A stretch of 64,000 nt of DNA, taken from NCBI GenBank assembly GCA_024207135.1, contig CP042428.1, positions 2,170,001 through 2,234,000 on the forward strand. The letters are read 5' to 3'. The translations under genes were made by a program, and so were the position numbers. Numbering within the stretch: position 1 is the stretch's first letter; every line of letters begins with the position of its first letter. The notes beneath the pieces were generated by a model, which was not told the origin of the DNA, made no database searches, and worked only from the letters and a program-made list of their open reading frames with translations. Origin of the DNA: Arthrobacter sp. C2 (GTDB taxonomy: Bacteria > Actinomycetota > Actinomycetes > Actinomycetales > Micrococcaceae). Positions 1 through 64,000 of the stretch are shown in pieces.

Positions 1-191
1 GCCTGTCCACCCTCTCGGAAGGTTCCACACAACTGGCCAGCGGAACCTCGCGGTTGGAGGCCAGCACTCAGGCGGTCTCGGCAGCCAAGATCAGCAGCGG
101 TCCCAGCGCGCTGCTGCTGCTCATCCCGCTGGCGTTGTTGCTGATCCCGGTGCTGGTCATGGTCCGCAACCGCCGGCACCTGCGCGGCTAG
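1..191 (+). CDS. C-terminal end of a heptad-repeat membrane protein (partial)
   Basis: The reading frame is open from base 3 to a TAG at 189-191 and runs in from the left edge. About 62 residues remain. They begin with heptads of the type Leu-x-x-Gly (LSTLSEGSTQLASGTSRLE), followed by one hydrophobic membrane segment and a short basic tail (RNRRHLRG) that would lie in the cytoplasm. Leu-x-x-Gly heptads before a final membrane span are typical of YhgE/Pip-like and related export or surface proteins, but the informative N-terminal part lies outside the window. The function is left open. Confidence 0.6.
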   Translation, partial: LSTLSEGSTQLASGTSRLEASTQAVSAAKISSGPSALLLLIPLALLLIPVLVMVRNRRHLRG

Positions 192-372
192 GACGCGGTT
201 CCCATCGCACCCATGCGATGAAAGCAGGAGCGGGTGGCGTGGCCCCGGTTTGGGGCCGCGCCGCCTGCGCTTTCCCCGTTGCTGCCATTCGCATCAACCA
301 CCGCGAACGAGGAAAGCTCGGAAAACGTGCATCGCAGGGAATGCAAGGCACCCCCGTGTTGCTGTAACTGGC

Positions 373-855
373 ATGAACATCCACACCATTCCCATCGCAA
401 AAATGGATGGAACAATGACAACCCTCGACGACTACGCCGAGCAGGTCGTCCTCCTAGTCAATGTCGCCTCACGCTGCGGGCTCACCCCGCAGTACGCGCA
501 GCTTGAACAGCTTCAACGCACCTACGGGAACCGCGGTTTCACCGTGCTCGGATTCCCCAGCAACCAGTTCCTACAGGAACTGTCCAGCAATGAGGCGATC
601 GCGGAATTCTGCTCGAGCACCTACGGCGTCACCTTCCCGGTCTTTGACCGCGTCAGGGTCAACGGCAAGCATGAACACCCGCTGTACACCGAGCTGAAGA
701 AGACAAAGGATGCTACCGGGAAGGCCGGGCGCATCACGTGGAACTTCGAGAAGTTCCTGCTGATGCCCTCGGGAGAAATCCAGCGGTTCCGCCCGAAGAC
801 CGTGCCCGACGACCCCGAAATCATTCGCGCGATCGAAGCCAACCTCCCGGGCTAG
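373..855 (+). CDS. Glutathione peroxidase family protein (Cys-type)
   Basis: 160 aa, the usual length for bacterial thioredoxin-fold peroxidases of the GPx/BsaA family, which reduce hydroperoxides with a thiol donor. In bacteria the donor is usually thioredoxin or another low-molecular-weight thiol rather than glutathione. The active-site Cys lies in NVASRCGLTPQY, where animal enzymes have selenocysteine. The conserved Gln is in GFPSNQF and the Trp-Asn pair in ITWNFEKFLL, so the catalytic tetrad looks complete. The start at 373 is chosen because homology begins at MNIHTIPI; the frame is open further upstream to 250, but that part has no family resemblance. The ribosome site is weak. It stands alone, with about 180 noncoding bases upstream. 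Confidence 0.9.
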   Translation: MNIHTIPIAKMDGTMTTLDDYAEQVVLLVNVASRCGLTPQYAQLEQLQRTYGNRGFTVLGFPSNQFLQELSSNEAIAEFCSSTYGVTFPVFDRVRVNGKHEHPLYTELKKTKDATGKAGRITWNFEKFLLMPSGEIQRFRPKTVPDDPEIIRAIEANLPG

Positions 856-985
856 CGAACCGGTCCCCCACACAGACCGGGTCGAACCGGGTTCCGTTCG
901 GGTGCCCGTCACCGTTCTATGCGTTCGGGCCCCGCAGGCACTAGCGTGTGAGGGGTCGCAAGAATAGTTTGAAGTGAGGAATTTC

Positions 986-1969
986 GTGGGAGCATCAATC
1001 CGCATTGGCATTGCCGGTTATGGAAATCTGGGACGCGGGGTGCAGGCAGCCATTGCCAAGAACCCCGACATGGAACTGGTCGGCGTCTACACCCGCCGCG
1101 ACCCGGCAACGTTGTCCCTTCCCGGCGGTGCTACGGCCTTCCATATGGACGAGCTGACCAAGCACACCGAAGACATCGACGTGTTGGTCCTGTGCGGCGG
1201 CTCGAAGTCCGACCTGCCCGAACAGGGCCCGGCCTTGGCCGCCATGTTCAACACCGTCGACAGCTTCGACACCCACGCCAAGATCCCCGAGCACTTCGCC
1301 GCCGTCGATGCCCCGGCCACCGCCGCCGGCAAGACCGCGCTGATCTCCGCCGGCTGGGACCCGGGAATGTTCTCCATCAACCGCGTCTACGGCGAGGCGT
1401 TGCTTCCCGACGGAGAAACCTACACCTTCTGGGGCCGCGGTCTGAGCCAGGGCCACTCCGACGCCATCCGCCGGGTGCCGGGCGTTGCAGGCGGCGTCCA
1501 GTACACGATCCCCAGCACCGAGGCCATCGCCAAGGTCCGGGCGGGCGAACGCCCCAGCCTGGAGACCCGTGAGAAGCACGTGCGCGAGTGCTTCGTGGTG
1601 CTCGAGGACGGCGCCGACGCCGCGTCGGTCCGCGAGGCCATCGTGACCATGGAGCACTACTTCGACCAGTACGACACCACGGTGAACTTCATCGATGCCG
1701 CCACCCTGGCTTCCGAGCATTCCTCGATGCCGCACGGCGGTTTCGTCTTCCGCAGCGGCAACACCACCGATGCACACGCCCAGGTCATCGAATACTCGCT
1801 GACCCTGCAGTCGAACCCGGAGTTCACCTCCAGCGTGCTGGTGGCCTACGCCCGCGCGGTCCACAAGATGAACCAGTCCGGCCAGATCGGGGCAAAGACG
1901 GTCTTCGACGTCGCCCCCGGCTTGTTGTCCCCGAAGTCCCCGGAGCAACTGCGCGCCGAGCTGCTGTAG
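986..1969 (+). CDS. ddh: meso-Diaminopimelate D-dehydrogenase
   Basis: 327 aa. NADP-dependent enzyme that converts L-tetrahydrodipicolinate, ammonia and NADPH to meso-diaminopimelate in one step, for lysine and possibly cell-wall synthesis. The N-terminal Rossmann motif is GIAGYGNLGRG. Family blocks follow: LVLCGGSKSDLPEQGP, the SFDTHAKIPEHF stretch, and SAGWDPGMFSINRVYGEA, which precedes the substrate-binding region GRGLSQGHSDAIRR. The GTG at 986 is preferred: AGTGAGGA at 973-980 lies at good spacing, and this ribosome site would overlap the alternative GTG at 974. The gene is transcribed alone and ends before a strong terminator. It is the short alternative to the succinylase route, best known from Corynebacterium. 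Confidence 0.93.
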   Translation: MGASIRIGIAGYGNLGRGVQAAIAKNPDMELVGVYTRRDPATLSLPGGATAFHMDELTKHTEDIDVLVLCGGSKSDLPEQGPALAAMFNTVDSFDTHAKIPEHFAAVDAPATAAGKTALISAGWDPGMFSINRVYGEALLPDGETYTFWGRGLSQGHSDAIRRVPGVAGGVQYTIPSTEAIAKVRAGERPSLETREKHVRECFVVLEDGADAASVREAIVTMEHYFDQYDTTVNFIDAATLASEHSSMPHGGFVFRSGNTTDAHAQVIEYSLTLQSNPEFTSSVLVAYARAVHKMNQSGQIGAKTVFDVAPGLLSPKSPEQLRAELL

Positions 1970-1991
1970 ACCGCAGCAAGACTCTGCTCTT

Positions 1992-2032
1992 CGGGTGGGT
2001 ACGGGCCGCAAGGTCCGTGCCCACCCGTTTTT
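1992..2032 (+). terminator. Rho-independent terminator of ddh
   Basis: A 13-bp stem (CGGGTGGGTACGG with CCGTGCCCACCCG, one wobble pair) starts 22 bases after the ddh stop and is followed by TTTTT at 2028-2032. It also lies downstream of the convergent ABM gene at 2048, so it may serve both. Confidence 0.85.
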
Positions 2033-2047
2033 CCACGACCGGTCTGG

Positions 2048-2632
2048 TTACTTTCGGCGTTTGTCCCGGCGCGGCTTTTGCAGCCATGGCCTCAGCAGCT
2101 GGGTGGTCACCGGCAGGAAGATGTACGTCATCAGCGGGGTGAGAATGCAAATGTTGAGCAGCACCGCGAGCACAATCGGCCAGCTTCCCAGTAGCGGCAT
2201 GAGCAGGAAGTTGGACAAGAGACTCAGCGGGAAGAATGGCAGGAAGATGCTGACCGCTTGCTTCCAGCGCGGCGGCACCACGGTTTCGGCGATGGTGAAG
2301 TTCATGTCCCCGGGCTGTTCGAACCAGCCCTCGATTCCGGTGCGGTGTTCGACCTTGGTGATTTCCACCAGTTCGGCGGCGCTGTCGATCCACCAGCTGC
2401 GTTCCTCGGATTCGTCCCACGCCGCCAAGGCCTTGGCTGAGGAGAACCGGTAGAGGACATGCCATTCGTTGGAGTCGGGAGCGGTGCGGATCCATCCGGA
2501 TCCAAGGTAGCCGTCCCATTCCCGCGCCAGTACCTGGCCGGCCTGTACCCAGGCATTGAAACGACGGTGATGTTCAGGAAGTACCGTCCGGGTTATCGAT
2601 ACGGTGATTGGGGTTGCTTGTGGCATTCCCAT
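2048..2632 (-). CDS. ABM-fold (antibiotic biosynthesis monooxygenase-like) membrane protein
   Basis: 194 aa. Residues about 8-100 resemble the dimeric alpha/beta ABM fold (TVSITRTVLPEHHRRFNAW, then YLGSGWIRTAP and WHVLYRFSSAKALAAW). Two hydrophobic spans follow at roughly 130-180, then a strongly basic tail (RRDKRRK). Tethered ABM proteins of this layout are common in soil bacteria, and their substrate is unknown. The name describes the fold only, since ABM members include heme oxygenases, quinol monooxygenases and proteins without enzymatic activity. Two Met codons near the start (residues 1 and 3) are equally possible. The gene is monocistronic and convergent to ddh. Confidence 0.75.
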   Translation of the reverse strand: MGMPQATPITVSITRTVLPEHHRRFNAWVQAGQVLAREWDGYLGSGWIRTAPDSNEWHVLYRFSSAKALAAWDESEERSWWIDSAAELVEITKVEHRTGIEGWFEQPGDMNFTIAETVVPPRWKQAVSIFLPFFPLSLLSNFLLMPLLGSWPIVLAVLLNICILTPLMTYIFLPVTTQLLRPWLQKPRRDKRRK

Positions 2633-2775
2633 AATCTAGTGCCCTCCCGGTTCCCGTCACGAATCCCAGGACAATTCCAGCGATTCGAACGGCTCGAGCC
2701 CATAGTTGTGCCGGGAGCACATGTGTGTTCCCGGTGATGGCTTCCGAGCCCGGAAGTGGTTGTGGAGGTGGGTTT

Positions 2776-4188
2776 CTATAGACGCTTCGGCGGCCACTGG
2801 GGGCCGGTTCCATTCATCGGAGCCGGTGCAATGGAAATGTATGTGTGGCTGCTGGGTGTGGTGATTTCGAAGGCATGCCGGCCTGCGCCGGGAAGGGGGG
2901 ATTCCTTCCAGCCGGGCGCTTCCTTTGTCATATTGCAGCGTTTGCAGCGACCCGAGGAATTAATCTCGGTGGTCTTGCCATTGCGACGCACCTGCACCAC
3001 GTGGTCAAGTTCCTGGATCCTGCCGTTGCAAAAGGGTGTCCGGCAATATTGGTCACGGACCTTGATGAATTTCTTGAGTTGCCCGGCGAAGAGCCGCCCG
3101 GCAGATTCCATGGCCACCAGCTTCCCCGTATCCGGGGCCACATATAGGTTTCGAAGCCACGTGTCCAACGGATTTTCGGGGCTCCCTGCCAACAGGTCGA
3201 GGCCTTTGGCCGCGCTGAGGTAGCCATGTCCGGGAACCAGCACCGGATGCTGGGCATCTGCGGTCAGGTTCTCTGCGTTCATCACCAGCAGGAGCTCCAC
3301 GGGAACGCTGTCGCCGGCCTTGGTGCCCGAAAACATCTCGAACGCGGTATCCGCGGCCACTTGCGCCCGGGATCGGTCATCCTCTGCGCTCCGGGGCTTG
3401 TCCGCGGCGTTGCGCAGGGCCTGCAACATCGGCAGGCCCTGTTCCAAGGGAAGTCTGCCGCTGAATTTAACGGTGTAGTCATCGATCTGGTAGCCATCGA
3501 AGTAGCGACGCTTGGTGGCAAGATCCTCCAGATCAGCAGCGGCCTTGGGTTCCAGGGCCAGCGCCCAGCAATGGATCCGGTGCCGCAACATGGCGGTTCC
3601 AGCCTCGAAGCAGGTTTGCTGCCCGTTCCACAGCAGCGCATCAATCAGCTGGCGGTTTTCGACCCGAAGGTCACGCACGCAGGAAACCACCACCATGGCT
3701 TGCTCGAAGGTGATAAGTCCGGACCGCATGCCCCGAACGGTACTGGGCAGGTCGTCGGTAAGCAGCCGCGAGCTGTTCATGAAGCTGGCCCCGTTGTCCG
3801 GGGAAACATGCAAGGCCAGGGCCACTTCACCGCGGGTTCCCCACGAGGGGTTGTCCTTCCGCGTCCCTGTTTCCACGCGCTGGGCGATTACCGTATCTTC
3901 GAAGGCCACCGCTTGCGCTACTTGCTTCGCCCATGTGGCCGTTTTCAGGGCCTCCAAGGCCCCCAAGGAATCAATCGCCTGGTGGGTTGCCTCGTGCAGC
4001 GGGGCAGCGTTCACGGCCGAGGCCACGCAGCGGATCCCGTCAATGCCGGTTCGTGTCACGTGCTCGGCGACCATCGCGTCCAGGTCAACTCCCGCAAGCA
4101 CCAGCGCATCATATGTGGGGGCCTGTCCGGCGAGCGACATCGCGGTCCCATGAAGGGGGTTGCTGCTGCTCGATGACGCCGCTGCCAT
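2776..4188 (-). CDS. DUF222 / HNH endonuclease domain protein
   Basis: 470 aa. The long N-terminal part is helical and DUF222-like. The C-terminal HNH zinc-finger nuclease module reads CRTPFCNGRIQELDHVV, then a conserved Asn and a CxxC (GRCKRCNMTKEAPGW). The first His-type position lies in LDHVV. Such proteins occur in many copies per genome in Micrococcaceae and mycobacteria (the 13E12 repeat family). Their role is unproven, and they are suspected selfish or DNA-processing elements. The gene is full length and intact, and its promoter side (4190-4260) is strikingly AT-rich compared with its surroundings. Confidence 0.85.
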   Translation of the reverse strand: MAAASSSSSNPLHGTAMSLAGQAPTYDALVLAGVDLDAMVAEHVTRTGIDGIRCVASAVNAAPLHEATHQAIDSLGALEALKTATWAKQVAQAVAFEDTVIAQRVETGTRKDNPSWGTRGEVALALHVSPDNGASFMNSSRLLTDDLPSTVRGMRSGLITFEQAMVVVSCVRDLRVENRQLIDALLWNGQQTCFEAGTAMLRHRIHCWALALEPKAAADLEDLATKRRYFDGYQIDDYTVKFSGRLPLEQGLPMLQALRNAADKPRSAEDDRSRAQVAADTAFEMFSGTKAGDSVPVELLLVMNAENLTADAQHPVLVPGHGYLSAAKGLDLLAGSPENPLDTWLRNLYVAPDTGKLVAMESAGRLFAGQLKKFIKVRDQYCRTPFCNGRIQELDHVVQVRRNGKTTEINSSGRCKRCNMTKEAPGWKESPLPGAGRHAFEITTPSSHTYISIAPAPMNGTGPQWPPKRL

Positions 4189-4291
4189 ACCTTAATTATA
4201 AAACTAAAAATCTACAGTTAGAAGGTGCCATGACAAATTATCGAAAAAATATTCTAAAAGTATGGAGCGGCTCCGATCTGCGGCAAACACA

Positions 4292-4576
4292 CTATGAGCC
4301 CATGAACTTCCTGCCGCAGAGACTCCAGGAGACGGCATCGGCGCCGCCACCGACATGCTCCATTGCCCGAAGCCAATTTACAGATAGGTGGAGTCCTGCT
4401 TCGACCTGCCATTTCGGGGATTTGTCAGGTTCCCGCGCGGCAATGGCTTCCCCGAGCACTTCAACCACATGGGAAACCGACTCCCCGTGGGCTTCCCGAA
4501 TACCCAAGCCACTTCGTCTAGCGAATGCACTTCGGGACCGCTCCGCTTGCAGTTTGCACCAGCTCGCCGGGCAGGA
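4292..4576 (-). pseudogene. Possible remnant or small hypothetical gene in an atypical stretch
   Basis: The 460 bases between the HNH gene and the PucR gene hold no clear gene. On the minus strand a frame is open from 4576 to a stop at 4292. It encodes a plausible helical segment (SHVVEVLGEAIAAREPDKSPK) but has no good start; the first usable codon is TTG at 4507, without a ribosome site. On the plus strand a different frame begins with ATG at 4230 behind GAAGG, but it then runs antisense to the PucR gene. Base composition and codons (AGA, CTA) differ from the neighbours. This is read as decayed DNA, with low confidence. Confidence 0.25.
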
Positions 4577-4649
4577 TCATGCACTAACGCCATGGCGGCG
4601 CGATGTGGCGCTCCACCGCCACTGCGACCGGGCCCGAGCCGGCTGGCTC

Positions 4650-5834
4650 CTAAGACCAACCCACCACCAGTCTCGCCGCCTGGACGGGAATGGTGGGGTC
4701 CACGCCGGTGAGCTGGGCAAAGCGTTTGAGTCGGTTCATCAAGGTGTTTCGGTGGCAGTACAACTGTTCAGCTGCATGCGCAATGCTTCCGGATTGCAGG
4801 TAGGCCTGCACCGCTTCGCCCAGTCGGCGGCGTTCGGTCGCGCCGCATTGATCCAATGCGCGCTCCACCTCGCCCAGCCCTGGAGCGCCCGCCCGTTCCA
4901 GCTCTCGCCGGGCCATGCGAGCCCATCCCCGAGCCCATGTCATGGCACCTTCTTCCGTCGGCTCCAGCAACCTTGCCAACGCGGCAGCCACGGCGGCGGC
5001 GTGCGGAACCTGTTCCAAAACGCAGCCTTCCCCGATCAATCCGCAGGAGAGTCGCTCAAGGCTCGCGTTGAGCCGCTGGGCCTCCGAGCCGGCACTCTCC
5101 TCGAGTGGATAAAAAACCACCAGTGCATCCGCCATTGAATAGGTCGACACCTGGTTGCTCGCTTGCACATTGGCCAAAGCAAGTCGCAATGCTGGAATGT
5201 GGTCCCACAGCGCGACCGCGACCACATACTCGGTGTCAGGGTCCTGGCCAAGTTCTTCTGCTATCCGTTCCAACGCGGAAGGCGTCAATTTTTTCTCGCT
5301 AAAAAGCGTGGCCAGGTAACCTTGCCTTTTGCTTGCAGCCTCCGCCTGGATCCTGGCCAGCTCCGCGACATAGGCTCTCTGCGTTTCGCCCGCATAGCCG
5401 TCCACGACTTCCCAGACGCGAGCAGTGTGCTCGACCAGCACTTGTGCGTCCGCGGGCGCGGCAATGGCAGTGATGGCTTCCCAGATCACCGAGAAGTCCA
5501 AGCGGATCGCGGTCATCAGCGCCTCAATGGGAACCCCCGCCCGCGCCCTGGAGACTCCCACATCCAGCGCGATGGCATCGCGTTCACGCAAGTAGCCAGG
5601 TTCGTCGTCATCCGCCTTCATGGCGAGGATCAGGGCCTTGAACGATGCGCTGCCGGTGCGCCTGATCTCGCTGAGCGGCAACGGCGATTGGGCATAGATC
5701 GAAATGGCGCCCAGACGAGCAATGAATTCGTCGGTCAGCTTCCCAACGTCCAACCCATCCAACAGGACGCTCCAACGCCCCGCGTCGCCAGATTGGACGT
5801 TTTGCTTGCTTTCGGTGCCCTGCTTCCATGCCAT
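4650..5834 (-). CDS. PucR-family transcriptional regulator
   Basis: 394 aa. The C-terminus carries the PucR-type helix-turn-helix (AYLQSGSIAHAAEQLYCHRN then TLMNRLKRFAQLTGVDP), in which CHRNTL.NRL is the family signature. The middle holds a GGDEF-like/CdaR sensing region, and the N-terminal 170 residues are helical. Members activate purine, proline/GABA, aromatic or other catabolic operons in response to the substrate. It is divergent from the symporter at 5997 with 162 bases between, so it most likely controls the 5997-12064 catabolic genes and itself. The inducer is unknown. Confidence 0.85.
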   Translation of the reverse strand: MAWKQGTESKQNVQSGDAGRWSVLLDGLDVGKLTDEFIARLGAISIYAQSPLPLSEIRRTGSASFKALILAMKADDDEPGYLRERDAIALDVGVSRARAGVPIEALMTAIRLDFSVIWEAITAIAAPADAQVLVEHTARVWEVVDGYAGETQRAYVAELARIQAEAASKRQGYLATLFSEKKLTPSALERIAEELGQDPDTEYVVAVALWDHIPALRLALANVQASNQVSTYSMADALVVFYPLEESAGSEAQRLNASLERLSCGLIGEGCVLEQVPHAAAVAAALARLLEPTEEGAMTWARGWARMARRELERAGAPGLGEVERALDQCGATERRRLGEAVQAYLQSGSIAHAAEQLYCHRNTLMNRLKRFAQLTGVDPTIPVQAARLVVGWS

Positions 5835-5996
5835 TCGACCATATTATGTGCTTTTGCACCGTTTGTGGCATGGAACTCGTTGAGAAACGTGCGACGCATC
5901 ACGGTGGATCCTTGGCAAGATAAACATCATCCCCACAAACCGGATGGCATGCAGCGACGCACCGGCCCTCCCCTTGAGATCAGGCAGAAAATTCCC

Positions 5997-7319
5997 ATGA
6001 CCCACACTGGAACACTCGAAGCTGGTGCAACCCGAGAAATCTCCGACAAGGAGGCCACCAAGGTTGCCATTGGTGCCCTCATTGGCACGGCCATGGAGTG
6101 GTACGACTTCTTCCTCTTCAGCGCTGCCGCCGCGCTGGTATTCAACATCCAGTTCTTCGACAGCCAGAATGCCACGGCTGCCGCCATGGCAGCCTTCGCC
6201 ACTTTCGGCGTGGGACTCGTGGCCCGCCCCATCGGCGGAATGATCTTCGGGGTCATGGGCGACAAGATCGGACGCCGCAAGACGCTCATGGTGACCATCG
6301 TCGGCATCGGCATCATCACCGGCCTGATCGGCTTGCTGCCCACCTACGCGGCCATCGGCATCGCGGCCCCGATCCTGCTGGTGCTGCTGCGCATCGCCCA
6401 GGGCCTGTTCGTCGGCGGCGAATGGTCCGGAGCCATGACCATCGTCGTGGAAAACGCACCCCTGCACCGTCGTGCCCGTTACGCGGCACTGCCGCAGATC
6501 GGCTCCCCCATTGGCACGATCCTCTCCTCGGGAGGCTTCTTCCTGATGACCGTGTTCCTGTCCCAGGAAAGCTTCGACGCCTGGGGCTGGCGCATCCCGT
6601 TCCTGGCTGCGATCCCGATGCTGCTGGTCGCACTGTACATCCGCAGCCGCCTCGATGAGTCCCCGGTATTCAAGGAATTGATGGAAAATGGCGAGACCGA
6701 AAAGGCCCCGATCCGCACCACGCTCAAGGAATCCTGGAAGCACATCATCATCGGCATGGCTGCCGGCATGCTCGGCATCGGCGGTTTCTACCTGGTCACC
6801 GCATTCGTGGTCTGGTACGGCGTCAACGTCCTGGAATACGAGCGTTCGCTGATGCTGCTTGGCGGCATCATTGCCGCCCTCGTGGAAATCCCCGTGTTGA
6901 TCATTGGCGGCCGCCTCGGCGAGCGCTTCGGCTCCTCCAAGGTCATCACCTACGGCGGAATCTTCTCCGCGATCATTGCCTGGCCCGCCTTCATGCTCAT
7001 CGATTCGGGCAACGACGTGCTGGTCATCGCCGGCATGACCCTGGCCGTCGCGGCGCTCTCGCTGCCCTACGCCGCCTCCGGCACGGTGCTCACCGGGCTG
7101 TTCCCGGCCAAGACCCGCTACACCGGCGTCGGCTTCGCGCAGAACACCGCGGGCATGATCTCCGGGTTCATCCCGCTGGCCGCCACCGCCTTGGTCGCCG
7201 CCGCGTCCAACCACTGGTGGCCCGCCGCCGCCATGCTCATCTTCCTGTCGCTGTTCACCGCGGTTGCGGGCGTCATCGCCCCGAAGCTCAGCGTCGACCT
7301 GCCCGGCTTCAAGCACTAG
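5997..7319 (+). CDS. MFS transporter, metabolite:H+ symporter (MHS) type
   Basis: 440 aa with about 12 membrane spans. The family signatures are clear: AMEWYDFFLFS in the first span, GVMGDKIGRRKTLM in the loop between spans 2 and 3, and RIAQGLFVGGEWSGA. MHS members carry small carboxylates or zwitterions (2-oxoglutarate, shikimate, proline/betaine, benzoate-type acids) with protons. ATG 5997 is the first start that gives a normal cytoplasmic N-terminus; upstream in-frame codons are antisense to PucR. It is the first gene of the putative operon and is followed by a perfect 19-bp hairpin. It probably imports the acid degraded by the next three enzymes. Confidence 0.88.
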   Translation: MTHTGTLEAGATREISDKEATKVAIGALIGTAMEWYDFFLFSAAAALVFNIQFFDSQNATAAAMAAFATFGVGLVARPIGGMIFGVMGDKIGRRKTLMVTIVGIGIITGLIGLLPTYAAIGIAAPILLVLLRIAQGLFVGGEWSGAMTIVVENAPLHRRARYAALPQIGSPIGTILSSGGFFLMTVFLSQESFDAWGWRIPFLAAIPMLLVALYIRSRLDESPVFKELMENGETEKAPIRTTLKESWKHIIIGMAAGMLGIGGFYLVTAFVVWYGVNVLEYERSLMLLGGIIAALVEIPVLIIGGRLGERFGSSKVITYGGIFSAIIAWPAFMLIDSGNDVLVIAGMTLAVAALSLPYAASGTVLTGLFPAKTRYTGVGFAQNTAGMISGFIPLAATALVAAASNHWWPAAAMLIFLSLFTAVAGVIAPKLSVDLPGFKH

Positions 7320-7326
7320 CGGCCCT

Positions 7327-7370
7327 CCGGTGTGCACCGCAGGAGCCCCAACTCCTGCGGTGCACACCGG
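7327..7370 (+). terminator. Perfect 19-bp stem hairpin, terminator or attenuator
   Basis: The stem at 7327-7345 pairs without mismatch with 7352-7370 around a 6-base CCCCAA loop. A pyrimidine-rich stretch ending in TTTTTT follows at 7385-7390. It begins 8 bases after the transporter stop and 51 bases before the ThDP-enzyme start, so it either ends the transporter transcript or lowers downstream expression. Confidence 0.8.
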
Positions 7371-7420
7371 GTGCCTCCCTCTTCTTTTTTACGCTCGACA
7401 ACAAAGGACCACGACCGCTC

Positions 7421-9076
7421 ATGACCCTGTCAGCCGGCCACCTCATCGTCAAGACCCTCGAAGCCCACGGCGTGGAGCGCATCTATGCGGTTCCGGGTGA
7501 AAGCTACCTCGATGTGCTCGACGGGCTTCACGATTCCCCGATCCACACCGTCGTCACCCGGCACGAGGGCGGTGCCGGATTCATGGCCCTGGCGGAGGGC
7601 CGGCTCGGCGAGACCCCCGGCATTGCCATGGTCACCCGGGGCCCCGGTGCCGCAAACGCCATGATCGCGATCCACACCGCCTGGCAGGACGCCACCGCGA
7701 TGGTGCTGTTCGTCGGGCTGATTCCGCTGGCGGACCGCGGACGGGACTCCTTCCAGGAGTTCAGCCTGGAAGGTTGGTTCTCCACCACCGCCAAGGCGGT
7801 CTTTGTGCTCGATGACGAGCACCAGGCCGGCGACGTGGTGGCACGGGCCATGCGCCTGGCCTCCACCGGACGCCCCGGACCGGTCGTGGTCGGGCTGCCC
7901 GAGGACGTCCTGGTGCGCATGACCTCCTCCCCTGTGCCCGCGGTGCTTCCGTTGCCCGATGCCGTACCAAGTGCCGCCGCCCTTGAATCACTTTCCACCA
8001 TGCTCGGCCGGGCGATGCAGCCGGCGATCGTTGTGGGCGGGGACGGCTGGGATCCGGCCACCTCGGCAAGGCTTGCCGATTTCGCCGAGGCCGCCCGCGT
8101 GCCGGTGCTGGCCGACTGGCGCGCCTATGACGCGATCGACCACGATTCCCCGGCCTACGCGGGCTGGCTGGGCTACGGCCGGGCCGAACGCACCGTGCAG
8201 GCGCTGAACGATGCCGACCTGTTGGTCTTCATCGGCTGCACCCGCGGCGATGTGCTCTCCGAGGGCTACCAAGCGGCGCTGGACACCCCGACCATCGTGG
8301 TGTCCCCCGACGCCGGGCTGACGGGCCACGCCGGACGCATCGACGCGCACCTGGGCATCGGCCCGGCGCAATTCCTTTCCGCCCTTCCCTCCGGCGACTC
8401 GCTGCGTGGCACGCGCGGTCCGGAATGGATGGAGAGGCTGCGCGCCGAACAGCTGGACTTCACGGTCCCCGGGCCAGACGGCGGCACCGGCGTGGACCTG
8501 GGCATCGCCTTCGAATCCCTCGAGGCCGCCCTTGATGCCGACCGCATCATCACCTACGGCGCGGGCAACGCCACGCTCTGGGGACACCGCTACCTGTCCC
8601 ACCACGGCCCGAAGTCCCTGGCCGGACCGCGCAACGGCGCCATGGGGCTTTCGGTTCCGGCCGCCGTGGCCGCAAGCATCATGCACCCGGGCCGCCACGT
8701 CGTGGCCATCTGCGGGGACGGGGACTTCTTCATGAACGCCCAGGAACTTGCCGTCTCCTTCGCCCACGGCGGGACCCCGCTCATCGTCGTGGCGGACAAC
8801 GGGATCTTCGGCACCATCGTGGACCACCAGCAACGGCACTACCCGCAGCGACCCTCGGGCACGGCGATGGAAAACCCGAACTTCGCACAGTGGATCGAAT
8901 CCTTCGGCGGGCACGGCGAATTCATCGCCACCACCGCGGAATTCGCCCCGGCACTCGAACGGGCCCTGTCCAGCGGCCTGCCGGCGGTGCTGCACCTGAA
9001 GACCGACCCGGCCACCATGGGCCCGGGCACCGTCGCGCACGGATCCGTGGCAAGCGGTGCGGAGGCCCACGCATGA
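7421..9076 (+). CDS. Thiamine diphosphate-dependent enzyme (acetolactate synthase-like)
   Basis: 551 aa, normal for the AHAS/decarboxylase superfamily. The N-terminal pyrimidine-binding domain contains YAVPGESYLDVLDGL and the catalytic Glu in VTRHEGGAGFMALAEG, followed by the RGPGAANA block. A central domain of the FAD/DHS type follows. The C-terminal diphosphate-binding motif is CGDGDFFMNAQELAVS, ending VVADN (GDG...N). It belongs to the broad IlvB-like group that includes true acetolactate synthases, oxo-acid decarboxylases and lyases. There is no small regulatory subunit next to it, so a catabolic decarboxylase or lyase is more likely than branched-chain synthesis. Its stop overlaps the next start (ATGA), so the two are translationally coupled. 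Confidence 0.82.
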   Translation: MTLSAGHLIVKTLEAHGVERIYAVPGESYLDVLDGLHDSPIHTVVTRHEGGAGFMALAEGRLGETPGIAMVTRGPGAANAMIAIHTAWQDATAMVLFVGLIPLADRGRDSFQEFSLEGWFSTTAKAVFVLDDEHQAGDVVARAMRLASTGRPGPVVVGLPEDVLVRMTSSPVPAVLPLPDAVPSAAALESLSTMLGRAMQPAIVVGGDGWDPATSARLADFAEAARVPVLADWRAYDAIDHDSPAYAGWLGYGRAERTVQALNDADLLVFIGCTRGDVLSEGYQAALDTPTIVVSPDAGLTGHAGRIDAHLGIGPAQFLSALPSGDSLRGTRGPEWMERLRAEQLDFTVPGPDGGTGVDLGIAFESLEAALDADRIITYGAGNATLWGHRYLSHHGPKSLAGPRNGAMGLSVPAAVAASIMHPGRHVVAICGDGDFFMNAQELAVSFAHGGTPLIVVADNGIFGTIVDHQQRHYPQRPSGTAMENPNFAQWIESFGGHGEFIATTAEFAPALERALSSGLPAVLHLKTDPATMGPGTVAHGSVASGAEAHA

Positions 9077-10740
9077 GGCTCGATCTGCTGGTGCGCGCCG
9101 GCACCATCCTGACCATGGACGAGGCGCGCCCCACGGCCCGCGAGATGGGGATCATCGGCGGGCGCATCGTCGGCTTCGACGAGGAACTGGCCGGATGCAC
9201 CGCGGAACGCACCGAGGACTTCGGCGAGGCGACCATCACCCCCGGCTTCATCGACGCCCACTGCCACACCACCTGGTGGGGGCTGGGGCTCGCCGCCCTG
9301 GACCTCTCCGGGGCCCGCGGACTCGAGGAGCTCTACGCCCTGCTCGAAGCCGAGATGGACCGGCTGGCCGACACCCCCGTCGTGTGGCTCAACGGCACCG
9401 GCTTCAACCACAAGAACCACGGCGGCTTGTTCCCGGACATCGTGCGGCTCGATGCGATCACCGGGGACCGCCCGATGTACCTGCGCCACGTCTCGGGGCA
9501 CGCCTCGATCACCAACACCGCCACCCTCGCCCTGGCCGGGGCCCTGGAACCGGGCTTCGCCGACCCCGTGGGCGGCGCCGTGGTGCGCGACGCGCAGGGT
9601 GCCCCCACCGGGCTGGTCGAGGAATCGGCCCAGGGGATCATCCAGAAGATGCTGCTGCCCTACTCGGTGGAGCAGATCGCCGGGGCCCTGGACGCCGCGA
9701 CCGCCCGCTACGCCGCCGAGGGCATCACCTCCTTCACCGAGGCCGGCATCGGCGGCGGCTGGATCGGCCACTCCCCCGTGGAGGTCACCGCCTACCAAAG
9801 GGCGCTGGCCGCCGGGAAGCTGCACGCCCGCGCCCAGCTGATGCCGACGCTCGACGCGCTGCGCGAGCAGGAATCCCACCCCTCCGATGCCCACGGCACC
9901 GGCACCGGGATGGGACTGGACCTGGGCATCACGGCAGGGTTCGGCAACGAGCACCTTTCGCTGGGCCCGGTGAAGGTGTTCATGGACGGCTCGCTGCTGG
10001 GCGCCACCGCCGCGGTGACCGAGGACTATTGCGGGCACCTGCACAACACCGGCTACCTGCTCGACGACGCGCAGGCGTACCGGGACCGGATCGCCGCCAC
10101 CTACCGCTCCGGCTGGCCCGTGGCGCTGCACGCCATCGGGGACGCGGCCATCGACCTGGCCATCGAGATCATCTCCGGGCTGCAGGAAAAGCACGGCCGC
10201 AACGCGCTGCCCAACCGCATCGAGCACTTCGGCATCGCCCGCCCCGACCAGGTCGCGGCGGTGGCCAGGCACGGCATCGCGGTGACCCCGCAGGCCTCCT
10301 TCATCGGCCCGCTCGGCGACCAGTTCGCCAAGCTCGTGGGTCCAGAGCGCGAGGGCTGGCTCTACCGGGGCCAATCGTTGCTGGCCGCCGGGGTCCTGGC
10401 CGCCGGCAGCTCGGACTTGCCGGTGGCCGACAACAACGTGCGCCGGGCCATGGCCTCGGCCGTGGACCGCAGGACCGAGAACGGCACGGTGCTCGGCGGT
10501 GCGGCGGAATGCCTGAGCCCGCTTGAGGCGCTGCGCCTCTACACCATCAACGCCGCCCAGGCCACCGGCCTGTTCGCCGACCGCGGGTCCCTGGCCCGAG
10601 GCAAGCTCGCCGATTTCGTGGTGCTCTCCGAGTCCCCGCTGCACGCCGACGACATTGCCGCGCTCGAGATCCTGGGCACCTTCGTCGGCGGCAGGTCCAG
10701 CTACTCACGCTCCGCCGCCGCGGTTCCCGCCACCGCCTGA
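9073..10740 (+). CDS. Amidohydrolase family 3 protein (YtcJ-like)
   Basis: 555 aa TIM-barrel metal-dependent hydrolase. The metal-binding HxH lies in TPGFIDAHCHTTWWG. Later ligands are seen in KVFMDGSLLGATAA, ALHAIGDAAIDLA and the Glu-His of NRIEHFG. The late Asp block is SSDLPVADNN, and the C-terminal composite domain ends GKLADFVVLSESPL. YtcJ-type members hydrolyse N-formyl and other exocyclic amide or carbamate bonds. The ATG overlaps the ThDP-enzyme stop by ATGA and the M20-type hydrolase follows after 31 bases, so all three are probably one transcript. The substrate is not assignable from sequence. Confidence 0.82.
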   Translation: MRLDLLVRAGTILTMDEARPTAREMGIIGGRIVGFDEELAGCTAERTEDFGEATITPGFIDAHCHTTWWGLGLAALDLSGARGLEELYALLEAEMDRLADTPVVWLNGTGFNHKNHGGLFPDIVRLDAITGDRPMYLRHVSGHASITNTATLALAGALEPGFADPVGGAVVRDAQGAPTGLVEESAQGIIQKMLLPYSVEQIAGALDAATARYAAEGITSFTEAGIGGGWIGHSPVEVTAYQRALAAGKLHARAQLMPTLDALREQESHPSDAHGTGTGMGLDLGITAGFGNEHLSLGPVKVFMDGSLLGATAAVTEDYCGHLHNTGYLLDDAQAYRDRIAATYRSGWPVALHAIGDAAIDLAIEIISGLQEKHGRNALPNRIEHFGIARPDQVAAVARHGIAVTPQASFIGPLGDQFAKLVGPEREGWLYRGQSLLAAGVLAAGSSDLPVADNNVRRAMASAVDRRTENGTVLGGAAECLSPLEALRLYTINAAQATGLFADRGSLARGKLADFVVLSESPLHADDIAALEILGTFVGGRSSYSRSAAAVPATA

Positions 10741-10771
10741 TCCCCGCCCCCACCACCTTGCAGGAGAGACC

Positions 10772-12064
10772 ATGACCCCCGACCACAACCCCTTCCTTGC
10801 CGACTTCACCTCGATGAGCAGCCACGGCGCCACCGCCGGCGGCGGCGTGGACCGCCAGGCCGCCACCGTGGCCGACGGGCAGACCCGCAACTGGTTCCGC
10901 GGACTGGTGGAGGGCCACGGCTTCACCGTGCGCTACGACGCCGTCGGCAACCAGTATTCGATGCTCGAGCTGGTTCCCGGCGCCCCGTGGATCGCCGTGG
11001 GATCGCACCTGGATTCCCAGCCGCTGGGCGGCCGCTTCGACGGCGCCTACGGCGTGCTGGCCGGGGCGCATGCGGCCCTGCGCGTGAGGGAATCCCTGGA
11101 CGGGGACCCCGGCACCGCCAGGTTCAACATCGTGGTCATCAACTGGTTCAACGAGGAGGGCTGCAGGTTCAAGCCCTCGATGATGGGCAGCTCCGTGTAC
11201 ACCGGCAAGCTGCCCGCCAACCAGGTGCTGGAAACCACCGACCCGGCCGGCACCACGGTGCGCGAGGCGCTCGAGGCCATCGGGACCATCGGCGACTTCG
11301 AGCTGCCCGTGGCCGCCTACGTGGAGATCCACATCGAGCAGGGCCGCTCCCTGGAGGACCGGGACCTCACCATCGGCCTGGTCGAGTCGACCTGGGGCGC
11401 GAACAAGTACGAGTTCACGGTGCACGGCGACCAGGCGCACACCGGCGCCACGGTCATCGCCGACCGCCGGGACGCGCTGCTGGGTGCCTCCGCGCTGGTG
11501 GTGGCCGCCCGCGAGATCGCCCTGGAGCACTCCACCGATGAGCACATGGTCATCACCTCCTGCGGCGAGTTCACCGTCTTCCCCAACTCCCCGGTGGTGG
11601 TGGCAAGCCGCGTGAACCTGCTGGTGGACGTGCGCTCCACGGATCCCGACGTGCTGGCCGCCGCGGATGCGGACCTGCACGCCCGCATCGCGAAGATCGA
11701 GCAGCTGGCCAACGTGCGGATCGAGCGCGGCAAGGAGCACGCCTGGGGCGCCAAGGCCTATGACCAGGCCGGGCTGGAGCTGGCGGCGCGGGCCGCCGGG
11801 TCGCTGGGCCTGAGCCACGGGGTGGTGCGCACCCTGGCGGGCCACGACTCGACGAACATGAAGGACATCGTCCCGACCATCATGCTCTTCGTGCCCAGCG
11901 TCGAGGGCATCAGCCACAACGAGCGCGAGCTGACCAGTGACGCGGACATGCTTGCCGGCGTGGACCTGCTCTCCGAGGTGCTGGCGCGCGTGGTGCGCGG
12001 CGAGTTCATCTCGCCCTCCGGGAGCGTGGAGGAACGCGCCGGGGAGTCATCCCTGGTGTCCTAG
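10772..12064 (+). CDS. Zn-dependent hydrolase, N-carbamoyl-L-amino-acid / allantoate amidohydrolase type (M20)
   Basis: 430 aa. Dinuclear metal-site motifs of the HyuC/AllC group are present: GSHLDSQPLGGRFDGAYGV (His and Asp), WFNEEGCRF (Glu-Glu), YVEIHIEQGRSLE (His), a dimerisation lid with GDQAHTGATV, and the late His in VEGISHNERE. These enzymes release carbamate or ammonia from ureido acids such as N-carbamoyl amino acids, allantoate or ureidoglycolate. The ribosome site AGGAGA lies 5 bases before ATG 10772. It is the last gene of the PucR cluster. It points to a ureido- or carbamoyl-containing intermediate in the pathway, but the exact substrate is inference. Confidence 0.85.
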   Translation: MTPDHNPFLADFTSMSSHGATAGGGVDRQAATVADGQTRNWFRGLVEGHGFTVRYDAVGNQYSMLELVPGAPWIAVGSHLDSQPLGGRFDGAYGVLAGAHAALRVRESLDGDPGTARFNIVVINWFNEEGCRFKPSMMGSSVYTGKLPANQVLETTDPAGTTVREALEAIGTIGDFELPVAAYVEIHIEQGRSLEDRDLTIGLVESTWGANKYEFTVHGDQAHTGATVIADRRDALLGASALVVAAREIALEHSTDEHMVITSCGEFTVFPNSPVVVASRVNLLVDVRSTDPDVLAAADADLHARIAKIEQLANVRIERGKEHAWGAKAYDQAGLELAARAAGSLGLSHGVVRTLAGHDSTNMKDIVPTIMLFVPSVEGISHNERELTSDADMLAGVDLLSEVLARVVRGEFISPSGSVEERAGESSLVS

Positions 12065-12924
12065 GAGCGACCGGCCGGCAGGGTTTCCAGCAGCTGCGCC
12101 AGCGTCATCGGCGGCACCCCGGTGATCGCCTCGATGTCCCCGCTGACCCGTTCCATGGCCCCGGAGGCAATCGAAAGGTAGGTGGACACCCAGGCATCCA
12201 CCTGCCATCTCGGGGCCCGGTACGGTTCCCTCGAGGCGTAGGCCTCCTCGACGTTCTCGTCCACGTAGCTGACCGGTTCCCCGCGGGCCTCACCGAGCTG
12301 TCGGGCAACCTCGGTGAGCGACAGCGCCTCGGGGCCGGTCAACTCGTAGGTTGCCCCGGCATGGCGTTCCGGATCCTGCAGGATCGCCACGGCGGTGCGC
12401 GCGATGTCGTGCTGGGCCACCACCGCGACCCTGCCCGAACCTGCGGGCCCCCGGATGGCCCCGTCGGCTCCCACGAGCCCGGGCAGGAAGTCTGCGTAGA
12501 GGTTGTCGCGCAGGAAGGTGAAGTCCAGGCCCGAGGCCCGGATGTATTCCTCGGTGGCGAAGTGGTCCCGGGCCAGGGTGAACACCGCGTCCTGGGCGGC
12601 CCCGACAAACGAGACATACACCAGGTGGCGGACCCCGGCCTCGAGGGCCGCATCCACGAAGTCGCAATGCTGCTCCAGGCGCTCCAGCGATTCGGAGGCC
12701 GAGACCATGAACACCGTTTCGGCCCCGGCCAGCGCCGTGCGCGTGGCGGAGGTGTTCTCGTACGCCGCCTGCAACACCGTGGCGCCGTCCACTGGCGGTG
12801 CCTTGCGCGGGGTCCTGGCCAGCAGGCGCTGCTTCACGCCGGCCGCGGAAAGCCCGGCAGCAACCCGGCTGCCAAGGCTTCCAGTGGACCCGGTGACGGC
12901 CAGCGGCGGGGGAACGATGATCAT
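12061..12924 (-). CDS. NmrA-like NAD(P)-binding oxidoreductase / sensor
   Basis: 287 aa atypical short-chain dehydrogenase. The nucleotide-binding motif is AVTGSTGSLGSRVAAGL, and the SFVGAAQDAVFTLARDH region replaces a classical YxxxK site. The family includes quinone reductases (QorB type) and redox-sensing regulators. The ATG at 12924 gives the standard N-terminus just before the glycine motif; the frame stays open upstream across the promoter of the next gene but without homology. Its TAG overlaps the convergent stop of the M20-type hydrolase inside CTAG at 12061-12064. The gene is monocistronic and likely a housekeeping or detoxification function. Confidence 0.78.
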   Translation of the reverse strand: MIIVPPPLAVTGSTGSLGSRVAAGLSAAGVKQRLLARTPRKAPPVDGATVLQAAYENTSATRTALAGAETVFMVSASESLERLEQHCDFVDAALEAGVRHLVYVSFVGAAQDAVFTLARDHFATEEYIRASGLDFTFLRDNLYADFLPGLVGADGAIRGPAGSGRVAVVAQHDIARTAVAILQDPERHAGATYELTGPEALSLTEVARQLGEARGEPVSYVDENVEEAYASREPYRAPRWQVDAWVSTYLSIASGAMERVSGDIEAITGVPPMTLAQLLETLPAGRS

Positions 12925-13044
12925 GCCTCCATTCCACCACTGAATCGGCCCCCGGGTACAGCAAGCCAAGAACCGTGTCCCCATCTGGGCAAAAAGACCG
13001 CGAATCCCATGGATTTTCGGGCCCGGCAGGACGATGCTTAGGGC

Positions 13045-13425
13045 ATGAAAGAGTTGAACCACAGCGCCGTGTATGTCGAAGCAACACGGACGGACATCCA
13101 CGACATCGTCCGCACCCTGGTCGATGCCATCGGCGCGCCCGCGGTGCAGCAGCTGGCCGGCACCCATGACGCCACCGCACCGCACCGCTGGGCCCACCCG
13201 GACAGCACGGAACCGGACACCATGACGGAGCAGCGGCTGCGCCTGGGCTACCGGGTCTGGCTGACCCTGCAGTCGCTGGAGGACCCGCAGGCGGCCGTCG
13301 ACTGGCTGATGTCCCCGAACCGGGCGCTGGACGAGGAGCGGCCCATGGACTTCATTGCGCGCCTGCATGCCCAGCAGGTCGTGAACACCGCCGAGTCGCT
13401 GGTCACCCACGAGGATCGCCGCTAG
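13045..13425 (+). CDS. Orphan MbcA/ParS/Xre-type toxin-binding domain (DUF2384) protein
   Basis: 126 aa. The C-terminal 60 residues match the MbcA/ParS/Xre antitoxin C-terminal fold: DPQAAVDWLMSPNRALDEER then PMDFIARL. The core is Ala-x-x-W-L-x-x-P-N-x-A-L followed by Pro-x-Asp. The N-terminal half is helical without a clear helix-turn-helix signature. Antitoxins of this class normally sit next to a RES-domain toxin, an NAD-consuming enzyme. Here the neighbours are an oxidoreductase and nanE, so it is either an orphan or serves another purpose. Its stop overlaps the nanE stop within CTAG. Confidence 0.7.
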   Translation: MKELNHSAVYVEATRTDIHDIVRTLVDAIGAPAVQQLAGTHDATAPHRWAHPDSTEPDTMTEQRLRLGYRVWLTLQSLEDPQAAVDWLMSPNRALDEERPMDFIARLHAQQVVNTAESLVTHEDRR

Positions 13426-14105
13426 CGCAGCGCGGCGTCGAACCAGCCGGTGATGGTTGCCGGGTGGGTGATCGCGGTGCCGACGACCACGGCAAACGCC
13501 CCGGCGTCCAGGGCCGCGCGGGCCTGGGCCGGGGTGTGGATGCGGCCCTCGGCGACCAGCGGCACCGACAGGCCCGCGGCGGCGATCGCCTCCAGCAGTT
13601 CCAGGTCCGGGCCCTGGGTCTTGGGCCGTTCCCCGGAGTAGCCCGCCAGCGTGGTCCCGACCAGGTCCGCCCCGGCCTCGGCCGCTGCCAGTGCGTCTGC
13701 CAGCGACCCGCAGTCCGCCATGACCAGGGCGTGGGACTCGGCGTGGACCAGCTCGATGGTCTGCTGCAGCGACAATCCGTCCGGGCGCCCGCGGCGGGTG
13801 CCGTCCAGGGCGACGATGTGCGCCCCGGCATGGGCCACGGCCAGCGCGTGGCGGGCCGTGGGGGTGATGAACACGCCATCGTGCCCGTCCTTCCAGAGCC
13901 CGATCACCGGAACCTCCACGGCGCTGCGGGTGAATTGCACGTCCGCGATGCCCTGGACGCGGATGGCCGCCGCTCCCCCGATGACGGCGGAGGCGGCGAC
14001 CTGCGCCATGGTGGTGGGGGTGCGCATGGGTTCGCCCGGGTAGGCCTGCGCGGAGACGATCAACCGGCCGCGCAGGGCCTCGAGGTCGGCGGGGGTCAAG
14101 AGCAT
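13422..14105 (-). CDS. nanE: N-acetylmannosamine-6-phosphate 2-epimerase
   Basis: 227 aa TIM barrel. It converts ManNAc-6-P to GlcNAc-6-P, the last sialic-acid-specific step before NagA. Family blocks: RLIVSAQAYPGEPMRTP, VIGLWKDGH, VALDGTRRGRP, ALVMADCGSLADA, GTTLAGYSGERP and VAEGRIHTPAQARAALDAGA. The catalytic Lys in LWKDG and the Glu in VAEGR are present. The ATG at 14105 overlaps the end of nanK by 10 bases, so the two are coupled; the open frame further upstream is shadow of nanK. It is the last gene of the sia-nan operon. Confidence 0.93.
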   Translation of the reverse strand: MLLTPADLEALRGRLIVSAQAYPGEPMRTPTTMAQVAASAVIGGAAAIRVQGIADVQFTRSAVEVPVIGLWKDGHDGVFITPTARHALAVAHAGAHIVALDGTRRGRPDGLSLQQTIELVHAESHALVMADCGSLADALAAAEAGADLVGTTLAGYSGERPKTQGPDLELLEAIAAAGLSVPLVAEGRIHTPAQARAALDAGAFAVVVGTAITHPATITGWFDAALR

Positions 14106-15085
14106 GGATTTTCCTTCGAATCGGTCGGGGCCAGGAAGAGGCCGGCGGCGCCGATCAGCGCCGCGTCGTTGCCCAGGGCCGCGGGAAGCAGTTCCAGGTG
14201 CGCCAGCGGGTCGATGGCCTCGGCGGCGAAGCCCTCCCGCACACCATCCCACCACAGGGTTCCGGCCCCGCTCATGCCCCCGGAGAGCACGATGGCCTCC
14301 GGGTCCAGGATGTTGGCCAGCGAACCGGCGGCGATCCCGGCGGCCAGCGCCCCGGTGCGCAGCGCCTGGCGGGCCAACGCATCCCCCGCATAGGCACGGG
14401 CGGTCAGCTCGCGGGTGTCGGGAACGGACGGATCCCCGCCCAGGCGCAGGTAGTTCCGGTGGATGCCGGGGCCCGCGGCGATGGCCTCCAGGTGGCCGGT
14501 GCGCCCGCAGGAGCAGGGCACGGACGTGGCCAGCGGGGAGGCGAAGTGCCCCATGTGCCCGCCGACGTGGTGCGCGCCGGTCTGCGGCACCCCGTGCAGC
14601 AGGTGCGAGCCGCCCACCCCGGTGCCCACGGCCAGCAGCAGCACGTTGGCCCGGCCCGCGGCGGCGCCGCACCAGGCCTCGCCCAGTCCGTGGGCGTGCA
14701 CGTCGTTGACCGCGCGCACGGGCAGGTTGGTGCGGGTGTACAGTTCGGCGGCCAGGTCGGTGCCGGCCCAGCGGGCAATGGTGTCGGTGGCCGAGAGCAC
14801 CCGGGCGGTTCCCGGGTCGATGACCCCGGCCGCGCCCAGCCCCAGGCCGATCGGGTGCAGGTTCGCCGCGGCTTCGGTGGCCGAGAGCTCGGCAACCAGC
14901 GCGGCCACGGTGTCGAGCACGGCGCGGGCCCCGGCGGTGGCGGGAGTCGGGGCCGAGGCGGTGGCCAGGACGGTGCCGGCGGCGTCAACCAGGCCGGCGG
15001 CGATCTTGGTGCCGCCCAGGTCGATGCCGAACGCGGCGGTGCGCCCCGGATTCCCGGGGCGCACCAATGCTGTTGCGTTGTCCAT
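14096..15085 (-). CDS. nanK: ROK-family N-acetylmannosamine kinase
   Basis: 329 aa. Phosphorylates ManNAc released by the lyase. The phosphate-binding loop is FGIDLGGTKIAAGLVD, the catalytic Asp lies in RAVNDVHAHGLGEAW, and the second Gly-rich block is LLLAVGTGVGGSHLL. The ROK zinc/sugar region reads GGHMGHFASPL then PCSCGRTGHLEA. The consensus is CxCGxxGCxE, so the third Cys is His here; His could still bind zinc. It sits 6 bases after nanA and overlaps nanE. The ManNAc assignment comes from this context, because ROK kinases for glucose or GlcNAc look similar. Confidence 0.9.
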   Translation of the reverse strand: MDNATALVRPGNPGRTAAFGIDLGGTKIAAGLVDAAGTVLATASAPTPATAGARAVLDTVAALVAELSATEAAANLHPIGLGLGAAGVIDPGTARVLSATDTIARWAGTDLAAELYTRTNLPVRAVNDVHAHGLGEAWCGAAAGRANVLLLAVGTGVGGSHLLHGVPQTGAHHVGGHMGHFASPLATSVPCSCGRTGHLEAIAAGPGIHRNYLRLGGDPSVPDTRELTARAYAGDALARQALRTGALAAGIAAGSLANILDPEAIVLSGGMSGAGTLWWDGVREGFAAEAIDPLAHLELLPAALGNDAALIGAAGLFLAPTDSKENPCS

Positions 15086-15091
15086 GGACGT

Positions 15092-16024
15092 CTAGAGCAG
15101 GCCGGTCTCGGCGAGGATCGCGGTGATCGCGGCGGCCTCGGAGTCGTTCAGGTCCACCATCGGGACGCTCATCTTGTTGCAGCCGATGATCCCCTGGGCG
15201 ACCAGTGCGGTCTTGAAGGCGCCCAGGCCCGCGGCGCCGCCGGAGACGCGTGCCGAGTCCGGGGTGTAGACGATGTCGAAGACGCGGGCCAGGCGGTCCT
15301 GCTCCTTGGCGGCGGTGGCGAAGTCGCCGGCCACCGCGGCGTCGAAGAGGCGGCGGTAGCCGGCCGGGTCGACGTTGCCCAGGCCCGGGACCACGCCGTG
15401 GGCGCCGCCCAGCAGCGCACCGTCGACGACGACCTCGTGCCCGGTGAACACGGAAAAGCCCTCGATGTCCTTGGTGGCCAGCAGCAGCTGGCGGAAGGAG
15501 ACATCATCGCCCGAGGAGTCCTTGACCCCGACGATGACCCCGTCGGTGGCCAGCGCCACGGCGGTGGCCACCGACAGCTTGACGTGGGTGCGCACCGGCA
15601 CGTCGTAGGCGAAGATGTCCACGCCCAGCGCGGCGTGGATGGCGCGGAAGTGCGCCTCGACCTCTGCGGCGTTGGACAGCGCGTAGTACGGGGTGGTCAC
15701 GACCAGGGCGTCGGCGCCGAGGTCGACCATCTTGCGGCCTTCCTCGATGACGCGGTTGGTGGTCTGCTCGTTGGCGCCCACGACCAGCGGGACGCGTCCG
15801 GCGTTGGCGGCGGCGATGGTGGTGACCACGAGCTCGCGCTCGGTGTTGGTCAGGTACGGGACCTCGCCGGAGGAACCGAGCACGAACAGGCCGGTGACCC
15901 CTCCGGAAATGAGGTGTTCGACGACAGCCCGCAGGCCCGCCACATCGATGGCCCCCTCCGCGGTGCGCGGGGTCACGACCGGGGGGATGACGCCGGAGTA
16001 CTTGGGGTTGTTAGCGAATGCCAC
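15092..16024 (-). CDS. nanA: N-acetylneuraminate lyase (DapA/NAL superfamily)
   Basis: 310 aa (beta/alpha)8 class I aldolase. The Schiff-base Lys is about residue 168 in VIVGVKDSSGD, the catalytic Tyr about residue 140 in DIFAYDVP, and the carboxylate-binding GSSGE at about 50-54. The enzyme splits Neu5Ac into ManNAc and pyruvate. Sequence alone cannot separate it cleanly from dihydrodipicolinate synthase or related aldolases. The position between a sialic-acid-type importer and nanK-nanE makes the lyase call firm. A 93-base gap with a large hairpin separates it from siaI, and its own promoter there is possible. Confidence 0.9.
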   Translation of the reverse strand: MAFANNPKYSGVIPPVVTPRTAEGAIDVAGLRAVVEHLISGGVTGLFVLGSSGEVPYLTNTERELVVTTIAAANAGRVPLVVGANEQTTNRVIEEGRKMVDLGADALVVTTPYYALSNAAEVEAHFRAIHAALGVDIFAYDVPVRTHVKLSVATAVALATDGVIVGVKDSSGDDVSFRQLLLATKDIEGFSVFTGHEVVVDGALLGGAHGVVPGLGNVDPAGYRRLFDAAVAGDFATAAKEQDRLARVFDIVYTPDSARVSGGAAGLGAFKTALVAQGIIGCNKMSVPMVDLNDSEAAAITAILAETGLL

Positions 16025-16067
16025 GAGAAAATCTTTCTTTAGGGGGTGGTGCTTGGGGTGGGGAAGG

Positions 16068-16114
16068 TGGCGGGCGGGGGCGCGGATGTGTGGTGCCGCG
16101 TTCCCCGCCCGCCA
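16068..16114 (-). promoter_or_regulatory. Strong intercistronic hairpin between transporter and catabolic genes
   Basis: TGGCGGGCGGGG (16068-16079) pairs perfectly over 12 bp with CCCCGCCCGCCA (16103-16114) around 23 bases that can pair partly. It starts 4 bases after the siaI stop on the transcribed strand. No T-run follows, so an mRNA-stability or partial-termination element that sets the ratio of transporter to enzymes is as likely as a terminator. Confidence 0.55.
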
Positions 16115-16117
16115 GGT

Positions 16118-16924
16118 CTAGAGCTGCAGCAGCGTGGGGGCCGCGCCGAGCAGCGTGCGGGTGTAGGGGTCGGTCGGGTTCTCGAAGACCTGGGCCGCGG
16201 TGCCGGATTCGACGATCTTGCCCGCGTTCATCACGCAGATCCGGTCCGAGATGTAGCGCACGGTCTGGATGTCGTGGGAGATGAACACCATGCCGAGGTT
16301 CAGCGTGGCCTTCAGGTCGGTGAGCAGGTTCAGCACCTGGGCGCGCACCGAGACATCCAGCGCGCTGGTCGGCTCGTCGGCGACGATGATATCCGGGTCC
16401 AGGGCCAGGGCGCGGGCGATGGCCACGCGCTGGCGCTGGCCGCCGGAGACCTGGTTGGGCATCGCCGAGGCCGCCGAGGCCGGCAGCCCGACCACCGAGA
16501 GCAGGTCCGCGACCTTGGCCGCTCGGCTGGCGGGGGTGCCGATGCCGTGGATCTTCAGCGGGTCGGTGAGGATGTCGGAGATGCTCATGCGCGGGTTCAG
16601 CGCGGTGGAGGGGTCCTGGAAGACCACGGCCACCGAGCGGCCGAATTCCTTGCGGCCCGCGGCGTTGCGCTTGGCCGCGTCCTTGCCGCGGAAGAGCACC
16701 TGGCCGCTGGTCGGTTCCTGCAGGCCCACCAGCACCGAGGCGAGGGTGGACTTGCCGCAGCCGGATTCCCCCACGATGCCCACGGTTTCCCCGCGCGAGA
16801 CGGAGAAGTCGACCCCGTTGACCGCCTTGACGATGTTCGGCCTGAAGAGCTTGCCGCCGCGGGCCCGGTGGTGCACGTGGATGTCGCGCAGCTGGACGAC
16901 GGGGGTGCTGGATGCGTTGCTCAT
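16118..16924 (-). CDS. siaI: Sialic acid ABC importer, second ATPase (OppF type)
   Basis: 268 aa. Walker A is GESGCGKST, the ABC signature is NQVSGGQRQRVA, Walker B is DIIVADEPTSALD and the switch His is in FISHD. The N-terminus (DIHVHHRARGGKLFRP) and the C-terminal TRTLL segment are those of the OppF/DppF branch. Its ATG overlaps the stop of the fused SiaG by 4 bases. With SiaG it supplies the pair of ATPase sites needed by a peptide-type importer. The symbol follows the Corynebacterium glutamicum siaEFGI system, whose gene order is the same; that equivalence is inference from order and domain fusion. Confidence 0.85.
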   Translation of the reverse strand: MSNASSTPVVQLRDIHVHHRARGGKLFRPNIVKAVNGVDFSVSRGETVGIVGESGCGKSTLASVLVGLQEPTSGQVLFRGKDAAKRNAAGRKEFGRSVAVVFQDPSTALNPRMSISDILTDPLKIHGIGTPASRAAKVADLLSVVGLPASAASAMPNQVSGGQRQRVAIARALALDPDIIVADEPTSALDVSVRAQVLNLLTDLKATLNLGMVFISHDIQTVRYISDRICVMNAGKIVESGTAAQVFENPTDPYTRTLLGAAPTLLQL

Positions 16925-18930
16925 CGCGATACTCCTGGGGAAACTGGTTCGTGGCTGGCCCAGAAGTGTTCCGGGTGCTCCCCGGCCGGGACGAAGTCGG
17001 TGGGACGGTTCGGATCCGCCGCGGCCCGCTGGGAGCGTTCGGCGAACCGGTCCCCCGGCGCGAACGAGTACGGGGAGGGCACCGTGCCGGGGATCTGGTG
17101 CAGGCGGGCGGCGCCGGATTCGATCGAGAGCACCGCGCCCAGCAGGCCCTGGGTGTACTCGTGCGCCGGGGCGGCGAGCACCGCCGGGACCGGGCCGGAT
17201 TCGACGACCTGCCCGGCGTACATCACCGTCACACGGTGCGCCAGCGAGGCGACCAGTGCCAGGTCGTGGCTGACAAAGACCATCGCGAAGCCCAGGGTTT
17301 CGCGCAGCTCGTTGAGCAGGTCCACGACCTGCTTCTGCACCGTGACATCCAGCGCGGTGGTCGGCTCGTCGCAGACCACGAGCTTGGGCTTGCGGCTCAA
17401 GGCCATGGCGATGAGCACGCGCTGGCGCTGCCCGCCGGAAAGCTCGTGCGGGTAGGAGCGCAGCGTGCGCACCGGGTCGAGCTTGACCAGGCGCAGCAGT
17501 TCGGCGGGGCTGGTGCGCCCGCCGCGCTTGGTGAGCTGGCGCAGCTGGTCTCCGACCAGCATCGAGGGGTTCAGCGAGGACAGCGCATCCTGGTAGACCA
17601 TCGCGATCTGCTCGCCGCGCAGTCCCTTGTAGACCTTGTCGTCCCCGGCGATGTGGTTTCCGTCGGGACCGGCGGGCAGCAGTTCCTTGTCCCCGAACTT
17701 GATGGAGCCGGTGACCACGGCGGTGTCCGGCAGCAGGCCCATGATGGCCAGCGAGGTGATCGACTTGCCGCAGCCTGATTCCCCGACCAGCGCCATGGTC
17801 TCGCCCTCGCGGACGGTGAAGGAGACGTTGTCCACGATCCGGGTCTCGCCGAAGCGGGCCGGGAAGCGGATCGAGAGGTCCCTGACCTCCAGGATGGTCT
17901 TCGGCTCCCCGGTCGAGGAATCGAGCACCAGGCGGTCGGTGCGCCTGGCCTCGGTGGCCGCGAGCAGCTCGAGCTCGGCGCGCAGGCGGGCCAGCGCGGC
18001 GGTGTCGACGGCCGGCTTGGCGGCCTTGGCCGCGGCCCGCTCCGAGGTGGAGGCCGACTTCCGGGTGGACTTGGGGTTCACCAGCGCGTCGGTCATGCCC
18101 TCGGCCAGGATGTTCAGCGCCAGCACCGTGAGCAGGATGGTCACGCCGGCGAAGGTGGTGGCCCACCAGGCGCCGTTGAGCACCAGGGTGCGGCCGTAGG
18201 AGATCACGTTGCCCCAGCTGGGCGCTGGGTCCTGGATGCCCGCGCCCAGGAAGGACAGCGAGGCCTCGAGGATGATGGCGTCGGCGACCATGATGGTGGC
18301 GAAGACCAGCACCGGGGCGGCGCAGTTGCGCAGCACGTGGGTGCCCAGGATGTAGAAGCGGCCGGCGCCGATGACGCGTTCGGCGCGCACGTAGTCCTCG
18401 CCCCATTGGGCCAGCACGTTGGCGCGGACCACGCGGGCGATCTGCGGGGTGTAGATGATCGCGATCGACAGGATGATCACCGGCAGCGAGTTGCCCAGCG
18501 AGGCCAGCAGCGCGGCGGCCAGGGCGATGCCCGGGAAGGCCATGAGCATGTCCATGATGCGCATGATGGTCTCGTTGGCCCACTTGGCGCTGGTGGCGGC
18601 AAGCGCGCCGAGCAGCCCGCCCATCACCAGGGCCAGGGCTACCGAACCAAGGCCGACCAGCAGCGAAGCCTGGGCGCCGAAGAGCAGGCGCGAAAGGATG
18701 TCGCGGCCCAGCCGGTCGGTGCCGAAGGGGTTTTCGCCGCTGGGGCCCTGGGCGGGGATGCCGGAGGCGAGCGGGTCCTGCGGGGCCAGCATGGGTGCCA
18801 GGAGCGCCGCGAGGGCGACCAGCACCAGGAAGGCCAGGGAAATCTTGGAGCCCAGCGGCAGCGCGGTGAAGCGCGTGCCGCCGGCGCTCAGGCGGGAAAC
18901 AAGTCCGTTGCGGGGGGCGAGGAGAGCCAT
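16921..18930 (-). CDS. siaG: Sialic acid ABC importer, fused permease (DppC type) and ATPase (DppD type)
   Basis: 669 aa, about twice the length of a single subunit. Residues 28-50 are a first membrane span. Residues about 85-280 form a BPD_transp_1 permease with the cytoplasmic EAA-like loop (WGEDYVRAERVIGAG). An Ala/Lys-rich linker spans about 285-345. From 347 a full ATPase follows, with Walker A GESGCGKS at 383-390, the LSGGQ signature at 497-501 and Walker B with DEP at 516-523, ending in an oligopeptide/dipeptide-type C-terminal domain. It starts 4 bases after siaF stops and overlaps siaI. The frame is continuous, so the fusion is not a sequencing break. The same fusion is known in the corynebacterial SiaG. 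Confidence 0.87.
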   Translation of the reverse strand: MALLAPRNGLVSRLSAGGTRFTALPLGSKISLAFLVLVALAALLAPMLAPQDPLASGIPAQGPSGENPFGTDRLGRDILSRLLFGAQASLLVGLGSVALALVMGGLLGALAATSAKWANETIMRIMDMLMAFPGIALAAALLASLGNSLPVIILSIAIIYTPQIARVVRANVLAQWGEDYVRAERVIGAGRFYILGTHVLRNCAAPVLVFATIMVADAIILEASLSFLGAGIQDPAPSWGNVISYGRTLVLNGAWWATTFAGVTILLTVLALNILAEGMTDALVNPKSTRKSASTSERAAAKAAKPAVDTAALARLRAELELLAATEARRTDRLVLDSSTGEPKTILEVRDLSIRFPARFGETRIVDNVSFTVREGETMALVGESGCGKSITSLAIMGLLPDTAVVTGSIKFGDKELLPAGPDGNHIAGDDKVYKGLRGEQIAMVYQDALSSLNPSMLVGDQLRQLTKRGGRTSPAELLRLVKLDPVRTLRSYPHELSGGQRQRVLIAMALSRKPKLVVCDEPTTALDVTVQKQVVDLLNELRETLGFAMVFVSHDLALVASLAHRVTVMYAGQVVESGPVPAVLAAPAHEYTQGLLGAVLSIESGAARLHQIPGTVPSPYSFAPGDRFAERSQRAAADPNRPTDFVPAGEHPEHFWASHEPVSPGVSR

Positions 18931-18934
18931 GAAG

Positions 18935-19891
18935 TTACACCGTCCTGATGCGCGGGTTGATGAGCAGGTAGAGCAGGTCCACGGCGATGTTGACCAGCAC
19001 GAAGGTGACCGCGATGGCCAGCACCACGCCCTGGACCAGGTTCACGTCGGAGTTGGTGATGCCGTTCATGATCAGCTGGCCCATGCCGGGCAGCGAGAAG
19101 ATCATCTCGATCACCACGGCGCCGCCGAGCAGGTACCCGATGCGCAGGCCCAGCACGGTGACCGGGGTGACCAGCGCGTTGCGCAGCACGTTGCGGGTCA
19201 GCACCTCGCCGCGGGGCACGCCGTTGCCGATGGCCGTGCGGACGTAGTCCTTGTCCAGTTCCTCGACCATCGAGGTGCGCACCACGCGGATCAGCGAGGC
19301 GGAGACCGGGATGGCCAGTGCGAGTGCGGGAAGGGTCATGTGGGCCAGCCAGCCGCCGAGCCCGGTGCCCGCGGCGGCCGCGCCGCCGGAGGGGAAGAGC
19401 GGGTTGGCGCCCAGGGCGAGCCACTGGATCAGCAGGATGCCCAGCCAGAAGGACGGGGTGGCGATCGCGGCAATCGAGAAGACGCGGACCAGCTGGTCGG
19501 GCCAGCGGTCCCGGTAGAGGGCGCCGAGCACGCCGAAGAGAAGGGAAAGAACCACGGCGATCACCACGCCGAAGAAGGTCAGCTGCAGGGTCAGCGGGAA
19601 CGCGTTGGCGATCATTTCGCCGACCGGGCGGGCCGGCGGGGTGGTGGTGCCGAAGTCCAGCCGGATCAGCCGGGCCAGGAAGGAGACGTACTGGATGACC
19701 AGCGGGTCGTTGAGCCCGCGCTCCTCGCGGTAGGCGTCCTTGGCCGCCGCGCTGGCGCCTTCGCCCAGGGCGGAGGTGGCCTCGTCACCGGGTGCAAGTT
19801 TAAGGATGATGAAGACCAGGAAGGTGACTCCCAGGATCATCAGGGGCAGGGCGGCGAGGCGGCGTAGCAGCAGCCGTAGGAGGGTTCCCAC
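18935..19891 (-). CDS. siaF: Sialic acid ABC importer, permease (DppB type)
   Basis: 318 aa, six membrane spans. The N-terminal span LMILGVTFLVFIILKLAPGD is characteristic of DppB. The EAA loop lies around EELDKDYVRTAIGNGVPRG, and the C-terminus ends DLLYLLINPRIRTV. The GTG at 19891 is chosen because GGAG (minus strand, 19902-19899) lies 7 bases upstream; an ATG at 19915 in the same frame would place that ribosome site inside the gene. It lies 108 bases after siaE and 4 bases before siaG. Confidence 0.87.
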   Translation of the reverse strand: MGTLLRLLLRRLAALPLMILGVTFLVFIILKLAPGDEATSALGEGASAAAKDAYREERGLNDPLVIQYVSFLARLIRLDFGTTTPPARPVGEMIANAFPLTLQLTFFGVVIAVVLSLLFGVLGALYRDRWPDQLVRVFSIAAIATPSFWLGILLIQWLALGANPLFPSGGAAAAGTGLGGWLAHMTLPALALAIPVSASLIRVVRTSMVEELDKDYVRTAIGNGVPRGEVLTRNVLRNALVTPVTVLGLRIGYLLGGAVVIEMIFSLPGMGQLIMNGITNSDVNLVQGVVLAIAVTFVLVNIAVDLLYLLINPRIRTV

Positions 19892-19999
19892 GCAAGAACT
19901 CCGATGGGTAGGCAATGAGTTGGCAAGGGGTGTTGCAGGAGGGGGGCGGTTGCGCCGCCGACTTGGGAGAATCGGCGGCGCAACCGGAACAATCGAGGG

Positions 20000-21613
20000 C
20001 TAGGCCTTGGGGGCCACGCCGACGAAGGAGATGCCGGTGGTCGGAAGCGGCTTGAAGCCCTCGAGCTTCTTCTCGTCCCAGGCGGTCGGCAGCTGGCGGT
20101 GCAGCACCGGGTACAGCGGAACCTGGTCGGAGAGCAGGTTGATGGCTTCGGTCCAGGCCTTGACGGCACCGGCCTCGTCCTTGGACTTCACTGCCGCATC
20201 GAGCATGCCCTGCAGCGCCTTGTATTCGGCGGCCTTGGACCAGCGGAAGCGGTTGGTCGGCCAGACATCGCCGCGGTAGAACCAGCTCAGCAGCAGATCC
20301 AGGTCGTTGCCGAAGACCGAGGGGTCGCCCGGGGCGGCCACGATGGTGAACTTCCCGGTGTCGACGCGCTCGGTGTACAGGGCACCGGACTGCAGGTTCT
20401 GCATGGTGACCTTGACGCCCGGGAGCTTGTTCCAGGATTCGAGCAGCAGCGGGGCGATGTCCTTGACCCAGGAGGTGTCGGTGGTCAGCAACTCGATCTC
20501 GAGGTTGGTGACGCCGGCTTCCTTGAACAGGGCCTCGGCCTTGGCGCCGTCGTAGCCGTAGACGTTGGCGGCCTTGACGTACTGCGGGTGGGTTTCCTGC
20601 ACGTAGGAGGTGGCCGGCTTGGCGTTGCCCAGCAATGCGCGGTCGATGATGGTCTGCGTGTCGGTGGCGTAGTGGAATGCCTGGCGCACGCGCTTGTCGG
20701 CGAACGGGCCGGACTCGCAGTTGAACATCAGGAAGAGCAGGCCGAAGGACTGCACGGATTCGACATTCATCTTGGACTTGAGGCGGTCGACGTCCAGGTA
20801 CGGGACGTCCTCGATGGCTGCGACGCGGCCGGATTCGGCAGCGGTGACGCGGGCTGCGGCGTCCGAGAGCAGGTACCAGGTCATGGTGTCCGCCTTGGCC
20901 GCGTAGGCGCCGTTGTAGTCGGCGAATTTCTCGAAGACGATCTTGTCGTCCTTGGTGGCGGAGACCAGCTTGTACGGGCCCGAGCCGACCGGGGCTGCGT
21001 CGAATGCCGCCTGGTCCGCGGAGGCAACCTTCTTCGGGACGATCTTGACCACGGAGATGCGGGTGGCGAAGAGCGGGAAGGCGTAGTTCAGGGTGAACAC
21101 GACGGTGTCTTCGCCCTTGGCCTTGACGGACTTGATGAACGGGACGAACTGTGCGAACAGCGAGGCGTTCTTGGTGTCGGTGACTCGATCGAAGGAGTAG
21201 ACGACGTCCTCCACGGTGACCGGGTCGCCGTTGTGGAACTTGGCGCCGGAGCGAAGCTTGACTTCCCAGCTGGTGTCGGTCAGCTGCTTCGGGTCGGCGG
21301 CGGCCAGCGCCAGGTACGGCTCGCGGGTTGCCGGGTGCAGGTCGACTAGCCCCTCGAAGATGTGCATGTTGGCGGCGAACGGGGTGGCGCCGGAGGAAGT
21401 CATCGGGTCGAAACCGGTGGACAGGGCGTAGGAAATGCCGGCTTCCAGGTGGGTGGCGGCACCCGTGGCGGCGGCGCTGCCGCCGGTTGCGGTCCCTGGG
21501 CTCGAGCAGGCCGCAACCGTTGCCGAGAAGGCAGCTGCTGCACCAAGCATGCCGGTCATCTTGAGAAATTCACGACGGCCACGGGGCTTGCTGGCCAAAT
21601 CCTTGATGGTCAT
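20000..21613 (-). CDS. siaE: Sialic acid ABC importer, lipoprotein substrate-binding protein (SBP family 5)
   Basis: 537 aa. The N-terminus has a Tat-like RRxFLK segment ([11 protein letters not shown]) and then a lipobox ending VAAC, so it is probably exported folded and lipid-anchored. The mature part is an SBP_bac_5 protein: [17 protein letters not shown], then [19 protein letters not shown]. Members of this class bind peptides, nickel or, in actinobacterial nan loci, sialic acid. It is the first gene of the operon, behind a ribosome site (AAAGAG, 7 bases from ATG) and a palindrome suited to the GntR regulator. Its ligand is inferred from the neighbouring nan genes. Confidence 0.88.
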
Positions 21614-21653
21614 ATCTAATCTCTTTCATTTCCAAGACGGTGAAAGTCGGACG

Positions 21654-21665
21654 TAGGACGTCCTA
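21654..21665. promoter_or_regulatory. Candidate NanR (GntR) operator
   Basis: TAGGACGTCCTA is a perfect 12-bp palindrome in the siaE-nanR intergenic region, 41 bases upstream of the siaE start. FCD-type GntR proteins bind short palindromes of this size. It is the only clear one here, so NanR repression of the sia-nan operon is the simplest reading. Confidence 0.6.
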
Positions 21666-21790
21666 TGCTGTGAGATAGACTGTAAGCGCCATCACCACCA
21701 CACGTCAACCGCGTCACATTGGAAACCTTGCATCATCATTGATTCAGCAGGGAATCTTCACCGCCCATCCGAAAGGGGAATCAGCCGCTC

Positions 21791-22525
21791 ATGATCGTCT
21801 CGCGACCACCTCGTCTCGATGCCCACGCCAGGCTGCGTGCGCTCACCTCCGACATCACCGACCTGATCCTGGACCGCGGCCTATTGCCGGGAGATGCCAT
21901 GCCCACCGAGCAGGAGCTCATGGCGGAACTGGGCGTGGGGCGCAACACCCTGCGCGAGGCCATCAAGGTCCTGCAGGCCCTGGGCGTGGTGGAAATCCGC
22001 CACGGCTTCGGCATGTTCGTGGCCGAGGAGAACCTCGTGGCCCTGTCCGACTCGCTGACCTTCCGCGGGCAGATGTCGCTGCGCCACAAGGGGCACGAGG
22101 CCAATGAGCTCGTGGACGTGCGCCAGGCGCTCGAGGCCGGGCTCGTGGGGACGGCCATGTCGGCGATCACCGAGCACCACCTGGCCGAACTCGAAGCCAC
22201 CGTGGTGGACATGGAGCGGCTCGCAGCCGAAGGCCACAGCTTCATCGACGCCGACAGGAATTTCCACCGGATCCTGTTCGAGCCGCTGAACAACCAACTG
22301 CTGAGCAACCTCCTGGGCGTCTTCTGGGATGTGTACCGCACCATCCACCAGAGCATCGATGCCAAGGACAGCACCCGCGCGCATCTTGCCGAAACCGCGC
22401 ATTCGCACCGCGAACTTTTCGAGGCAGTGAAGTCCGGCGACAAGCCGCTGGCCAGCTCGCTGCTCGCCTGCCACTTCGACGGGATCCGCGGCCAGCTCGC
22501 GGACTTCAACGCCCCGGCCGGCTAG
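21791..22525 (+). CDS. nanR: GntR-family (FCD) regulator of the sialic acid operon
   Basis: 244 aa. The winged helix-turn-helix is at residues about 10-75 (PTEQELMAELGVGRNTLREA then GVVEIRHGFGMFV). The C-terminal FCD effector domain contains the metal-binding His/Asp positions (DADRNFHRILFE, HSHRELFEAV). It is divergent from siaE with the palindrome between them. FCD regulators of nan loci usually respond to sialic acid or a phosphorylated amino sugar. Its stop overlaps the convergent thioesterase stop in CTAG at 22522-22525. Confidence 0.85.
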   Translation: MIVSRPPRLDAHARLRALTSDITDLILDRGLLPGDAMPTEQELMAELGVGRNTLREAIKVLQALGVVEIRHGFGMFVAEENLVALSDSLTFRGQMSLRHKGHEANELVDVRQALEAGLVGTAMSAITEHHLAELEATVVDMERLAAEGHSFIDADRNFHRILFEPLNNQLLSNLLGVFWDVYRTIHQSIDAKDSTRAHLAETAHSHRELFEAVKSGDKPLASSLLACHFDGIRGQLADFNAPAG

Positions 22526-23088
22526 CCCCAGAGGTGCGGCGCCGGCCTTCGGGCGCCGGGCAACGCGGTGTCCTCGCGCCAGCGCGCCACCCAATCGGGC
22601 AGCACCAGGTCCGCTGGAACTTCCAGCCCCACCGCGGCGAGGATCTCTTCGTTGGACACCGGGCCCTTCCTGGAGAGCAACCGGGTGGCCATCGTTGCGT
22701 GCACGTAGATCTCACCGTCCGCGACCATCCGCTGCTCAAAGTAGATGCACTTGTCGTCCATGCCCAGGATGCGGGTTTCCTGCGTGAACTTCTGGTTGAA
22801 GATCACGGACTTGCGGAAGGAAATGGTCTCGGCCTGGACCACCGGGGTCCACTTGTTCTTCTTCATCACGTTCCACACCCCGGCGCGGACCATGAGATCG
22901 AACCGGCCAAGGTCGAAGAGCGAGAAGTACATGCCGTTGTTGATGTGTCCGGCCACGTCGATGTCGGTGAGCAGCGCCCGCATCGGCACCGACGAGGTGT
23001 CGAACATGGACAGCTTGGGGCGCTTGCCGGCAGTGGCAAGCAGGATCAGGAGGCGAAAGAGAGCATGCATGAACCCCATCCTACTCAT
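22522..23088 (-). CDS. Acyl-CoA thioesterase-like hotdog protein
   Basis: 188 aa, single hotdog fold of the 4HBT/YbgC-THEM6 type. The block TDIDVAGHINNGMYFSLFDL holds the Asp and the His-Asn-Asn that mark this fold. It would hydrolyse acyl-CoA or a related thioester, substrate unknown. A short hydrophobic N-terminal stretch (LFRLLILLATAG) could be a membrane contact. Start at 23088, with a second in-frame Met a few codons later. It is convergent to nanR and divergent from the MFS gene. Confidence 0.78.
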   Translation of the reverse strand: MSRMGFMHALFRLLILLATAGKRPKLSMFDTSSVPMRALLTDIDVAGHINNGMYFSLFDLGRFDLMVRAGVWNVMKKNKWTPVVQAETISFRKSVIFNQKFTQETRILGMDDKCIYFEQRMVADGEIYVHATMATRLLSRKGPVSNEEILAAVGLEVPADLVLPDWVARWREDTALPGARRPAPHLWG

Positions 23089-23175
23089 GGGTAACTTACC
23101 TGTCGCCCATTTTGTCGCGCGCTAGTGATTGACTTATATCAATGAGTTGATTCAAGATGGAACCCGGACACCACC

Positions 23176-24492
23176 GTGCTTCCGGACATCGCATCCATCT
23201 TCAGGACCCCCACCATGGCCCCGCGCGCGCTTCGACCCTTCGCCCATCGCGATTACCGCATCCTGCTCATTGCCATGGCCATCAGCGTCTTTGCCCATGG
23301 AATGTGGGCCGTGGCCATGGTCTACCAGGTCAAGCACCTGGGCGGCGGCCCGGCCCAGCTTTCGGTGGTGGCCACCGCAACCTCGCTCGGCCTGCTTGGC
23401 TTCGTGCTCATTGGCGGCATCACCGCGGACCGGGTCAGCTGCCGGAAAATCATAATCGCCGTCGAGGCCGTCTCGCTAACGGTGATGAGCACCCTGTCGG
23501 TCCTGGCACTCACCGGTTCCATCCAGCTCTGGCACCTCGCCGTGGCAGGTTTCATCCAGGGCGCCGGTGCCGCATTCTTCTTTCCCGCATACTCGGCGCT
23601 GCTTCCCAGGATCCTGCCGGCCGAGGACCTGTTGGCCGCAAACGGCATGGAGGGAATGTTTCGCCCGGTGCTGCAGCAGGCCGCGGGTCCCGCCATCGCC
23701 GGCGTGCTCGTCGCATCCTTTGCGCCCTCGATGGCGATAGTCGGGATTGCCGCCTGCCACCTGGTGGCCTTCGTGGTGTTGAACCTTCTTGGCCACCACC
23801 GCGCCTACGACGCGCACCTGGAACCCGACCAGAAGCGCCCCAGCGTCCTGGCCGACCTCCGCGAGGCGGTCAGCTACACGCTGGGCACCCCGTGGCTGCT
23901 GTGGACCCTGTTGTTTGCCGTTGTCGCCGTGCTCAGTTTCATTGGCCCGATCGAGGTTCTGCTGCCCTTCGTCGTGGAGGACCAGCTCAACGGCAACGCA
24001 AAGACCTTCGGCTTCATGCTGGCGGCTTTCGGCATCGGCAGTGCGCTGGGCTCGATGGTCACCGCATCGCTTCCCTTGCCGCGGCGCTATCTGACCTTCA
24101 TGATGGCGTTCTGGGCCTTTGGCACGATCCCCCTGGCGTTCATCGGGTTGACCCGATCCCCATGGCAGCTGGCCGCACTATTGGTCGTCGTGGGAATCAC
24201 CGGAGGACTCGGGCAGGTCATCTGGGGAACGCTGTTGCAGCGCCGGGTGCCGACCCACATGCTCGGGCGGGTGTCCTCATTGGACTTCTTCGTCTCGCTG
24301 GCTCTCATGCCCGTGTCGATGGCGCTTGCCGGCCCGCTGGGTGCAATCATGCCGCTGTGGATCATCTTCGTGGTGGCGGGTGTGGCTTCACCGGTGATCG
24401 GCGTCCTGGCTTGGTTTGCAGGGCGAATGTACCGGGACGAGATCGATCATCCGCTCGACCGGGTGGATGCTCCGCAGCAGGCCGACGCCTGA
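23176..24492 (+). CDS. MFS exporter (EntS/MFS_3-like)
   Basis: 438 aa, 12 predicted spans. Typical blocks are APRALRPFAHRDYRILLIAM, then MWAVAMVYQVKHLGGGPAQL (loss of charge pairing and GG as in EntS-type transporters) and GLLGFVLIGGITADR. Family members export siderophores, macrolides or other small molecules. GTG 23176 is used; ATG 23215 (AGGAC 7 bases upstream) is a serious alternative that would remove 13 residues. It is a single gene closed by a hairpin just after the stop. The substrate is unknown. Confidence 0.75.
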   Translation: MLPDIASIFRTPTMAPRALRPFAHRDYRILLIAMAISVFAHGMWAVAMVYQVKHLGGGPAQLSVVATATSLGLLGFVLIGGITADRVSCRKIIIAVEAVSLTVMSTLSVLALTGSIQLWHLAVAGFIQGAGAAFFFPAYSALLPRILPAEDLLAANGMEGMFRPVLQQAAGPAIAGVLVASFAPSMAIVGIAACHLVAFVVLNLLGHHRAYDAHLEPDQKRPSVLADLREAVSYTLGTPWLLWTLLFAVVAVLSFIGPIEVLLPFVVEDQLNGNAKTFGFMLAAFGIGSALGSMVTASLPLPRRYLTFMMAFWAFGTIPLAFIGLTRSPWQLAALLVVVGITGGLGQVIWGTLLQRRVPTHMLGRVSSLDFFVSLALMPVSMALAGPLGAIMPLWIIFVVAGVASPVIGVLAWFAGRMYRDEIDHPLDRVDAPQQADA

Positions 24493-24494
24493 GT

Positions 24495-24530
24495 TGTCCC
24501 GGGCCATGTTCCGCAACATGGCCCAGGACA
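24495..24530 (+). terminator. Hairpin after the MFS gene
   Basis: A 16-bp stem with one mismatch (TGTCCCGGGCCATGTT with AACATGGCCCAGGACA, CCGC loop) starts 3 bases after the stop. No T-run follows, so it may be a weak terminator or an mRNA 3' stabiliser. Confidence 0.55.
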
Positions 24531-24635
24531 CCAAACGGCCCCGGATGGTGTGCCTGTGGAAAACCTCTCCCAAACATTTGGCAACGGGGTTAGGATGTCT
24601 GCTAATTGACTCCAACCGAATCGTAGGCCGTTGGC

Positions 24636-25289
24636 ATGTTTGCGAAATTCAAAAAGGTCATGCTCGTATTCTGCTCCGGCGCGCTCGTGCTCACTGCGGC
24701 GGGATGCGGCGGAAGCGCCGAACCGCTCGAGCCAACCAAGTCGCCTCCGACGCCTGAAGCAACCGCAACGAGTTCCCCTCCGACGCCATCGCCGACCCCC
24801 AGCGCGAAGCCAACTCCCACACCGGTTGCGGGAAGTTCCAAAGGCCCCGCAAAGAACTGGCCGATTCCGGAGATGCCCGAGGCTGCGAAGAAAAAGAACG
24901 AGGCTGGGATCAAGGCTTTTGCCGAGTACTACTACGAACTCGTTGAGTACACGATCCAAACGAACGACACGAAACCAATCAAACAGGTGACAGAACGTAC
25001 CTGTGTCGAATGTGCCAGCGGTTTCATTGATCCGTTCGACAACAACAGGAAGGCAGGATCGTGGCTGGCTGGTGCGGACTTTGAAATCACCGTCACCAAA
25101 AGCATCCTGCAGCCCAAGAACGGAGTAGTGCTCTACACATCCACCCAAAGCGAAATGGTGGCGTACATGAGCGACGGGACAAGACAAGGAGTTTTCCCTG
25201 CGAGCGACAAGCCATTTCCGGCCACCATGCTCCTCAGCTGGGATGACGGATGGTCGGTGGAGACTCTCGAATACCTAGACGTGAAATGA
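24636..25289 (+). CDS. DUF6318-type lipoprotein
   Basis: 217 aa. Signal peptide with lipobox TAAGC at the first 24 residues, then a Pro/Thr/Ser-rich spacer (PTKSPPTPEATATSS...) that probably spans the peptidoglycan. The globular part contains FAEYYYELVEYTIQTNDTKP and a CxxC-like pair (TCVECASG), a layout typical of the DUF6318 lipoproteins of Micrococcaceae. Function unknown. It stops 1 base before the next start, so the two form an operon. Codon use is clearly less GC-biased than that of the neighbours. Confidence 0.75.
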   Translation: MFAKFKKVMLVFCSGALVLTAAGCGGSAEPLEPTKSPPTPEATATSSPPTPSPTPSAKPTPTPVAGSSKGPAKNWPIPEMPEAAKKKNEAGIKAFAEYYYELVEYTIQTNDTKPIKQVTERTCVECASGFIDPFDNNRKAGSWLAGADFEITVTKSILQPKNGVVLYTSTQSEMVAYMSDGTRQGVFPASDKPFPATMLLSWDDGWSVETLEYLDVK

Positions 25290-25290
25290 C

Positions 25291-26235
25291 ATGTCCGGCC
25301 GCATCTGCAGCAGAACACTTGTTGCTGTTCTCTCGTTGTTGATCGCATGCATTGCCCTTGCAGCACCGGCGAATGCGCAAACAGGATGCGTTGAATACAC
25401 GAAGGTGGGCGGTCGTCACATGACCATCGAAGTGACGTGTCCACCGAAAAATGTTGAGAACTCCAGCAATTTCGCCCACCTCCCAGGGAAATCAAAGACC
25501 GTTTCAAACGGACCTAAGCTTCGATACGACGTGGAATACTTCAGCGAATGCACCCCGGATCTCACTCTGGCTCGAGGCTGCAACGCAATCTCTGATCCAA
25601 CTTGCCCGGGTGGCGGCTATCGAATCGTGCGGACCATTCGGGCAGTCAACGGTCCTCGAGCTGGCCAAGTAGTTTCCGTTACGCAATACTGCCAAGTTGA
25701 ACCGCCGACCACCATCCCGGGCGCGGAAGACGACATCGCAAAGGTTGGCCTCAGCGACTTCCGAAGGCTGCCGATCTTGGCTTCGACCATTGTCAGCCAG
25801 CCCGAGAACTTCTCGCTGCGCAACGGACACGCTCACATGTATGCGGAGTCCGAACCCCAGGACTTCAACATCACCCTGTACGACCAGGACATCCGGGTGC
25901 GGGCGATCCCCGTTTCATACCTGTGGACCTACGGCGACGGAACCTCCCGGACGCTCGCATTCCCCGGCGGCCCCGTGGCCGAGCGCGGCTTCGACGAGGC
26001 CACCAGCACCAGCCACGTCTACCAGGACACCGGCGACTTCAGGGTCGGCCTGACCACCCGGTTCCGCGGTGAATACTCGACCGAGGGCGGCCCCTGGACC
26101 CCGATCCCGGGCGTCGCCAACGTGCCCAGCGAACAGGTCACGATGAGCGTGTGGCGGACCAGGAAGATCCTGGTCGCCGAAAACTGCACCCGGAACCCCC
26201 ACGCACCGGGCTGCGCTTCCCTGTTCGACAAGTAG
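25291..26235 (+). CDS. Secreted protein with PKD-like domain
   Basis: 314 aa. Sec signal peptide (LIACIALAAPANAQ) with no lipobox, then a Cys-containing region without known match. From about residue 190 there is a PKD-like beta-sandwich: VSYLWTYGDGTSRTL is the WxxGDG hallmark, with YQDTGDFRVGLTTRF after it. PKD folds usually mediate surface or polysaccharide contacts. It is paired with the lipoprotein upstream, a recurrent arrangement in this group, and the two may interact at the surface. Base composition changes inside the gene: the first 570 bases are AT-richer than the last 370. Confidence 0.72.
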   Translation: MSGRICSRTLVAVLSLLIACIALAAPANAQTGCVEYTKVGGRHMTIEVTCPPKNVENSSNFAHLPGKSKTVSNGPKLRYDVEYFSECTPDLTLARGCNAISDPTCPGGGYRIVRTIRAVNGPRAGQVVSVTQYCQVEPPTTIPGAEDDIAKVGLSDFRRLPILASTIVSQPENFSLRNGHAHMYAESEPQDFNITLYDQDIRVRAIPVSYLWTYGDGTSRTLAFPGGPVAERGFDEATSTSHVYQDTGDFRVGLTTRFRGEYSTEGGPWTPIPGVANVPSEQVTMSVWRTRKILVAENCTRNPHAPGCASLFDK

Positions 26236-26291
26236 CTACGCTGAGGACTCCCGCGATTTCTGCGCAACGGACAACGGGCTGCACATTCCCG

Positions 26292-26666
26292 TTACAGGTA
26301 GGGCCGGGTAATGAACTCGATGTAGTGCCCCGCCGGGTCCAGGAGATACACCCCGTGCCCACCATGCTCGGTGTTCGTCTGGCCCGGGCGGGTTCGCTGC
26401 GGATCGGCCCAATGCTCGATCCCGCGTTCCTGGATGCGCGCGTAGGTGCGCTCAAAGTGCTCGTCATCGACGAGAAACGCGTAGTGCTGGGGCGGGAAGT
26501 CGATGGGCGGTTCGGCGAACTGCAGCATGACCCCGTCGTCCAGCTGGAGGTTGGTGAACGGGCCCCAGCTTTCGATGCGGTGGGCCTCGGCGAGGTCGAC
26601 GTAGAACTGCGCCGAGGCTTCGCGGTCCTTCGCGGCAATTATGGTGTGGTTGAAAGAAATGCTCAT
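26292..26666 (-). CDS. VOC (glyoxalase/bleomycin-resistance fold) protein
   Basis: 124 aa, one vicinal-oxygen-chelate domain of two beta-alpha-beta-beta-beta units. Candidate metal ligands are His in SFNHTII, His in PQHYAFLV and Glu in GHYIEFI. The proteins bind or modify small organic molecules. Sequence does not separate a glyoxalase, dioxygenase or resistance protein. The ATG at 26666 is the first start with a normal fold; the frame runs upstream as open sequence without similarity. It is convergent to the PKD gene. Confidence 0.78.
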   Translation of the reverse strand: MSISFNHTIIAAKDREASAQFYVDLAEAHRIESWGPFTNLQLDDGVMLQFAEPPIDFPPQHYAFLVDDEHFERTYARIQERGIEHWADPQRTRPGQTNTEHGGHGVYLLDPAGHYIEFITRPYL

Positions 26667-27099
26667 GGTTTTTCCTGTTTCTCGAATTGGTGGATCCGAA
26701 GGATGCAGGCAACACATGGCCCATGTCGACAGGCAGTGTGGAAAAGTGTGTGCGCCGGATACGGAGGGGCTCTTGCTGAACGCAAGACCGTCACCACGGT
26801 GCATGGCGGTCCGTGAACCGCTGCATTGTGGCAACGACGTGAGTTGCCTTGACCTCCTGGAAGCTCGGCCCATCTGGGGCGCATCAAGAATTCTTGCAGG
26901 TAACGGTGCTCGCCGCAAGGTCGTGTTCGGCGAGCGCAGCCCGCACCCCGAAAGCTCCCACCTTCGACTTCACTCACCGGATTCCCTCGTCAACCCCGCA
27001 TTAACCCGTTGGTCACCAAACCTTTCTAAGGTCTTGTTCGCGCCCTCGAACCATCCCGTTCGATCGTCCCCCCGAGGCGCAACCACCGAAAGGCATCAC
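26667..27099. other. 433-base intergenic region between divergent genes
   Basis: It lies between the VOC gene (minus) and the metallophosphoesterase (plus). Open frames inside it have no ribosome site and Cys/Arg-rich nonsense composition, so no gene is called. The 3' part carries the direct repeats listed at 26989-27017. Confidence 0.6.
26989..27017 (+). promoter_or_regulatory. PHO-box-like direct repeats
   Basis: Three heptamers GTCAACC (26989), ATTAACC (27000) and GGTCACC (27011) recur at an exact 11-base period. They match the GTTCACC core of actinobacterial PhoP sites at 5, 5 and 6 of 7 positions. They lie 83-111 bases upstream of the exported phosphoesterase, as expected for phosphate-starvation control. 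Confidence 0.45.
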
Positions 27100-28290
27100 G
27101 TGAAAACTCCCTCGTCCGTTCCCCGCCGAGGCATCCTGCTCGGCGGCACCGCCGCGGCCATCTCCGGCGCGCTTGCCGCCGGAACCGCCCCGGCCAGTGC
27201 AGCAACCACCCCCACTCCCGTGCAGCCGGTGGCCTCACCCGACGGCAAGCTGAGGTTCGGGCCAGAGGGCAAGTTCAAAATCGTCCAATTCAACGACACG
27301 CAGGACGGCCATTTGACCGACAAGCGCACCCTGGAACTCATGGAGGCGGTGCTGGATGCCGAGAAACCTGGCTTCGTGGTGATCAACGGGGACGTCATTG
27401 ACGGCAAGCCCACCACCGCCATCGAGGTCAAGCAGGCCATCAACAACGTCGTGATGCCCATGGAATCCCGGAAGATCCCTTGGGCCCTGACCTTTGGCAA
27501 CCACGACGAGGATTCCCTGGTGCATGGCACCGGGATGACCGAGCCAAAAATGCTCGAGTTCGTGCGCGGTTACAAGTACAACGTGAACACCAAGGACGAC
27601 GCGGTGTTCGGGTCCTCGAATTCCCAGTTGCTGATCTCCTCCTCGCGCGGCAACAAGCCGGTGTTCGGCATCTGGCTGCTCGACTCGGGACGCTACGCCG
27701 ACGAAAAGGTCGGCGGACAGGACTTTGCCGGCTTGAAGTCCTACGACTGGATCCGGCCCGAGCAGGTTGCCTGGTACAGCGCGGCTTCAAAGGCCACAGA
27801 ACAGCGCTTCGGCAAGGTCCCGTCGCTGATGTTCTTCCACATCCCGCTGTGGGAACACCACCACATGTGGTTCGGTTCCCAGTTCACCTCCAACGACGCC
27901 GACCACGCCAAGGCGGCAAAGAAGCACGGCATCGTGGGAGAGAAGAACGAGGACGTCTACGTCGGCGCGTTCAACTCGGGGTTGTTCACCGCGATGCTGG
28001 AGCGCGGGGACGTGCGCGGCGCCTATTGCGGCCACGACCACATCAACACCTACATGGGCAACTACTTCGGCATCGAGCTGGGATACGGCCCGGGCACCGG
28101 CTTCGGACCCTACGGCCTGGGCGGGGCACAACAGCACAACCTGCGCGGTGCCCGCGTCTTCGAGCTCGACGAGAACGCCAAGGACATCTACACCTCCACC
28201 CGCACGGTCTTCGCCAAGGACTACGGGATCGACATGGATGCCGCCCGCCAGCCGCTGGCAGAACCGCTGCCGCTGCCCGAGGGCCGGTAG
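27100..28290 (+). CDS. Exported metallophosphoesterase
   Basis: 396 aa. An RR-type signal (VPRRGILLGGTAAAISG, ending ASAA) suggests Tat export. The calcineurin-like two-metal motifs follow in order: FNDTQDGHL, INGDVIDG, FGNHDEDS, FFHIPLWEHH and CGHDHINTY. The layout is that of phosphatases acting on phosphomonoesters or diesters outside the cell. GTG 27100 is preferred, with GAAAGG 7 bases upstream. Upstream PHO-box-like repeats fit a role in phosphate supply. The gene is convergent to the GH15 gene, 28 bases away. Confidence 0.85.
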   Translation: MKTPSSVPRRGILLGGTAAAISGALAAGTAPASAATTPTPVQPVASPDGKLRFGPEGKFKIVQFNDTQDGHLTDKRTLELMEAVLDAEKPGFVVINGDVIDGKPTTAIEVKQAINNVVMPMESRKIPWALTFGNHDEDSLVHGTGMTEPKMLEFVRGYKYNVNTKDDAVFGSSNSQLLISSSRGNKPVFGIWLLDSGRYADEKVGGQDFAGLKSYDWIRPEQVAWYSAASKATEQRFGKVPSLMFFHIPLWEHHHMWFGSQFTSNDADHAKAAKKHGIVGEKNEDVYVGAFNSGLFTAMLERGDVRGAYCGHDHINTYMGNYFGIELGYGPGTGFGPYGLGGAQQHNLRGARVFELDENAKDIYTSTRTVFAKDYGIDMDAARQPLAEPLPLPEGR

Positions 28291-28318
28291 CCGGTCGGAG
28301 GCCGAGTTTCCCGCGGTC

Positions 28319-30154
28319 CTACTTCGGTCCGCGGCGCGGCCTGAACGGACGCGTCCCCTCGGCCTCCGCGATAGCGTCGGCGGCACGGATCAGCCCCAGG
28401 TGCGAGAGCGCCTGCGGGAAGTTCCCGGCCATGTGCCCGGAGACCGGGTCGAATTCCTCGGCCACCAACCCCAGGTCGTTGACGGTTTCGGCGAGCTTCT
28501 CGAACAGGGCCCGGGCATCGTCGAGGCGCCCGGAGTGGGCATACTGCTCCACCAGCCAACAGGTGCACACCAAGAAGGTGTACTCCCCCGGCGGCAGCCC
28601 GTCTCCCGCGGCCTCGGTGCGGTATCGGCGGATGAACCCGTTCGCGTCGAGCAGGTCCTTCTCCAGCCGTGCCACGGTCCCCAGCATCCGGGGGTCCTGG
28701 TAGTCGACGAAGCCGACCTGGGCCAGGACCAGCAGCGAGGCGTCAACCTCGGTGGTGGCGTAGGTCTGCGTGAACGAGTCCAGATCCGCGTTGAAGCCCT
28801 TTTCCATGATCTCGGCACGCAGCTTGTCGCGGACGGACTCCCACGCCAGCACGTCGCCGGTCAGCCCGTGGTGCGTCACCGCCCGGACCCCGGCATCCAG
28901 GGCCGCCCACATCATGACCCGCGAGTGCGTGAAGTACTCCGGGCTCCCGCGCATTTCCCACAAGCCGTGGTCCTTGCGTTTAAGGTTGGCAATCACGTAG
29001 TCGATCAGCGCCTTTTGCAGCGGCCAGGAGAAGTGGTCCTCGCGCCCGCCCATGGTGCGCAGCTCGTCGAGCGCGACCATGACCTCGCCGACCACATCCC
29101 CCTGGTACTGGTGCACCGCAGCGTTGCCCACCCGCACCGGCTTGGCTCCCCCGTAACCGGGTAGGTGCTGCAGGACGCGCTCGGGCAGTTCGCGCTCCCC
29201 GCCGACCCCGTACATGATCTGCAGGTTGTTGTGGTCCCCGGCGATGGCACGCAAAAGCCAGTCGCGCCAATGCAGCGCCTCCTGCTCGTAGCCGTGGGTC
29301 ATCATCACCTGCAGCGTCAGCGCGGCGTCGCGCAACCAGCAGTAGCGGTAGTCCCAATTGCGTTCCCCGCCGAAGAACTCCGGCAAAGAGGTGGTCGGCG
29401 CGGCGACGATCCCGCCGGTCTCGCGGTGGGTCAGCGCCTTGAGCACCAGCAACGAGCGGCGCACCAGCGCGTCGTGGGCCTCGTGCCGCGGGATCTTCGC
29501 GGCCCAGTCGTGCCAGTGCTTCGCGGTCTGGGTCATGGCCAGGCCCACGTCGCTGGGCTCGGGGGTCGCCGCATGCCCGGGATAGCAGGCGAACTCGAAG
29601 TCGAACACGTCCCCGGCCCGCACGTCGAATTCGTCGCGGTGGGTGTGGTGCCTGGCCTTGGGAAGCCGGGCGGCATGCAGCACCGCGGCATGCGGGCCGG
29701 CAACCGTCACCAGCGACTCGGTGCCCTTGACCGGGTCGAAGCTGCGCCGCACCCACGGCAGCACCGCCCCGTAGTTGTACCTGATGACCAGTTCGTGTTC
29801 CACCCGCATGGTTCCCGAAAGCCCCTCCACGCGCCGCATGATGCCGGAGTGTCCGTTGCCCGTCGGCATGAAGTCGGTGACCAGGATCTGTCCGGTGTCG
29901 CTGGCCCACAGGGTGCGCAGCACGAAGGAAGCGTCGAGGTAGTTGCGGCTCACCACTTCGCCCTGCAGCGGCGCCAGCAGCCAGCGGCCGTTCTCCTGGC
30001 CGCCCAGCAGCGAGGCGAAGACGGATCCCGAGTCGAAGCGCGGGAAACACAGCCAGTCCACCGAGCCCAGCCGGGAGACCAGTGCCGCGGTGCGCTGGTC
30101 CGAAAGCAACGCGTAGTCCTCGATGAAAGTGCCCATGGCCCCACCCAATCTCAT
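28319..30154 (-). CDS. Glycoside hydrolase family 15 protein (glucoamylase/trehalase type)
   Basis: 611 aa from ATG 30154, or 605 aa from ATG 30136. The first is favoured by GGGAG 6 bases upstream, while the second gives the canonical start (MGTFIEDYALLSDQ). N-terminal trehalase-like beta region at about 7-220, then the (alpha/alpha)6 barrel with GGERNWDYRYCWLRDAALT, the GH15 hallmark. No signal peptide, so it is cytoplasmic; in actinobacteria such enzymes include trehalases and oligosaccharide glucohydrolases. It is divergent from the sensor kinase and no sugar transporter is near, so its substrate is open. Confidence 0.82.
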   Translation of the reverse strand: MRLGGAMGTFIEDYALLSDQRTAALVSRLGSVDWLCFPRFDSGSVFASLLGGQENGRWLLAPLQGEVVSRNYLDASFVLRTLWASDTGQILVTDFMPTGNGHSGIMRRVEGLSGTMRVEHELVIRYNYGAVLPWVRRSFDPVKGTESLVTVAGPHAAVLHAARLPKARHHTHRDEFDVRAGDVFDFEFACYPGHAATPEPSDVGLAMTQTAKHWHDWAAKIPRHEAHDALVRRSLLVLKALTHRETGGIVAAPTTSLPEFFGGERNWDYRYCWLRDAALTLQVMMTHGYEQEALHWRDWLLRAIAGDHNNLQIMYGVGGERELPERVLQHLPGYGGAKPVRVGNAAVHQYQGDVVGEVMVALDELRTMGGREDHFSWPLQKALIDYVIANLKRKDHGLWEMRGSPEYFTHSRVMMWAALDAGVRAVTHHGLTGDVLAWESVRDKLRAEIMEKGFNADLDSFTQTYATTEVDASLLVLAQVGFVDYQDPRMLGTVARLEKDLLDANGFIRRYRTEAAGDGLPPGEYTFLVCTCWLVEQYAHSGRLDDARALFEKLAETVNDLGLVAEEFDPVSGHMAGNFPQALSHLGLIRAADAIAEAEGTRPFRPRRGPK

Positions 30155-30278
30155 TTGCCGCTCCCAGACAAGGGAATTTGGGTTCCGGTGCCGCAACGAA
30201 AGACGCCCCGCAGGTTCCCGGTGCGATAGGTTCGTGTGTGGGAATGATGACGACAGCTGCGCAACTAAAGGATGGACC

Positions 30279-31643
30279 ATGAAATTCCTGGCCTTGCGCC
30301 AACGCTTCCTGCCCGGCGATTTTCCGCCCGAGGAATGGGAACGCCGGCAACCGAGCGATCAGCAGTTGCGGCGCGATGCCTGGGTGACGCTGCTGCTCAT
30401 GGCCGCGGCGCTGCTGGGCATGGAAATGATCCTTAGCTTCGCGCCGGCGGAAGACGCCCCCGACCGAGTCCCGGCCTACCTGGCCATGTGCGCGATGATT
30501 GCCCCGCTGGCGGTGCGCCGGCGCTTCCCGATCGCCTCGATGTTGGTGCTCTCGGCGCTGTTCATCGGCTTCGGCACCTGGCTCCCGACGGTCATGATGC
30601 AGCTGGCACCGCAGATCGCCTACTTCGTCGGGCTCTATTCGGCGGTCACCTGGGCGCGCGACCGGCGCGGCCTGAGGCTGGCACTGGGCGGCGTCATCCT
30701 GGCCATGGCCGTGTGGCTGCTGGTGGCCATCACCAACGCGAAACTGTTCTACGGCACCGAGCTGGAACTGCCCATCGCCATCGAGACCTCCGGCTTCATC
30801 GACCCGGTCATCGCCTACGCCGGGTACAACTTCCTGGTCAACCTCTTCTACTTCGGCGGGGCCATCTTCCTGGGAGAGACGTCCTGGCGCAGCGCCTGGC
30901 GGCACGAGGTCGTGGTGGAACAGGCCGCACAGCTGCAGGAGCAGGCCAAGGAGCTGGCCCGCCGCGCGGTGGTCGACGAACGCCTGCGCATTGCCCGGGA
31001 ATTGCACGACGTGGTGGCACACCACATCTCGGCCGTCGGGGTGCAGGCGGCAGCCGCCCGCATGGTCCAGCCGCGGGACCCGGAACGCTCGGCCGCGCTG
31101 ATGCTCGGCATCGAGGACTCGGCCCGCCAGGCGGTGGGCGAGACCCGCTCGCTGCTGCGGGTGCTGCGCCACGGGGACACCGACGCGGAAGGCGCCACCG
31201 ACCGTTCCCCGGAACCCTCGCTGGGGCAGCTGCCGGGGCTGGTGGAGCAGTCGGCCCGCGCCGGGGTCGCGGTGCAGCTGATCACCGTCGAACACCGGCC
31301 GGGTTTCCTGGGCGAGGTCGGCCCCGGGCTGGGCCTGGCGCTGTACCGGATCGCCGCAGAGTCCCTGGCCAACGTGCGCGAGCACTCCACCGCACGCTCG
31401 GCGGTGCTCTCGCTGCGCAGCGGCAGCGACGGGAACGGCGACTGGGTGGAGGTCGAGGTCATCGACGACGGGACCCCGCGCCCGGGAACCGCCGGCAGCG
31501 GCTACGGCCTGCGCGGCATCAAGGAACGCGCGGCGCTGCACCACGGGCTGGTGGACATCGGCCCGCGCTCCCCGGCCGGGTGGCGCACCCGCGCCCGGCT
31601 GCGCACCCTGCACACGCCCGACACCGTTGAAGGAACCCCATGA
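30279..31643 (+). CDS. NarL-type sensor histidine kinase
   Basis: 454 aa. Four to six membrane spans fill residues about 40-200. The HisKA_3 dimerisation helix carries the phosphorylated His in ERLRIARELHDVVAHHIS. The ATPase domain shows the N-box (AESLANVREHS), and the G-box ends SGYGLRGIKERA. It senses through its membrane domain; the ligand is unknown, and envelope-stress or antibiotic sensing is common for this shape. ATG 30279 has AAAGGA 6 bases upstream. The stop overlaps the response-regulator start (ATGA). Confidence 0.87.
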   Translation: MKFLALRQRFLPGDFPPEEWERRQPSDQQLRRDAWVTLLLMAAALLGMEMILSFAPAEDAPDRVPAYLAMCAMIAPLAVRRRFPIASMLVLSALFIGFGTWLPTVMMQLAPQIAYFVGLYSAVTWARDRRGLRLALGGVILAMAVWLLVAITNAKLFYGTELELPIAIETSGFIDPVIAYAGYNFLVNLFYFGGAIFLGETSWRSAWRHEVVVEQAAQLQEQAKELARRAVVDERLRIARELHDVVAHHISAVGVQAAAARMVQPRDPERSAALMLGIEDSARQAVGETRSLLRVLRHGDTDAEGATDRSPEPSLGQLPGLVEQSARAGVAVQLITVEHRPGFLGEVGPGLGLALYRIAAESLANVREHSTARSAVLSLRSGSDGNGDWVEVEVIDDGTPRPGTAGSGYGLRGIKERAALHHGLVDIGPRSPAGWRTRARLRTLHTPDTVEGTP

Positions 31644-32332
31644 GCCCCATCCGCATTCTTGTCTGCGACGACCAGTCGCTGATCCGCTCCTCCCTGGCCC
31701 TGATCCTGGGCACCGACGAGTCCCTCGCGGTCGTGGGCACGGCCGCCGACGGGCAGGAGGCCGTCGCCGCGGCCCTGGACCTGCACCCGGACGTGGTGCT
31801 CATGGACATCCAGATGCCGGTGCTCGACGGGGTCGGCGCCACCGCGCAGATCACCTCGGCAACCAACGCCAAGGTCGTTGTGCTGACCACCTTCGACCGC
31901 GACGACTACCTCTTTGCCGCGATCGATGCCGGGGCCAGCGGATTCCTGCTGAAGAACACCGAACCGGAAATGATCATCCAGGCGGTGCACGCGGCGGCCG
32001 GCGGCCAGGCGCTGCTCTCCCCCGAGGTCACGCTGCGCATCATCAAGCGCGGCACTGCCTCTTCGGCGCCGGGCACGCCCGCGGCGCCGACGGCAGCACT
32101 TGCCCCGGATGACCGGCGGGTGCTGGACGAGCTGACCAACCGGGAACGCGAAGTGCTCACCAGGCTGGCCTCGGGCCTGTCCAACGCGGAGATCGCCGCT
32201 GCCCTGTATGTCTCGGAGGCAACCGTAAAGACGCACCTGTCCAACGTCTTGGCCAAGGCCGGGGTGCGGGACAGGGTGCAGGCCGTCGTCTTCGCCTACC
32301 GCGTCGGGCTCATCCCTACGACGGAGGCCTGA
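31640..32332 (+). CDS. NarL/FixJ-family response regulator
   Basis: 230 aa. Receiver domain 1-120 with the acidic pair at 10-11 (CDDQS), phospho-acceptor Asp56 (VLMDIQMP), Thr in VVLTTF and Lys in LLKNTE. The C-terminal LuxR-type helix-turn-helix is LTNREREVLTRLASGLSNAE, then VSEATVKTHLSNVLAKAGVR. It is coupled to the kinase upstream. The ABC exporter begins 118 bases downstream and is the obvious target. Confidence 0.9.
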   Translation: MSPIRILVCDDQSLIRSSLALILGTDESLAVVGTAADGQEAVAAALDLHPDVVLMDIQMPVLDGVGATAQITSATNAKVVVLTTFDRDDYLFAAIDAGASGFLLKNTEPEMIIQAVHAAAGGQALLSPEVTLRIIKRGTASSAPGTPAAPTAALAPDDRRVLDELTNREREVLTRLASGLSNAEIAAALYVSEATVKTHLSNVLAKAGVRDRVQAVVFAYRVGLIPTTEA

Positions 32333-32450
32333 GACGGGGGCGCAGGTTCCGTGCAGGCGAATTTCATTCCTTCGAACGATCCGCCGCGGCCGGCCCGGCA
32401 CATAGATTGGAAGGCAGGAGAACACCCGCCAACCAAAGGAATGTCCCACC

Positions 32451-33332
32451 GTGTTAGAGGTACAAGGTCTCACCCGGCGATTCGGTGACCGGACGGTGCT
32501 TGACGAGGTGTCGTTTTCCGTCCCCGCCGACGGCATGACCGGGTTCGTCGGGGCCAACGGCGCCGGCAAGACCACCACCATGCGCATCATCATGGGAGTG
32601 CTCAAGTCCCATTCCGGGTCGGTGTATTTCAACGGCACGCAGATCACCGACACCGACCGGGCCCGCTTCGGCTACATGCCCGAGGAACGCGGGCTCTACC
32701 CCAAGCAGCAGGTGCTGGACCAGCTCCAGTACCTGGGCCAGCTGCACGGCATGAGCCGCACCGATGCCCGCAGCGAGGCCCTGGACCTGCTGGACCGCTT
32801 CGGCATTGCCGACCGCACCAAGGACAAGCTCGAATCCCTCTCGCTGGGCAACCAGCAGCGCGTGCAGGTCGCCGCCTCGCTGATGCACCACCCCACCGCT
32901 TTGGTCCTGGACGAGCCGTTCTCCGGGCTGGACCCGCTGGCCGTGGACTCCATGACCAAGCTGTTGGCCGAGCGGGCCGCAACCGGGGTGCCGATCCTCT
33001 TCTCCAGCCACCAGCTGGATCTGATCGACCAGCTCTGCGACAACCTCGTGGTGCTGGCAGGAGGCAAGATCGTGGCCTCCGGCAGCGCCGCGGAGCTGCG
33101 GGCGCGGGCCAGCGCCAAGCACGTGGTGGTGACCCCGCCCGATGCCGGATGGCTGCGCGAGCAGCCCGGCGTGCGGGTGCTGGATGTCGCGGGCCCGCGG
33201 GCCCTGGTGGAGTTCACCGATGACGCGGCTGCCCAGCGCGTCTTGCGCATCGCGGTGGATCGCGGGGCCGTCACCGAATTCGCTCCGCAACGTCCGTCGT
33301 TGGCAGAAATCTACCGGGAGGTCATCCGATGA
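32451..33332 (+). CDS. ABC exporter ATPase (NatA-like)
   Basis: 293 aa. Walker A VGANGAGKTTT, Q-loop region FGYMPEERGLYPK, Walker B ALVLDEPFSGLDP and the switch His in FSSHQLD. The signature motif is LSLGNQQR rather than LSGGQ, a variant normal for the NatA/YhaQ branch. GTG 32451 has AAAGGA 8 bases upstream. It overlaps its permease partner by 4 bases (ATGA). NatA-type pumps export sodium ions or, more often in this context, peptides and antibiotics, under control of the adjacent two-component system. Confidence 0.87.
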   Translation: MLEVQGLTRRFGDRTVLDEVSFSVPADGMTGFVGANGAGKTTTMRIIMGVLKSHSGSVYFNGTQITDTDRARFGYMPEERGLYPKQQVLDQLQYLGQLHGMSRTDARSEALDLLDRFGIADRTKDKLESLSLGNQQRVQVAASLMHHPTALVLDEPFSGLDPLAVDSMTKLLAERAATGVPILFSSHQLDLIDQLCDNLVVLAGGKIVASGSAAELRARASAKHVVVTPPDAGWLREQPGVRVLDVAGPRALVEFTDDAAAQRVLRIAVDRGAVTEFAPQRPSLAEIYREVIR

Positions 33333-34567
33333 GCATCACCGATCACCGCACCAGGCCCACCGACGCACCGGCCCGGTCCGCATCTTCCGGACAGCCAAGC
33401 GCGCCCTGGCTGATCGTGACCCTGCGCGAGGTCACGGTGAAGGTCCGGGACAAGTCGTTCATCGTCACCACGCTGATCACCCTCGCGCTCATCGTGGGTT
33501 CGGTGCTGTTCGCCGGGATCATGGGAGACAAGACCACCACCGCAACGATTGCCTTCGAGCAAAACGGCAGGACCGCCGCCTTGGTGGCCTCGGCCAACGA
33601 GCTGGCCCTCGCCAACGACCAGAAGGTCGAATTGGTTTCCCATCCGTTGTCGTCAGGGACCGCGGCGCTCGATGCCCTGCGCGCCAAGGACGCCGACCTG
33701 GTACTCGCGCCCACCCCGGATGGCTACAGCCTCACCGCACTGAACGAGGTACCCGGCCCGGTCCAGTCGCTGCTCGGCGACGCGGCAAGCGCCCAGGCTC
33801 TGGAATTCAACGCAGGGAAGCTGGGGGTCTCCCCCGAGTCGCTCACCGCGGGTTCCACCGTGAGCCCGGTGCTGCTTGACGGGGACTCGGAACGCAACTC
33901 GATGGCCATGGTCATGGGCTTCATCTTCTCGTTCCTCTTTTACATGTCCGCGATGATCTTCGGGATGCCGATCGCCAACTCGGTGGTGGAGGAGAAGCAG
34001 AACCGGGTGGTGGAGATCCTGGCCACCGCCATCCCGATCCGCCAGCTGCTCGCGGGCAAGATCCTGGGCAACATGATCCTGGCCATGGGTCAGCTCTGCC
34101 TGTTCACGGGGATCGGCCTGCTGGCCTTGAACATGATGCCCACCCCGGTTCCGTTCGTTTCGGTGGTGTTCGCCACCGCCGGCTGGTTCCTGGCCTTCTT
34201 CCTGGCCGGCTTCCTGATCCTGGCCGCGGTCTGGGCGGCGCTGGGTGCGATGGCCTCGCGCACCGAGGACCTGCAGCAGTCCACGGGCCCGGTGATCATG
34301 GTGTTGGTGGCGGTGTTGTTCACCGGCATCTACGCCAAGGGCACGTTGCTGGTCGTTGCTTCCTACGTTCCGGTGATTTCCTCGGTGGCCATGCCCATCC
34401 GGTTGCTCAGCAGCGATGTTCCGCTGTGGGAGCCGTTCGCCTCGCTGGCCGTTGCCGTCGCGGCGGCCTGGGCCATGGTGCTGTTCGGCGAGAAGATCTA
34501 CCGCCGGGCGATCATGCAGACCGGATCGGCATTGTCCTGGCGCAAGGCGCTGAAGCTCGAGGATTAG
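33329..34567 (+). CDS. ABC exporter permease (NatB-like, ABC-2 type)
   Basis: 412 aa. One N-terminal span (IVTTLITLALIVGSVLFAG), a large extracytoplasmic loop at about 60-180, then five or six spans starting FSFLFYMSAMIFGMPIANSV. This is the NatB/YhaP layout. The conserved VVEEKQNRVVEILATAIP elbow precedes the membrane block. Overlaps the ATPase gene. No further plus-strand gene follows, and an AT-richer island begins after the stop. Confidence 0.85.
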   Translation: MSITDHRTRPTDAPARSASSGQPSAPWLIVTLREVTVKVRDKSFIVTTLITLALIVGSVLFAGIMGDKTTTATIAFEQNGRTAALVASANELALANDQKVELVSHPLSSGTAALDALRAKDADLVLAPTPDGYSLTALNEVPGPVQSLLGDAASAQALEFNAGKLGVSPESLTAGSTVSPVLLDGDSERNSMAMVMGFIFSFLFYMSAMIFGMPIANSVVEEKQNRVVEILATAIPIRQLLAGKILGNMILAMGQLCLFTGIGLLALNMMPTPVPFVSVVFATAGWFLAFFLAGFLILAAVWAALGAMASRTEDLQQSTGPVIMVLVAVLFTGIYAKGTLLVVASYVPVISSVAMPIRLLSSDVPLWEPFASLAVAVAAAWAMVLFGEKIYRRAIMQTGSALSWRKALKLED

Positions 34568-34858
34568 AACAACAGTCCTCGTTGATTCAAAGCCGAGGCA
34601 CAGGCTAAACGCGGAGGTTTCTAGGTAACACGGAATCGAATCAGAGAACCCGATTAGTAGAATGCTTCTTCAACATTTCTAGGTGTCAGGAAGCGCCAGG
34701 GCCGGTTTGCCGTCAATCACAGAATTACTAGCGTTCATGCAGTCAGGCAGTGCGCTATCTTCGCGCAAGGTCCTGAAGTTGAACCAGTAATATACGGGTT
34801 GTAAACGATGGCAGGGATCGCTCAGGCAGAAGCAGAGCAGCAGTGTGCTAAAAACGGG
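34568..34858. other. AT-richer intergenic DNA, no plus-strand gene recognised
   Basis: These 290 bases between the exporter and the minus-strand terminator have visibly lower GC than the flanks. They hold two copies of TTTCTAGGT (about 34618 and 34676) but no open frame with a ribosome site. Together with 34859-35351 they look like inserted or eroded sequence. Confidence 0.5.
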
Positions 34859-34880
34859 AAGGACCCCTCTCGGGGTCCTT
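34859..34880 (-). terminator. Rho-independent terminator of the 44-codon gene
   Basis: AAGGACCCC and GGGGTCCTT pair perfectly over 9 bp around a 4-base loop. On the minus strand CCCGTTTTT follows. It begins 12 bases after the small-gene stop, the distance expected for its terminator. Confidence 0.75.
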
Positions 34881-34882
34881 CG

Positions 34883-35223
34883 GTTCGTTGTCTCAAAGTG
34901 GGAGGCGGGCTGCCATTACCCCAGCTCCTACGGCCCAAACGGTTTCAAGTCCATATTGCCACCATGAGCGGGTTGCCCCTGATACTACTTGGTTTCCTAC
35001 AGATGCCACTGAGTGAGCTGCTTTCATATTGATACTCCTTGTCCTACTGTTTCGACGATTATTTTGTTCCTTCTGACGAAGGTGCTTCGCGTGCGACGAC
35101 TTCATTCGAAGGCCTCGCTCGCTCAAAAACCGTAGAAAACTGAGAAAAAGCAGTCCCGCCATTACTTCTATTGAGAAGCCCCAGTTTTGAAGTGGGACCG
35201 CCTCCAGCTTTTAGACAACGAAC
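34883..35223. repeat. Imperfect 27-bp inverted repeats bounding a 341-base segment
   Basis: The sequence at 34883-34909 and the reverse complement of 35197-35223 agree at 23 of 27 bases, with 11 identical in a row (GTTCGTTGTCT). The outermost matching TG...CA lies at 34889 and 35217. The pair looks like transposon-type ends around a small cargo, but no transposase and no flanking direct repeat was seen. A MITE-like element or the ends of a deleted insertion sequence are possible. Confidence 0.4.
34893..35027 (-). CDS. Small gene, 44-aa peptide of unknown function
   Basis: The 44-residue product has a polar N-terminus (MKAAHSVASVGNQ), then SGATRSWWQYGLETVW and a hydrophobic, glycine-containing C-terminus (AVGAGVMAARLPL). 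Net charge is low, and it could form an amphipathic or membrane-associating helix. Support for a real gene: a consensus ribosome site AAGGAG (35040-35035) 7 bases before ATG, and a terminator just after the stop. The frame continues upstream to 35162 without a better start. It is convergent to the NatAB-type exporter and downstream of a two-component system, so a small membrane peptide, toxin or bacteriocin-like product is conceivable. No family is recognised. Confidence 0.5.
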   Translation of the reverse strand: MKAAHSVASVGNQVVSGATRSWWQYGLETVWAVGAGVMAARLPL

Positions 35224-35283
35224 TGACAGGAACTGTACATCATATCTAATGACTTTTTGCGGTCGGACAGCTGGCTTCATAAC

Positions 35284-35338
35284 TAACGAAGACTCGTAGC
35301 GTTCCCCTCTATGGGAATGCTACGAGCCTTCGTCGTTA
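35284..35338 (-). terminator. Terminator hairpin of putA
   Basis: A long imperfect stem (CGAAGACTCGTAGCGTTCCC with GGGAATGCTACGAGCCTTCG, wobble pairs only, extended by TAACGA/TCGTTA) with a CTCTAT loop begins 14 bases downstream of the putA stop. The T-run is short. Confidence 0.65.
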
Positions 35339-35351
35339 GAGCTTCGGGATA

Positions 35352-38300
35352 CTAGATCACCGAGTCGCTCAGGTGGTTCGGGGTGCCGAAGCGGTGCGCG
35401 GTGATGGAGACCGCCTGCTCGTGCAGGAAGGTCAACATTTCCACACGTCCCGCGGAAACCACGTTGTTGCCGTAGATGGCAACATCGGGCTTGCCGTTGG
35501 TTGCTTCGGCAACGTCCATGACCGATCCTCCGATCAGGCGGATGCGGGATGCGGAGTCCGGACCGGTCTTGGCGGCCAGGCGTGCGGCTCGGGCGCCGAA
35601 GCCCTGGGCGTCCTCAACCACGACGGTGGCCGAGGATTCGGTGAGCACCGCGCGGATTGCTGCAGGGACCTCGACGGCGGAGGACACCGTGACGCGGGAC
35701 CCGGCGGCGATGCCCGCGGCGACGACGCGAACCAGCTCGGCGATGCCGTGGCCCGAGGTCTCGTTCTCGAAGCGAACGGTCACCGGCAGGGCGCGGTAGC
35801 GGAACACGTTGCGCTCCGCGTGCAGGCCGGAGACGTCCTTGGCGGTGTTGAACTCGTTGGCCCAGACGGTGGCGTCGGAGGTCAGTGCGCCTTCGAGCCA
35901 GGACACGTCCGCGGCCTCGAGTCCGGACTCGCCGGCCGCCTTCAGCAGCGCGGCCGAGGTTGCCGGGAGCGTCCCGGTGTGAGCGACCGGTGCGTCTTCC
36001 CAGGAGCCCATGCCCACCAGGTAGTTCGGTCCGCCGGCCTTGGTGCCCGCGCCGATGGCCGACTTCTTCCAGCCGCCGAACGGCTGGCGCTGCACGATGG
36101 CGCCGGTGATGCCGCGGTTGATGTAGAGGTTGCCGGCCTGGATGTTCTCCAGCCAGTAGGCCATCTCATCCGAATCCAGCGAGTGCAGGCCGCTGGTCAG
36201 CCCGTAGTCGATGTCGTTGACGATGGAGACGGCCTCTTCGAGGGTCTCTGCGGTCATCACGCCGAGGATCGGGCCGAAGTACTCGGTGAGGTGGTACTCG
36301 GAACCGCGCTTGACCCCGGAGCGGACGCCCGGGCTCCACAGCTTGCCGGACTCGTCGAGCTTCTTGGGCTCAAGCACCCACTTCTCGCCCTCGCCCAGGG
36401 TGGTCAGGCCGCGCAGCAGCTTGCCCTGCGCCGGCTCGATGACCGGGCCCATCTGGGTCTGCGGGTCCTGCGGGTAGCCGACCTTCAGCGAGCGGATGTC
36501 GTCGATGAGCTGGTTGTGGAAGCGCTTGGAGTCGGCAGCCGATCCCACCAGGATCACCAGCGAGGCGGCCGAGCACTTCTGGCCGGCGTGGCCGAAGGCC
36601 GAGGCCGCGACGTCCTTGGCGGCCAGGTCCAGGTCGGCGTGTGGGGTGACGATCACGGCGTTCTTGCCCGAGGTTTCCGCCAGCAGCGGCAGGTCCTTGC
36701 GGAAGGAACGGAAGAGCTGGGCGGTCTCGTAGCCGCCGGTGAGGATCAACCGGTCAACGCTCGGGTGGGACACCAGCTCGGTGCCCAGGGAGCGCTCGGA
36801 GAGCTGGACCAGCTGCAGGACATCGCGCGGCACTCCGGCTTCCCACAGCGCCTCGACCATGACGGCGCCGGAGCGTGCCGCCTGGCCCGCGGGCTTGATG
36901 ATGACCGAGGAACCCGAGGCCAGGGCCGAGAGGGTGGAGCCGGCCGGGATGGCGACCGGGAAGTTCCACGGCGGGGTGACCACGGTGAGCTTCGAGGGCA
37001 CGAAGGTGGCGCCGTCGACGTTTTCCAGCTCCAGGCCGCGCTGGGCGTAGTAGTGGGCGAAGTCGATGGCCTCGGAAACCTCGGGGTCGCCCTGGTCCAG
37101 GGTCTTGCCGCATTCGGAGCCCATGACCTCGAGCAGGTCTGCGCGGTGCGCCTCCATGACGGCACCGGCGCGGTGCAGGATGGCTGCGCGGGCGGCGGCG
37201 CCCATGGCCTGCCAGGATGCCGAGGCCGCAACGGCGGTCTCGACGACCCGGTTCAGCTCGTCCTCGGTGTGGATCATGGCCTTCGCCACGGAATCCTTGC
37301 CCAGGGTCGAGCCGACCATCTTGTTCACGATCTCCCGGCCCCAGGCGCGGTTGCCCGGCAGGTCCGGGTCGGTGTCCGGGGTGTTCTCGAAGTCGAGCGT
37401 GCCATCGGCCAGCCCGGCCAGCTTGGCCTCGATCGCCACAGGGTCCACGATGTTGCGGTCCTGGATGCGGTGCGGGGCCGGGATGCTGTCATCCAGGTCC
37501 GCCAGGGAGGCGAGGAAGCGCTGCTTCTCGCGCTCGAACAGTGCCTCGTTCTTGTCCAGCTCGAAGACGGCGGACATGAAGTTTTCCTGGCTGGCGCCCT
37601 CTTCGAGGCGCCGGATCAGATAGGCGATGGCCACGTCGAACTCGCCCGGGTGCACGACCGGCGTGTAGAGCAGCAGGCGCCCGACATCCTTGCGGACGGC
37701 CTCGGCCTGGCCGGTGGCCATGCCCAGCAGCATCTCGAATTCGATGCCCTCGGTGACGGAACGGCCCTGGGCCAGCAGCCAGGCCAGGGCCACGTCGAAG
37801 AGGTTGTGGCCGGCGATGCCGATGCGCACGTTTTCCACGTGTCCCGGGCGCAGGGCGTAGTCCAGCACCGACTTGTAGGAGGTGTCCGAGTCCTGCTTGG
37901 TGTTCCAGGTGGCAACCGGCCATCCGTGCAGGTTTGCCTCGACCTGCTCCATCGGCAGGTTGGCGCCCTTCACGACGCGGACCTTGATCGGTGCCCCGCC
38001 GGCGCCCACGCGCTTGGCGGACCATTCCTGCAGGTGGATCATGGCCGAGAGGGCGTCGGGCAGGTAGGCCTGCAGCACGATGCCGGCCTCCAGGTCGCGG
38101 AATTCGGGGAGGTCGAGGATCCGGGTGAAGACCGCAATGGTCAGGTCCAGGTCCTTGTACTCCTCCATGTCCAGGTTGATGAACTTCTTCTTGGGCGCGG
38201 AGGTGGCGGCCAGGCGGTAGAGCGGGATGAGCTTTTCGATGATGTGCTCGACGGCCTCGTCAAAGGCCCAGTGGTTGTGCGGGGCCACGGTGGAGGAGAC

Positions 38301-38888
38301 CTTGATGGACACGTAGTCGACATCGTCGCGGGCCAGCAGCTTGTGGGTTCCCTCGAGGCGGCGGGCGGCTTCGCCCTCGCCGAGGATCGCTTCGCCCAGG
38401 AGGTTGACGTTGAGGTCGATGCCCTCCTTCTTGATCTTGGAGATCGAGGCGCCGAGCTTGGCGTCGGTGGCGTCGATGATCAGGTGGCCGACCATCTCGC
38501 GCAGCACGCGGCGGGCCGCCGGGACCACGATGCCCGGCAGGATCGGGGCCATGGTGCCACCCAGGGCCACGGCCGACTTCATGTACCAGGGCAGGAAGGA
38601 GGGGACCTTCGGGGCCAGGGCCTTGAGGTTGCGGGCGGCGACCTTCAGGTCCTCGGGGCGGATCACGCCGTCGACGAAGCCGACGGTGAAGTCCAGGCCG
38701 TTGGGGTCCTTGAGCACACCGGCAAGCTGCGCGGCGGAGGCATCCACGGGAACCTTCGAGCCTTCGGTGAGCCAGTGGCGCACCAGCTTGATGGCTTCGT
38801 CTGCAAGGTCCTGGGGGCGGACCAGAGCGGTGCCGTCGGCGGCGAGGGCCGGCGGGACTACACGCACGTGCGGGGTCGTAAGGGACAC
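35352..38888 (-). CDS. putA: Bifunctional proline dehydrogenase / L-glutamate-gamma-semialdehyde dehydrogenase
   Basis: 1178 aa. Oxidises proline to P5C with FAD and then to glutamate with NAD. The FAD-binding proline dehydrogenase barrel fills about 90-450, ending in the YLIRRLEEGASQENF block (423-437). The aldehyde dehydrogenase lies at about 505-1010: TPPWNFPVAIPAG (638-650), the general-base Glu738 in LAETSGKNA and catalytic Cys772 in GQKCSAAS. The last 150 residues are a C-terminal domain typical of longer PutA proteins. There is no N-terminal ribbon-helix-helix, so it is not a self-regulating PutA; the divergent LysR gene probably takes that role. Start at 38888 fits the family. Confidence 0.95.
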   Translation of the reverse strand: MSLTTPHVRVVPPALAADGTALVRPQDLADEAIKLVRHWLTEGSKVPVDASAAQLAGVLKDPNGLDFTVGFVDGVIRPEDLKVAARNLKALAPKVPSFLPWYMKSAVALGGTMAPILPGIVVPAARRVLREMVGHLIIDATDAKLGASISKIKKEGIDLNVNLLGEAILGEGEAARRLEGTHKLLARDDVDYVSIKVSSTVAPHNHWAFDEAVEHIIEKLIPLYRLAATSAPKKKFINLDMEEYKDLDLTIAVFTRILDLPEFRDLEAGIVLQAYLPDALSAMIHLQEWSAKRVGAGGAPIKVRVVKGANLPMEQVEANLHGWPVATWNTKQDSDTSYKSVLDYALRPGHVENVRIGIAGHNLFDVALAWLLAQGRSVTEGIEFEMLLGMATGQAEAVRKDVGRLLLYTPVVHPGEFDVAIAYLIRRLEEGASQENFMSAVFELDKNEALFEREKQRFLASLADLDDSIPAPHRIQDRNIVDPVAIEAKLAGLADGTLDFENTPDTDPDLPGNRAWGREIVNKMVGSTLGKDSVAKAMIHTEDELNRVVETAVAASASWQAMGAAARAAILHRAGAVMEAHRADLLEVMGSECGKTLDQGDPEVSEAIDFAHYYAQRGLELENVDGATFVPSKLTVVTPPWNFPVAIPAGSTLSALASGSSVIIKPAGQAARSGAVMVEALWEAGVPRDVLQLVQLSERSLGTELVSHPSVDRLILTGGYETAQLFRSFRKDLPLLAETSGKNAVIVTPHADLDLAAKDVAASAFGHAGQKCSAASLVILVGSAADSKRFHNQLIDDIRSLKVGYPQDPQTQMGPVIEPAQGKLLRGLTTLGEGEKWVLEPKKLDESGKLWSPGVRSGVKRGSEYHLTEYFGPILGVMTAETLEEAVSIVNDIDYGLTSGLHSLDSDEMAYWLENIQAGNLYINRGITGAIVQRQPFGGWKKSAIGAGTKAGGPNYLVGMGSWEDAPVAHTGTLPATSAALLKAAGESGLEAADVSWLEGALTSDATVWANEFNTAKDVSGLHAERNVFRYRALPVTVRFENETSGHGIAELVRVVAAGIAAGSRVTVSSAVEVPAAIRAVLTESSATVVVEDAQGFGARAARLAAKTGPDSASRIRLIGGSVMDVAEATNGKPDVAIYGNNVVSAGRVEMLTFLHEQAVSITAHRFGTPNHLSDSVI

Positions 38889-39121
38889 GGCTGCTTCTCC
38901 TTGGAGGAAAGGGGTGGCTAAAAAAGGGGCTACCGCTACCCATCTTGCACACGAAAGGTGTCGCTTTGATAGGCGGGTTCACCAGTCAGTATGGACCCAA
39001 CCATCACTTCGGCAAAAGTGAACAAACCCGAACGATTTACTTCGGCTTTTCCAATGTATCGTTGGGGTGTCGACAAAGGCCGCAATCCGGCCGCCCCACC
39101 GAGCATCCCAGGGAGCAACCC

Positions 39122-40066
39122 ATGCTTGAAATCCGCCGCCTGCGGCTGCTGCGGGAGCTGAGCATCCGCGGCACCATTGCCGAGGTTTCCGACGCCCTCA
39201 GCTACAGTCCTTCCTCCGTCTCCCAGCAGCTTTCGCTGCTGGAAAAGGAGACCGGGGTGAAGCTGCTGCGCAAGGTCGGCCGGCGCCTGCAGCTGACCCC
39301 GCAGGCCGAGGTCCTGGTCGCCCACACCGACGAGCTGCTCGACTCCATGGAACGTGCCGAGGCCGACCTCGCCTCGACCCAGCCGGCGATTGCCGGCACG
39401 GTGCGCCTGGCGGTGTTCCAGACCGCGGTGCTCTCGCTGATTCCCCCGGTGCTGCGCGAGCTGCGGCACCAGTACCCGCACCTGCGGGTGGAGATGGTGC
39501 AGCACGAGCCGGAAACCGCCCTGCATGAGACGTGGGCGCGGGATTTCGACCTGGTCGTCGCCGAGCAGTACCCCGGTCATGCGGCCCCGCACTACGCGGC
39601 CCTGGACCGCAAGATCCTGGCCCACGACGCCATCCGCCTGGCGCTGCCGGGAAACAACGACGAGATGCCCGCGGAGTTCCGGCACGTCTCCTCCATCGAG
39701 GCCGCGGCTGGCCTCCCGTGGGTCATGGAGCCGCGCGGTGCGGCCTCCCGGCATTGGGCCGAGCAGACCTGCCGCACCGCGGGCTTCGAGCCGGATGTGC
39801 GCTACGAGACCGCAGACCTGCAGGCCCACGTGCGATTGGTCGAATCCGGCAACGCCGTGGCCCTGCTGCCGGATTTGGTTTGGGCCTACCGGGCACGGGA
39901 CCTGCGCGTGGTCGACCTGCCCGGAGCCCCGCACCGGACCATCTTCACCGCCATGCGGCACTCCTCCGCGCAGCACCCCGGATTGGTGGCCGCGCGCAAG
40001 GCGCTGCACGAGCAGGCGGTGGCGCTCCCCGGACCCCATGCGGTCGGTGACGGTACAGTTACTTAG
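39122..40066 (+). CDS. LysR-family regulator of proline utilisation
   Basis: 314 aa. N-terminal winged helix-turn-helix (LRLLRELSIRGTIAEVSDAL then SPSSVSQQLSLLEKETGVKL). The C-terminal periplasmic-binding-like effector domain starts around GTVRLAVFQTAVLS. ATG 39122 has GGGAG 6 bases upstream. It is divergent from putA (233 bases apart) and followed by putP, so it most likely controls both. The 38889-39121 region carries AACGAT (39031) and ATCGTT (39058) in inverted orientation, and two direct copies of ACTTCGGC, possible binding elements. Confidence 0.85.
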   Translation: MLEIRRLRLLRELSIRGTIAEVSDALSYSPSSVSQQLSLLEKETGVKLLRKVGRRLQLTPQAEVLVAHTDELLDSMERAEADLASTQPAIAGTVRLAVFQTAVLSLIPPVLRELRHQYPHLRVEMVQHEPETALHETWARDFDLVVAEQYPGHAAPHYAALDRKILAHDAIRLALPGNNDEMPAEFRHVSSIEAAAGLPWVMEPRGAASRHWAEQTCRTAGFEPDVRYETADLQAHVRLVESGNAVALLPDLVWAYRARDLRVVDLPGAPHRTIFTAMRHSSAQHPGLVAARKALHEQAVALPGPHAVGDGTVT

Positions 40067-40247
40067 GTCACAAACGGGTAACGGCACCGTGAGAGCCGCC
40101 ACAAACCGGCGAACTTTGCTGTCATACTCGAGACCGGTTGCGTTCCACAGGCACGTGCCGGTGCGGCAGTGCAACCGTGCCGCCGGCAACGAAAGACCCC
40201 GGGGATCACCCTTCCCCGGGACGCCCCAACCTTCATGAGGACCCATC

Positions 40248-41777
40248 ATGTCCGATTCAACATTCCAGCTGATAGCCATCGCGGTGTACCTTGCCGCCAT
40301 GCTGGGCATCGGCTACTTCGCGTTCAAGCGCACCAACAACATCGACGACTACATGCTCGCGGGCCGCGGGCTGAAGCCCGGGGTCGCAGCGCTCTCCGCC
40401 GGTGCCTCCGACATGTCCGGCTGGCTGCTGATGGGCCTGCCCGGCGCGATCTACCTCAATGGCCTCATCGAGGCCTGGATCGCCATCGGCCTGACCATCG
40501 GCGCATGGCTGAACTGGAAGTTCGTCGCCCCGCGCCTGCGCTCCTACACGGCGGTGGCGCAGAACGCGATCACCATCCCCAGCTTCTTCGAGAAGCGGCT
40601 GAAGGACAACAGCCACTTCCTGCGCATCGCCGCCTCGGTCATCATCCTGGCGTTCTTCACCTTCTACGTTTCCTCCGGCATGGTGGCCGCAGGCAAGTTC
40701 TTCGAGTCCTCCTTCGGCTGGAACTACCTCACCGGCCTGTTCGTTGTCGCCGGCGTCACCCTGCTTTACACCCTCTTCGGCGGATTCCTGGGCGCAACCC
40801 TCACCGACGTCGCCCAGGGCCTGCTGATGTTTGCCGCACTCATTGCCGTCCCGATCGTGGCCATCTTCCAGATGGGCAACATCGGGCAGATCAGTGACAA
40901 GATCACGCAGGTCAACCCGGATGCGCTGAACCTGTTCTCGTCCTTCAACACGACCAACGGATTCCTGGCCGCCGTCGCCATCTTCTCCACCGCGGCCTGG
41001 GGCCTGGGCTACTTCGGCCAGCCGCACATCATCGTGCGCTTCATGGCGCTGCGCTCCCCGTCCGAGGCCAAGACGGCCCGACGCATCGGCATCGGCTGGA
41101 TGATGCTCACGGCACTGGGCGCGATCGTCACCGCCCTGGTCGGCATCGCCTACTTTGCCGGCAGCCCGGAAAAGGAGATCACCGACCCGGAGACGGTCTT
41201 CCTGCTGCTGAGCCAGATCTTCTTCCACCCGTTCGTGGCGGGGCTGGTGCTCGCCGCGGTGCTGGCGGCCATCATGTCCACCATGTCCTCGCAGCTGATC
41301 GTCTGCTCCTCGGCCCTGGTCGAGGACCTGTACAACATCGCCGGCAAGAAGCTGACCCCCAAGCGCGAGGTCATGCTCGGGCGCACCGGTGTGCTGGTCG
41401 TGGCCGTTGTTGCCGCGGCGCTGGCCCTGAACCGGGATTCCAGCATCCTGGAGCTGGTCTCCTTCGCCTGGGCCGGCTTCGGCGCTGCCTTCGGACCGAT
41501 CGTGCTGTTGAGCCTGTACTGGCGCAAGCTGACCTCCACCGGCGCCCTGGCGGGCATGCTCACCGGTGCCGTGACGGTCTTCGTCTGGGGCAACATCGAT
41601 GTGCTGTCCAGTGCCATGTACGAGATCGTTCCGGGCTTCGTGCTCAACCTCTTGGTTGCCGTGCTGGCCTCCCGTGCCACCTACAAGCACAACGCCGCCA
41701 TCGAGGAGGAGTTCTCCGCGATGGAAGCGGAAATCGAGGAGAACGCACCCTACGTCGAGGCACCCGTCGTTCCGTAG
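40248..41777 (+). CDS. putP: Sodium/proline symporter
   Basis: 509 aa, SSS family, 13 spans expected. Family blocks: YMLAGRGLKPGVAALSAGAS (first half of the Na+ site), DMSGWLLMGLPGAIY, then WGLGYFGQPHIIVRFMALRS, which is the PutP signature, and AAIMSTMSSQLIVCSSALVE for the second sodium ligands. Imports proline for PutA. GAGGACCC lies before ATG. It ends in a clear terminator; expression probably follows the LysR regulator just upstream, although the 181-base gap allows its own promoter. Confidence 0.94.
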   Translation: MSDSTFQLIAIAVYLAAMLGIGYFAFKRTNNIDDYMLAGRGLKPGVAALSAGASDMSGWLLMGLPGAIYLNGLIEAWIAIGLTIGAWLNWKFVAPRLRSYTAVAQNAITIPSFFEKRLKDNSHFLRIAASVIILAFFTFYVSSGMVAAGKFFESSFGWNYLTGLFVVAGVTLLYTLFGGFLGATLTDVAQGLLMFAALIAVPIVAIFQMGNIGQISDKITQVNPDALNLFSSFNTTNGFLAAVAIFSTAAWGLGYFGQPHIIVRFMALRSPSEAKTARRIGIGWMMLTALGAIVTALVGIAYFAGSPEKEITDPETVFLLLSQIFFHPFVAGLVLAAVLAAIMSTMSSQLIVCSSALVEDLYNIAGKKLTPKREVMLGRTGVLVVAVVAAALALNRDSSILELVSFAWAGFGAAFGPIVLLSLYWRKLTSTGALAGMLTGAVTVFVWGNIDVLSSAMYEIVPGFVLNLLVAVLASRATYKHNAAIEEEFSAMEAEIEENAPYVEAPVVP

Positions 41778-41797
41778 CCAACCCCTGGATGTGGCCC

Positions 41798-41828
41798 TGC
41801 CCCCTCGCCATGTTTCGGCGAGGGGGCA
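41798..41828 (+). terminator. Terminator of putP
   Basis: TGCCCCCTCGCC pairs perfectly over 12 bp with GGCGAGGGGGCA around a 7-base loop, 20 bases after the stop, followed by TTGTCAT. Confidence 0.8.
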
Positions 41829-41901
41829 TTGTCATGCTTGACTTGGAACGACAAATAGTCACTCGCTTATACAAAGAGCCCCTGAGAGGGAGGAAAGTCG
41901 C

Positions 41902-42309
41902 ATGAAGGAACTTTTCGATTTCAATTTCGACAGCTTCGTCACCCCCAAGGTCGTCAAGATCGTCTACATCTTGATCACCATCGGCCTGGGCATCCTGTAC
42001 CTGGGCATCGTGATTTCCGCGTTCGCCACCAGGCAGGTGGCCTTCGGCTTCCTGGCGCTGATCATCATCGGCCCCCTGGTGGTGCTGATCTACCTGGCGT
42101 TGGCACGCATGGGCCTGGAATCGCTGATCGCCACGATCCGCACCGCGCAGAACACCGGCGAACTGGTGCGCCTGGCCGGCGGCAATGCCGCTGGCTCCAA
42201 CCAGCCCGCACCCGGCACCTACCCGGGCGGCACGGGCCCCTCGTTCGGCGGCCCCGCAGGCCCGCCGGCACCTCCGGCCAACCCCTACGGGAATGGGCCG
42301 CAGGCCTAG
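41902..42309 (+). CDS. DUF4282 membrane protein
   Basis: 135 aa. Begins MKELFDFNFDSFVTPKVVK, the DUF4282 opening, followed by two long hydrophobic spans (IVYILITIGLGILYLGIVIS; FLALIIIGPLVVLIYLALAR) and a Pro/Gly-rich soluble tail from about residue 90. Family function unknown. A good GAGGGAGG ribosome site precedes the ATG. It stands alone between two hairpins. Confidence 0.82.
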   Translation: MKELFDFNFDSFVTPKVVKIVYILITIGLGILYLGIVISAFATRQVAFGFLALIIIGPLVVLIYLALARMGLESLIATIRTAQNTGELVRLAGGNAAGSNQPAPGTYPGGTGPSFGGPAGPPAPPANPYGNGPQA

Positions 42310-42331
42310 CCGCTCCACCGGCCACGGCATA

Positions 42332-42387
42332 AACCGGCGGTGGATTCACGGGAAAGCCCTAGCGGCCCCGCGAATCCACCGCCGGTT
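42332..42387 (+). terminator. 16-bp inverted repeat downstream of the DUF4282 gene
   Basis: AACCGGCGGTGGATTC (42332-42347) pairs perfectly with 42372-42387 around a 24-base loop, then CCATTTCCCC follows. The loop is large for a terminator, so a regulatory structure before the carboxypeptidase is an alternative. Confidence 0.5.
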
Positions 42388-42456
42388 CCATTTCCCCTCC
42401 CCCGGCGAGCGCGCACGGACCCACAGAGAACCGGTTTTCGACGGTAAGATCTTGGC

Positions 42457-43977
42457 ATGCCTGATGTCTCCGTACCCTCCCCGAACGCGCCCGAGACCAC
42501 GCCCAAGCCCGAGGTCGTGGACGATTTTGTCACCCGCAGCCACCGCACCGCTTCCGGGTTGCGCTACACCAGCACCACCGGCCGGATGGTGCTGCGCAAG
42601 GAAGAAGACACCGAGGGCAAAACCGAGGGCTTCAACGCCAAGGCGGAGATCTTCCTGGTCGCCTACACCGCCGAGACCGAGGAAGCACCCGCCACCGGGA
42701 ACGGGACCAAGTCCCGCGCCAAGAAGCCGTCCGGACCAACGGCGGCCAACCGGCGCCCGGTGGTGTTCGCCTTCAACGGCGGCCCCGGCTCGGCCAGCCT
42801 CTGGCTGCACATGGGCCTGCTGGGCCCGCGCATCGTCGATTCCGGGGACGTGGGAAACATGACCCCGGCACCCTACGGGGTCATCGACAACCCCGAGTCG
42901 CTGCTCGAGCACGCCGATGTGGTGATGATCGACCCGGTGAACACCGGGTTCTCCCGCGTCGTTGAGGGCGGGACCACCGACGAATTCCATTCCTTCACCG
43001 CCGACCGCGACCTGGTCGCCGAGGTCATCCGGCTCTGGGTCACCCGCAACCAGCGCTGGCTCTCCCCCAAGTACCTCATCGGCGAGTCCTACGGCACCAT
43101 GCGCGCGGTGGCCGTGGCCCGGCGCCTGCAGGAGGCCCACGGCATGGCGGTGAACGGGCTGGGGCTGATCTCCACGGTGCTGAACATGTCCACCCTGGAC
43201 TTCGCCCCGGGCAACGACACCCCCTACGCCCTGCACCTGCCCACCTACGCGGCGATCGCCCACTACCACGGCCGCCACGGCAACCGCCCGCTGGAAGAGA
43301 TCGTGCGCGATGCCGAGGACTACGCCTCGGGCGACTACGTGGTGGCCCTGCACCTGGGCAACCGGCTCTCCAAGCGCAAGTCCGACGGGGTGGTCAAGCA
43401 CCTGGCCGAGCTCACCACGCTCTCCGAGTCCTTCATCCGGCGCACCAACCTGCGCTGGGACTACATGGAATTCGCCACCGAGCTGCTGCGCGAAAACGGG
43501 CTGATGGTCGGGCGCATCGACGGGCGCTTCACCGGGGTCCCCCCGCGCCTGCAGGAATCCCACACCTGGGACGACCCCTCGATGCGCGCCATCACCGGCC
43601 CCTTCTCCGCGGCCATCAACCACTACGTGCGCGCCGAGCTGGGCTACGAATCGGACCTGCCCTACGAGGTGCTCACCGGCCGGGTGAACCCCTGGAGCTA
43701 CGACACCTTCGAAGGCAAGCCCATCGACGTCACCGGGGACCTCGAGCGCCTGCTCATCGACATCCCGGAGCTGCGCGTGCACGTGGACTACGGCTACCAC
43801 GACGGCGCGACCCCGCACTATGCAGCCGAGTACGTCTGGGCGCACCTGGACGTGCCGCCGGCGGCCAGGGAACGGTTCAGCCACCACTACTACGCGGCCG
43901 GGCACATGATGTACCTGGACCCGGCCGTGCGCACCACGCAGCTGGCCGCACTGGCCGGGTTCGTCACGGGGGTGTAG
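42457..43977 (+). CDS. S10 family serine carboxypeptidase
   Basis: 506 aa alpha/beta hydrolase-fold peptidase of the carboxypeptidase Y family. The oxyanion block is VVFAFNGGPGSASLWLH, the nucleophile Ser is in LIGESYGTMRA, the Asp in VDYGYHDGATPH and the His in AAGHMMYLD. Such bacterial members trim C-terminal residues from peptides. No signal peptide is visible, which is unusual for the family, so an intracellular peptidase is likely. A low-complexity KSRAKKPSGPTAANRR insert sits at about 88-105. It lies 30 bases before the epimerase gene and may be co-transcribed. Confidence 0.88.
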   Translation: MPDVSVPSPNAPETTPKPEVVDDFVTRSHRTASGLRYTSTTGRMVLRKEEDTEGKTEGFNAKAEIFLVAYTAETEEAPATGNGTKSRAKKPSGPTAANRRPVVFAFNGGPGSASLWLHMGLLGPRIVDSGDVGNMTPAPYGVIDNPESLLEHADVVMIDPVNTGFSRVVEGGTTDEFHSFTADRDLVAEVIRLWVTRNQRWLSPKYLIGESYGTMRAVAVARRLQEAHGMAVNGLGLISTVLNMSTLDFAPGNDTPYALHLPTYAAIAHYHGRHGNRPLEEIVRDAEDYASGDYVVALHLGNRLSKRKSDGVVKHLAELTTLSESFIRRTNLRWDYMEFATELLRENGLMVGRIDGRFTGVPPRLQESHTWDDPSMRAITGPFSAAINHYVRAELGYESDLPYEVLTGRVNPWSYDTFEGKPIDVTGDLERLLIDIPELRVHVDYGYHDGATPHYAAEYVWAHLDVPPAARERFSHHYYAAGHMMYLDPAVRTTQLAALAGFVTGV

Positions 43978-44007
43978 CACCGCAGTCCGGGTGGCTAAGC
44001 TGGGACC

Positions 44008-45408
44008 ATGGCCTGGCAGCGCACGCAAACCCACTTCCTCGCACGTCCCACCGCCGCGGTGTGGGAGGTGCTGCGCGACCCATCCCGGGTCCCCCAATGG
44101 AACCGGGCCATTGCGCGCCTGGAACCGCACGAGGTGCCGGTGGCCGCCGGGACCGAGCTGGACCTGGCCCCCGCGGGGAAGCTCATCGGGCCGATCCATT
44201 CGGCCACCGCACCAGCGGCAACCGTCACCCGGTTCGACGAGGGCAGCTCCATCGCCTGGCGCCAGCCGCAGCCCGGCGGGCACCTGCTGGTGGACTGGTC
44301 GCTGCGCGAGGTTCCCGGGGGCACCGAACTGACCCAGTCGGTCACGGTCGCAGGCCCGGCCTCCGTCGTGTTCGCGCAGACCGCGGCCAAGCCGATCGCG
44401 GCACACTTCGCCGAGAACTGCGCCCGGCTCTATGCGCTGGCCGGGGGAACCGCCACGCAGGAATTGCGCATCGTCATCGCCGGGGGCCACGGGTTCCTCG
44501 GCTCCCGCGCCGCGGCTGACCTGTACTGCCGCGGGCACGAGGTCACCATCCTCACCCGCACCATCCGTCCCGACAGCCCCTACACCCAGGTCCTGTGGGA
44601 CGGGAAGAACCAGGGTCCCTGGTCCACCGTCCTCTACCGCGCCGGAGCAGACACCGCGGTGCTGAACCTGGCCGGGGAACTGGTGGACCTGCCGCCAACC
44701 GAGGCCAACATCGCGCGCCTGCGCTCCTCGCGCGTGGATTCCACCCGCGCGCTGGTGGACGCCTCGAATGCCGCCCCGGAGCCGCTGTCCGCGTTCCTGC
44801 AGGCCAGCACCACCGCGATCTTCGCCGACGCCGGAGAACGGCACCTCACCGAGGATTCCTCCCTGCCCACCGGCGCGGCCGCGCTGGCGCAGATGACCGG
44901 GGTGGCCAAGCCCTGGGAGGATGCGGCGGCCGGGGCGCATACGAAGCGGCTGAACATCCTGCGCACCTCCCTGGTCTTCGAGCAGGAGAGCCCGTTGGTG
45001 GACCGACTGTCGCTGCTGGCCCGGGTCGGCCTGGGCGGCCCGGTGGCCGGCGGGGACCAATGGGTCAGCTGGATCCACCTGGCCGACTGGCTGCGCATCG
45101 TCCGGGCGGCCCTGGGGCTGGAGGAAAACCTCGCCCTCCCGGCCGGGACCATCCACCTCGCGGCCCCGCATCCGGTGCGCAACAGCCAAATGATGGCCGC
45201 GCTGCGTGCCCGCGTGGCGCCCGGGCCCCTGCGCAGGTTCTCGCTGCCCACCCCCAGGCCGATCCTCTCCGCAGGCGCAGTGCTGCTGCACACCGACCCG
45301 GCACTGGGCACCACCGGACGGCACGTGACTTCCAGGGTGCTGGCCGATGCCGGGTTCGAGTTTGCCTATCCGGACTTCGAGGCGGCGCTGGGGCAGATCC
45401 TTGGCTGA
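44008..45408 (+). CDS. SRPBCC domain fused to TIGR01777 (SDR39U1-like) NAD(P)-binding protein
   Basis: 466 aa. Residues 1-145 form an SRPBCC ligand-binding domain (FLARPTAAVWEVLRDPSRVP). Residues about 152-410 are an atypical short-chain dehydrogenase with VIAGGHGFLGSRAAADL and NLAGELVDLPPTEANIARL; a DUF1731 tail follows (SAGAVLLHTDPALGTTGRHV). Members of the epimerase half (YfcH type) have unknown substrates; fusion to SRPBCC is a recurrent actinobacterial form. The stop overlaps the proposed TTG start of the methyltransferase. Confidence 0.85.
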   Translation: MAWQRTQTHFLARPTAAVWEVLRDPSRVPQWNRAIARLEPHEVPVAAGTELDLAPAGKLIGPIHSATAPAATVTRFDEGSSIAWRQPQPGGHLLVDWSLREVPGGTELTQSVTVAGPASVVFAQTAAKPIAAHFAENCARLYALAGGTATQELRIVIAGGHGFLGSRAAADLYCRGHEVTILTRTIRPDSPYTQVLWDGKNQGPWSTVLYRAGADTAVLNLAGELVDLPPTEANIARLRSSRVDSTRALVDASNAAPEPLSAFLQASTTAIFADAGERHLTEDSSLPTGAAALAQMTGVAKPWEDAAAGAHTKRLNILRTSLVFEQESPLVDRLSLLARVGLGGPVAGGDQWVSWIHLADWLRIVRAALGLEENLALPAGTIHLAAPHPVRNSQMMAALRARVAPGPLRRFSLPTPRPILSAGAVLLHTDPALGTTGRHVTSRVLADAGFEFAYPDFEAALGQILG

Positions 45409-45928
45409 GGATCGACGGCTGCGCCACGCCGTCATGGACTCGCCCCTCGGCGAGCTGCGGATCGTGGCCTCGACGCGCGGGATCGCCGGGATCTACATGG
45501 AAAACCACTCCCACCCGCCGGACCCCGAGAAGCTCGGGCAATTGCTGGGCTCGGTGGCCGACGACCCGTTCATCGCCCACTGCGCGAGCGAGCTTGCCGA
45601 ATACTTCGCCGGCACCCGGACCGCCTTCGGGGTGCCGCTGGATGCGCAGGGAACCGAGTTCCAGAAGCGGGTCTGGGAGCAATTGGCACGCATTGAATTC
45701 GGCACGTCCCGCAGCTACGGACAGCTGGCCCTGGCGCTGGGCGATGAGAAGCTGACGCGCGCGGTGGGCACTGCCAACGGGCGCAACCCGATCTCGATCA
45801 TCGTTCCGTGCCATCGGGTCATCGGTGCGGACGGTTCGCTGACCGGATACGCCGGAGGGCTGGGGGCCAAGCTGTTCCTGCTGCGCCTCGAAGGCATCGA
45901 GCCGCCGCCCGAGGCAACCCTGTTCTAG
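45401..45928 (+). CDS. ogt: Methylated-DNA--[protein]-cysteine S-methyltransferase
   Basis: 175 aa from TTG 45401. Direct-reversal repair protein that accepts O6-alkyl groups from guanine on the Cys of IIVPCHRVIGADG. The Arg finger and helix-turn-helix region is GTSRSYGQLALALG. The C-terminus GGLGAKLFLLRLEG is typical. The TTG start overlaps the previous stop by 8 bases, which allows coupling; ATG 45434 (MDSPLGELRIV) would give the minimal domain. The N-terminal extension carries no extra Ada-type zinc domain. Confidence 0.87.
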   Translation: MAEDRRLRHAVMDSPLGELRIVASTRGIAGIYMENHSHPPDPEKLGQLLGSVADDPFIAHCASELAEYFAGTRTAFGVPLDAQGTEFQKRVWEQLARIEFGTSRSYGQLALALGDEKLTRAVGTANGRNPISIIVPCHRVIGADGSLTGYAGGLGAKLFLLRLEGIEPPPEATLF

Positions 45929-45945
45929 GAAAGCTCGGACGCGGC

Positions 45946-46722
45946 TCAGGCCAGGATCAACGTGTCCAGGGCCTGGCGCAGCAGGACCTTGGCTTCCTCG
46001 TCCAGACGCGGTCCGGTGATCAGCGCGTCGACCTGGGACAGCGGGACGATCTGGCACAGCCCGGTCACGCCCCACTTGGTGTGGTCGGCCACGATGATCT
46101 GCCGTGCCGCCGCCTTGATGAAGGCCTGGTTGGTCTGCGCCTCGAGCATGTTCGGGGTGGTGAACCCGTCCTCGGAGGTCATGCCGTGCACACCCAAAAA
46201 GAGCACGTCCACGTGCAACTGGCCCAGCGCCGAGAGTGCCAGCGGTCCGACCAAGGCGTCGGAGACGGTGCGGATCCCGCCGGTAAGGATGATGTTCTGG
46301 CTCGGGTTGGCCGCGGCATAGAAGATCTCGGCGATCCGCGGGGAGTTGGTCACCACTGTCAGGTCCTTGATCCCGGTGCACTGCGAGGCCAGGGCGTAGG
46401 TGGTGGTGCCCGAGTTCAGCGCGATCGACATGCCGGGCTTGATCAGCTTCACGGCGGCCTGGGCAATGGCCTGCTTTTCGCCGGATTCCAGTGCGAGCTT
46501 GTGCGTGAAGCCCGGTTCGCTGCTGGTCGGGGCGGCATCCAGCGTGGCCCCTCCGTGGACCTTGACCAGCGCGCCGCGCTCGGCAAGCGCGTTCAGGTCG
46601 CGCCGCACCGTCATCTCCGAGACGCCCAGCTCGGCGGCCAGGGACGTCACGCGCACCTGCTCGCGTTCTCGCAGGGCATCGAGAATGCGTTGTTGCCGGG
46701 CGCTGGCCAGCATCTCGGTCAT
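45946..46722 (-). CDS. DeoR-family transcriptional regulator
   Basis: 258 aa. N-terminal helix-turn-helix (ARQQRILDALREREQVRVTS, then VSEMTVRRDLNAL). The sugar-phosphate sensing domain contains ALNSGTTTYAL and FLGVHGMTSEDGFTT, the DeoR effector blocks. Members are mostly repressors released by a phosphorylated sugar. Divergent from galT-galK with a near-perfect palindrome between them, so galactose control is likely. Convergent with ogt. Confidence 0.87.
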   Translation of the reverse strand: MTEMLASARQQRILDALREREQVRVTSLAAELGVSEMTVRRDLNALAERGALVKVHGGATLDAAPTSSEPGFTHKLALESGEKQAIAQAAVKLIKPGMSIALNSGTTTYALASQCTGIKDLTVVTNSPRIAEIFYAAANPSQNIILTGGIRTVSDALVGPLALSALGQLHVDVLFLGVHGMTSEDGFTTPNMLEAQTNQAFIKAAARQIIVADHTKWGVTGLCQIVPLSQVDALITGPRLDEEAKVLLRQALDTLILA

Positions 46723-46774
46723 GGCGATCCGTTCGGTTGGGCATCTGGTTCAGTAATCCATCGTAGCGAAAAAA

Positions 46775-46801
46775 CGAACACAAATCGTCGTTTGGTGTTC
46801 G
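46775..46801. promoter_or_regulatory. Candidate DeoR operator
   Basis: A 27-base palindrome with arms CGAACACAAATCG and CGTTTGGTGTTCG (11 of 13 positions symmetric, outer 7 perfect) lies between the divergent regulator and galT. A second promoter-proximal stretch, AATTTGATCGGAATTGTTTG (46937-46956), has loose repeats and may hold the galT promoter. Confidence 0.6.
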
Positions 46802-46991
46802 AAGTTGCGCGGAACGGATCCGCCAGCCCCTGCCCGGGATTTCCCCGCGCCCACATCCGCCAATGATGGGGAGGTCCGGCAGCGGGCCCTTGGGAGCACG
46901 TCCCCCTCCTTCCGCCTTACGTTGCCTTCTGATAGAATTTGATCGGAATTGTTTGATTTGGATTGATGACATATCTCGCCAAGGAGCAGCA

Positions 46992-48124
46992 GTGGACCAG
47001 AACCCCAGCCCGAGCGAACCGGTACGCAGCACCCTGGCCGACGGACGGGAACTGCTCTATTTCTTCGACGAGGCCGCGGTCCCGGCCGGCTTCACCGCCC
47101 CGGCCGACACCCGCGAGCTGCCTGCCCGCCCGGCAACCTCGCAACTGCGCTACGACGCACTGGCAGGGGACTGGATCTCCTTCGCCGCCCACCGCCAGGG
47201 CCGCACGCACCTGCCGGCGGCCAGCGAATGCCCGCTGTGCCCCACGCGACCGGACATGGCCAGTGAGATTCCGGCGGACACCTACGACGTCGTGGTTTTC
47301 GAGAACCGCTTCCCTTCCTTCGGGCCCGGGCAGCATGCCTCGCACGTGGAGGCCGAGCTCGGCGCGGTGCGCCCGTCCCACGGGCGCTGCGAAGTCATTG
47401 CCTTCGGCCCCGGGCACACCGATTCGCTCACCACGCTCGGCGAGCGCCGCATCCGCACCGTCATCGAGGCGTGGGCCCAGCGCACCACGGAACTGGGCGC
47501 GCTTGAGGGCATCGGGCAGGTCTTCCCGTTCGAGAACCGGGGAGCCGAGATCGGGGTGACGCTGCACCACCCGCACGGGCAGGTCTACGCCTACCCGTAC
47601 ACCACCCCGCGCACCGAGAACCAACTGGCGCGGGCCGCCGCTCACAAGGCGCGCACCGGGAACGACCTCATGGCCGACATCCTGGACTTCGAGGTCGCCG
47701 ACGGACGGCGCGTGCTGGAACGCGGCACCCACTTCACCACCTTCGTGCCCTATGCCGCGCGCATGCCCGTCGAGGTGCACCTGGTGCCCCACCGCCAGGT
47801 CGCGGACCTGGGCGAGCTGACCGGCGAGGAGCGCGACGAGCTGGCTGCCATGTACCACCGGCTGCTGCTCACCGTGGACGGGTTGTACTCCACCCCCACC
47901 CCGTACATCGCCGGCTGGTTCCAGGCTCCGCGGACGCACGAGCACCGGTCCGAGGCCTGGCTGCACCTGCAGCTGACTTCCCCGCGCCGCGCCGAGAGCA
48001 AGCTCAAGTACCTGGCCGGCTCCGAGGCTGCCATGGGCGCGTTCATCGGGGATGTCACCCCCGAGGCCGCCGCCGCGGCGCTGCGCGAGTCCGCCGCCCG
48101 CTTGGCGAACACCATTCCCGCCCT

Positions 48125-48128
<4 letters not shown>
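46992..48128 (+). CDS. galT: Galactose-1-phosphate uridylyltransferase
   Basis: 378 aa. Leloir pathway: UDP-glucose + Gal-1-P to UDP-galactose + Glc-1-P. The catalytic histidine motif is EIGVTLHHPHGQVYAYPY, with uridylylated His in HPH. Zinc ligands lie in CPLCPTRPD and the His of HRQVADL. GTG 46992 is chosen for AAGGAG 5 bases upstream; the open frame before it is noncoding promoter DNA. The stop overlaps galK (GTGA). Confidence 0.93.
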
Positions 48129-49306
<1,178 letters not shown>

Positions 49307-50527
49307 TCAGCAGGGCAGCGACGAAGGAAGCAGCACGGGCGTCCTGAGAACGGCTCCGGCCCCGTCGGCACCGCGGTAGGCGCGGCACACGCCCAGCCCG
49401 CGGCCGGCCAGGTTGGCCTTGATCTGCCGCAGCGAGTCGGGGGCGAATCCCTGCCACTGCATGTGCATCAGCACGGTGTCCCCGGCCCTGGCGGCCGAAG
49501 CCCGGGCCACCGTGGTCGCCTTCGACTTGGTGCTCCAGTCAAGGGTGTCGCGCGACCAGGTCCAGATCGCCATGCCCACCCGGTCGTAGGCGCACACGAC
49601 GCTGGCGTCGACCGCACCGTACGGGGGCCGTCCGAAATTGGTGTGCACGCCGGTGCCGCCGAGCTGGGCGGCGGCGGCCGAACAACTCAGCGGGCGCAGG
49701 TCCGGGTGGCTCACCGAGTGGTTGATGACCCATTGCCCCTTGGCCCGGGCCCGCGCCGCCAGGTCGACGCCGTAACGCGACTTGAACGAGGACAGGCAGT
49801 TGCCGGTCGGTGCGATGACCAGGCCCATGTTGTGGCTTGCCGCGTAGTCGATGGTCGCGGTGAAGGCGCTGAGCGTGCGCGGGCAGTCGTCGAAGGTCAG
49901 CACCACGCGCGAGGTGCGGTTCGGTCCGGTGGACCGGGGCGTGCCGGGTGCCGATGGCGTGGAGGTTCCGCTGCCGGTGGTGACGTACGCATTGGAAACC
50001 CAGCCGGTGCGACCGGCGTAGCCGACCTTGTACCAGCCGTTGGAGGCCCGGTCGAAGACCTTCACCGTGGTGCCATTCGGAATGGTCAGCAGGATCCGGT
50101 ACCCGGTGCTCGGACCCGTGCGCAGGTTCAGGTTCGCGGTGGTGCGCACCGACGCCGGCAACGCCCCCGGGGACGAGGAAGCCACGGCGGTGACGTAGTA
50201 GTTGCTGACCCATCCGGTGCGGCCGGCGTAGCTGACCTTGTACCAGCCGTTGGAGGCACGCGAGAGCACCTTGACCGTGGTGCCCTTCGGAATGGTCAGC
50301 AGGATCCGGTACCCGGTGCTCGGACCCGTGCGCAGGTTCAGGTTCGCGGTGGTGCGCACCGACGCCGGAAGCGCCGCCGCCACCGTCACGGACGCCGAGG
50401 CCGCAGCGGCGGGCACCTCGGAGACCCCGGCAGCCATCGTCGGAACCGACGAAACCAGCAGCGCCGCGGCCACCAGGAGCCCGCAGGCCCCCTTCACTGA
50501 ACTGTATTGTCCCCAAGACCCCAACAT
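49307..50527 (-). CDS. Secreted SH3b-repeat polysaccharide deacetylase-like protein
   Basis: 406 aa. Signal peptide at residues about 12-35 (GACGLLVAAALLVSS, ending MAA). Two bacterial SH3 repeats follow (TANLNLRTGPSTGYRILLTI and WYKVGYAGRTGWVSN, each seen twice), then a NodB-like domain: RVVLTFDDCPRTL with the metal Asp pair, HSVSHPDLRPL and FGRPPYGAVD. It probably binds cell wall and deacetylates GlcNAc-type glycans. ATG 50527 is preferred, as GGGGGA lies 8 bases upstream and the signal peptide then begins correctly. Divergent from the flavodoxin-like gene. Confidence 0.83.
   Translation of the reverse strand: MLGSWGQYSSVKGACGLLVAAALLVSSVPTMAAGVSEVPAAAASASVTVAAALPASVRTTANLNLRTGPSTGYRILLTIPKGTTVKVLSRASNGWYKVSYAGRTGWVSNYYVTAVASSSPGALPASVRTTANLNLRTGPSTGYRILLTIPNGTTVKVFDRASNGWYKVGYAGRTGWVSNAYVTTGSGTSTPSAPGTPRSTGPNRTSRVVLTFDDCPRTLSAFTATIDYAASHNMGLVIAPTGNCLSSFKSRYGVDLAARARAKGQWVINHSVSHPDLRPLSCSAAAAQLGGTGVHTNFGRPPYGAVDASVVCAYDRVGMAIWTWSRDTLDWSTKSKATTVARASAARAGDTVLMHMQWQGFAPDSLRQIKANLAGRGLGVCRAYRGADGAGAVLRTPVLLPSSLPC
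50076..50368 (+). repeat. Two exact 83-bp direct repeats within the SH3b coding region
   Basis: 50076-50158 and 50286-50368 are identical over 83 bases, the end of each SH3b unit. The remaining parts of the two units differ by synonymous and a few missense changes. Recent duplication or gene conversion keeps them alike, and the pair could drive loss or gain of one repeat. Confidence 0.85.
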
Positions 50528-50790
50528 CGAAAATTCCCCCCTGATTGCTTCCCCCCAGAAGACTGTTGCCGCCAGTATGGGGCCGCAGGCCGCCACCCGC
50601 AATCGATATTCCATGTTGTGCCCTTATTGTGCGCAACACGATGCATTCGCGTCCGTTGGATAACGTCTTGGGGTGTGCCCCGCGGGCACCGCACTCCTAG
50701 CCATTTCCCTGCAAATGCGCATACTGTGGGAGGGAATGACGCGCGGGTCCTGCCCGCGCGCTGCGTTCGTTGCAGGAATGAGGGATTCGC

Positions 50791-51207
50791 ATGGATCGCG
50801 TTGCCATCGTCTACTACCAACGTGATGCACTTGCCAAGCTGCGTTCCACCGAGCTTGCCGAGCAATTGCACGCCCATGAGCTGCGCTCCGAAATCCTTGA
50901 AGTCACCAGTTCATCGGCGCACGAACTCATCTATTTCGACGGCGTGGTCCTGGTGGGCCCGCTGCGCTTTTCACGCATGCACGGACTGGCGTTGGTCAAG
51001 GCCGTGTTCGGGGTCAGGCCCGTTGCCCTGTTGCTGACCGGTTCCGGCGACAGCGACCGCATCCTGCGCCTGCTGCCCAAGCACATGCGCGGGGAAGTGC
51101 CCGTGTTCACGGCCGGAGGCAGCGACCTCCCGCATGCCGGGATTGAACCCCTGGTGACGTGGTTGCGCGCCATGATCGGCTATTCGGGATACCGGGCCAT
51201 CGGCTGA
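50791..51207 (+). CDS. Hypothetical protein, flavodoxin-like fold
   Basis: 138 aa. Opens with RVAIVYYQRDALAKLRSTELA, a beta-strand and helix in the position of the flavodoxin phosphate loop but without the Ser/Thr-x-Thr-Gly motif. A second strand with YFDGVVLVGPLRFSRMHGL and a third (PVALLLTGSGDSD) follow the order of HemG-like flavodoxins. FMN binding is doubtful because the loop is degenerate. ATG 50791 has GAGGGA 5 bases upstream. Monocistronic, between a tRNA on the other strand and the deacetylase. Confidence 0.6.
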   Translation: MDRVAIVYYQRDALAKLRSTELAEQLHAHELRSEILEVTSSSAHELIYFDGVVLVGPLRFSRMHGLALVKAVFGVRPVALLLTGSGDSDRILRLLPKHMRGEVPVFTAGGSDLPHAGIEPLVTWLRAMIGYSGYRAIG

Positions 51208-51230
51208 ACCGCACCACGCGACATACACGA

Positions 51231-51259
51231 AAGGCCCCAAACATGATGTTTGAGGCCTT
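51231..51259 (-). terminator. Bidirectional hairpin, tRNA terminator
   Basis: AAGGCCCCAAAC and GTTTGAGGCCTT pair over 12 positions (one wobble on the minus strand) around ATGAT. It lies 10 bases after the tRNA end on the minus strand and 23 bases after the plus-strand gene stop; TTTCGTG follows on the minus side. Confidence 0.65.
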
Positions 51260-51269
51260 CCGTATTTCG

Positions 51270-51342
51270 TGGAGGTAAGGGGATTCGAACCCCTGACCTT
51301 CTGCATGCCATGCAGACGCGCTACCAACTGCGCCATACCCCC
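51270..51342 (-). tRNA. tRNA-Ala (GGC anticodon)
   Basis: 73 bases read on the minus strand. The 7-bp acceptor stem (GGGGGTA with TACCTCC, one G-U), D-arm with AGTTGGTAGCGC, anticodon stem TCTGC/GCAGA with loop ATGGCAT (anticodon GGC), and T-arm AGGGGTTCGAATCCCCT are all intact. The discriminator is A and CCA is not encoded. Confidence 0.95.
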
Positions 51343-51729
51343 GAAAAGGATTGGTTTCAGGCTTTCCCGAAGGGCTGCCGAACCGAGATAACAATCTACA
51401 GCACCCCGGCGCCCAAACGCCAATCGACCCGGTTCCACTTGCCCCGCACGCCCGGCCGAACCGCACCGCCGGACGCAGGAAAGCGCAAAAACCCGCGGCA
51501 AAACCAGCACCGCGAACCCAAACATGACGTCGCTCACAGCGTCCTTCCGGACCACGTGCGGGACGCGGCACCGCGGTGCCCGCGGGCTTCGGACCCCAAC
51601 ACAGCCAGCTGTCCGCGCCTGCGGCACGGAATCCGCTTCCTGCGAGTCTTCACAGGTCAGGTGACACACCTAATACCGCGGGGTGTCAGGTTAGTAAGAG
51701 ATGGCCCAAAATCTCGCTACTCTAGCAAC
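51343..51729. other. 387-base region between tRNA-Ala and the TetR gene
   Basis: It holds the tRNA promoter side (minus-strand TAGATTGTTATC about 60 bases upstream) and, at its right end, the palindrome at 51669-51690. Plus-strand open frames here have no ribosome site and are antisense to the tRNA. No gene is called, and no integrase or repeated tRNA end was found. Confidence 0.55.
51669..51690. promoter_or_regulatory. Candidate TetR-family operator
   Basis: CCTAATACC-GCGG-GGTGTCAGG is an inverted repeat symmetric at 7 of 9 positions per arm with a CCGCGG centre. It lies 39 bases before the regulator start, a position suited to autoregulation. Confidence 0.4.
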
Positions 51730-52338
51730 ATGGCAATACGTGGTTCATACGCAAAGGGCATAGCAAAGCGTGCCGAGATTCTAGATGTGGCGCTGGAGGT
51801 GTTTGCACTTGAAGGCTACCGGGGAACATCCCTGCGCAAGGTCGCGAGCCTGTGCAACCTGTCCCTGGCCGGGGTGATGCATTACTTCGACTCCAAGGAA
51901 GACCTTCTCGTCCAGATCCTGCGCAGGCGCGACGCCCGCAACGAAATCACCGGCACCCTGGAACAGCAAGAAGACCGGTTTGCCGATGTCTTGGGGCAGG
52001 CACCCAGCGAGCCCGGCCTGATTGCCCTGTACGTGACGATGGCCGCGGCGGCCGCGAACCCGGAACATCCCGCGGCGGCCTACTTCCAGGAACGCAATGC
52101 CCGGCTGCTGAAGATCTCCGAAGACTCCTACTACGCCGGCAAGGCCACGCCGTCGGCCGAGGAACTCGAGTATTTCCGCACCATGACGCGCTTGGTCCTG
52201 GCTGCGGCCGATGGCCTGCAGCTTCAGTGGCTGGTGGACCGCAGCATCGATGTCGTGGGCACCATGCAGGAACTGATGTCCCAGACGCACGATGCCATGG
52301 ACAAGAAGCTGGGGCGCCTGGCGGCGACTTCCGAGTAA
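51730..52338 (+). CDS. TetR-family transcriptional regulator
   Basis: 202 aa. Helix-turn-helix at residues about 10-55 (RAEILDVALEVFALEGYRGT, then SLRKVASLCNLSLAGVMHYF), ending with the usual SKEDLL. The C-terminal ligand domain is TetR_C_6/BetI-like. ATG 51730 gives the family start; the frame upstream crosses the tRNA and is not coding. No neighbour is transcribed with it. The convergent MFS gene (26 bases away) is a possible target. Confidence 0.85.
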   Translation: MAIRGSYAKGIAKRAEILDVALEVFALEGYRGTSLRKVASLCNLSLAGVMHYFDSKEDLLVQILRRRDARNEITGTLEQQEDRFADVLGQAPSEPGLIALYVTMAAAAANPEHPAAAYFQERNARLLKISEDSYYAGKATPSAEELEYFRTMTRLVLAAADGLQLQWLVDRSIDVVGTMQELMSQTHDAMDKKLGRLAATSE

Positions 52339-52363
52339 CGCGCCAGCGCGCCCGCCGGTGCCG

Positions 52364-53596
52364 CTACCTCGACGCGGCTGCCGCCAGTCGCTTGGCCCGG
52401 AATCCCGTGGCCAGCGCCAGCAGCAGCCCGAGGAGTGCCAGGCCCGCACCGAGGAACGCGGGTGCCCGGTACCCGAGCCCGGCGGTGATGACCGCCGCGC
52501 CCAGGGCCGCGCCCAGCGCGTTGGCGACATTCAGTGCCGAGTGGTTCAGCGAGGCGGCCAAAGACTGCGCGTGCGGGGCCGAATCCATGAGCAACGCCTG
52601 CAGCGCCGGCACCAGCAGCGAGCCGGTGCCGCCGAGGATGAAGACCAGCACCAGGGTCGGCACCATGTGGGTCGCCACCACGCCGAACAGCGCCATGAAG
52701 AGCACCATGGCGGAGGTCGCGACGTAGATGGCGCCAAGAACGGACCAGTCGGCCAGTCTTCCGCCAATCAGCGAGCCGACCACCATGCCGATGCCGTAGA
52801 GTCCCAGCACCAGCGGCACGGCCCGGATCGGCAGCCCGGTGACATCGGTGAGGATCGGGCTGATGTAGGAATACACGGCGAAGAACCCGCCGAAGCCGAC
52901 GATGCCGGTGAGCATCGCCATCCACACCTGTCCGCTGCGCAGCGCGGACAGTTCCCTGCGGATGCTGGCTCCCTCGTGCACCGGGGAGAATGGCACGAAA
53001 ATGCGGATGGCAACCCAGGTCAGTGCCCCGACGAGGCCGACCACGGCAAACATCCAGCGCCAGCCGAAACTCTGCCCCAGGAACGTCACCGCGGGCACGC
53101 CAAGCACGTTGGCAACCGAGAGCCCCAGCATCACCCAGGCGATGGCGCGTCCGCGCATCGACGCGGGCACCAGGGTGCCTGCCAGGATCGCGGCGATGCC
53201 GAAGTACGCGCCGTGCGGCAGCCCGGCCAGGAAGCGGGACACGAGCATCCACTCGTAGTTCGCGGCGAACAGGGAGCTGAGGTTGGCCAGCGTGAAGAAC
53301 GCCATGAGCCACAGGACCATGGTCTTGCGGGCGACCCGGGCGCCCAGTGCCGTGAGGATCGGTGCCCCCACCACGACGCCCAAGGCGTAGGCGGAGATCA
53401 GCAGGCCCATCCGGGCGTTGCTGACGCCCAGGTCCGCGGCGCCTTCCTGGAGCAGGCCCATGATGGCGAATTCTGTGGTGCCGATGCCGAACCCGCCCAT
53501 GGCCAGGGCCACGACCGCCAGCATCAGTGCGCGCCCCGATAGTTGGGTGGAGCGTTTCAGGTTGGTGCTGCCCGGGGCGGTGGCGTCGGAATTCAC
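52364..53596 (-). CDS. MFS transporter, DHA1 (AraJ/PbuE) type
   Basis: 410 aa, 12 spans. DHA1 hallmarks: GGFGIGTTEFAIMGLLQEGA in span 1, then ISAYALGVVVGAPILTALGA and SRFLAGLPHGAYFGIAAILA. Members export sugars, purines or drugs. GTG 53596 is chosen, with AGGGA 3 bases upstream at somewhat short spacing; the frame extends to 53716 but without homology. The substrate is unknown. Confidence 0.8.
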   Translation of the reverse strand: MNSDATAPGSTNLKRSTQLSGRALMLAVVALAMGGFGIGTTEFAIMGLLQEGAADLGVSNARMGLLISAYALGVVVGAPILTALGARVARKTMVLWLMAFFTLANLSSLFAANYEWMLVSRFLAGLPHGAYFGIAAILAGTLVPASMRGRAIAWVMLGLSVANVLGVPAVTFLGQSFGWRWMFAVVGLVGALTWVAIRIFVPFSPVHEGASIRRELSALRSGQVWMAMLTGIVGFGGFFAVYSYISPILTDVTGLPIRAVPLVLGLYGIGMVVGSLIGGRLADWSVLGAIYVATSAMVLFMALFGVVATHMVPTLVLVFILGGTGSLLVPALQALLMDSAPHAQSLAASLNHSALNVANALGAALGAAVITAGLGYRAPAFLGAGLALLGLLLALATGFRAKRLAAAASR

Positions 53597-53769
53597 GGGT
53601 CCCTTTTCGAGGTTCGGTGCGGAGTCGACGGCGGGCAAACGCTTGCGTTCCTGCCGCCGCAGACTCCAGCCTACGTGGCTACAAGCACCGCGGGGAGCCT
53701 TGGTGAGCACCCCCACAACCGATACGGATCAGGGTGCCTCGCGTTGTTCCGGGACCTGTGGTGCCGGCC

Positions 53770-55023
53770 CTAGAGGGCCATCAGGTCGTTGCCCGTGTCC
53801 TGGAGCGTCGCCACCGGGATGCTCTTGCCGATCATCGAGCGCAGGTGGTCGTTGACGCCCCAGATGTTCACGTTCATGGCGGCGGTGACCACGCCGTGGC
53901 GCAACCAGAAGATGATGAACTCCCCCGAGGCCATGTCCCCGCGCACCACCGCCTCGTCCTCGGCCTGCCGGTCCCCGACGTATTCCATGCCCAAGTCGAA
54001 CTGGTCGGTGAAGAAGTACGGGAACCAGTCATAGGATTGATCGCGTCCCAGGATGGTGGCGGCGGCGAGCTTGCCCTGGCGGATCGCGTTGTCCCAGTGC
54101 TCGACCCGCATGTTCCGGCCCAGCGCGGTGTTGTAGGCCTCGGCGATGTCGCCGATCGCCAGGATGTTCTTGTCGCTGCTGCGCAGGTGCTCATCGACCA
54201 CGACCCCGCTGCCGACCTCGAGGCCCGCGGCGACGGCCAGCTCGTTGTTGGGCACCGCCCCGATGGCCAGCAGGACGATGTCCGCGGGAATGTCCCCGGT
54301 CGGGGTCTGCACCACCAACCCCTTTTGGGGGTCCGCGGCGATTCCGGTGACCCCGGTACCGAAGCGGCACTGGACGCCGTTGGCGATGTGCAGCTGCGCC
54401 ACATGCGACCCGAATTCGGCACCCATGGCCGTCGCGAGGGGAACCTGGTCCGGAGTCAGCACCGTGACCTCGAGGCCGGCCGAGCGTGCCGAGGCCCCGA
54501 CCTCCATCCCGATCCACCCGGCGCCGATGATGACCAGGTGCCGGCCGGACACGAGTTGCTCCTTGATGGCCTTCGAGTCGTCCAGCGACCGCAGCGTGTA
54601 AACGCCGGGCAGGTCCCACCCGGTCATGTTGGCGTTGCGGCCGCCGAGCCGGGAGCGGCATCCGGTGGCGATCACGAGGTTTTCGTAGCCCAGGGTCGAG
54701 GAGTCCGACAGGGAGACGGTCTTGGCTGCCGTGTCGATGGCTTCGGCCGTGGTGCCCAGGCGCATCGCAACGTCCGCTCCGGTGTACCAGCTTCCGGGGA
54801 AGGGCTCGAGTTCCAGGGCGGGCTTGCTGCCCTGGAGGAATTCCTTGGACAGCGGGGGGCGTTCGTAGGGAACTTCGTTTTCGGAGGCGATGAGTGTGAT
54901 GGGCCTGGAGTAGCCGCCCTCGCGCAATTCGTGGATGCAATGGGCCGCGGCAAGTCCGCCGCCGATCACCACCGTCCCAAATTCTCCTTGCGCTTCCGCT
55001 TGCGTCGTCGCCGCTTCACTCAT
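53770..55023 (-). CDS. FAD-dependent ferredoxin/rubredoxin-type reductase
   Basis: 417 aa pyridine-nucleotide-disulfide oxidoreductase. FAD motif VVIGGGLAAAHCIHELRE; NAD motif HLVIIGAGWIGMEVGASARS; second FAD block NILAIGDIAEAYN; a reductase C-terminal domain follows. No redox-active CxxC is present, so it is of the type that passes electrons from NAD(P)H to ferredoxin, rubredoxin or a P450 redox chain. No partner ferredoxin or P450 is adjacent. ATG 55023 with AGGAG 8 bases upstream. Confidence 0.85.
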   Translation of the reverse strand: MSEAATTQAEAQGEFGTVVIGGGLAAAHCIHELREGGYSRPITLIASENEVPYERPPLSKEFLQGSKPALELEPFPGSWYTGADVAMRLGTTAEAIDTAAKTVSLSDSSTLGYENLVIATGCRSRLGGRNANMTGWDLPGVYTLRSLDDSKAIKEQLVSGRHLVIIGAGWIGMEVGASARSAGLEVTVLTPDQVPLATAMGAEFGSHVAQLHIANGVQCRFGTGVTGIAADPQKGLVVQTPTGDIPADIVLLAIGAVPNNELAVAAGLEVGSGVVVDEHLRSSDKNILAIGDIAEAYNTALGRNMRVEHWDNAIRQGKLAAATILGRDQSYDWFPYFFTDQFDLGMEYVGDRQAEDEAVVRGDMASGEFIIFWLRHGVVTAAMNVNIWGVNDHLRSMIGKSIPVATLQDTGNDLMAL

Positions 55024-55272
55024 GGTTTTCGTCTCCTGCCAGGATGGTGCCACCGCCGTGATTCGGGGTTTTCGGGAAAGTGGTGGTGACCGTGTGTATT
55101 CCTCTCTTCAGAATGTCACTTGGCGTGGCAAGAGTCGAGGGTTCGGCCATGGCCGATGGATGGGAGCCGAAAAACAGCAGCATTCCGGCTGGGAATCACG
55201 TGACAGGTCTCTGGGCGGAATCACAGCCGCCGTCGATGCATCGAACAGGCCGATGTGCGATTCTTGGTAACG

Positions 55273-56259
55273 ATGTCTGTTTACCCGCCCCGGCCACGCG
55301 CTGCGAAACGTACCCGTCGGCCTCCCTCGCGCGCCCAGCGTTTCCTGCGGTTCCTGGTGTTTCTCGGCGCGCTGGGAACCGCGCTGCTGATCGCTTTCCA
55401 CACCCGCATCCCGGATGCCCTGGGCCTGGGCCTGCTGCTGGACAACGCCGCCCCCTGGCTGGGGCTCGTGGTTCCGCTGTTGCTGCTGGTGGCGCTGTCC
55501 TCACGCAGCCGCACCTCGCTGGTGGTCCTGTTGGTGCCCGCATTGACCTGGATCCTGGCCTTTGGCCCGGCCATAGTTCCGCTGTCCTGGACGGCGCCGG
55601 CGTCCGCGACCCACACATTGACGGTCTCCAGCCAGAACACCAAGGCCGGAACCGGGTCGGCTGCGCAGTCCGCGCGGGAGCTGGCGGCAGGCGGCAGCGA
55701 CGTCGTTGCCCTGCAGGAGCTCGACGCCGGCAGCGCCTCACGAGTCACCGAGGCCCTGGGCGCCGCCTATCCGCACCATTTCGTGGTGGGCACCGTCGGG
55801 GTCTGGAGCAAGTATCCGCTTGAGGGGTCCCGTTCCCTGGACCTGGGCCTGGGGTGGAAGCGGGCCCTGTCGACTCGGGTGGCCACGGGGCAGGGAGAGG
55901 TTTCGCTCTATGTCATCCATGCGGCCTCGGCCCGGCCCAACGACCACGTCGACCGCGACGTGATGCTCGGGCAGCTGGCCGCCGCGGTGCGGGCCGACCC
56001 GCGCCAAAACGTCATGGCCGTGGGCGACTTCAATGCCACCAGCACCGACCGGGCGTTCACGCAGATGTCCACGGTGCTCGATGAGCCCAACCAGGACGAC
56101 GGGCTGTTCGGGTTCACCTGGCCGCGGGCTCCCTTTGCCATGATGCGCCTTGACCATGTGCTGGTGCGCGGGCTGGAGGTCACCTCGAACAGCAATGTCG
56201 AAGCCGGGCTCAGCGACCACCTGGCCGTCCGGGCCACGGTGAACCTGCCCGGGGATTGA
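55273..56259 (+). CDS. Membrane-anchored endonuclease/exonuclease/phosphatase (EEP) family protein
   Basis: 328 aa. Three N-terminal spans (residues about 25-110) precede an EEP catalytic domain: VVALQELDAGS (metal Glu), VMAVGDFNATSTD (Asn/Asp), LDHVLVRGLE and SDHLAVRA (His). The active site would face outward, as in the YafD-like group. The substrate may be phosphodiester or phospholipid, unknown. Convergent to the AlkB-like gene. Confidence 0.83.
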   Translation: MSVYPPRPRAAKRTRRPPSRAQRFLRFLVFLGALGTALLIAFHTRIPDALGLGLLLDNAAPWLGLVVPLLLLVALSSRSRTSLVVLLVPALTWILAFGPAIVPLSWTAPASATHTLTVSSQNTKAGTGSAAQSARELAAGGSDVVALQELDAGSASRVTEALGAAYPHHFVVGTVGVWSKYPLEGSRSLDLGLGWKRALSTRVATGQGEVSLYVIHAASARPNDHVDRDVMLGQLAAAVRADPRQNVMAVGDFNATSTDRAFTQMSTVLDEPNQDDGLFGFTWPRAPFAMMRLDHVLVRGLEVTSNSNVEAGLSDHLAVRATVNLPGD

Positions 56260-56283
56260 TCCGGGACCGCCGATCGCTGGGGT

Positions 56284-56955
56284 TCATCCCTCCAGTCCGG
56301 TGACCCTCATGGTGATGTTGATGCGTCCGGTTTCCAGCCCGCAACCGGCGGGAGCGGTTCCGGGCAGGACCTTGGTGACGCCGTGGTATGCAAGTCGCAC
56401 CGGGCCGCCGAAGACGAACAGGTCCCCGGAGGCCAACGCGATGTCTTGATAGGGCTTGCTGCGGTTCAGGGTGTTGCCGAAGCGGAAGGTGCAGGTGTCC
56501 CCGATGGAAATCGAGACTACCGGGGCCACCGACCGTTCGTCGCGATCCTGGTGCATGCCCATTTTGGAGTCGGCCCCGTAGTAGTTCACCAGGGCGGTGT
56601 CGGGGGTGTAGGCCTTGGCCGCTGGCTGGTCCCCGGTGGCGGCCAACAAGGCCTTGCGTCCCAGTCGCACCATCCAGTCGGGAAACTCCAGCACCCGGTT
56701 GCCGTTGACGTCGACGGCCTCGCGGGAATAGGCATAGGGCCGCCAGTGCCACCCGAGGCACACGGTCTGCACCGACATCTCGTGTGCACCGACCCTGGCC
56801 GCGCGCGGCGGCACCGGGCCCCGCCCCCACTCGTGGAAGCGGTCCACGATCCAGCGCTGTTCCGCCAGGTCCAGCCAGTCCGGAACCCAGTGGGCCCCGG
56901 GCGCCAGCTCCCGCCGGGGACGACCCAGGAAGCTGTCGGAAAAGAGCGCATCCAT
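56284..56955 (-). CDS. AlkB-like Fe(II)/2-oxoglutarate dioxygenase
   Basis: 223 aa. Oxidative dealkylation of N-alkylated bases is the usual AlkB role. Iron ligands His-x-Asp are in KMGMHQDRDERS, the distal His is in LAYHGV, and 2-oxoglutarate-binding Arg residues lie in GRINITMRVTG. The nucleotide-recognition lid is YAYSREAVDVNG. ATG 56955 is preferred because upstream codons lack homology. Monocistronic; the other alkyl-repair gene of the window (ogt) is 10 kb away. Confidence 0.85.
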   Translation of the reverse strand: MDALFSDSFLGRPRRELAPGAHWVPDWLDLAEQRWIVDRFHEWGRGPVPPRAARVGAHEMSVQTVCLGWHWRPYAYSREAVDVNGNRVLEFPDWMVRLGRKALLAATGDQPAAKAYTPDTALVNYYGADSKMGMHQDRDERSVAPVVSISIGDTCTFRFGNTLNRSKPYQDIALASGDLFVFGGPVRLAYHGVTKVLPGTAPAGCGLETGRINITMRVTGLEG

Positions 56956-57025
56956 GGGTCGGGGGTCCTTCCTGTCGGTTCGGTTCCGTGCCCCCTGGCC
57001 CCCGGGATACGGAACCGCGCCGGTG

Positions 57026-58180
57026 TCAGCCGGCGTTGATGTCGTGCGGGTAGGCATCGGTCCGGTTCTGGAATTCGAGAATGGCCGGATTCACGATCAC
57101 GCCGTCCCGGATCTCGATGGCGCGGGCTATCGTCTCATTTTCCTTCCAGGCGGCGGGCCCGTCCAGCACCACATCCAGGAAGGGCAGGAGTGCCTCGCTG
57201 ATTTCCCAGCTGGCGGAGTTCCACAGGTATGAGGGGCTGTGGTCGACCGCGTAGTAGTTGATGTTCCGGCCAACGGTGAACATCGGGTCGGCGAAGGTGG
57301 TGGGCTTGGCCCATTCGAATCCCATGCCCTCGTCGCAGGAAACATCGATGATCAGGCTGCCCGGGGCGAATGCGTCGAGGTCCTGGGAGCTCAGGTACAT
57401 CAACGGCGCGTTGGGGTCCTGCAGGGTGCAGTTCACCACGATGTCGCTTTCGGCCAGGAACGGTGCCAGCGGCAAGCGTCCCTCGTCCGTGATGACCTCG
57501 CTCAGGTGCGGTCCGCCGTCGTGGTCGAACTGGACCATTTGGACGGCGTGGATGGGCGAAGCGACGGCCGCGACGGAGCGTCCGGTCAGGACACGCACGT
57601 CGTGGATCCCGTGGGCGCGCAGGGCGGTGACAGCTCCACGGGCGGTTGCGCCGAAGCCGATCACGGTGGCCGAGAGCCTGCGCCCGTAGTCACCCGTGTT
57701 GCCGCAAAGCTGCAGGGCGTGGATGACCGATGAGTAGCCCGCCAACTCGTTGTTCTTGTGGAACACATGCAGCCCGAAGCTGCCGTCCGTGCCCCAGTGG
57801 TTCATGGCCTCGAAGGCGATGATGTTGAGTTTCTTGTCAATGGCCAGCTGCGTCAGCGCAGTGTCCTGGACACAGTGCGGCCAGCCCCACAGTGTCTGGC
57901 CCTCGTGCATCTGCACCAGATCCGAGGCCTGGGGCTTGGGCAAGAGAACGATGTCGCTGCCGGCCATGATTTCTTCGCGAGTGGCAAAATTTCCCACGAA
58001 CGGCGCGAGGTCTTCATCGTCCATTCCGCAGGCCACGCCGTAGCCGGATTCGACCGTGATGCGGTCTCGGAAGCGCTCGTCAATACGTTCAAAGTGAGAC
58101 GGGTGGATCGGCAAACGTTGCTCGTCCACCTTGCTGGAAGTGGCTATGACACCCAGTGAAAGTTCGTTCGTAAAGCCCAT
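57026..58180 (-). CDS. N5-(carboxyethyl)ornithine synthase-like (alanine dehydrogenase/PNT family)
   Basis: 384 aa. Two-domain enzyme of the alanine dehydrogenase/transhydrogenase fold: EQRLPIHPSHFERID at the N-terminus, then YGRRLSATVIGFGATARGAV as nucleotide-binding site and NCTLQDPNAPLMYLS. It matches the family of N5-(carboxyethyl)ornithine synthases, NADPH enzymes that condense pyruvate with the side-chain amine of ornithine or lysine. It could instead act on another amine. It stands alone; an AAGAAG stretch serves as ribosome site. Confidence 0.75.
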   Translation of the reverse strand: MGFTNELSLGVIATSSKVDEQRLPIHPSHFERIDERFRDRITVESGYGVACGMDDEDLAPFVGNFATREEIMAGSDIVLLPKPQASDLVQMHEGQTLWGWPHCVQDTALTQLAIDKKLNIIAFEAMNHWGTDGSFGLHVFHKNNELAGYSSVIHALQLCGNTGDYGRRLSATVIGFGATARGAVTALRAHGIHDVRVLTGRSVAAVASPIHAVQMVQFDHDGGPHLSEVITDEGRLPLAPFLAESDIVVNCTLQDPNAPLMYLSSQDLDAFAPGSLIIDVSCDEGMGFEWAKPTTFADPMFTVGRNINYYAVDHSPSYLWNSASWEISEALLPFLDVVLDGPAAWKENETIARAIEIRDGVIVNPAILEFQNRTDAYPHDINAG

Positions 58181-58498
58181 TCTTCGTGTTCTCTTCCTGT
58201 GTGGAGCATGCCAAAATGACCTGCCCCATGAGGCTCACGGTACACGGGTCGGCATCCCCGGCGTCCGAAAAGTCCTGGCATTGGTCCCCGAGGTCCCCGG
58301 GCCGGTGCTCGTTGTCGGGGTGGGATTGGGCGTTCATCCCGTGTCCGACGTGGCCCCGGGTGGCCTGCCGGGAGACAAGTATTCCTGGTCAAGGGCGTCG
58401 CCATGTGACGCGCGGGGACGCGAGCGGGTGGCACTCGGCCCTTGGCCGGTCCGGCTGCCGATACGGCGGGACCGGTCGCGCTTGGCGGCGTGATGCAC
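58181..58498. other. Intergenic DNA, no gene seen
   Basis: Between the carboxyethylornithine-synthase-like start and the hairpin, all open frames are Arg/Pro-rich shadows without ribosome sites. It must hold the promoter of the minus-strand gene at 58180. Confidence 0.5.
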
Positions 58499-58539
58499 GA
58501 GGACCCCCGGATGGTCGAAATTCGATACCGGAGGTCCTC
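58499..58539 (-). terminator. Hairpin downstream of the large phosphoesterase gene
   Basis: GAGGACCCCCGG and CCGGAGGTCCTC pair with one mismatch; inside, TCGAA/TTCGA extends the structure. It lies 110 bases beyond the phosphoesterase stop (minus strand). No T-run is visible, so it may be a late or Rho-assisted terminator. Confidence 0.5.
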
Positions 58540-58594
58540 GGGTGGTTCATCGGTGCCCTTTGGTCACCACGTTCGCTTCGACGGCGTCCCGGTT

Positions 58595-58649
58595 GCGGCC
58601 CGGGGCGCCGTCCACGGTGGCGGCCCGGGGCGCCGTCCACGGTGGCGGC
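58595..58649. repeat. Tandem 25-bp repeat, 2.2 copies
   Basis: GCGGCCCGGGGCGCCGTCCA... recurs exactly at 58595-58619 and 58620-58644, with five more bases before the phosphoesterase stop. It is noncoding on the minus strand and GC-extreme, typical of slippage-prone sequence. Confidence 0.8.
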
Positions 58650-61288
58650 TAGTTTTCCGAAGACGTCGTCGGCTGGACGGGCTTGGACGGATCGGCGGCG
58701 TGATCCGGCTTGCCCTTTTGACCCGCGTGAGCCGGCTTGCCCTTTTGGCCCGCGTGATCCGGCTTGCCCGGCTTGGGTTCGACGGTCTCGCCTGCGCGGA
58801 AAACGATGTTGAGCTTCGGTGCCATGGTCGGCTCGCCGTCTGCCGATTCCGCGCTGCGCAGGCCCGTGCCGGAAAGCAGGAACGACAGGGCGTTGCCTGC
58901 AGCCCAGTCCTCGCGGTCCACGATTTCCTGCACGATGTTGGAGAGATCAACGGTGCGCTGGTCCGCGCCCGCTTCGTGCTCGATGAGCCATGGTGCAATA
59001 TCGGCCCATGTCGCGCGCGCCGTGGTCAGTTCACGGCCGGCCAGTTCGAAGTCGGTGTCGCCGAAAGCTGCCGATGAACCTGCCGCCTCGCCAGCGATGC
59101 TGATGTTGAACGGATCGGTGTTCTTGTCTTCTTCATCCGTGGTGAACTGCACGCGGGCGGACAGGATCTCAGCGCCGGCGGGAATCTGAAGTCCGGCGTA
59201 GCGCAGGCCGATGATCTGCGATTCCTTTTCGTCAACGATTTCCAAGTCGGAGGAACCGTGGTCCATCTTCCCGGAGGCGGAGTACTGTTCGACGTCGTCA
59301 CGTGCGTCATCGATAGTGGCGGCAATTTCCGTGGCGCCGTCAAGGGTGTAGGTGACCATGAGCTTCGGAGCTTCCTCGCCCGTGCCGCCTTCATAGGCCT
59401 CGGCGGTCCGGGTTCCGGTTCCGGTCAATTTGAAGGCCATGGCAGCCCCGCTGGCCCAATCCTCGCGGTCAACGACGGACTGCACCAGACCGGTGACGTC
59501 CGGGGTGCGCTGGGCCTCGCCGGCCTCGCCCGCTGTCGTCCAGCTGGGAATGCCACTCCATGCGACAGTGTCGTCAAGGAATTCGCGGTTGGAGACGTTG
59601 TAGGCGTCCTCCGTGTATCGTGCCGCGTGCCCGGTGTTCTCCTGGGAGATCGCGACATCGAAGGGATCGGCATTTTTGTTCGGCTCGTCGGTGGTGAACT
59701 GCAGGTAGGCACCGGTGACGGTGGCACCCGCGGGGATCGCGACCTGGTCGAAGCGGATGCCGATGTTTTGGGTCTCGGGATCCTCGCTGCCGGGAGATTC
59801 CTGGGTGATTTCCAGGTCCGAGGAATCAAGGTAGATCCTGCCGTTGGCGACGTACTCTTCGACGTCGTCGTTGGCGGAGAGCACCCGAGCCTCCACGGAG
59901 ACCTCACCGGTGTCGGGGTTGACCACGTTTTCAATGGGCTTGTCAACGTATCCGGGGCCCTCGAACACGGTCTGCGCCGGGTGGTCCGGTACCGGGTTCG
60001 GGACGGCGTCTTCCGCGGCGCGGGTGAGTGTGACGTCGTCCAGGACGGTGCCGTCGACCTGGCGGGTGGTGACGCGGAGCGAATCACCGTCGGCCTGAAG
60101 ATGCGAGTAGGACGTCTTCCGGTTCTGGCTCTCCACCGCGTTGAACGTGAAGTCGATGTCCTCCTGGATCGAGTAGTACTTCGATCCCGTGGAGGAGTTC
60201 ATCGTCAGGTAAAGCACTTCGCCGTCCTGCTTGGCCAGTTCGGCCGGGGCATCGAGGTTGCCGACGGCGTGGCCCTGGTTGAGCAGGTGCGAGCGGGTGT
60301 ACACGTGGTCGTGCCCGGAGAGGACCAAGTCGAAGTTCAGTTCCGACATCAGCTGGGGCATCCATTCTCGCCGCTTCTCAATATCGCCGTCGGTGGCGTG
60401 CGATGCCGTGGAGTAGAGCCCGTGGTGCCAGGTGGCTACCTTCCAGTCCACGCCGGTACCGTGCTGTTCGACGATGTCGCGTACCCACGCAGTGTGTGCC
60501 GCGGGGTCCTGCTCGTTGGAGTTCAGGGAGACGAAGAGAACGTCATTCTGGATGTACCAGTAGTTGCCCAGGCCGGCGTCCCAGCCGGAGAGATCGTGTT
60601 CGTTGGGCATGTTGAAGTGCTCGGCGTATGAAACGGAGCCGTCGTCGTGGTTGCCGATGTTGGTGGCCAGGGAGTGCTGGCGCAGCTGGCTCGGCGACAG
60701 GTAGTCGTCGTACTGGGAATCCGAGTCGTGGTCGTCCACCTGGTCGCCGACCGAGAGCAAAAAGTCTGGGTCGGGAACGGACTGGAGCGACGCGTCGAGA
60801 GTTTCCTGCCACGCACCGACGTCGCTGGGAACCCCGCCGCCGGAGCCGATCTGCGTGTCGCCATAGACAAGCACGTCCAGCTTCTCGTCCGACTGGATGC
60901 TGAACTCCTGCAGATCCGACCAGCCCAGTGCGTCGGATCCCACCTGCCAAACGTAGGTGGCCCCCGGCGTCAGGCCCGTGGCTGCGGCATGCTGCCAGGA
61001 CAGGCCGGGCTGCTCATTCGATGTGCCGGACGCTGTGGGCTCCAGGATACGAGTGGTGTCCGCCTCGGCTCCCTTGACTGCCAGTTTAAGCTGCTGGGCG
61101 CCGGCGGCATCCGAGTACCAGGCGAAGTTGCGGTCGAGATCGGTGGCACCCACGTTGAGCACCATGTGGGAATACGAGGCCGTAACCGTTCCCTCAATCG
61201 GGGCGGCTGCTGCCGAGGTACCGCCCAGGAGCAAGGACAGGCCAAGTGCACCCACCGAGAGCGGGGCGAGGATTCGTCTGTTGTTCAT
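58649..61288 (-). CDS. Secreted purple-acid-phosphatase-like protein with two tandem C-terminal domains
   Basis: 879 aa. Signal peptide 1-29 (ALGLSLLLGGTSAAAA). Residues about 30-125 are an Ig/Fn3-like N-terminal domain (SYSHMVLNVGATD, GLTPGATYVWQVGS). The calcineurin-like phosphatase shows VLVYGDTQIG, SVGDQVDDHD, NIGNHDDGS, ATWHHG and LSGHDHVYTRSH, so both metals are likely bound. Then two homologous beta-type domains (NDDVEEYVANG...SSDLEI and RDDVEQYSASG...SSDLEI), each with an FTTDE block, possibly surface or carbohydrate binding. The tail has GKPDHAGQ repeats rich in Lys/Pro/His. ATG 61288 gives the signal peptide; the longer frame upstream is not coding. Confidence 0.85.
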   Translation of the reverse strand: MNNRRILAPLSVGALGLSLLLGGTSAAAAPIEGTVTASYSHMVLNVGATDLDRNFAWYSDAAGAQQLKLAVKGAEADTTRILEPTASGTSNEQPGLSWQHAAATGLTPGATYVWQVGSDALGWSDLQEFSIQSDEKLDVLVYGDTQIGSGGGVPSDVGAWQETLDASLQSVPDPDFLLSVGDQVDDHDSDSQYDDYLSPSQLRQHSLATNIGNHDDGSVSYAEHFNMPNEHDLSGWDAGLGNYWYIQNDVLFVSLNSNEQDPAAHTAWVRDIVEQHGTGVDWKVATWHHGLYSTASHATDGDIEKRREWMPQLMSELNFDLVLSGHDHVYTRSHLLNQGHAVGNLDAPAELAKQDGEVLYLTMNSSTGSKYYSIQEDIDFTFNAVESQNRKTSYSHLQADGDSLRVTTRQVDGTVLDDVTLTRAAEDAVPNPVPDHPAQTVFEGPGYVDKPIENVVNPDTGEVSVEARVLSANDDVEEYVANGRIYLDSSDLEITQESPGSEDPETQNIGIRFDQVAIPAGATVTGAYLQFTTDEPNKNADPFDVAISQENTGHAARYTEDAYNVSNREFLDDTVAWSGIPSWTTAGEAGEAQRTPDVTGLVQSVVDREDWASGAAMAFKLTGTGTRTAEAYEGGTGEEAPKLMVTYTLDGATEIAATIDDARDDVEQYSASGKMDHGSSDLEIVDEKESQIIGLRYAGLQIPAGAEILSARVQFTTDEEDKNTDPFNISIAGEAAGSSAAFGDTDFELAGRELTTARATWADIAPWLIEHEAGADQRTVDLSNIVQEIVDREDWAAGNALSFLLSGTGLRSAESADGEPTMAPKLNIVFRAGETVEPKPGKPDHAGQKGKPAHAGQKGKPDHAADPSKPVQPTTSSEN

Positions 61289-61776
61289 TGGTTCAGGATT
61301 CTTTCCGCTGGAAATGTCCGTCTGGCGGCGCCACGTCATGGGCCTGCCGGGCGGCAAAACGATAGGTGGAAGGCTGAGGCAGATGCAGGTTGCCCCGCAG
61401 CAACCATAGGAACGTCGAACGGACGGTTGACCACCGGAAACTAAACTCGGAATGAATTCTTGCCTCTGCGGAACAGCCAGGGACCGCGCCAAAAACCACT
61501 ACGGGATCCACTGGAACATGGGCGCACCCCGGCCCACGCCGGCTGCCCTGCTTGGATGCGCCACGGCCTGAACCGATGGTCTTCCGCAACCAACCCATGG
61601 TCGGGTTCAAGCGTGCGGCAACCTGCGCCCGCGTCAACAGCAAAGGACCCAACGGCCGAAGCCGGCGAGGGGGCTGCAGCAACCATCGGCCCGGTGTCCC
61701 CCGCCCGAAGGCCTGGGCATGCGGGCGCGCATCCGGCGGTTCGCCTGGTTCCAACACCGGGCTGCGATCCGGGCAC
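61289..61776. other. 488-base intergenic region without recognised gene
   Basis: Upstream of the large phosphoesterase. Open frames on both strands lack ribosome sites and show shadow-like Pro/Arg/Gly composition. It should contain the phosphoesterase promoter; no clear box was found by eye. Confidence 0.5.
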
Positions 61777-62955
61777 TCAGGTTCGGCCCGTGTTACCTGC
61801 GCTCCCCCGTGGATTATCGGACTGCCCGCTCGGAGTGACCTCGATTGGCATGCCGTTGCGCAGCAGCCATGCGGTGTAGAGTTCGCGGCGCCGGTGCAGG
61901 ATCCTGCTGGCGATGAACATCAGCGGGGCCATCGCGGCAATCATGATGGCGAATGCCGTTGGATAGAGCACGAATTCGGGACTGGCGGCAATCCCCGCAA
62001 GCAGCGACCCCGTGATGAAAATGCCCACCGCCATGCTGTAGTACGCGATGCCCGTCCTGCGATTGCTGCCCACCGATTGGTACATGTTGCGCCCGTACCA
62101 CCGCCTGTACCGCACCTTTCCGGGGCGTTCTCTTTTCAGCTTCAAGAAGCCGTGGACAAAGCACGCCAGCGCGAAGCCCAGGGCGACAAGCACCGGCACG
62201 ATCCACATTTCGTAGTCGAACCCCATGGCCCAACTCATCACCAGCACCGGGGCAAGAAAGTACACAAAGAGCGGACCGAAAAGCATCCAGGCCCAGGCAC
62301 GGGCCCGGGTCCCGGCATAGGCAGCGGCTTCCCGTTCGAATTCGGTGGGCTCGCTGTCGAAGACTTGCGGACCGGGCGCGACTTCGCGAACCACCCGCCG
62401 GTCGGGTTGCGGCGAGGCCCCGTTCTTGGCCAGGTGCGCGGCGTAGACCTTGTCGCGCTCCATGCGCAGTTTGCGGGCGTGGAGCAGGCCATGGATCGCC
62501 AAGGCGATGGCCACCCACATCCCCACCAGGATGCTCGATACCCGGGCGATGTCGTGGTCACCGGCCATGAAGGCGGAAATCACGGTGAAGACCGCACCGG
62601 CCACCGCAATCCCGATGGCGGCAGCCTTGTCTCCCCGGATCGACTGGTCTGCCACGGTAAAGGCCACCGATGGCTTGGCCGGGCGCAGTGCCGCCAATCC
62701 GGCGACAGCCCCGGAAATGAGCAGGACCACGATGCCCAGACCGGTCAGCACGGCTGTTCCCCACGGATCCACGTCGGTGAGCCGACGCACCAGCAAAGCG
62801 GCTGCCGAAGCCAGGAAGAGCCCCGCGCCGTAAAGCATGAAGTGGAAGATCCGGATGCGCCGTTCCACGAATCCGAGTGCCATGTGCTGGAATTCGTTGG
62901 CATCGGGGATCCGGGGATCCTCGATCGTGGGGTCGTACCTGCGGGGCAGGGGCAT
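61777..62955 (-). CDS. Multi-pass membrane protein, function unknown
   Basis: 392 aa from ATG 62955 (AGGGAAAG 9 bases upstream); a GTG at 63015 would add 20 residues with a weaker site. About eight spans in two similar halves: VERRIRIFHFMLYGAGLFLA...and later RKVRYRRWYGRN...; each half contains span pairs around a basic loop (HARKLRMERDKVYAAHL; ASRILHRRRELYTAWLLRNG). The similarity of these basic Arg/Tyr/Ala-rich loops suggests an internal duplication. No family recognised. Confidence 0.7.
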   Translation of the reverse strand: MPLPRRYDPTIEDPRIPDANEFQHMALGFVERRIRIFHFMLYGAGLFLASAAALLVRRLTDVDPWGTAVLTGLGIVVLLISGAVAGLAALRPAKPSVAFTVADQSIRGDKAAAIGIAVAGAVFTVISAFMAGDHDIARVSSILVGMWVAIALAIHGLLHARKLRMERDKVYAAHLAKNGASPQPDRRVVREVAPGPQVFDSEPTEFEREAAAYAGTRARAWAWMLFGPLFVYFLAPVLVMSWAMGFDYEMWIVPVLVALGFALACFVHGFLKLKRERPGKVRYRRWYGRNMYQSVGSNRRTGIAYYSMAVGIFITGSLLAGIAASPEFVLYPTAFAIMIAAMAPLMFIASRILHRRRELYTAWLLRNGMPIEVTPSGQSDNPRGSAGNTGRT

Positions 62956-63149
62956 GTAATGAATCTTTCCCTGGGTCTGGGGATGAGGCGGCGGCCCTTG
63001 CAGTGCCTGGTCCACCGATACATGCTACACGCGGTTTACCCATCGATTCGCGTTTTTCTGCCGGCACAAGCGCATGTTCCCAGGGATCCTCGGGAGGACG
63101 AACGTGCCTATGCTGGGGATCCCATCGTGGATTCGGGCAAGGAGACGTC

Positions 63150-63620
63150 GTGGAACAACAGACACTGGGTGCAGCGCTCGAGGCGGAGCACCGCGAAATC
63201 GATGGCGGGATCGAGGCGTATCTGGCCGCGACCGGAACCGCGCAGGATCAGTCCGAGACACTGATGCGCTCCCTGGCCGGACTTCGCCGCCACATCTACC
63301 TGGAGGAAGAGTTCCTCTTCCCGCCGATGAAGAGGCGCGGGTTGATGGGGCCGATCTTCGCCATGGAACGCGAACACGGCCAGCTGTGGAACACCATGGC
63401 CGAAATCGACAGCTTGATCGAACACGGAGACGCCCCCGGCACCCGCACCGCTTGCGCCGAGTTGCTCGGGCTTCTAGACAAGCACAACGCCATGGAGGAA
63501 AAGGTCATTTACGCCCAGGCCGATGAGCTGTTGGACGAAACCGCGTCCTCGGCCTTGGGCGATTTCCTAGGTTCCGGGGCCTTTCCCGAAGACTGGTCGC
63601 CGCGCTCGGCCCGCGGCTGA
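63150..63620 (+). CDS. Hemerythrin-domain protein
   Basis: 156 aa four-helix bundle with the iron-ligand pattern EHREIDGG, LRRHIYLEEEFLFP, EREHGQLW and LDKHNAMEEKVIY. Such single-domain proteins bind a di-iron centre and act in oxygen, nitric oxide or peroxide handling or iron-sulfur repair. GTG 63150 has AAGGAG 5 bases upstream, which outweighs the longer open frame. It precedes the partial membrane gene by 48 bases, so the two may be co-transcribed. Confidence 0.85.
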   Translation: MEQQTLGAALEAEHREIDGGIEAYLAATGTAQDQSETLMRSLAGLRRHIYLEEEFLFPPMKRRGLMGPIFAMEREHGQLWNTMAEIDSLIEHGDAPGTRTACAELLGLLDKHNAMEEKVIYAQADELLDETASSALGDFLGSGAFPEDWSPRSARG

Positions 63621-63668
63621 CCCGCCGGTGGAGCCGCACCCCGAGCCAGCTCGGATAGGCTCGGTGGC

Positions 63669-64000
63669 ATGGGACAACACGGAAAAACAGCCATCGGCAC
63701 CGCATGGATCGTTGCCGGGGCAGGAATCCTCTGGCTGTTCAGCGGCGCGCTGAACGGATGGATGCTCGCCCACCAGGTCCGCCTGCCTGCCCAGTTCACC
63801 CGGATGCTTTTTCCCGAGACGATCGCCATGCGAACCTGGCAATCGGCCCAGCCGTGGCCGATCCTGCTTTCCCTGTTTTCCGTCCTGGCATTGATGGCCT
63901 TTACGCTCCTGCTGCTGCGGGGAGCCGGCATGCGTGCGGGCAAGCAAGCCGGAGATCAACCCATCGGATTCCTTGCCGCGTGGATGTCCATCGTGCTTGC
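63669..64000 (+). CDS. Membrane protein, partial at right edge
   Basis: The open frame runs from ATG 63669 past the window end. The first 110 residues show two spans (TAIGTAWIVAGAGILWLFSG and ILLSLFSVLALMAFTLLLLR) and the start of a third. No family is recognisable from the fragment. Confidence 0.6.
   Translation, partial: MGQHGKTAIGTAWIVAGAGILWLFSGALNGWMLAHQVRLPAQFTRMLFPETIAMRTWQSAQPWPILLSLFSVLALMAFTLLLLRGAGMRAGKQAGDQPIGFLAAWMSIVL

Follow-up and report, generated by a model that had tools for sequence, protein, structure and literature searches.

A small minus-strand gene of Arthrobacter sp. C2 with one coding frame, a predicted end-to-end RNA fold and a tRNA-like T-loop hairpin

Results

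A compact gene with its own ribosome site and terminator

The window, by which we mean the whole stretch of 64,000 nucleotides of Arthrobacter sp. C2 that was analysed, carries on its minus strand a 44-codon open reading frame at 34893-35027, between genes for NatB and PutA. An earlier note, made from the letters of this DNA alone, had proposed it as an unlisted gene, and translation bears this out: the product reads MKAAHSVASVGNQVVSGATRSWWQYGLETVWAVGAGVMAARLPL* and includes a conserved C-terminal core, [FWI]WQYxxExxWA. The ribosome site that the note had described, AAGGAG, lies 7 bases 5' of the ATG at 35035-35040, and a purine-rich site precedes this inner start in 5 of the 6 complete copies of the element described below. 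An intrinsic terminator follows at 34858-34881 on the same strand. The hairpin with its T-run had been foreseen, but with a stem of 9 bp placed 12 bases past the stop; it has a 10-bp stem and a 4-nt loop and starts 11 bases past the stop, with TTTTT 4 bases beyond the stem and a contiguous T-run on the minus strand only. A terminator scan called the hairpin on both strands and returned 2 sites vs 1.2 expected in shuffles, which is no excess on this count alone; the four nearest copies each have a hairpin resembling a terminator, identified by eye in all but the window's own. The G+C content falls to about 51% here, compared with 65-70% in the flanking DNA, in line with the AT-richer DNA already remarked upon.

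The start of the transcript is less sharply marked. A candidate -10 box, TACAGT (35232-35237, minus strand), stands 7 bases upstream of the element's 5' end, and an alternative, TATGAT (35239-35244, minus strand), was preferred by a promoter scan of the copies. No convincing -35 box was found near the candidate -10, and a standard promoter scan of the window called no sigma-70 promoter at the element; a -10-like box of varying quality occurs just upstream of the 5' arm in 5/6 copies. The unit is flanked by a 29-nt inverted repeat, 86% complementary, at 34880-34908 and 35198-35226, the left arm of which overlaps the final codons and stop of the ORF. Searched with up to 3 mismatches, the inverted-repeat pattern has no further site in the 4.56-Mb genome of the strain (backward control, 0). 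Because the repeat is unique in its genome and homologues in the same frame occur in six other genomes, we regard the element as more than a product of chance. Directly past the PutA stop lies a separate long hairpin (35283-35334), the source of weak microRNA matches in Rfam, which is probably the PutA terminator.

Homologues are sporadic and sit at unrelated sites

Besides the window, six homologous loci were found in the same family, the Micrococcaceae, each at an unrelated site: L043 (Arthrobacter sp. H14-L1), L044 (Arthrobacter sp. Soil736), L047, L063, L064 and L065. With the window, all but L044 make up the six complete copies. Apart from L044, which came up together with L043 in another search, they emerged from searches of 395 genomes of the family. 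A scan with the arm pattern matched 5 genomes, namely the window's own, G106 with 2 mismatches and three with 3 mismatches (L037, L038 and L041), whose sequences were not read and which are not counted as homologues; the G106 match (L039) marks a homologous element and lies on the same contig of H14-L1 as L043. A DNA search also matched five, among which L047 (G266) is new and genuine; L048 and L049 were rejected as chance matches inside genes resembling transporters by eye. A four-row profile matched nine genomes at E <=0.01, including the window's own, G106 and G266, and added L063 (G241, E 1.8e-15), L064 (G353, 4.8e-7) and L065 (G264, 1.8e-4). The remaining matches (L066-L069, in three genomes), which were unread, fall inside open frames of at least 695 aa and were set aside. 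A seven-row profile gives 1.1e-25 for L064 and 4.9e-24 for L065, values that are not independent, both loci being rows of that profile. By our count the element is carried by 6 of the 395 family genomes, one being the window's own, and in addition by Soil736.

Beyond these, the searches were negative. The window alone was matched among 396 genomes of the order by a DNA query that detects near relatives only, and among 98 genomes of the class by a profile search; in two member genera the element is absent from 28/30 and 14/15 genomes. A protein search of 98 relatives returned, besides the window, chance-level matches only, the best with E 0.0099 inside a frame of 742 aa, and a DNA search of the same number with the NatB-PutA gap gave no homologue, its three matches of 21-46 bases (G002, G086, G005) being dropped. 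No homologue was found in plasmid and phage collections, by DNA search included, or in IMG/VR, the matches obtained being short or having E values of 2-9; the exact arm pattern has 0 matches in the genome_contigs and viral_contigs collections, and viral scans with the queries A2, A6 and A7 and with a T-arm pattern found none. Further rejected candidates are L051-L059 (unread; matches of 25-38 bases, to either the terminator or a single G+C-rich stretch), H1-H9 (short matches) and H10-H17 (E >=2).

The neighbourhoods of the copies differ. In H14-L1 the element lies near genes for SSB, ArdC-like and TraG/TraD-like proteins, on a contig with conjugation genes; in G241 (L063) it neighbours a GIY-YIG gene, with a type II secretion F-domain gene and a helicase gene farther away. 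The Soil736 copy adjoins what we take to be an aldehyde dehydrogenase gene, and the neighbours in G353 (L064) are presumably ribonucleotide reductase genes. No gene travels with the element among the neighbours inspected, of which some were identified.

These contexts bear on the idea, put forward in the earlier note, of a membrane-active or signalling peptide tied to an exporter and two-component system just upstream. NatB lies downstream of the ORF and convergent with it. It is kept in 13 of 14 same-genus relatives, and the element is absent from all 13 NatB stretches, 9 of which are complete to PutA and the other 4 of which stop at the end of the locus or contig; whole-genome searches of all 14 relatives found no element either. 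With the homologues beside other genes, the proposed link to NatAB and the two-component system is not supported. That the inner start gives rise to a bacteriocin or signalling peptide for export, with which a short Trp-rich product and a conserved ribosome site would agree, is improbable: the neighbours inspected, a minority of them identified, include no common exporter, immunity or sensor gene, the peptide matches no family, and NatB persists in 13 relatives that lack the element.

The NatB-PutA gap (34568-35351 in the window) has equivalents in the relatives (L071-L083) that carry varied small cargo. One holds a VapC-like PIN gene (L071; the Pfam PIN match, E 1.5e-6, passes its cut-off and the NCBIfam VapC match does not) beside a VapB-like partner that scores below its cut-off, and L072 encodes proteins nearly identical to those scanned in L071, bringing VapBC-like pairs to 2/13 relatives. 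A Phd/YefM antitoxin gene (L082; E 8.6e-10, above cut-off) occurs in 1/13, and L080 encodes a HicB-like protein below its cut-off. Further relatives have a Cro/C1-type regulator (HTH_26, scanned in L075) with a protein resembling a membrane protein; by eye, membrane-like proteins similar to that of L075 are also found in the gaps of L074, L076-L080 and L083. Since this cargo is small and varied and some of it is of toxin-antitoxin type, the site is a landing place for small cargo. At 34731-34790 the C-terminus of NatB recurs in degenerate form (QSGSALSSRKVLKLNQ vs QTGSALSWRKALKLED), which suggests that the segment with the element entered by recombination at the NatB end.

The ORF is the conserved half of a longer frame

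The extent of the gene was underestimated at the outset: the 44-codon ORF is coding-like, but no stop interrupts its frame over the 45 codons that precede the inner ATG, a stretch that the earlier note had overlooked and that is coding-like as well. The long in-frame form (34893-35162, minus strand) would have 89 aa. Between the window and L043, the nearest of the other complete copies, its 89 codons differ at 22.2 of 63.8 synonymous and 32.8 of 203.2 nonsynonymous sites (Fisher p 0.002, on counts that assume independent sites and ignore restraint of synonymous sites by RNA structure), as against p 0.51 and 0.93 in the other two frames. The upstream 45 codons contribute the stronger part of this signal (dS 0.545, dN 0.174, p 0.005) and the inner ORF the weaker (dS 0.402, dN 0.191, p 0.09). 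In a conserved 22-codon core the four pairs tested all show synonymous excess (window-L047, p 0.013; L043-L047, 0.010; L043-L063, 0.007; L043-L064, 0.0004). Over the whole frame L047 and L063 show none (p 0.49), which either counts against the coding reading or reflects young divergence. The upstream part retains R-[FL]-[LS]-S-[DE], with its serine encoded by AGT/AGC, TCA or TCC.

All six complete copies keep the frame open. The start of the long form varies (ATG, GTG or TTG, and no clear one in L065) and lacks a good ribosome site, whereas the inner ATG has one in 5/6. By these comparisons of sequence a longer coding frame exists, of which the 44-codon ORF forms the conserved C-terminal half, and the 44-aa form is possibly also made by itself. 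In L064 and L065 the frame continues beyond the 3' arm, and there the closing helix described below consequently falls within the coding region.

As to the protein, the maxima of hydropathy over 19 residues range from 0.68 to 2.28 (five copies, L063 left out) and exceed 1.6 in L064 only. An AlphaFold2 model places helices at residues 2-60 and 67-85 with a mean pLDDT of 59.9, which is low confidence. With hydropathy moderate and the two-helix model of low confidence, a membrane-active peptide is possible. The earlier note had matched the peptide to no family, and none was found in Pfam, NCBIfam, PHROGs or PADLOC (best E 0.072-0.15), the NCBIfam scan having covered the 44-aa form and the further library scans the long forms of the window, L043 and L047. 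Rfam gave no family at gathering level, with weak matches below gathering scores. The small gene is real, and belongs to a scattered family without a name in the libraries searched.

The transcript is predicted to close end to end

Two features that had escaped the first inspection are an end-to-end RNA fold and a T-loop hairpin. In the predicted fold, all on the minus strand, helix P1 pairs 35213-35223 with 34883-34893, its 3' strand beginning at the last base of the stop codon; P2 pairs 35200-35205 with 34901-34906, within the last codons of the ORF; and P3/P4 joins 35128-35157, which encodes the first part of the long form, to 34907-34935, which encodes the C-terminal part. The 5' region would in this way pair with the second half of the ORF, and the predicted partner of the 5' end, in the four nearest copies, is the stretch immediately past the stop. 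Minimum free energies fall below those of shuffled sequences with z of -4.2 in the window, -4.5 in L043, -3.2 in L047, -3.2 in L064 and -4.7 in L065, and weakly so in L063 (-1.9). End-to-end pairing is predicted in 6/6 copies; the same number of end pairs is reached by 2-18 of 100 shuffles.

Covariation was examined on an alignment of the window, L043, L047 and L063, against the structure that the window and L043 give as a consensus fold. Over these four sequences P1-P4 comprise 47 pairs with 91.5% of cells paired, 8 pairs changed on both sides and a covariation score of 0.305 vs 0.190 in shuffles, in each case with 0/500 shuffles as high; the score is at most 0.128 when the structure is slid along the alignment. 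Further pair types are less exceptional in number (33/500 shuffles). The formed fraction is 97.7% in P1, 100% in P2 and 85.6% in P3/P4. Among 172 cells, P1-P4 contain 32 G-U vs 2 A-C, a ratio to be read with the knowledge that helices picked from sense folds favour G-U; P1 and P2 alone have 5 G-U vs 0 A-C. Of the two strands, the sense strand gives the better fold in 6/6 copies. The G-U bias and the better folding of the sense strand point to an RNA of the coding strand rather than to DNA ends.

The inverted repeat had first suggested a mobile element, a MITE or the relic of an insertion sequence, in which the repeats would be DNA ends and the ORF incidental. Terminal inverted repeats of 29 nt and the presence of the element at unrelated sites are what such an origin would produce, yet the element is single in its own genome, the profile search accepted one match per genome, no target duplication is seen by eye, the helices reach into the coding region with a sense-strand G-U bias, and the unit has a coding signal and its own terminator. 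The fold z-scores, the covariation and the sense-strand bias led us to drop this reading, which is largely disfavoured and now very improbable.

The Soil736 copy (L044, around 5940-6231) is a natural half-deletion. Both the T-loop hairpin and the 5' arm are missing from it and the 3' arm has drifted, while the protein of its ORF is 95% identical to that of L043. Drift of the 3' arm where the 5' arm is absent is expected if pairing had kept the arm conserved.

A T-loop hairpin at a fixed position

At 35180-35196 on the minus strand lies a hairpin with the loop of a tRNA T-arm, CCCAC TTCAAAA CTGGG. It begins 28 nt into the element (30 in L047, where the start was set two bases earlier) in all six complete copies, and consists of a 5-nt stem around TTCRANN with 4 or 5 of the 5 pairs formed. 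The stem has been exchanged between copies and still pairs: CCCAC/CTGGG in the window, CTGGG/CCCAC in L064 and AAGGG/CCCTC in L065. Shuffling the first 60 nt yields such a hairpin in 0.3-0.8% of cases, by a criterion set after the hairpin had been seen. Over the six sequences 86.7% of T-arm cells are paired, and covariation reaches 0.667 vs 0.218 in shuffles (0/500), while two of the five measures in this test are unremarkable (51/500 and 168/500 shuffles). ARAGORN found no tRNA or tmRNA in the elements, which contain no complete tRNA-like domain; readings as a permuted tmRNA or a Y-RNA-like molecule were considered and gain no support from ARAGORN or from Rfam at gathering level. In L064 and L065, the most distant copies, the 5' arm (TTGGTTGAGG...) resembles a tRNA D-arm and could pair alternatively, so that the 5' domain of these two copies may switch between a tRNA-like and a closed fold.

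The comparison of copies demonstrates selection, at the level of sequence, on the element's RNA for an end-to-end fold, a T-loop hairpin and a small protein in one frame. It also raises the question whether the RNA is the main product and the small protein a further one. Such an RNA would be regulatory or mimic a tRNA, its T-loop lying beside a closing helix, and a tRNA enzyme or RNA-binding protein would bind it. A TTCRANN loop on a stem maintained by compensatory change at a fixed place, together with conserved long-range helices, speaks for such a role; conservation of both halves at the amino-acid level, for instance of a serine through AGT, TCA and TCC, speaks against it, as do the lack of an Rfam match at gathering level and of a tRNA or tmRNA call by ARAGORN. 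On balance we consider it unlikely.

Discussion

The reading that we find most likely, and hold tentatively, is a type-I-toxin-like role for a small membrane protein. The element would be a stand-alone gene on the minus strand with an mRNA of about 350 nt, starting near 35224 and ending at the terminator (34858), whose one frame could yield a protein of 89 aa and, through the inner ribosome site, one of 44 aa. The protein would be a two-helix, membrane-associated peptide that in excess harms its own cell, and the fold, by pairing the 5' region into the coding sequence, would keep its synthesis low, as in hok, AapA and sprG1. The T-loop hairpin would serve to lock the fold or as the target of a tRNA enzyme, and the element, carried by plasmids or islands, would spread as a gene for stability or defence. 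Counting for this type-I-like reading are the unrelated sites of the six further loci, one of them on a contig with conjugation genes, the covariation, fold energies, sense-strand bias and coding signal given above, and the toxin-antitoxin genes in the NatB-PutA gap of 3/13 relatives.

We do not claim membership of the type I toxin-antitoxin systems, because the ribosome site is unmasked in silico, no antisense promoter is shared and hydropathy is modest. The hok/AapA-type long-distance interaction of 5' and 3' ends is predicted here and covaries. Masking of the hok/AapA type is not supported: with the 3' strand of P1 and everything 3' of it removed in silico, the accessibility of the inner ribosome site is unchanged in 4/6 copies. 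In the window the ribosome site stays at 0.49 (0.49 -> 0.49) and the start at 0.86 (0.86 -> 0.86); in L047 the values rise from 0.36 to 0.41 and from 0.36 to 0.58, this being the sole copy whose start opens; and in L063 the ribosome site goes from 0.35 to 0.29, all of these figures coming from a thermodynamic model only. Antisense promoters share no common site among the four best per copy in the six copies, and no homology to a described toxin family was found in Pfam, NCBIfam, PHROGs or PADLOC.

The same observations lend themselves to a harmless or helpful small membrane protein, a partner or regulator of some other membrane complex, whose mRNA would be long-lived through a 5' end closed beside the terminator, with neither toxin nor antisense control. 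With the fold closed, the inner ribosome site is still accessible by about half and the start for the most part (0.49/0.86 in the window, 0.56/0.76 in L043), the protein evolves as coding, and the copies share no antisense promoter. Against it stand the sporadic distribution (6/395 family genomes, 0/13 same-genus genomes with NatB), the contig with conjugation genes in one case and the lack of a co-travelling gene among the neighbours inspected; we regard this explanation as possible, if somewhat doubtful. A more particular version of the toxin-like role, in which a tRNA-mimicking toxin mRNA of Actinobacteria has its T-loop hairpin stacked on the closing helix in imitation of an acceptor/T-arm, and a tRNA enzyme or processing nuclease acts there to gate a two-form membrane toxin whose coding sequence joins the inhibitory fold, strikes us as rather unlikely.

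The element stands out because selection acts on one stretch of about 350 nt in two ways at once: on the protein, of which there may be two nested forms, and on an RNA fold that joins both ends and includes a tRNA-like hairpin. Units of this kind escape an annotation that goes by ORF length. A literature search that left subscription papers and preprints outside its reach found nothing matching the family. Among the papers listed for type I toxin-antitoxin systems together with Actinobacteria, titles and abstracts name neither, which hints at a gap and is no proof of one; if the type-I-toxin-like reading is true, the element would be a self-folding toxin gene in this phylum.

Among known systems, hok/Sok and AapA/IsoA come closest in layout: like them, the element has a short mRNA with its own terminator, predicted pairing of the 5' and 3' ends and a small protein with a possible hydrophobic segment. 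These systems have plasmid and chromosomal copies, and the element may be alike in this. It differs from them in that its 5' region pairs with the coding sequence, and in four copies also just past the stop, in that its inner ribosome site is unmasked in silico and no antisense RNA was found, and in having a T-loop hairpin and no family match. In the account on which we draw, the full-length hok and aapA mRNAs are inert through a stable fold until 3' trimming, the inert fold of aapA being a 5'-3' long-distance interaction (PMC6733600).

With sprG1/SprF1 of Staphylococcus aureus the element shares a single frame with two starts and the possibility of a long and a short peptide. The sprG1 gene is described as encoding two in-frame membrane toxins of 44 and 31 aa (PMC8309996), as against forms of 89 and 44 aa here; the end-to-end fold and the T-loop are features of the element that the part of that account used here does not mention for sprG1 (PMC8309996). 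The VapBC-like and Phd/YefM type II genes resemble it in occupying the same chromosomal site, the NatB-PutA gap, in 3/13 same-genus relatives; they belong to protein-antitoxin families identified by Pfam, none of which the element matches. A 5-nt stem, a TTCRANN loop and an adjacent longer helix liken the hairpin to a tRNA T-arm or the tRNA-like domain of tmRNA, from which it differs in coming after the 5' strand of the closing helix and in accompanying an ORF with start codons. An end-to-end fold around a coding region is an architecture known from some bacterial toxin genes, and the element may act as these do.
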